Shown piece by piece: positions 1 to 20,353 of a stretch of 20,353 nt of DNA. The notes under the pieces were generated by a model. That model did no database searches, was not told where the DNA came from, and saw only the letters and a program-made list of their open reading frames with translations. The position numbers were made by a program, and so were the translations under genes. Source of the DNA: Erysipelotrichia bacterium (GTDB taxonomy: Bacteria > Bacillota_I > Bacilli_A > Erysipelotrichales > Erysipelotrichaceae). Location of the stretch: positions 1 through 20,353 of the forward strand of contig SAAR01000023.1 of assembly GCA_009916335.1 (NCBI GenBank), in the 5' to 3' direction. Numbering within the stretch: the first letter of the stretch is position 1; each line of letters opens with the position of its first letter.

Positions 1-187
1 ATGAAATTGGATAGGCTTTTAATTCATTATATTTAATTTCTAATTCCTCTAATTCTTTTTGTCCTTTTTTAATACGCATAGAACGCATTACTAGTGTAAT
101 TACTAACACAACAAGTAATATTAAAAGACCGATCAAAATCATTTCAATAGTAACCATATTTTTTAGTTTATTGATAAATCCATCCAT
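1..187 (-). CDS. ezrA: EzrA-like septation ring regulator, N-terminal part (runs off left edge)
   Basis: The first 62 codons of a minus-strand gene are present; the rest lies outside the window. The start is ATG at 187-185, preceded by GAGGTG six bases upstream. The peptide begins MDGFINKLKNMVTIEMILIG, has one strongly hydrophobic segment at about residues 14-34, then a basic stretch (RSMRIKKGQK), then the start of a charged heptad-like helix with the phrase YNELKSL. A single N-terminal membrane anchor followed directly by cytoplasmic coiled coil is the layout of EzrA, the membrane protein that restrains and positions the FtsZ ring in Bacillota, and ezrA is often near rpsD, which is about 1.1 kb away here. 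The name is inferred from this layout and location. Any other single-pass coiled-coil protein cannot be excluded from 62 residues. Confidence 0.55.
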   Translation of the reverse strand, partial: MDGFINKLKNMVTIEMILIGLLILLVVLVITLVMRSMRIKKGQKELEELEIKYNELKAYPIS

Positions 188-207
188 AAGAACACCTCGC
201 TTAATCT

Positions 208-216
208 ATTGTATCA
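208..216 (-). promoter_or_regulatory. Extended -10 element for the EzrA-like gene
   Basis: Read on the minus strand this is TGATACAAT, an extended -10 box (TGn followed by TACAAT) about 20 bases upstream of the start codon at 187. No good -35 hexamer is seen 16-18 bases further up, which is usual for extended -10 promoters. Confidence 0.5.
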
Positions 217-398
217 TATTATCACTTATTTTTATTACTATTTTTTTAATTCATAATTCTTTTTTTCTTCCCTATTTTATTTCCTATCTATCTATACATT
301 TCATCTATATTCAAAATGAAGTAATAATCAATTTTAAGTGGAACACACATTGATTCGTTTACGATCATATAGATAAAATTCACTTCTCAAAAAAAAGG

Positions 399-418
399 TT
401 GCAAAGAAAACTTTGCAA
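399..418. promoter_or_regulatory. Perfect inverted repeat just upstream of the -35 box; possible operator
   Basis: TTGCAAAG, AAAA, CTTTGCAA: two 8-base arms around a 4-base centre, ending six bases before the TTGACA box at 425. A palindrome of this size next to the promoter of an Xre-regulator operon fits an operator for autoregulation (inference). Alternatively, on the minus strand the stem is followed by CC and eight T, so it could end antisense transcripts. Confidence 0.5.
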
Positions 419-424
419 AACATG

Positions 425-453
425 TTGACAAGTAAACTTGGTAATGATATATT
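425..453 (+). promoter_or_regulatory. Sigma-A type promoter of the DUF6442/Xre operon
   Basis: TTGACA at 425-430, a 17-base spacer, TATATT at 448-453. This is close to the housekeeping consensus with optimal spacing. Transcription would start near 460, about 35 bases before the first gene. The word AACTTGG occurs inside the spacer (435-441) and again at 469-475, bracketing the -10 box and start, which could be repeated half-sites. Confidence 0.75.
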
Positions 454-495
454 CTAAGTGTCAATAAAACTTGGCGGATAAAGGAGGATATATCA

Positions 496-810
496 ATGAA
501 TAAAGAAGAAATTTTAGCAAAAAGCAAAAAAGAAAATATACTTGGAGACGAACGTGAAAAAGAGGTGCGTATACGGCGTGACGCTTTCTCACTTTGGGGA
601 TTGATTATTTTAGGTTGTATTATAATGATAATCAAATTGGTTAGAGTGCAATCTCCAGCAGATATAATATCTCTATTAGCCTGCACATCAGGTTTAGCAT
701 TTGTTTATGAGGGTATCAAATTGAAAAAGAAATTCACTCTTTTTTGTGGGGGTATTTTATTAGTATTTTCAGCCTACTGTTTTTATAAATTTTGCGTGGG
801 GTTATTTTAA
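496..810 (+). CDS. Small membrane protein, DUF6442-like
   Basis: A 104-residue protein with an excellent ribosome site (AAAGGAGG at 481-488) ahead of ATG at 496. It has a charged cytoplasmic N-terminus beginning MNKEEILAKSKKEN and continuing with DEREKEVRIRRDAF, then three hydrophobic segments at about residues 33-48, 57-75 and 81-102. The N-terminal pattern (KEEIL.KSRKEN...GDEREKE) is the one I associate with the DUF6442 family, whose genes commonly sit beside a small Xre regulator. That arrangement is seen here: the stop codon overlaps the next gene's start by one base (TAATG). No biochemical function is known to me; the pairing suggests a membrane partner or target of the regulator. The membrane prediction is solid, the family name likely. 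Confidence 0.8.
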   Translation: MNKEEILAKSKKENILGDEREKEVRIRRDAFSLWGLIILGCIIMIIKLVRVQSPADIISLLACTSGLAFVYEGIKLKKKFTLFCGGILLVFSAYCFYKFCVGLF

Positions 811-1022
811 TGGACAATAAATTGATTTTAAAAAACAATCTCAAAGAAGTGCGGACAGAAAAGAAGCTATCTCAATCTGCATTAGCTGATATGGTTGGAG
901 TATCTCGTAATACGATTAGTTCCATAGAAACAGGACAATTCAATCCTACTGCTAAACTTGCACTTATTTTATGTATTGCACTTGATAAAAAGTTTGAAGA
1001 ATTATTTTATTTTGAAGAGTAA
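810..1022 (+). CDS. Xre-family (Cro/CI type) helix-turn-helix regulator
   Basis: A 70-residue DNA-binding protein that is essentially one HTH_3 domain: KLSQSALADMVGVSRNTISS at about residues 18-37 is the helix-turn-helix, followed by IETGQFNPTAKLALILCIAL. ATG at 810 is chosen because it overlaps the upstream stop codon (TAATG) and has GTGGGG about eight bases before it; a longer TTG-start version from 792 would begin inside the previous gene with no ribosome site. The small size, lack of an effector domain and coupling to a membrane protein gene resemble the compact regulators found beside DUF6442 or DUF3796-like membrane proteins. It probably represses its own promoter through the palindrome at 399-418 (inference). 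No terminator is evident directly after it. Confidence 0.88.
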   Translation: MDNKLILKNNLKEVRTEKKLSQSALADMVGVSRNTISSIETGQFNPTAKLALILCIALDKKFEELFYFEE

Positions 1023-1040
1023 TTTTATGAAACCACATTT

Positions 1041-1088
1041 TTGCATTACCTTTTTATAAAAAAGTTGCATTACCTTTTTATAAAAAAG
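1041..1088. repeat. Perfect 24-bp tandem duplication upstream of the rpsD promoter
   Basis: The 24-base unit starting TTGCATTACC and ending with TTTTTATAAAAAAG occurs twice without a mismatch (1041-1064 and 1065-1088). The second copy ends one base before the -35 hexamer. Each unit carries T- and A-tracts in a locally self-complementary arrangement (CTTTTT ATA AAAAAG). Its place just above the -35 box suggests a doubled UP element (inference). Confidence 0.85.
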
Positions 1089-1089
1089 T

Positions 1090-1118
1090 TTGACTTTACA
1101 CTATACATTTAATATAAT
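1090..1118 (+). promoter_or_regulatory. Strong promoter of rpsD
   Basis: TTGACT at 1090-1095, a 17-base spacer, and a perfect TATAAT at 1113-1118. The start would be near 1125, giving an untranslated leader of about 180 bases. Confidence 0.82.
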
Positions 1119-1124
1119 AAATAA

Positions 1125-1303
1125 GCGTCAAAATGATAGCAGCATACAAAGTCTGGTGAACAGGCGTTGATAACGTAATTATACGGGATATTGAGTAACT
1201 CGGCTGCCTAAGAGCGAAGGTATCGTATGTATCAACACCCTACCAAGATGATTTGTATTGTTATTGTTTTTACGATATGTGAAACAATAAGGAGGTCATT
1301 ATC
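1125..1303 (+). promoter_or_regulatory. Structured rpsD leader; probable S4-binding autoregulatory element
   Basis: The leader is richer in G/C than its surroundings and folds by eye. GTCTG (1151-1155) pairs with CAGGC (1161-1165, one G-U). Directly next to it, GTTGATA (1166-1172) pairs at long range with TATCAAC (1230-1236). Inside, TACG (1182-1185) pairs with CGTA (1224-1227), extended by ATA/TAT past a two-G bulge. The first hairpin's loop GTG can pair with CAC at 1236-1238, which would make a pseudoknot. rpsD genes of Bacillota are known to be repressed by their own product through leader RNA; that this is such an element is inferred from position and structure. Confidence 0.68.
1261..1290 (+). 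promoter_or_regulatory. Hairpin abutting the rpsD ribosome binding site
   Basis: TTATTGTTT (1261-1269) and AAACAATAA (1282-1290) are perfect 9-base arms with a 12-base loop, and GGAGG starts at the next base (1291). The stem is A/T-rich and too weak for a terminator, with no T-run after it. It could stack against or modulate access to the ribosome site, working with the larger leader fold (inference). Confidence 0.5.
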
Positions 1304-1915
1304 ATGGCAAGAATCACAAAACCAGTAAATAAAACTTCTAGACGCTTAGGTTTTTCAATTTTAGAAACTGGTAAAGAATTTTCAAAAGGTAAACAGCGTC
1401 AATATGCACCAGGACAACATGGTCCTACAAAAAGAGTTAAATTAACAAACTATGGTTTACAGTTAAGAGAAAAACAAAGAATCCGTTACATGTATGGAAT
1501 TAACGAACGTCAATTCTACAACACTTATAAAAAAGCAGCTAAAATGTCAGGTGTTACAGGTCATAACTTCTTATTCATGTTAGAATCAAGATTAGACAAT
1601 GTTGTATACCGTATGGGATTTGCAACTACTCGTAGACAAGCTAGACAATTTGTTAACCACGGTCATTTCTTAGTAGATGGAAAGAAAGTAGATATTCCTT
1701 CATACCAAGTAAAACCTGGACAAGTGATTGAAGTAAAAGAAAAATCACTAAACTTAACTGCTATTAATGAAGCATTAGAAGCTACTTTAAGCACTCCAGC
1801 ATTTGTTGATGTTGATAAGAATGCAAAAAAAGGTAAATATGTACGTTTGCCTGAAAGAGCTGAATTAAACGCTGAAATCAATGAATTATTAGTGGTAGAA
1901 TACTACAACAGATAG
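1304..1915 (+). CDS. rpsD: 30S ribosomal protein S4
   Basis: 203 residues, the usual length for bacterial S4, with GGAGG nine bases before ATG. The N-terminal region has the signature [15 protein letters not shown] followed by QYAPGQHGP. The S4 RNA-binding domain spans about residues 93-150 ([20 protein letters not shown], then [19 protein letters not shown]). The C-terminus ends LLVVEYYNR, as is typical. S4 nucleates 30S assembly by binding the 16S 5' domain. There is no cysteine at all, so this is the zinc-free form that lacks the N-terminal zinc site seen in many S4 proteins. It is monocistronic, with its own promoter, leader and terminator, and is probably autoregulated by S4 binding to the leader. 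The identity is certain. Confidence 0.98.
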
Positions 1916-1920
1916 TTAAC

Positions 1921-1948
1921 AAAAAAGTCCAAAACTGGACTTTTTTTT
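1921..1948. terminator. Bidirectional terminator between rpsD and ssb
   Basis: Arms AAAAAAGTCCA (1921-1931) and TGGACTTTTTT (1936-1946), loop AAAC, with an eight-T run on the plus strand (1941-1948) and a six-T run when read on the minus strand. It can serve rpsD on one side and the converging ssb gene on the other. Confidence 0.9.
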
Positions 1949-1953
1949 CTTGC

Positions 1954-2286
1954 TTACAAATGATCTTGTTTGTTAAGAATATGCGAAATTTTTTCTACGA
2001 TCAGTTCATAGTTGTAATAGGTAACTCCCTCATCACTTGTATGTGAATACGATTGTATTCTTCCTTTTACTCCTACCACATTTCCTTCTTGGCAATACGA
2101 TAAACTGTTTTCTGCAATTGTCCGCCATAATTTACAAACAATCACATCATGTTCATACTCTCCATCAACATTTTTAAAACTACGCTGTGAGTCGATCATT
2201 AAATTCATATACTTTAAACCTGTCGTTGTTGTTTGTAACTGCGGCGTTTCCATTACTGTTCCTACTAATATAAATTGATTTAACAT
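1954..2286 (-). CDS. ssb: Short single-stranded DNA-binding protein (SSB, SsbB-like)
   Basis: 110 residues forming a single OB fold: MLNQFILVGTVMETPQLQTT at the start, then MNLMIDSQRSFKNVDGEYEHDVIVCKLWRTIAENSLSYCQEGNVVGVKGRIQSY in register with SSB strands, ending shortly after YYNYELIVEKISHIL. AAAGGAGTG lies six bases before ATG at 2286. The glycine-rich linker and acidic DDDIPF-type tail of housekeeping SSB are absent; the chain ends NKQDHL. In Bacillus the comparable short protein SsbB (about 113 residues) coats incoming DNA in transformation, while SsbA is the replication protein. This may therefore be an accessory SSB, or the normal short form of this lineage. It is a single-gene transcript with its own promoter and a shared terminator. 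Confidence 0.88.
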   Translation of the reverse strand: MLNQFILVGTVMETPQLQTTTTGLKYMNLMIDSQRSFKNVDGEYEHDVIVCKLWRTIAENSLSYCQEGNVVGVKGRIQSYSHTSDEGVTYYNYELIVEKISHILNKQDHL

Positions 2287-2313
2287 AACACTCCTTTCTG
2301 TATCCCTGTTATG

Positions 2314-2341
2314 ATTATACTATACGAAACGGTGTATGCAA
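2314..2341 (-). promoter_or_regulatory. Promoter of the short ssb gene
   Basis: On the minus strand: TTGCAT (2341-2336), 16-base spacer, TATAAT (2319-2314), about 28 bases before the ssb start codon. Confidence 0.7.
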
Positions 2342-2367
2342 AATGTATAAACTCGTTATTTGTTAAT

Positions 2368-2392
2368 AAAAAAAGCCTGTATATAGGCTTTT
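2368..2392 (-). terminator. Terminator after ymfH
   Basis: On the minus strand AAAAGCCT, a six-base loop, AGGCTTTT, then a continuing T-run (2374-2368). It lies directly after the ymfH stop codon and before the ssb promoter. Confidence 0.88.
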
Positions 2393-2402
2393 CTTAAAGT
2401 CA

Positions 2403-3680
2403 TTAACCATTTTGAACAATTGGTTCAATCACTACTTTACTATAATTATCGAGATCAATATTTTTCAAAGCCACGATTAAATCTTCAGCTTTAATCGTTT
2501 CCACTACTTCAATGGCTTCAAAGAAATCTAAATTGGCGAAATAATTACGCATATAAGTAACGGCAATCTGTTTATGATCATTTAAAGCATTGATACTAAC
2601 CCCAAAATAGCGATGACGTAAAGTTTCTAAAGCTTTTTCATCAATCTGTTCAATCTGTTGTAAAGTATCAAAGATCATCTTTTCAAATGCTTCAATTTTT
2701 TCACTTTCCCCATAAAACATCAACATTCCATAATCACTACCTAAATCAATTTCAAAAGAAAAGGCAGGATTGATAATTTCTTCATCGATCCATTTTTGAT
2801 AATTAGGATTCAATGATGAGAAATATAAATCGAACAACATTTTATAACACCACTCATCACGATTGCGTTGTTCACTATTTGCATTCCCTTTCATCTTAAA
2901 GGAAATTGTAACTTTAGGAATACTAACCTCCATTTGTATCTTATGTTCTTTACACTTAACATAATTTGGCTCCTCATACTTTTTACGTTCTACATGAGCT
3001 ACTGCAGGGAACGTTTTTTTCGCTTGATTTGCTTTAATGACATCTAAAAGTTCCTTGCTATCTTTTCCACTGACACCTATTAGAATCATCTTTGATGGAT
3101 GATAGTTAAGGGCATAGCATTGTTCAAGTTGCACTTTCGTTGTGGCATTGACACTTTTTTTATCTCCTCCTATATCATGGATCAGTGGGTGTAATGTAAA
3201 CAATGAACTTAGTGTTTCATTAATAATTCTCACTTCACTCATCTGTTGATACATTTCTAATTCTTGAATGATGATTCCTTTTTCTTTTTCAACGGAAGCC
3301 TCGCTAATATTCAATGATTGTACAAAATCTAACAGTAAATTAAGTGGTGGGATTGGATCATTCGCAGTGGAAAAATAATACGCTGTTTCACTATAAGAAG
3401 TAAACGCATTTACATTCGCTCCCATCTTGGCGAATACATCCATCACGTCCTGTGTTTCATCTTCAAGCATCTTATGTTCAAGAAAATGGGCGATCCCTGC
3501 TGGAAAATGATATTCCTGTTGTTCACTAACCTGATTTAAATCTAAAGCACCTAAGGGTGTTGCCATTAAAAAGAATGATTTAGCAAAATCCTTTTTTTCC
3601 CATAAAATGACTTTTAACCCATTATCTAAAGTTTCTTCAATATAGCTTTCATGAAAACGTTCATTAACTATTTTATTCAT
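2403..3680 (-). CDS. ymfH: M16-family zinc peptidase, YmfH type (catalytic partner)
   Basis: 425 residues. The inverted zinc motif HxxEH is intact (HFLEH at residues 65-69), and the stretch EKEKGIIIQELEMY at 131-144 supplies the further glutamate ligand, so the chain should be an active pitrilysin-like peptidase. The NAFTSYSETAYYF stretch after the motif is typical of the family. The start codon lies inside the end of the upstream gene (8-base overlap at 3673-3680), implying translational coupling with its inactive partner. The pair corresponds to Bacillus YmfF/YmfH, downstream of spoIIIE. Current automated names for the pair are of the form EF-P 5-aminopentanol modification-associated protein YfmF/YfmH, reflecting a genetic link to elongation factor P modification in Bacillus. 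The peptide substrate is not evident from sequence. Confidence 0.9.
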   Translation of the reverse strand: MNKIVNERFHESYIEETLDNGLKVILWEKKDFAKSFFLMATPLGALDLNQVSEQQEYHFPAGIAHFLEHKMLEDETQDVMDVFAKMGANVNAFTSYSETAYYFSTANDPIPPLNLLLDFVQSLNISEASVEKEKGIIIQELEMYQQMSEVRIINETLSSLFTLHPLIHDIGGDKKSVNATTKVQLEQCYALNYHPSKMILIGVSGKDSKELLDVIKANQAKKTFPAVAHVERKKYEEPNYVKCKEHKIQMEVSIPKVTISFKMKGNANSEQRNRDEWCYKMLFDLYFSSLNPNYQKWIDEEIINPAFSFEIDLGSDYGMLMFYGESEKIEAFEKMIFDTLQQIEQIDEKALETLRHRYFGVSINALNDHKQIAVTYMRNYFANLDFFEAIEVVETIKAEDLIVALKNIDLDNYSKVVIEPIVQNG

Positions 3681-4929
3681 TTATATCACCTTCTTTCGCT
3701 GTTACTATATAAGAAGTTACATATTGACACTTTTGCATAACTCTTATTATGTCTTGCTTGCTAACACTTTGAATCCCAGCAATTACTTGTGATAAGTTTT
3801 CTTTCTGCTTTAAAAGTATATTACGATATTCTAATGCCAAAATAGAATCCATGTCATCATTGCTAGAAAGCAGAGAATTAACGATCATTTTCTTAGATAC
3901 TTCAATTAATTCGTCCTCAAAATTACCATCACGCATACACTGATACTGTTCTTCTATTAATTGCAACGTTTTATCTATATTGACATGATCGACTCCAGTA
4001 CTTACTCCTATAATTCCATCATATGCATTAATAGCTGAATAAATTGAATAACATAAACTATTTTTTTCACGCACATTTTGAAACAACAATGAAGATGGCA
4101 ACTGGCCAAAAATTGCATTTGCTACACGCAATGCTTTAAAATCAGGATCGTCATTACTAATCGAAGTTGTATAAATAGAAGTAATATAACTTTGCGTAAT
4201 ATTGCGATAACCATAATATCGTTTTTCTTTTTCTTGATATGCAAGGGTGTAATTGACTTTTACATTTTCTTTTTGAACACGATTAAACGTTGGTAAATAT
4301 CGCTCACAAAGCTCTTTTACTTCTTTTTCATCGACATTACCAAATACCAAAATATCTACTTGATAATCATTTAACAGTGCTTGATACTCATCATTCACAT
4401 CATCTAAAGATACCTTTTCAATTGCTTCATAAGATGGATTTACTCCTTTTCCTAAAGGTTGTCCTTCCCCTGCAACTTTCAATGCTTCCAACACACAAAA
4501 TGTACTAGGATCATCTAATGAGCGTTTCATATATGCACTTTGTACACTTTTCGCTTCATCAAGGCGTTCTTTCAAAAAAGATTGTTGTTTCATTAGTGGG
4601 TGTAATAAAAATTCATTTAACAAACGAAACTGTTCCTCTAATAAATTGATTTTACCATGAATATAATCGGCATGAATACTCTTTACTTTCGCTATGATTA
4701 CTTGCGCATTCCCAATAATATTACTTGTTACACTAAAACTAGAGCCATACATCTTATCTAAGTGATTGCTCACCTTCTGTTTTGTGTCATACTTTGCACA
4801 AACATCATTTAATAAATTCGCCAGCAATATTTTACTCATTACTTTCGATTCATCTAAAGGCGATAAAAAGCGTACACTAATAATTGTGTTTTTAAACTTT
4901 TGATCGTGAATAATTTTTACATTGTTCAT
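3673..4929 (-). CDS. ymfF: M16-family peptidase-like protein, YmfF type (non-catalytic partner)
   Basis: 418 residues of the M16 fold without the HxxEH zinc motif: the region where it would fall reads KSILLANLLNDVCAKYD-like (MSKILLANLLNDVCAKY). Family marks further along include GNAQVIIAKVKS, RNITQSYITSIYTTSISNDD and the C-terminal half motif FGQLPSSLLFQNVREKNSLC, the last resembling the F/L-x-x-x-RE-K-x-L-x-Y substrate-binding stretch of M16 C-terminal domains. It precedes and overlaps the active ymfH gene, as expected for a two-chain peptidase in which one chain is catalytic and the other substrate-binding. GAGAGGAAG lies upstream of ATG at 4929. No convincing promoter is seen between the ftsK terminator and this gene, so expression may rely partly on read-through. 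Confidence 0.88.
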   Translation of the reverse strand: MNNVKIIHDQKFKNTIISVRFLSPLDESKVMSKILLANLLNDVCAKYDTKQKVSNHLDKMYGSSFSVTSNIIGNAQVIIAKVKSIHADYIHGKINLLEEQFRLLNEFLLHPLMKQQSFLKERLDEAKSVQSAYMKRSLDDPSTFCVLEALKVAGEGQPLGKGVNPSYEAIEKVSLDDVNDEYQALLNDYQVDILVFGNVDEKEVKELCERYLPTFNRVQKENVKVNYTLAYQEKEKRYYGYRNITQSYITSIYTTSISNDDPDFKALRVANAIFGQLPSSLLFQNVREKNSLCYSIYSAINAYDGIIGVSTGVDHVNIDKTLQLIEEQYQCMRDGNFEDELIEVSKKMIVNSLLSSNDDMDSILALEYRNILLKQKENLSQVIAGIQSVSKQDIIRVMQKCQYVTSYIVTAKEGDINE

Positions 4930-4969
4930 TTTATACTTCCTCTCTTATATAGTATTGCCATTTTTTCTT

Positions 4970-5002
4970 ATAAAAAACTTAAAAACTGTTTTCACAGTTT
5001 TT
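4970..5002 (-). terminator. Terminator overlapping the ftsK stop codon
   Basis: On the minus strand AAAAACTGT (5002-4994), GAAA loop, ACAGTTTTT (4989-4981), followed by AAGTTTTTT. The ftsK stop codon (5003-5001) is at the base of the stem. Confidence 0.8.
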
Positions 5003-7334
5003 AGTTTTCTTCTTCATTATCATTTTTAATAAATACTTCTCTTGGTTTACTTCCTTTGGAAGGACCAACTACCCCATTCGCCTCTAGGGAATCTATTAAT
5101 CTTGCTGCTCGAGAATACCCAATGGAAAACTTTCTTTGAATAAAAGAAGTGCTTGCTTTCTGTGCCTCTATCACAAAAGAGCGTACTTCTTCATACAGTG
5201 GATCATCAAAATCACTAACTGCTCCTCCTTGTGAATCCACTTCTTCTAAGCGTAAGAAAATATCATCATAACGAGGCAATGCTTGTGCACTACAATATTG
5301 TGCAATCGCATTTACTTCATTGTCCGATACAAAACACCCTTGTACTCGTGTGGCTACTTGTTCCCCCACAGGAACGTAGAGCATATCTCCTAACCCTAAT
5401 AGTTTTTCTGCCCCTTGTTGATCCAAAATTGTTCTTGAATCAACGGCACTAGAAACAGCAAAGGCAATACGACTTGGAATATTAGCTTTAATTACACCAG
5501 TAATGACATCTACCGATGGTCTTTGTGTTGCTACAATCAAATGGATCCCTGCCGCACGAGCTAACTGTGTAATTCTTTGAATACTAGATTCTACTTCTTT
5601 AGCCGCAACGAGCATTAAATCTGCTAATTCATCTATCACAACCATAATAAACGGCATCGCTTGTAATACTTCCTCAGGGTGTTCTTTCAAGTAATGATTA
5701 TAACCTGCAATATTACGCACACCTAATTTAGAAAATAAATCATAGCGATCTTCCATCATTTTTACAATTACTTTTAAAGCACGACTTGCTTCTTCCCCAT
5801 TTGTAATGACAGGGGCAATTAAATGAGGAATTTTGGCATACTGTGTAAATTCCACCTTTTTAGGATCAATCAACAGCATTTTCACTTCATCTGGTTTAGT
5901 ACGCATTAAAATACTTGTAATAATCGCATTCACACATACTGATTTACCACTACCAGTCGCTCCAGCAATTAATAAGTGCGGCATTTTATTCAATTCACCA
6001 TACACACAGTTCCCCATCAAATCTTTTCCTAAAGCAAACAATAACTTTTTATGTTCACTGCCTGCTGGAATAGCTTTCATTAGATCACGCATTGCGACTG
6101 TTGTTTTTTCTTGATTAGGAATTTCAATTCCTACTGTACTTTTCCCAGGAATTGGTGCTTCAATACGAATATCTTTTGCGGCTAACCCCATTTTAATATC
6201 CTGTTGTAAATTACTAATACGATTGACACGCACACCATTTTCTGGACGTAATTCAAATTTTGTTACACTTGGTCCAATATGCGTATCAACCAATGAAACA
6301 TTCACACCAAATTGTTCCAATATATAAACAAGTTGTTTCCCACTTTCATTTGCTGCACTAACATTTACTCCTGATTTTGTTTTACGATCAGGTAAATTCA
6401 ACAAACGTATATTTGGTAAACGATAGTTTTTAAAATCATTCACATATTTACTCGCTTTACTTTCTTTATCCACTTGTTTATGATTCGTAAAAGAAGGGGT
6501 TTCTTTCCTTACATCAGCACTGCTTGCTGTTGGGGAAGAAAGAACATTTTCCTCTTCACCAATAACATCACTTACATCAATAAAAGTTGATTTTCCATGT
6601 TTCTTTTCTTCTTCATCAAGCATATCTGCAAAATCTTCCTGTTCAAACGATTCATAATCAATAAACGCAAACGGTTTACTTTCTGTATGTGCTTTTTTCG
6701 TTTCTTTTTCCACATTTTTAATGCGTTTCTTTTCTGCTCTCGCTTGTTTGTGATCCGCTAATTTATTGGCAAAAAACTCATTTTTACTACCAAAAAATGC
6801 ACTGATTTTTTGCATGCGTTCCTTAGAAATAAGCAGTATCACACCTAAAATAACAAGAAAAGCAATGACGACAAAACTTCCTATACGATCGAAAAGCAGG
6901 GAGGATAGCCCATATAGGAAAGCCCCTAAAAGACCTCCACCTACTGCCATCTTACCAGCTAAAATCGTTTGCAAATGCGATGTGTAATCATTAAACACAC
7001 GCATTCCACTTAGTGTTTCATCTTGAGGAATTGCACAGAACATTAGCCAAGCGATAAACAATAAAAGAAAACCGATGTAATATCTCATACGAATACCCTT
7101 TAATGTTTTATCTTTTACAAGTAGAATCGAAAGAACGATTAAAATCAAATAAAAGATACCATACATATTACCTACAAGCATTTTCACAACATTCGTTAAA
7201 AACTCGCCGACTGGTCCTGCCTCTAAAACACCAATAATAGATAATACAATCATTAAAAGAGAATATATGTATAAATTCACTTCACTATCACTAAATGAAG
7301 AATTACTCTTTTTTCTTGTTTTCTTTTTTGCCAT
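5001..7334 (-). CDS. ftsK: DNA translocase FtsK/SpoIIIE
   Basis: 777 residues. Four hydrophobic segments lie at about residues 20-38, 55-73, 86-102 and 128-169 (the last covers more than one pass), followed by a charged linker (about 175-300). The RecA-like motor follows: alpha/beta region from about 305 (FKNYRLPNIRLLNLP, FELRPENGVRVNRISNL), Walker A GATGSGKS at 458-465 and Walker B with VVIDELADLM at about 565-573. The C-terminal winged-helix gamma domain (about 712-777: SFIQRKFSIGYSRAARLIDS, then NGVVGPSKGSKPREVFI) reads KOPS/SRS-type polarity sequences. It pumps chromosomal DNA through the closing septum at division or sporulation. A strong ribosome site (GGGGGGAG) precedes ATG. It follows rnjB by 27 bases, so both are likely one transcript, as with rnjB and spoIIIE in Bacillus. 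Confidence 0.97.
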   Translation of the reverse strand: MAKKKTRKKSNSSFSDSEVNLYIYSLLMIVLSIIGVLEAGPVGEFLTNVVKMLVGNMYGIFYLILIVLSILLVKDKTLKGIRMRYYIGFLLLFIAWLMFCAIPQDETLSGMRVFNDYTSHLQTILAGKMAVGGGLLGAFLYGLSSLLFDRIGSFVVIAFLVILGVILLISKERMQKISAFFGSKNEFFANKLADHKQARAEKKRIKNVEKETKKAHTESKPFAFIDYESFEQEDFADMLDEEEKKHGKSTFIDVSDVIGEEENVLSSPTASSADVRKETPSFTNHKQVDKESKASKYVNDFKNYRLPNIRLLNLPDRKTKSGVNVSAANESGKQLVYILEQFGVNVSLVDTHIGPSVTKFELRPENGVRVNRISNLQQDIKMGLAAKDIRIEAPIPGKSTVGIEIPNQEKTTVAMRDLMKAIPAGSEHKKLLFALGKDLMGNCVYGELNKMPHLLIAGATGSGKSVCVNAIITSILMRTKPDEVKMLLIDPKKVEFTQYAKIPHLIAPVITNGEEASRALKVIVKMMEDRYDLFSKLGVRNIAGYNHYLKEHPEEVLQAMPFIMVVIDELADLMLVAAKEVESSIQRITQLARAAGIHLIVATQRPSVDVITGVIKANIPSRIAFAVSSAVDSRTILDQQGAEKLLGLGDMLYVPVGEQVATRVQGCFVSDNEVNAIAQYCSAQALPRYDDIFLRLEEVDSQGGAVSDFDDPLYEEVRSFVIEAQKASTSFIQRKFSIGYSRAARLIDSLEANGVVGPSKGSKPREVFIKNDNEEEN

Positions 7335-7361
7335 ATACTCCCCCCTTATCTTTATATTTTT

Positions 7362-9020
7362 TTAAAAGTTCATTTCTAATATAACAGGTAAAACCATTGG
7401 ACGTTTCCCCGTTTCTTTACTTAAATAGCGATTAATTTTATCTCTCGCTTCCATTCTTACTTCAATATTTTCATAACGCTTTTCTGCGACTGCTTTTTCA
7501 ATTGTTTCCTCCATGATCTTCATCACTTCCTTCACAATATAATCAGCATCTTTCAAATAGATCAATCCTCTTGTTTGTACATCAATACCACTTACGATCT
7601 TCTTTGTTTTAAAATCTAAAGAAACACCGATAATCATTACACCATCTTTTGATAAAATTTCACGATCCTTTAAGACAACACCCGTTACATCCCAGTTTTC
7701 ATTACCATCAATCAATGTATCATCAAGTTCTAATTCTTGTGCCATGGAAATTAAAGAACGTTTCTTAAAAGTCGCTACCTGTCCATTATCACATAAGACA
7801 ATACGATCAGGAGTAAACCCCATCAAAGTAGCTAAATCAGCATTTTTAATTAAATGGCGATATTCTCCTTTAACTGGAAAATAATACTTTGGTTTAAACA
7901 AGTATAAGGCCATCTTTAAATCTTCTTTTGATGGATGCATTGACAATAAATCGCGTGAACGGAAGGAATAAATTGTCCCACCTTCTTTATATACTTCATT
8001 TTCCATATTCACAGCTTCTTTTTCTGTTCCATTTACCATATTAGAAGCCATAATAATCGTATCACTTTGTTTAAAATTCACAAGTGCATCTTCATGCGTT
8101 GCAATATTAGACATCTTCAAATATAATCGTTTTCCACTACCTGTAACCATAATTAAAACATCTTCCATATCGTTATTAAAATCTTTTTTCTCTACGATAT
8201 ATTCTTTAGGTAATTTGAAATAGCCAATATCATCTAACTGTTTAATCATTTTGCGTAAATTATCATCATGGAAGAAAATTTTCTTCTTATATTTTACTGC
8301 AATGTTTAATATTTCTTGTATTCTAAATAAACTTTGTTTATAACAAGCAACAATAAAACGCCCTTCATGCGATTCGAAAATCGGTTCAATCTTATCTGCA
8401 ATACGATGTCTTGGTGCAGTATGTCCATCAACTTCAATACCAATGGATTCACTTAACAAACATAAAACCCCTTTTTTACCAATTTCACTTAATTCATTTA
8501 AATCACAAATATATTCAGGTGTACGCACGTTATAATCAAATACATATTCCCCACTATATACAATATATCCTTGTGGTGATGCAATGGCAACACCAAAAGC
8601 ATCTGGGACTGCATGTGTCATTGCAAACGTTCTAACCTCTACCCCATCAATCGTTAAAATCGAAGTACGATCAATCACACGAATATTTGTATTGCGTACT
8701 TTCTCTTTACGCAGTGTTTCTTCAATTTGTAAAGCTGTAAACTTTCCTGTATAAACAGGAGCGTTAATCTGCTTTAACAAGTAAGGTAGTGCACGCATGA
8801 CATCATCATGTGCATGAGTGATAAAAATACCACCAATCCTTCTTTTGTTTTCAATTAAATAGGTAAAATCAGGAATGATAAATTCTACACCTAACAACGT
8901 TGTATCAGGAATCATAATCCCTGCTTCAATAATGAAGATGACATCATTAACCTCTACACAATACATATTTTTTCCATTTTCATCTAATCCGCCTAATGCG
9001 AATATTTTTACATTATCCAT
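7362..9020 (-). CDS. rnjB: Ribonuclease J family protein, RNase J2-like with degenerate active site
   Basis: 552 residues, full length for RNase J, with metallo-beta-lactamase, beta-CASP and C-terminal domains. It starts MDNVKIFALGGLDENGKNMY and ends GKRPMVLPVILEMNF, both typical of the family. The metal site is eroded: the HxHxDH motif reads HAHDDV (69-74), the aspartate of SGD is glutamate (SGEY, 156-159), HTSGH reads LLSMH (358-362), and the last histidine in P-I-H-GEYR is lysine (PVKGEYR, 382-388). H136 (THAVPD) is kept. Bacillus RNase J2 likewise has a weakened site and acts mainly as a partner of RNase J1 in mRNA 5'-end and rRNA processing. Its position directly before ftsK matches ymfA(rnjB)-spoIIIE, which supports the J2 call. 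A catalytically weak or structural role is inferred. Confidence 0.88.
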   Translation of the reverse strand: MDNVKIFALGGLDENGKNMYCVEVNDVIFIIEAGIMIPDTTLLGVEFIIPDFTYLIENKRRIGGIFITHAHDDVMRALPYLLKQINAPVYTGKFTALQIEETLRKEKVRNTNIRVIDRTSILTIDGVEVRTFAMTHAVPDAFGVAIASPQGYIVYSGEYVFDYNVRTPEYICDLNELSEIGKKGVLCLLSESIGIEVDGHTAPRHRIADKIEPIFESHEGRFIVACYKQSLFRIQEILNIAVKYKKKIFFHDDNLRKMIKQLDDIGYFKLPKEYIVEKKDFNNDMEDVLIMVTGSGKRLYLKMSNIATHEDALVNFKQSDTIIMASNMVNGTEKEAVNMENEVYKEGGTIYSFRSRDLLSMHPSKEDLKMALYLFKPKYYFPVKGEYRHLIKNADLATLMGFTPDRIVLCDNGQVATFKKRSLISMAQELELDDTLIDGNENWDVTGVVLKDREILSKDGVMIIGVSLDFKTKKIVSGIDVQTRGLIYLKDADYIVKEVMKIMEETIEKAVAEKRYENIEVRMEARDKINRYLSKETGKRPMVLPVILEMNF

Positions 9021-9092
9021 AACTTTCCTCTACTTTCATTTTTATTATTTAAGCTATTATCAATATACAAAATGTCTTAAATCTCTTTTTTT

Positions 9093-9121
9093 ATTGTATC
9101 ATAAAAAGAAAAATTTGTTAA
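9093..9121 (-). promoter_or_regulatory. Promoter of the rnjB-ftsK transcript
   Basis: On the minus strand TTAACA (9121-9116), a 17-base spacer, and TACAAT (9098-9093) preceded by TGA, giving an extended -10. Transcription would start near 9086, leaving a leader of about 65 bases before the start at 9020. Confidence 0.72.
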
Positions 9122-9469
9122 TGAAAAGCACATTTGAATTATCTAAATAACTTCCTTTTTCATCTTTAACATTCATTCAGAGCTGGCATATAAAAGACAT
9201 GGCATATTTTATATTAATATGTCCCAAACAAATAAGCAAATACTTCCATTCACAAAGATTATTAAATACGATCCATAAGCTTACGTTGTTTCCCTCTGTA
9301 ATTAGAAGTTGCTCCTATTTTTAACACAAGCGTGACTTTAAACAGTTTACCCTTATTTAGCAATTTACACAAGCTTTTTTTAGTATTCCCCATATTTAAC
9401 ATATTCATTTCTTCAAAGTAGTAGTAAAAGTTATCTTATCTCATTATATACAAACATAATCATTAATAA
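9122..9469. other. Long intergenic stretch with little recognised content
   Basis: Between the rnjB promoter and the cre-like box there is no recognised gene or RNA. TGGCATAT is repeated at 9184-9191 and 9200-9207, and CATATT/AATATG nearby could form a weak hairpin. One short minus-strand frame (9262-9408) has gene-like amino acid composition and is listed separately with low confidence. Confidence 0.4.
9262..9408 (-). CDS. Possible 48-residue small protein or gene remnant, unrecognised
   Basis: An open minus-strand frame from ATG at 9408 to TAA at 9264-9262 encodes a basic 48-residue peptide (MNMLNMGNTKKSLCKLLNKG at its start, YRGKQRKLMDRI at its end). Unlike other stretches of the intergenic region it has mixed, protein-like composition, and the frame stays open another nine codons upstream of the ATG. 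There is no clear ribosome site and I do not recognise the family. It may be a true small gene, the tail of a decayed gene, or chance. Confidence 0.22.
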   Translation of the reverse strand: MNMLNMGNTKKSLCKLLNKGKLFKVTLVLKIGATSNYRGKQRKLMDRI

Positions 9470-9484
9470 TAGGAAACGTTTACA
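9470..9484 (+). promoter_or_regulatory. cre-like box upstream of the acyl-CoA dehydratase activase operon
   Basis: TAGGAAACGTTTACA matches the catabolite-responsive element consensus WTGNAARCGNWWNCA at all but its second position. It lies about 24 bases upstream of the -35 hexamer, so CcpA bound here could affect the downstream operon, placing it under carbon-source control. The site is read from consensus only. Confidence 0.5.
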
Positions 9485-9507
9485 AAATAAAAGTCAAAGT
9501 AATTAAA

Positions 9508-9536
9508 TAGACTTTTTATAAAAATAAGTGTAAAAT
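9508..9536 (+). promoter_or_regulatory. Promoter of the dehydratase activase operon
   Basis: TAGACT at 9508-9513, 17-base spacer, TAAAAT at 9531-9536; each box has one mismatch to consensus. Start expected near 9543, immediately before the tandem ACTTAAGTA repeat. Confidence 0.65.
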
Positions 9537-9545
9537 ATAAGAATT

Positions 9546-9563
9546 ACTTAAGTAACTTAAGTA
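9546..9563. repeat. Tandem ACTTAAGTA repeat at the transcription start; operator candidate
   Basis: ACTTAAGTA occurs twice head to tail, and the 8-base core ACTTAAGT is itself palindromic. The pair covers about +4 to +21 relative to the predicted start, where a bound repressor would block transcription. It lies just before the ribosome site at 9571. No regulator gene for it is recognised in the window. Confidence 0.5.
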
Positions 9564-9582
9564 TTTGTTAGGAGGAATGGAA

Positions 9583-12528
9583 ATGACTTATAAACTTGGT
9601 TTAGATGTTGGCTCTACAACCATCAAAGCTGTTGTCTTAGATGAATCTGACAATGTAATTTACAAAAGTTATGAACGCCATAAATCATTAGTAAGAGAAA
9701 TGGCCTATGATAAAATTATACAATTAGAAAATATATTAAAAGATAAAGAAATTAAAGTAGCGATTACTGGCTCAGCAGGACATGGTATCGCCACTATTGC
9801 ACATATCGACTTAGTACAAGAAGTATTTGCGACAACAAAAGCAGTTAAACAGTATTTTCCACAAAGTGATGTGGTCATTGAATTAGGTGGTGAAGATGCA
9901 AAAATCATCTTTTTAAATGGTGCTTTAGAAGAACGTATGAATTCTACTTGTGCTGGTGGAACAGGAGCATTCATCGATCAAATGGCATCTTTACTAAATG
10001 TCGATTTAAAAACATTAGATGAACTTAGTTTAAAACATACAAAATTATACCCTATCGCTTCACGCTGTGGAGTGTTTGCGAAAAGCGATATTCAACCTTT
10101 AATCAATCAAGGTGCAGATAAAGCAAACATTGCGGCTAGCATTTTCCAAGCTGTCGTTGACCAAACAATCACTGGTTTAGCACAAGGAAGACGAATTGAT
10201 GGCAACATTCTTTTCTTAGGTGGACCTCTATCTTTTAATCGAGGACTACGTCAACGTTTTATTGAAACGTTAAAAATCAAAGAAGAAAATGCCTTTTTGC
10301 CTGAACTCGCTCCTTATTTTGTTGCTTTAGGTGCTGCTATTTTTGCGAAAAGCAACAAAAAAACATTTCATTATGAAAGTTTAAAAGACGCATTAGCAAA
10401 AAGTGCAAATGCAAAAGTAAAAACGGCTGGTCTACCTCCTTTATTTAAAAACGATCAGGAATACATAGAATTTAATGAAAGACATAATCAAGCAGATGTT
10501 GAAGTTGTTCCTTTACAAAGATATACAGGAAATGCTTATTTAGGAATTGATGCAGGAAGTACAACAACCAAAATAGTCTTATTAGACGAACAAAATCGCA
10601 TCTTATATTCTAATTATACCAGTAATCAAGGAAATCCTATTGATGTTGTAAAAGAACAGTTAACCTACATTTATGAACATAATACAAAGCTTACCATTAA
10701 AGCAAGTGCTGTTACAGGGTATGGTGAAGATTTAATCAAGCAAGCGTTTCATCTTGATAGTGGTGTAGTCGAAACCATTGCTCATTATACCGCCGCAAAA
10801 TACTTTCAACCAAATGTCGATTTTATTATTGATATTGGTGGACAAGATATGAAATGCTTTAAAATTAAAGATGGACGCATTGATGAAATCATATTAAATG
10901 AGGCTTGTTCGAGTGGTTGTGGTTCTTTTATTGAAACCTTCGCAAAATCACTAGGCTATGATATTAAAGCATTTGCACAAATGGGCTTATTAGGAAAACA
11001 ACCTGTCGATTTAGGAAGTCGCTGTACTGTTTTTATGAACTCTAGTGTTAAAGAAGCACAAAAAAACGGTGCCTCTGTTGAAGATATTTCTGCAGGACTT
11101 GCTTTATCCGTAGTAAAAAATGCATTATATAAAGTAATCCGCATTAAAAACGCTGAAGAATTAGGCGATCATATTGTTGTACAGGGAGGTACTTTTTTAA
11201 ACGATACCATTTTAAGAAGCTTTGAACTCGAACTGCACAAACAGGTAGTACGCCCTAAAATTGCTGGTTTAATGGGTGCTTATGGAGCCGCATTAATTGC
11301 TAAAAAAAGAACGATGAAACAAAGTAGTATTATTGATGCAAGTACCTTAAAGCATTTTTCCCATACATCGAAAGCCATTAATTGTCAATCCTGTACAAAT
11401 CATTGTAACTTAACGATCAATATCTTTGAAGATGGAAAGCGTTTAATTGCTGGTAATAAATGTGAACGTCCTATTAGTGGTAAAGAATTCAAAAATGATA
11501 TCTTTAATGTTTATCGCTATAAATTAGAACAGCTATACGCATATAATGAACGTAGCATAAAAGGAAAACGTGGTAAAATCGGCATTCCTATGGTTTTAAA
11601 TATGTATGAAAACTTACCTTTTTGGCATGCTTTCTTTACACAATTAGGGTATGAAGTTGTCATCAGTGATCAATCTAGCAAAGCCCTTTACAATAAAGGA
11701 CAACACACAATTCCTAGTGATACTGTTTGTTATCCTGCAAAACTTGTACATGGACACATCTATTCCCTATTAGAAAAAGAAGTCCCTACGATTTTTTATC
11801 CTGCACTTACTTATAATTTTGATGAAGGTATTTCAGATAATTGCTTTAATTGTCCAGTAGTTGCATACTACCCTGAAAATATTGCATCTAATATTGATAT
11901 GGAAAACACGACTTTCCTATTTCCTTTTATCAGTTTAAATGATCGTAAAAATTTCATTCTTAAAATGTATCAATACTTCAAACAAAATAATATTAAAATT
12001 TCACGCAAAGAAATCAAAATAGCAAGTGCTTGTGCGTATCAAGAATACGAACAATTTAAACAACGTGTTCGTCAATATGCCAAAGCAGCAATTCAATATG
12101 CACAAGATAACGATAAGTACATTATCTGTTTAGCTGGGCGTCCTTACCATATCGATCCAGAAATCAATCATGGATTAGCAAATGTCATCAGCAATTTAGA
12201 TTGTGTTGTCATTAGTGAAGACGCTATTGCAGAGGAAGTTTCTTTTGAAGCTAGAAACGTATTAAATCAATGGACCTATCATGCACGTTTATACCAAGCA
12301 GCAAAATTTGTTTCACAATTAGATCGTTGTGAACTTATTCAACTTGTTTCTTTTGGTTGTGGATTAGATTCCATCACTAGTGATGAAATTCGTGAAATAT
12401 TAAGAGAAAACAACAAATTGTATACGCAGATTAAAATTGATGAAATAGATAATTTAGGAGCTGCTAAAATTCGTATTCGCTCCTTACTAGCTGCCATGAA
12501 AAACAGAGGTGATAAACATGCAAACTAA
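9583..12528 (+). CDS. Acyl-CoA dehydratase activase with two HgdC-type domains and DUF2229 region
   Basis: 981 residues. ATG at 9583 is chosen because GGAGG (9571-9575) lies seven bases upstream; a TTG further up precedes the ribosome site. Domain 1 (about 1-265) and domain 2 (about 318-575) are BadF/BadG/BcrA/HgdC-type ATPases, each opening with a phosphate-binding loop (LGLDVGSTTIK; LGIDAGSTTTK) and each carrying the cluster cysteines (C123 in NSTCAGGTG and C162 in SRCGVF; C442/C446 in ACSSGCGSF and C481 in SRCTVF). A third region (about 595-975) fits DUF2229, with CxxCxxxC at 601-608 and C627 plus later conserved cysteines. HgdC-type activases use ATP to drive a low-potential electron into a 2-hydroxyacyl-CoA dehydratase. 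The next gene overlaps by 11 bases and encodes such a partner. The substrate cannot be told from sequence. Confidence 0.9.
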   Translation: MTYKLGLDVGSTTIKAVVLDESDNVIYKSYERHKSLVREMAYDKIIQLENILKDKEIKVAITGSAGHGIATIAHIDLVQEVFATTKAVKQYFPQSDVVIELGGEDAKIIFLNGALEERMNSTCAGGTGAFIDQMASLLNVDLKTLDELSLKHTKLYPIASRCGVFAKSDIQPLINQGADKANIAASIFQAVVDQTITGLAQGRRIDGNILFLGGPLSFNRGLRQRFIETLKIKEENAFLPELAPYFVALGAAIFAKSNKKTFHYESLKDALAKSANAKVKTAGLPPLFKNDQEYIEFNERHNQADVEVVPLQRYTGNAYLGIDAGSTTTKIVLLDEQNRILYSNYTSNQGNPIDVVKEQLTYIYEHNTKLTIKASAVTGYGEDLIKQAFHLDSGVVETIAHYTAAKYFQPNVDFIIDIGGQDMKCFKIKDGRIDEIILNEACSSGCGSFIETFAKSLGYDIKAFAQMGLLGKQPVDLGSRCTVFMNSSVKEAQKNGASVEDISAGLALSVVKNALYKVIRIKNAEELGDHIVVQGGTFLNDTILRSFELELHKQVVRPKIAGLMGAYGAALIAKKRTMKQSSIIDASTLKHFSHTSKAINCQSCTNHCNLTINIFEDGKRLIAGNKCERPISGKEFKNDIFNVYRYKLEQLYAYNERSIKGKRGKIGIPMVLNMYENLPFWHAFFTQLGYEVVISDQSSKALYNKGQHTIPSDTVCYPAKLVHGHIYSLLEKEVPTIFYPALTYNFDEGISDNCFNCPVVAYYPENIASNIDMENTTFLFPFISLNDRKNFILKMYQYFKQNNIKISRKEIKIASACAYQEYEQFKQRVRQYAKAAIQYAQDNDKYIICLAGRPYHIDPEINHGLANVISNLDCVVISEDAIAEEVSFEARNVLNQWTYHARLYQAAKFVSQLDRCELIQLVSFGCGLDSITSDEIREILRENNKLYTQIKIDEIDNLGAAKIRIRSLLAAMKNRGDKHAN

Positions 12529-13756
12529 TCGTGTGGAATTCACAAAAGAAATGAAAAAAACACATAAAATATTAATTCCTAATATGTTGCCAATTCACTT
12601 TAAGATGTATGAGGACATTTTGCAAAGTGAGGGATATGATGTTGAATTATTAACAAGTACGCATCATCAAATTATTGATGAAGGGGTTAGAAATGTCCAC
12701 AATGACACATGCTATCCTGCTTTATTAGTTATCGGTCAAATGATTGACGCTTTAAAAAGTGGCCGTTATGATTTAGATCATGTCGCTTTAATTATCACAC
12801 AAACAGGTGGAGGTTGCCGTGCTAGTAATTATATCAACCTATTGCGTAAAGCACTCGCCAGCAATAACATGGCACAAATTCCTGTCATTTCTTTAAACTT
12901 CGCAGGTTTGGAATCTAATAGTGGTTTTAAATTAAACGCTAGATTAGGGGTTAAATTAATTTATGCGACCATCTACGCTGATATGATTATGTGGATTTCC
13001 AATCAATGCCTTCCTTATGAAAAAAAAGAAGGAACAACGAAAGCAATGATTCGCAAATGGCAAAACGAAATTTGTAAACAACTGCATTCCCCTGCCTTTT
13101 TACTTGTATCTCATAACTATCGAAACATCTTACATGACTTTGCCACTATTGAAAAGTTAGACATTAAAAAGCCAAAAGTAGGAATTGTTGGGGAAATATA
13201 CATGAAATATGCACCTTTAGGTAATAATAATCTGGAAGCCTTTTTAATTAAAGAAGGAGCAGAACCTATTTTATCTGGATTACTTGATTTCATTTTGTAC
13301 TGTTTAGAAAATATCATTATGGATTATCAGCTATACCATTTGAATAAAAATGCAAAAGTTCTAGCAAAATTAGGAAAAGCATATATTATAAGAAATCAAA
13401 AACGTATGATTAAAGCAATTCAAAAACATTCTCCTTTCATCGCCATGGAAAATTTTGATGTTGTTAAAGAAATGGCTAATGATTATATCTCAAAAGGAGT
13501 TAAAATGGGAGAAGGTTGGCTATTAACAAGTGAAATGTTAGATTTAATTCATAGTGGTGTCAACAACATTATCTGTACGCAACCATTTGGTTGTTTACCA
13601 AATCATATTGTCGCAAAAGGAATGTTAAGAAAGATTAAAGATCATTATCCAATGTCAAACATCGTTGCGATTGATTATGATCCAGGAGCAAGTGCAATCA
13701 ATCAAGAAAATCGTATTAAATTGATGTTGTCAAACGCAAAAAGCAATGAGAACTAG
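12518..13756 (+). CDS. 2-hydroxyacyl-CoA dehydratase-like protein (HgdB-type, CoA activase-associated)
   Basis: 412 residues, starting at ATG 12518 with AGAGGTG six bases upstream; a GTG in frame nine bases earlier lies within the ribosome site. Its beginning overlaps the activase gene end by 11 bases. Cysteines in family-type contexts (HNDTCYPALLVIGQM, TGGGCRASNYI, NNIICTQPFGCLPNHIVAKG) are candidate Fe-S ligands, and the C-terminal YDPGASAINQENRIKLML is a conserved feature of this class. In many Clostridia the same parts form one chain of about 1,400 residues (two activase domains, DUF2229, dehydratase-like domain); here that chain is cleanly divided, with a ribosome site for the second half, so it reads as natural fission rather than a frameshift. 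No separate HgdA/HgdB pair or CoA-transferase is nearby, so amino acid fermentation is possible but unproven. Confidence 0.85.
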   Translation: MQTNRVEFTKEMKKTHKILIPNMLPIHFKMYEDILQSEGYDVELLTSTHHQIIDEGVRNVHNDTCYPALLVIGQMIDALKSGRYDLDHVALIITQTGGGCRASNYINLLRKALASNNMAQIPVISLNFAGLESNSGFKLNARLGVKLIYATIYADMIMWISNQCLPYEKKEGTTKAMIRKWQNEICKQLHSPAFLLVSHNYRNILHDFATIEKLDIKKPKVGIVGEIYMKYAPLGNNNLEAFLIKEGAEPILSGLLDFILYCLENIIMDYQLYHLNKNAKVLAKLGKAYIIRNQKRMIKAIQKHSPFIAMENFDVVKEMANDYISKGVKMGEGWLLTSEMLDLIHSGVNNIICTQPFGCLPNHIVAKGMLRKIKDHYPMSNIVAIDYDPGASAINQENRIKLMLSNAKSNEN

Positions 13757-13764
13757 GAGGTATC

Positions 13765-14496
13765 ATGCAAACAATTACTATCTTTCTATATTTTATAATC
13801 TACGCTTTCTTAGGTTGGATATGTGAATCTGTATACAAAAGTGTTTTTCGTAAAAAAATGATTAACAGTGGTTTTTTAAATGGACCAATATGTCCTATCT
13901 ATGGTTTTGGTGCATTGTTGATCATCTATTTATTAACACCTTTTCAAAATAACCCCTTTTTCGTATTTATTTTTGGTGTTTTGACAACTTCCCTTTTGGA
14001 ATATTTCACCAGCTGGCTATTAGAAAGTTTATTCCATATGAGCTGGTGGGATTACTCTAAACACAAGTTCAACATTCATGGACGTGTATGTTTATTAAAT
14101 GCCACAATGTTTGGACTCATGAGTTTATTTGTAATGTATATTGCTCACCCAATAACCACCCATCTATTCAAAAAAATAGATGTAAATACACAATTACTAT
14201 TAGCAGGAGTAATCTTCACTTTACTGCTTATTGATACGATTGTATCCATTATTTCTGTCTTGAATATGAATAAATCTTTAGTTAAAATACATGATTATCT
14301 ACATTCTATCTTTGCCAATATGGATGGTTTAACAAGTAAAATCAGTAAGGAAAACGAATTGATTATTCAACGTTTAATTAAAAAACGTGCTCATTTAAAA
14401 CGTGCTTTCCCTAATTTAGAACACAAACGTTTTGATATTCGTGTAAAAAACTTAAACGAAATAATTATTAAAACAAAGAACAACCTGAAAAAATAG
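13765..14496 (+). CDS. Putative ABC-transporter type IV membrane protein (CmpB family)
   Basis: 243 residues. The hallmark N-terminal pattern is FLYFIIYAFLGWICESVYKS followed by GFLNGPICPIYGFGALL, and then a TSLLEYFTSWLLESLFHMSWWDYS stretch and NIHGRVCLLNA. This is the PF06541 family (named putative ABC-transporter type IV, CmpB). At least five hydrophobic segments lie in the first 165 residues, followed by a basic, helical cytoplasmic tail of about 70 residues. TAGGAGG sits just upstream, and only eight bases separate it from the previous gene, so it is in the same operon. Despite the name no ATPase partner is adjacent and the transported substrate, if any, is unknown. Its gene ends inside the large terminator. 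Confidence 0.85.
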   Translation: MQTITIFLYFIIYAFLGWICESVYKSVFRKKMINSGFLNGPICPIYGFGALLIIYLLTPFQNNPFFVFIFGVLTTSLLEYFTSWLLESLFHMSWWDYSKHKFNIHGRVCLLNATMFGLMSLFVMYIAHPITTHLFKKIDVNTQLLLAGVIFTLLLIDTIVSIISVLNMNKSLVKIHDYLHSIFANMDGLTSKISKENELIIQRLIKKRAHLKRAFPNLEHKRFDIRVKNLNEIIIKTKNNLKK

Positions 14497-14514
14497 GTTG
14501 TTCTTTGTTTTAAT
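14467..14514. terminator. Bidirectional terminator, 20-bp perfect stem spanning both stop codons
   Basis: Arms 14467-14486 and 14495-14514 are perfectly complementary over 20 bases around an 8-base A-rich loop (14487-14494). The arm ends carry TTTGTTTT on either strand, giving a U-rich 3' tail in both directions. The stop codon of the CmpB-family gene (14494-14496) and of the converging lipoprotein gene (14512-14510) both lie in the structure. Confidence 0.88.
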
Positions 14515-16246
14515 GAAAGGGTTGTTTAGTGTTTGGCATACCACCACTCATACCAATATTTCCATAGGTTGTTAAATTACTACTTAATACAATATCTGCT
14601 AATGCACTACCTCCATTTGCTTGATATGCATATTGATTTGTGCTATTCACTAAATTTCCACCTAAATAAATTGTATATGTGTCATTCAATGTTAATGTAT
14701 CAGTTGAAATAACAACATTATTAAATGCTTTAATCGCCGTTACACCAACTACTACATTGCCTTTTTGATCACTAAGATAAAGTGTTGTATTGGTGTTTTG
14801 CATGGTATCAAGTGCAATCATTAAACTATTTTGAGTTGATGATGCAGAAGGCATCATTGCCATACCAGATGTACCAACAGCAATTAGTGTTCCTTTATTC
14901 ATCACACAATCATTCTCATAATCTAAAGCACCATTCCCTTCATTATCTGAACCCATAACAATCAAAACACCATCGTTCATAGTAATACTTCCATTACTAT
15001 CTACCCCATCACCATAAGCATCAATATAAATCGTTCCTCCATTAATATTGATTTGATATTCACTAGTACGATCACTCGTAGCATTCATACCATCATCACT
15101 AGCACATAACGAAATAGCTCCACTATCAATAGTAATCGTCGCCCCTTCTAATCCTTCATAGCTTTGCGTAACATTAATGTTGGCATCACTAGCAAACAAA
15201 TCAAGAGCCGCATGTATCCCATCATCATCACTAGCTATCGTATAAGTACCTCCTTTAATATGAATACTAGCATCACTATGAATCGCATCATCTACACAAG
15301 ATAATGTATAAGTTCCACCTTCTATGATTATTTCTTGCTTAGCTTTAATTCCTTTCATACTAATCTTATCTGTTTCATCATAATCGCTAAAATCATTAAA
15401 ATAAACATTTGTGCCACTTACACTATTCACACTACCTCCACCACAAGTGATCGAAAAGGTTCCCGCATAGATAGTAAGGTAACTTGCTGATTGAATTCCA
15501 TCTTGTGCAGCATTTAATACAAAAGTTCCCTTTTCAATTATTAATTCACCATTTTCAGTTTCGGCAGTTGTTACTATAGCATCACCACTTGCATTGATAT
15601 GATAACTACCTTTACGAACCATTAAACAATCTTTGCTTTTAATACCATCGTTTTGAGCAATAATTTTATAATTTCCTTCCATCATTTTCAAAGTATCTTT
15701 ACACTGAATTCCATTCTTATAATTCGCATGAAGCACTAACTTACCTGTTCCATTAAAGGTTAAATCATCTTTACTAAAGATAGCTGCACTAGTTTCATTA
15801 CTATCTTGTTGATAAACATTACCATCACTGATTATATTTTTACTACCTTTAGGTAAGGAAATAATCGTCTTTTTCGCATTTTTCACATAAATAGGTGAAT
15901 AATCTTCACAGTGAATCGTAGCGTTCAATAAGATGATGCGTACTACCTCTTCACTACTCACCTCAACAATCACACTCCCATTAGTCAATATTCCACTTAA
16001 TACATAAGTCCCACCTTCTTTAATATACACATTCTCATCTACTTTATTTAGATTGATTTTTGTATATGTTTCATTCTCATAATCAAGATAATAATCATCT
16101 TCATCATAGATTGATAAATCGCTATTCTCACTTGTCATTGTTGCTTTTGTTTCCCCTTTATTTCCTTCATTACTACAGCCTGTTAAAAATGCAAGCAATA
16201 ACATCAAACTTGTACAAAGTGTCCACACTCTTTTTTTATAAACCAT
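14510..16246 (-). CDS. Cthe_2159-type carbohydrate-binding beta-helix lipoprotein
   Basis: 578 residues from ATG at 16246 (a GTG one codon earlier is the alternative). A lipoprotein signal is evident: basic KKRVW, a hydrophobic core, lipobox LTGC with the lipidated Cys at about residue 24, then a charged spacer rich in D/E/S/T. The body is a long run of short beta-type repeats with recurring acidic turns: DGI near 200, DAI 222, DGI 249, DDAI 319, DDDGI 340, EGL 364, DDGM 384, GDGVD 412, each followed by a hydrophobic strand and often GGT. This is the PF14262 (Cthe_2159) pattern, a right-handed beta helix shown in Clostridium thermocellum to bind cellulose and pectin-like polymers, with calcium sites at acidic turns. 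It is third in an operon with VTC-type and DUF4956 genes and starts inside the DUF4956 gene end. It is predicted to be anchored outside the cell. Confidence 0.87.
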   Translation of the reverse strand: MVYKKRVWTLCTSLMLLLAFLTGCSNEGNKGETKATMTSENSDLSIYDEDDYYLDYENETYTKINLNKVDENVYIKEGGTYVLSGILTNGSVIVEVSSEEVVRIILLNATIHCEDYSPIYVKNAKKTIISLPKGSKNIISDGNVYQQDSNETSAAIFSKDDLTFNGTGKLVLHANYKNGIQCKDTLKMMEGNYKIIAQNDGIKSKDCLMVRKGSYHINASGDAIVTTAETENGELIIEKGTFVLNAAQDGIQSASYLTIYAGTFSITCGGGSVNSVSGTNVYFNDFSDYDETDKISMKGIKAKQEIIIEGGTYTLSCVDDAIHSDASIHIKGGTYTIASDDDGIHAALDLFASDANINVTQSYEGLEGATITIDSGAISLCASDDGMNATSDRTSEYQININGGTIYIDAYGDGVDSNGSITMNDGVLIVMGSDNEGNGALDYENDCVMNKGTLIAVGTSGMAMMPSASSTQNSLMIALDTMQNTNTTLYLSDQKGNVVVGVTAIKAFNNVVISTDTLTLNDTYTIYLGGNLVNSTNQYAYQANGGSALADIVLSSNLTTYGNIGMSGGMPNTKQPFH

Positions 16247-16910
16247 CACTTATCGCCTGCCTTTTTGCACATACAATCATTAAATTCCCATTTCGACAAC
16301 GTAATTCATCAATCATCTGCTTTTCTAACTTTAAATTTCTTAACTGAATATGATAAATGACTTCAATCATACTTCCCATCTGTATCGTTTTTACACGAAT
16401 TAATTCCGCTTTAATCGTATATGTTAAAAATATATCATCAAAAATTTGTGTATAATCTAAATTTTCTGGAATAATAATTTTTAGTTCTTTGTCATGTTGA
16501 TTCTCGTCAGCGAATTTACTTCTAAACAATAGTAAAGAAACAAAAGATACAATAATACCAATAAAGATAGCAAATGTCAAAAAGCCCATTCCCACTGCTA
16601 GTCCAATTGCCATCGAAAAAAAGATAGCTACAATCTCACGACTACTTCCTGGTACAGAACGAAAGCGAACAAGGGAAAAAGCCCCCACCACTGCTACTCC
16701 TGTACCTAAATTACCATTAACCATCATAATAACAAACGATACTAACATTGGTAAAATAGCAAGTGTAACCGTAAAGTTTTTAGAATAATTCCCTTGTTTT
16801 TGATAAACGTAGGCAATGATAATTCCCAGCATTAATGATGTTAGTGTACACCATAAACCACTCATAACATTCAAGCCATTACTAACATCACCTATTACAC
16901 TTGTAAACAT
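16236..16910 (-). CDS. DUF4956 membrane protein
   Basis: 224 residues with AAGGAGG nine bases before ATG. Hydrophobic segments at about 13-36, 46-64, 70-80, 92-108 and 110-129 make a four- to five-pass membrane domain. The loop GAFSLVRFRSVPGSSREIVA (about 77-96) and the following SMAIGLAVGMGFL are the conserved signature of DUF4956. The C-terminal 95 residues are soluble (KIIIPENLDYTQIFDDIFLT and onward) and should face the cytoplasm. The gene overlaps the upstream VTC-type gene by 16 bases and the lipoprotein gene by 11, so the three are almost certainly translated together. The function is not established; the constant partnership with VTC-type proteins suggests a membrane channel or anchor for a polymer-making enzyme (inference). 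Confidence 0.88.
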   Translation of the reverse strand: MFTSVIGDVSNGLNVMSGLWCTLTSLMLGIIIAYVYQKQGNYSKNFTVTLAILPMLVSFVIMMVNGNLGTGVAVVGAFSLVRFRSVPGSSREIVAIFFSMAIGLAVGMGFLTFAIFIGIIVSFVSLLLFRSKFADENQHDKELKIIIPENLDYTQIFDDIFLTYTIKAELIRVKTIQMGSMIEVIYHIQLRNLKLEKQMIDELRCRNGNLMIVCAKRQAISDGL

Positions 16911-17605
16911 GATTTGTTTCCTCCTTCATTTAACATCATATTTTCATAAATTCTTCCATATTTCGAAAAAGAAACAGGATATATTTTTAAATCAGATAAA
17001 AGTGTACTTAGCCATAAAGGATATGCTTGTTTGACTTTGATTTCCATTAAACATTCTCCATCTTTCAATAACAATTCTCCTTCATCTCCATACCTTAAAT
17101 CAAGATGATCAAAGCGACTGCGAATATTAAAATCAAAGGTAATACGCAAACGATGATCCTCTTTTCCTTTATAGGCAAAACGATCATACGCAATAAACAC
17201 CTTTGGTTCAGGTTTATAAAAATTAAGCATATAATTAATTTCTTTGCTTATTTGCGTATCCATCATTAATAAGCAATGATCATTCACTTCCTTATATGAC
17301 ATCTTAACTCTACGCTTATTTACAACCCCTTTACATTTCTTTTTGATTTCTAAAAAAACAGAATCATTTTCTTGAATTACCCCATAACTTCTTAATCTTA
17401 ATTTTTCTTTATACAGAGGTTTCTGCAATGAAGTATTAATTAAATCATAATGATTTGTATCATAATAAATATTACAAATTGTACTTTTATAATATTCATC
17501 TTCAATCATATACATTTGCAATCGTTTCATCAATTCTACATATTTTTCCTTACTTATTAAATATTTCTTTTCCTTTCTTTGCATACACATAATAGTCGGT
17601 TTCAT
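16895..17605 (-). CDS. VTC-domain polyphosphate polymerase-like protein
   Basis: 236 residues forming one triphosphate-tunnel (CYTH/VTC) domain, PF09359. Charged pairs alternate through the chain as in VTC4: RKEKKY (10-15), KEKLRLRSY (66-74), FLEIKKK (84-90), YDRFAY (140-145), RLRITFD (152-158), LMEIKV (186-191) and FSKYGR (213-218). These supply the basic residues lining the tunnel and the metal-binding glutamates, so the fold looks catalytically intact. In yeast, VTC4 builds inorganic polyphosphate from ATP and feeds it through a membrane channel; bacterial VTC-type proteins lack the SPX domain and their product is less certain. GAGGTG lies nine bases ahead of ATG at 17605. It heads an overlapping operon with DUF4956 and the beta-helix lipoprotein. 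Confidence 0.87.
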   Translation of the reverse strand: MKPTIMCMQRKEKKYLISKEKYVELMKRLQMYMIEDEYYKSTICNIYYDTNHYDLINTSLQKPLYKEKLRLRSYGVIQENDSVFLEIKKKCKGVVNKRRVKMSYKEVNDHCLLMMDTQISKEINYMLNFYKPEPKVFIAYDRFAYKGKEDHRLRITFDFNIRSRFDHLDLRYGDEGELLLKDGECLMEIKVKQAYPLWLSTLLSDLKIYPVSFSKYGRIYENMMLNEGGNKSCLQV

Positions 17606-17646
17606 CTTTTTTCACCTCACTGATAGTATAGAGAAAAGAAAAGAAC

Positions 17647-17768
17647 ATTCTATGTTATCAAAGTGAAAATATGATGAATATTATGTTAAAAAAGTGTTAG
17701 AATAACATTTTTGATAAACACCACAAGAAAAAGATGGATCATTCAATATCCATCTAAATATTATGTTA
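17647..17768. repeat. Repeated AATATTATGTTA motif and palindrome upstream of the VTC operon
   Basis: AATATTATGTTA occurs exactly at 17677-17688 and 17757-17768, with the related TATGTTA at 17651-17657. Between them TGTTAGAATAACA (around 17695-17707) is a perfect 5-3-5 palindrome with the same TGTTA/TAACA half-sites. The cluster lies 45-165 bases upstream of the VTC-type gene and could bind a regulator. No confident promoter could be placed here. Confidence 0.45.
17728..17755 (-). terminator. Terminator between the CpXC gene and the VTC operon
   Basis: On the minus strand AGATGGAT, eight-base loop, ATCCATCT, then TTTTCTT. It lies about 130 bases after the CpXC gene and about 120 before the VTC gene; it most likely ends the CpXC transcript. 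Confidence 0.72.
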
Positions 17769-17883
17769 TTTTTTTATATCATGTTTGCATACTTTTTATA
17801 TAATAAGCTTCCCTATATCACTTTTTTTATCTATGCATTATTCTTTTTTATCTTCCCATGCTATTTATTGAGTACAATAAACC

Positions 17884-18408
17884 TTAAATATGGATAAAAC
17901 GTTCTGCCCCTGAATCAATCATCTGATAAAATCTACGTTCTACACCGATTGGTCCTTTTTCACTCTCAAACCAAAGCAAATCATCATCTGCACTTTCAAA
18001 ATAGACTTGTTCGTACTTATTTTTCAAACGTTCCTTAATTTGTTCGATCCCTTCATCTAGTAAACCAAACTCATAAATTAATATCTTTTCTTTTAACTGT
18101 TTTTCATTATATACAATCCGTTTATGAAAATGATGATAGATTTCTAATTCATCTAACTCCTTAATCCAACTTGTTTCCTCATCGACAATCAATGCAATTA
18201 AAAATTTCCGTTTTAGATCACAATACAAAAAAGGATAATAAAAAGTCGTTAATTCCCCACATTTACTACATTTCCTAGTAAAGAAAGCTTCCTCTAAAAT
18301 TAATTTTTTTAATGATTTTTCATTTTCCGCATGGACAACACTTTCGCATTTAATCGCCCATATACTTTCACATTTTGAACATTGAATCTCATACATTTTA
18401 CTTTTCAT
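17884..18408 (-). CDS. CpXC-motif (zinc-ribbon) protein
   Basis: 174 residues. The N-terminal 65 residues hold CSKC (10-13), C21, CSKC (47-50) with CGEL, and C63, the arrangement of the CpXC family (PF14353), a presumed metal-binding module with a helix between two C-x-x-C knuckles. The rest is soluble, rich in Glu/Lys, and not recognised beyond the family. No Shine-Dalgarno sequence precedes the ATG; instead a strong extended -10 promoter is positioned so that transcription should begin at or next to the A of the start codon, which fits a leaderless message. The second ATG at codon 5 also lacks a ribosome site. It is monocistronic, with a terminator about 130 bases downstream. Its function is unknown. 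Confidence 0.78.
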   Translation of the reverse strand: MKSKMYEIQCSKCESIWAIKCESVVHAENEKSLKKLILEEAFFTRKCSKCGELTTFYYPFLYCDLKRKFLIALIVDEETSWIKELDELEIYHHFHKRIVYNEKQLKEKILIYEFGLLDEGIEQIKERLKNKYEQVYFESADDDLLWFESEKGPIGVERRFYQMIDSGAERFIHI

Positions 18409-18414
18409 ACTAAC

Positions 18415-18442
18415 ATGATAGCATATTCACTTTGATTATCAA
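18415..18442 (-). promoter_or_regulatory. Promoter placed directly at the CpXC start codon
   Basis: On the minus strand TTGATA (18442-18437), 16-base spacer ending TGC, TATCAT (18420-18415): an extended -10 promoter. Six bases separate the -10 box from the A of ATG at 18408, so the predicted start site coincides with the first codon. Confidence 0.68.
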
Positions 18443-18465
18443 CTTTTATACTCAAAAATTTCACT

Positions 18466-18488
18466 AAAAAAGAGGTGCATACACCTCT
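18466..18488 (-). terminator. Terminator after pgi
   Basis: On the minus strand AGAGGTG, TATG loop, CACCTCT, followed by TTTTT. It lies eight bases after the pgi stop codon. Confidence 0.88.
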
Positions 18489-18496
18489 CAATCGCT

Positions 18497-19771
18497 TTAG
18501 TTTTTACCTAATCGTTTAAACATGTTTTTCTTGTATACTTCTACTCCTGGTTGATTGAATGGGTTAATATCAATCATGTAACAAGACATTGCACAAGCTC
18601 TAAAGAAGAAGTAGCATAAGTAACCAAATGTTTTAGCACTCATATCAGGAGCGATAATCATTAAGTTAGGAACATTTCCTGTTATTTCATGTGCTTCTAA
18701 TGTTCCTTGCATTGCCATCTTATTTACCCAATCAACACTTTTACCAGCTAAATAATTCATACCGTCTGCATTTTCTTCATCATTTGGAAAAACAAGATCT
18801 TCGATTGGTTTTTCAAACAACACTAATGTTTCATATAACATTTTCTTCCCATCTTGCACAAACTGTCCCAATGAATGTAAATCTGTTGAGAATGTTGCAC
18901 TACAAGGTAAGATTCCTTTTCCATCTTTTCCTTCTGATTCACCAAACAACTGTTTCCACCATTCTGCCAACATTGTCGTATTTAAATCATAGCTAACAAA
19001 CATTTCAGCATCTTTTCCCTGTTTTTCAAGGATTCTTCTAGCAACTCCATAAGCATATGCACTATTTTTTGTTAAATCTGGTGTCGCAAAATCATTGTAT
19101 GCTTCTTTTACCCCACTCATTAGTTCATCAATACTAATACCAGCAACCGCAATTGGAAATAATCCTACTGCAGTAATCACAGAGAAACGTCCTCCAATAT
19201 CATCAGGAATTGCAAACGTTGTATACCCTTCCTTACCTGCAATATCATGTAATGTACCTTTTACTTTATCCGTTGTCGCAAAAATACGTTTTTTTGCTTC
19301 TTCTTTACCATACTCGTTTTCCATAAACCGTTTCAACAAACGGAAAGCCAACGCTGTTTCTGTTGTTGTTCCTGATTTAGAAATCACATTCACACAAACT
19401 TCTTTTCCTTCTAAATACTTTAACACCTGTGCAATATATGTAGAAGAAAATGTATTTCCCACAAATAAAATTTCTGGTTTTTTATCTGCATATAAACCAT
19501 TAATCATTTCAATGGCTGCACGAGCCCCTAAATAAGAACCCCCAATTCCACAAACAACAAACACATCACAGTTTTCTCTAACATAGGCAGCACTTGTTTT
19601 CATTAGTGCAAATTCTTCTTGATCATAAGTATTACACCAATCTACCCAACCTAAGAAGTCATTCCCCTTACCAGTTTTATTCATGATTGCTTCATGTAAT
19701 TCATTTACTTTGTCCTGATAAGATAAAATATCTTCTTGTAAAAATGCATGTGAACTATCAAATTTAATCAT
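18497..19771 (-). CDS. pgi: Glucose-6-phosphate isomerase
   Basis: 424 residues, the compact bacterial form (Bacillus Pgi is about 450). Phosphosugar-binding SIS folds are seen at VCGIGGSYLGARAAIE (73-88) and NVISKSGTTTETALAF (128-143). The PGI signatures DIGGRFSVITAVGLFP (191-206) and NQPGVEVYKKNMF (406-418) are complete; candidate catalytic residues are the glutamates of GESEG (277-281), H299 in TDLHSLGQ and K414. The enzyme interconverts glucose-6-phosphate and fructose-6-phosphate in glycolysis. GGAGGAG lies eight bases before ATG. It is the second gene of a transcript led by the S1-domain gene 33 bases upstream, and has its own terminator. Pgi and the S1 protein YugI are also near neighbours in Bacillus. 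Confidence 0.97.
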   Translation of the reverse strand: MIKFDSSHAFLQEDILSYQDKVNELHEAIMNKTGKGNDFLGWVDWCNTYDQEEFALMKTSAAYVRENCDVFVVCGIGGSYLGARAAIEMINGLYADKKPEILFVGNTFSSTYIAQVLKYLEGKEVCVNVISKSGTTTETALAFRLLKRFMENEYGKEEAKKRIFATTDKVKGTLHDIAGKEGYTTFAIPDDIGGRFSVITAVGLFPIAVAGISIDELMSGVKEAYNDFATPDLTKNSAYAYGVARRILEKQGKDAEMFVSYDLNTTMLAEWWKQLFGESEGKDGKGILPCSATFSTDLHSLGQFVQDGKKMLYETLVLFEKPIEDLVFPNDEENADGMNYLAGKSVDWVNKMAMQGTLEAHEITGNVPNLMIIAPDMSAKTFGYLCYFFFRACAMSCYMIDINPFNQPGVEVYKKNMFKRLGKN

Positions 19772-19804
19772 AACTTTCTCTCCTCCTGTTAAGCAAATAA
19801 AATA

Positions 19805-20158
19805 CTATTTACTCTGTGCTTCTTTTATCCATCGATCCATTTTATCCTCAATACTTTGAAATCCAATAGCCATCTTAGGTAATTTAATCGCTCGATAACT
19901 TCTACGTTTTTCCTTTGATAAATTTGGTTGCAAAGCCTTTAAAGATAATTTATAATGACCACTTTCCTCATCATGCTCCAAAATTTTCACTTTGATTTTT
20001 TGATTCATCGAAAGTAGTTGATGGATATCCTTGATGTAATCTCTTGATATTTCTGATATATGAATTAGCCCATATTGATTCTGATCAAATTTTACAAAAG
20101 CTCCATAAGGCTGAATTCCCGTTATTTCACCTTCTACAATCTGTCCTACCTGATACAT
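19805..20158 (-). CDS. S1-domain RNA-binding protein, CvfD/YugI (general stress protein 13) like
   Basis: 117 residues. An S1 RNA-binding domain covers about residues 1-75: YQVGQIVEGEITGIQPYGAF at the start, then YGLIHISEISRDYIKDIHQL and KIKVKILEHDEESGHYKLSL. A basic linker (SKEKRRSYR) and a short C-terminal segment, GFQSIEDKMDRWIKEAQ, follow, as in CvfD/YugI proteins, which bind RNA and in streptococci affect virulence and stress gene expression. ATG at 20158 is preferred, with GAGGTG nine bases upstream; the longer GTG start at 20170 lies within that ribosome site. It leads the transcript with pgi and is divergent from the NifU-like gene. Confidence 0.88.
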   Translation of the reverse strand: MYQVGQIVEGEITGIQPYGAFVKFDQNQYGLIHISEISRDYIKDIHQLLSMNQKIKVKILEHDEESGHYKLSLKALQPNLSKEKRRSYRAIKLPKMAIGFQSIEDKMDRWIKEAQSK

Positions 20159-20185
20159 ACAAAAGTACACCTCATTTCAGTGTAT

Positions 20186-20219
20186 ATTATAACACATTTC
20201 AATTTGCTTGTGATATAAT
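20186..20219. promoter_or_regulatory. Back-to-back overlapping promoters for the CvfD-like/pgi and NifU-like genes
   Basis: A perfect TATAAT faces each way: minus strand at 20191-20186 for the CvfD-like gene, plus strand at 20214-20219 for the NifU-like gene. Each one's -35 position (ATCACA and AACACA, both weak) touches the other's -10 box, and the two half sequences are near mirror images about a centre at 20202. Both cannot easily be occupied at once. Confidence 0.6.
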
Positions 20220-20239
20220 ATTTAAGCGAGGTGTTGAAA

Positions 20240-20353
20240 GTGGATCAAAAAGAAAAAGAAATTATTGAAGTGATTGAAAAAATCAGACCTTATATGCAAA
20301 GAGATGGTGGAGATGTAGAATTTGTCTCCTTTGAAGATGGTATCGTTTATGTA
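20240..20353 (+). CDS. NifU-like Fe-S scaffold protein, N-terminal part (runs off right edge)
   Basis: The first 38 codons are present. GAGGTG (20228-20233) is followed after six bases by GTG at 20240, chosen as start. The peptide includes EKIRPYMQRDGGDVEFVSFE, followed by DGIVYV, the hallmark opening of the NifU C-terminal (Nfu) domain. The CxxC that holds a transient Fe-S cluster would lie just beyond the window. Proteins of this size in Bacillota (YutI-like, about 75-110 residues) act as Fe-S cluster carriers. It is transcribed divergently from the CvfD-like/pgi transcript. Confidence 0.9.
   Translation, partial: MDQKEKEIIEVIEKIRPYMQRDGGDVEFVSFEDGIVYV

Follow-up and report, generated by a model that had tools for sequence, protein, structure and literature searches.

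Several described systems share parts with the operon reported here. Two reports (PMC7112168 and PMC12345266) present VTC, DUF4956 and CotH genes as accessory genes of Pel loci, which in Gram-positive species appear as CotH-PPP-DUF4956-DUF4832 (SIR_1594-1591 in Streptococcus intermedius). According to PMC12345266, deletion of SIR_1592 (DUF4956) or SIR_1594 (CotH) altered aggregation and the level of Pel, with more Pel in the first mutant and less in the second, and no change is reported on deletion of SIR_1593 (VTC). The paper also describes SIR_1592 as an MgtC transmembrane domain plus an ACT domain, there without the word DUF4956, cites actions of MgtC on ATP synthase and PhoR, and reports that no CotH-VTC-DUF4956 arrangement was found beyond Pel loci. 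For NELoc-2 of Clostridium perfringens, PMC2879425 describes a VTC/'tubulin'/CotH set in which VTC-domain genes lie beside CotH and genes for membrane proteins of 222-226 aa, which are probably DUF4956 proteins, with a putative glycosyltransferase nearby; the passages covered make no mention of a variant with a lipoprotein. In the eukaryotic VTC complex (Vtc4 with Vtc1/2/3), the tunnel domains bind several anions unspecifically, and the cryo-EM complex carries the Vtc4 mutant R264A/R266A/E426N (PMC9911596). Finally, Cthe_2159 of Clostridium thermocellum (PDB 4peu) is a solved member of the PF14262 family, for which binding of cellulose or acid sugars is described in PMC6712302.

The window, the whole 20,353-nucleotide stretch of Erysipelotrichia bacterium contig SAAR01000023.1 that was analyzed, carries a variant of these arrangements. 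Three genes on the minus strand encode a VTC-type triphosphate-tunnel protein (16895..17605, 236 aa; PF09359 at E 6e-42 and 144.2 bits, gathering score 23), a DUF4956 membrane protein (16236..16910, 224 aa; PF16316 at E 5e-15 and 56.1 bits, gathering score 30.6) and a Cthe_2159-type beta-helix lipoprotein (14510..16249, 579 aa; PF14262 at E 4e-89 and 298.9 bits, gathering score 25.8). Unlike the Pel accessory genes and the CotH-type NELoc-2 locus, with which it has the VTC-DUF4956 pair or its probable equivalent in common, this operon includes the lipoprotein, and a scan of eight proteins of the window (9565-19771) found neither a CotH nor a pel domain. The family names proposed in an initial annotation of this DNA are retained, as all three Pfam matches exceed their cut-offs, and so is the grouping of the three same-strand, overlapping reading frames as one operon. 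The VTC and DUF4956 genes overlap by 16 nt, as had been noted, and the DUF4956 and lipoprotein genes overlap by 14 nt with the GTG start at 16249 or by 11 nt if translation begins at the ATG at 16246, which makes the earlier figure of about 11 bases fair. A Shine-Dalgarno-like GGAGG (16920..16924, minus strand), read from the sequence within the end of the VTC coding region, lies 9 nt ahead of the DUF4956 ATG. Pattern matching located two terminator-like hairpins on the minus strand, one separating the operon from the CpXC gene upstream of it (17732..17755) and one of 20 pairs at the operon end (14467..14514) that extends into the terminal part of the convergent gene. A simple consensus scan of the stretch from the upstream hairpin to the VTC start revealed no promoter-like site, with hits no more frequent than in shuffled sequences, and there was no Rfam match at gathering score within the window. 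Our preferred interpretation, to which we assign a probability of about 0.45, is that this operon encodes a membrane-coupled phosphate-polymer module.

The VTC-type protein has a tunnel fold of the VTC clade with invariant tunnel residues. PF09359 is its sole Pfam domain (E 0.001), and its AlphaFold model (pLDDT 90.9) is nearest to VTC chains, the top PDB matches being Vtc4, Vtc3 and Vtc2. Alignments reveal equivalents of Vtc4 K200, R264, R266, K281, R361, S457 and K458. R70 and R72, which align with R264 and R266 and whose codons, together with that of L71, occupy 17390..17398 (minus strand), are kept in 53/53 aligned proteins, and fifteen tunnel positions are invariant across the same set. 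E188 is assumed to be the equivalent of Vtc4 E426. Eubacterium limosum has a VTC-type protein (P0077) of 55% identity to that of the window. The initial annotation considered the basic residues intact, which is true of the tunnel core, but S59 and S212 (numbered via the offset between chains) replace Vtc4 R253 and K455, which we take to be basic residues of the tunnel. These two positions also lack conservation among the aligned VTC-type proteins.

A protein with this fold might instead be a tripolyphosphatase, an NTPase or a cyclase-like enzyme that makes no polymer, leaving DUF4956 as a mere anchor. We regard this as quite improbable because nine VTC entries rank ahead of other tunnel enzymes among the structural matches listed, and because VTC subunits account for nine of the ten PDB sequences that the profile matched (the remaining one has E 0.0076). 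Rank alone, however, is no proof of activity, since the tunnel domains of Vtc2 and Vtc3 are inactive and rank high too. No test of polymerase activity for any bacterial VTC-type protein was found in the literature covered.

The DUF4956 protein is a membrane protein of a remote MgtC/SapB type and carries an ACT-like domain. A C-terminal ACT/ferredoxin-like domain follows its four or five membrane-type helices (structure model pLDDT 75.9), an architecture collinear with that of MgtC/SapB (PF02308). An hhalign comparison of DUF4956 with MgtC gave 98.2% for the whole, 93.2% for the transmembrane part and 55.6% for the C-terminal part, versus 0.5-1.0% for four reversed profiles and 0.1-0.2% for one unrelated membrane family. 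Unlike MgtC/SapB proteins, the DUF4956 protein is missed by the MgtC Pfam model (no PF02308 match at E 0.001) and has its own RFR motif. This motif lies within GAFSLVRFRSVPG (residues 76-88; 16647..16685, minus strand), which had been described as a conserved loop. Conservation counts confine that description to R82 (50/51), F83 (50/51) and R84 (51/51) among aligned DUF4956 proteins, the one in the window included, and the remaining positions vary. Residues 80-87 have pLDDT <50 in the model. Among open-access journal papers, we found no publication naming both MgtC and DUF4956, and none joining Cthe_2159 with DUF4956 or 'VTC domain'.

The two near-invariant arginines recall the eukaryotic VTC complex, which likewise has conserved basic residues in its membrane partner and shares the tunnel-domain fold and aligned catalytic residues. 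In contrast to that complex, no SPX or Vtc1-type domain was found here, because the soluble chain matches only PF09359 and the membrane chain only PF16316 (E 0.001); moreover, the membrane partner is MgtC/SapB-like and the activity of the window enzyme is putative. To our knowledge, no MgtC relative has been demonstrated to be a channel. The channel role proposed earlier for DUF4956 is tentative, given its MgtC/SapB type, the lack of a Vtc1-type domain and the differing deletion phenotypes in S. intermedius. Because a phenotype is described for loss of SIR_1592 and none is reported for loss of SIR_1593, DUF4956 is not just an outlet for the VTC enzyme in that species.

These same features bear on another possibility, albeit a somewhat unlikely one, in which the VTC tunnel and the MgtC-ACT protein would read phosphate, ATP or polyphosphate and tune the synthesis of a surface polymer without polymerizing or exporting anything themselves. 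The MgtC-like character and ACT-like domain of DUF4956 are consistent with such a sensor, as are the actions of MgtC on ATP synthase and PhoR, the rise of Pel on DUF4956 deletion and its fall on CotH deletion (all in PMC12345266), and the unspecific anion binding of VTC tunnel domains (PMC9911596). However, fifteen invariant tunnel positions exceed what we would expect for binding alone, and PelG was matched in only 1/149 genomes, so Pel is not a general target.

Genomic comparisons show that the VTC and DUF4956 genes form a conserved pair with a shared history of divergence. DUF4956 adjoins VTC in 75/80 best-matching loci, a count in which five of ten apparent absences were restored after DUF4956 genes overlapping VTC by >100 nt had initially been filtered out, and in 123/135 matches from two evenly drawn genome samples. 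This is the linkage in relatives that the initial annotation had set as a check. Two of the 80 loci (L020 and L038) have VTC and the lipoprotein with no DUF4956 match. One archaeal and two further bacterial genomes among 14 controls also carry both genes. In the literature covered, no function has been assigned to the pair, though 104/267 sampled genomes carry both; the earlier statement that its function is not established thus stands, except that the CotH-type arrangement has been published as Pel accessory genes. Our survey conflicts with PMC12345266, according to which no such arrangement was found beyond Pel loci.

The three-gene module proposed initially becomes a near-obligate pair with the lipoprotein as one of two alternative partners. 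The lipoprotein is found at 37/123 paired loci and CotH at 59/123, never both within 4 kb (pooled Fisher 2e-14, uncorrected for kinship), and 27/123 have neither within 4 kb. Where present, the usual partner almost always has an N-terminal membrane or signal stretch. Neighbors beyond the three families were assessed by annotation of 30 chosen proteins. The lipoprotein is restricted to one branch of both the VTC and DUF4956 trees, and the window genes lie in the branch opposite that of the Pel accessory genes.

The window lipoprotein is a relative of the solved Cthe_2159 structure (E 1.6e-27 against 4peu), from which it differs in its greater length and its place in a VTC-DUF4956 operon. Its signal peptide and lipobox LTG|C (16175..16249, minus strand; LTGC at residues 22-25, read by eye) agree with the earlier view of a surface protein anchored through Cys25. 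Perhaps it is a polysaccharide-binding passenger that lies in the operon by chance. PF14262 does occur without VTC in 12/267 genomes (seven and five in the two samples), several genomes that have VTC carry it at a place other than that locus (e.g., G037; in G095, G075 and G138 it is on other contigs), and 8/25 rows of the lipoprotein branch have no lipoprotein nearby. Nevertheless, its exclusion of CotH, its confinement to a single branch and the tight junctions (44/46 same-strand DUF4956-lipoprotein junctions counted are <=30 nt) make a passenger unlikely.

If the operon is indeed a phosphate-polymer module, the cytoplasmic product of the VTC protein would be a polyphosphate-type chain assembled from a nucleoside triphosphate. 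DUF4956 might dock this protein at the membrane, sense its state via the ACT-like domain, and either move the chain outward or gate the enzyme. Outside the cell, the acidic beta-helix lipoprotein could retain the acidic product or a surface glycan, perhaps via divalent cations, and a CotH kinase-like protein would fill this position in the sister variant. A bolder proposal, which we consider rather unlikely, is that VTC-DUF4956 is a widespread prokaryotic maker and exporter of polyphosphate whose two branches use the product differently. With little or no ATP outside the cell, CotH might transfer phosphoryl groups from polyphosphate to surface proteins or glycans, and in the branch that includes the window, the acidic, probably cation-binding lipoprotein might retain polyphosphate or a polyphosphate-bridged glycan at the surface. 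The near-constant pairing offers a good starting point for testing whether a route known from yeast also serves bacteria in making and exporting a phosphate polymer, and the either/or partners offer a clean experimental handle, with a common core and two branches that differ in the outer protein.

Should the VTC protein polymerize phosphate, many bacteria would own a route to polyphosphate in addition to PPK1, one that is linked to the membrane and to surface proteins. A PPK1 match is absent in 32/46 VTC genomes. We rejected the idea that VTC replaces PPK1, because the two co-occur above expectation (PPK1 in 14/46 VTC genomes versus 7/103 others), an association that may only track genome size, which was uncontrolled in this comparison.

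Fusion of VTC with DUF4956 was also considered and rejected, as none of 131 DNA loci with a VTC reading frame (one locus counted twice) has a frame matching both families. A joined query did recover predicted proteins with both domains (e.g., P0241-P0248 and P0250), and 14 apparent fusions were inspected. The VTC tail is frame-shifted in P0244 and P0248 and the DUF4956 part in P0264, P0241-P0243 switch frame seemingly right at the gene overlap, and P0245, P0247 and P0250 are known as protein only; all of these proteins were left out of the argument for the pair. A plasmid search with DUF4956 returned seven records, all of <60% identity and all predicted to be non-mobilizable.

The VTC-type (PF09359), DUF4956 (PF16316), and Cthe_2159-type lipoprotein (PF14262) genes form a real and conserved module. 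In the window, they occupy the minus strand as a unit (17605-14510) comprising, in order, the VTC-type gene (16895-17605), the DUF4956 gene (16236-16910), and the lipoprotein gene (14510-16249). Each protein exceeds its Pfam cut-off, and no NCBIfam model matched at E 0.001. The gene overlaps of 16 and about 11 nt noted in the initial annotation are borne out: VTC and DUF4956 share 16 nt, and DUF4956 and the lipoprotein gene share 14 nt, or 11 nt from an alternative ATG. DUF4956 has a GGAGG Shine-Dalgarno-like sequence within the end of the VTC gene. Terminator-like hairpins lie 5′ (17755-17732, minus strand) and at the 3′ end (20 pairs, 14514-14467, minus strand) of the unit, both pattern matches from a scan giving 5 sites per 8.4 kb versus 2.7 in shuffles. 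The latter extends into the end of a convergent gene (13765-14496, plus strand) for a PF06541 "putative ABC-transporter type IV" protein, and the former separates the operon from an upstream CpXC-domain protein gene (17884-18408, minus strand). Pfam also identifies an overlapping gene pair of the acyl-CoA dehydratase activase type (9565-13756, plus strand), encoding a BcrAD_BadFG and DUF2229 protein followed by a DUF2229 protein. The window resembles Erysipelotrichia DNA: P0132, a protein labelled Erysipelotrichia bacterium, shares 95% identity with the window DUF4956 over 69% of the query.

Among the best 80 VTC loci of genome_contigs, DUF4956 adjoins VTC in 75 (70 by ORF count plus 5 others), and a lipoprotein relative is near VTC in 53. 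Because these loci had been selected for similarity to the window, two even samples were added: 149 genomes from the class (presumably Bacilli) to which G002, a genome with an Erysipelotrichaceae locus, belongs, and 118 from that of G010, Candidatus Galacturonibacter (presumably Clostridia). DUF4956 lies close to 52 of 54 VTC matches (within 1.5 kb) in the first sample and 71 of 81 (within 2.5 kb) in the second, or 123 of 135 together. Among the 12 exceptions, eight are partial matches (G078, G254, G264, G246, G243, G010, G171, and G174) and three begin <200 nt from a contig end (G099, G233, and G194); G205 alone is neither. Across the 267 genomes, 104 have both families, 5 have VTC only, 2 have DUF4956 only (below cut-off), and 156 have neither (Fisher 8e-33 and 2e-30 for the two samples, kinship ignored). 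VTC and DUF4956 also coincide among 14 named control genomes, each matching in only 3: Bacteroides ihuae, Corynebacterium glutamicum, and Methanosarcina acetivorans. At two loci (L020 and L038), the lipoprotein gene follows VTC, and DUF4956 was not matched there by tblastn. Three predicted VTC-DUF4956 fusion proteins (P0244, P0248, and P0264) contain frame-shifted segments and are apparently artefacts; two more (P0247 and P0250) are known here from protein sequence alone.

The lipoprotein is one of two alternative partners. Within 4 kb, 37 of the 123 paired loci have PF14262 (16 and 21 in the two samples), 59 have instead the kinase-like CotH (PF08757; 25 and 34), 27 have neither (11 and 16), and none has both (pooled Fisher 2e-14). 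Certain genomes (e.g., G025 and G061) carry one locus of each type. The control genomes fit this either/or pattern, with PF14262 but no CotH match in B. ihuae, and CotH but no PF14262 match in both C. glutamicum and M. acetivorans. In the 16 lipoprotein loci of the first sample, the partner gene is downstream on the same strand in 13, upstream in 1, and convergent in 2.

Quickly built trees of 53 VTC and 51 DUF4956 proteins (the window together with 52 and 50, respectively, of the 54 loci, leaving aside those whose ORFs were missing or short) both separate the window, all 16 lipoprotein rows, and 8 partnerless rows from the CotH rows, with support of 99 and 100. Because both trees show this same split, the two proteins diverged together. 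The partner character (lipoprotein or CotH) requires one change in each tree, and so exclusivity in the first sample reflects a single ancient divergence, not a series of separate events, and the pooled Fisher value overstates it. The DUF4956 of L116 sits on a long branch, and its placement may be wrong. A signature of four VTC residues (K66, R99, R164, and F213) is seen in 14 of the 16 lipoprotein rows and in none of the 25 CotH rows.

Both partner types are probably located outside the cell, judging from their sequences. A hydrophobic stretch begins 16 of 16 lipoprotein-family ORFs in the first sample, 12 of which match our own pattern for a standard lipobox, and 25 of 26 CotH ORFs. The exception (L111, 374 aa) comes after an overlapping ORF with lamin-tail domains. 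CotH residues N277, D279, and D304 (numbering of the L108 protein) are kept in 25, 25, and 26 of 26. A review reports that CotH retains counterparts of PKA D166, N171, and D184 (PMC12189002).

The DUF4956 model (pLDDT 75.9, built with 40 sequences) predicts five long helices, one of just 12 residues, and a beta-alpha-beta-beta-alpha-beta C-terminal domain. Structure comparison matched only this domain, to the ACT/ferredoxin-like fold, which is widespread among many proteins. Profile comparison with 20 MgtC proteins gave 98.2% over 215 columns (93.2% for the transmembrane part alone and 55.6% for the C-terminal part), versus 0.5-1.0% for four reversed controls and 0.1-0.2% for one unrelated membrane family. 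An MgtC relation has already been published for SIR_1592, the DUF4956 protein of the Streptococcus intermedius Pel locus (PMC12345266). In DUF4956, R82, F83, and R84, along with G76 and G103, are each kept in 49 to 51 of 51 proteins. In yeast, the VTC channel is lined by basic residues whose alteration abolishes the polyphosphate store (PMC9911596), a parallel to the DUF4956 arginines that is suggestive only.

Our best reading is that the VTC protein would be a cytoplasmic enzyme, coupled to DUF4956 as its MgtC-like partner in the membrane, and would make or handle a phosphate polymer that serves an outer protein. Of the steps in this reading, computation shows the pairing, fold, conserved tunnel, signal-bearing partner, and co-divergence; NTP use, polymer identity, transport direction, and the lipoprotein ligand are steps that we infer. 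In the window variant, the outer protein would be the beta-helix lipoprotein, which is acidic (70 D+E versus 35 K+R) and whose Cthe_2159 family binds polygalacturonic acid, according to one report (PMC6712302). The VTC-DUF4956 core was already known. We found no description of the lipoprotein variant in the literature searched on the DUF4956/VTC domain or Cthe_2159.

Nearly as good is the possibility that VTC and DUF4956 act as a regulator, mainly because of mutants in S. intermedius. Accessory genes of Gram-positive pel loci encode CotH, a "poly-phosphate polymerase", DUF4956, and DUF4832 (PMC7112168). As described in PMC12345266, aggregation persisted in all four single-deletion mutants of these genes; the DUF4956 mutant showed less aggregation and more Pel, the CotH mutant less of both, and no change was reported for the VTC mutant. 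These results count against a simple single-machine version of the polymer-handling reading.

That report also states that the three-gene CotH-VTC-DUF4956 arrangement was not found outside the Pel locus. However, PelG was matched in only 1 of the 149 genomes of our first sample (G141), and 23 of the 25 CotH loci come from genomes in which PelG was not matched. The S. intermedius order occurs in 8 of the 25, including 6 in such genomes. Clostridium perfringens NELoc-2 is reported to contain VTC and CotH genes (PMC2879425). The sole pelG-linked locus of this sample (L110) has plus-strand PelG (2838-4226) and DUF4874/DUF4832 (7344-8723) genes before and after CotH-VTC-DUF4956. At L108, two genes upstream of the CotH-branch VTC gene (the pair at 7509-9010, minus strand) encode a protein with sigma-70 region 2 and an anti-sigma factor of the RsgI type, and gene pairs of similar size, known by ORF size alone, lie 5′ of VTC in L102, L109, and L126. 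Immediately 5′ of VTC, all four loci have a stretch of about 700-1090 nt in which no ORF was retained, possibly a long leader.
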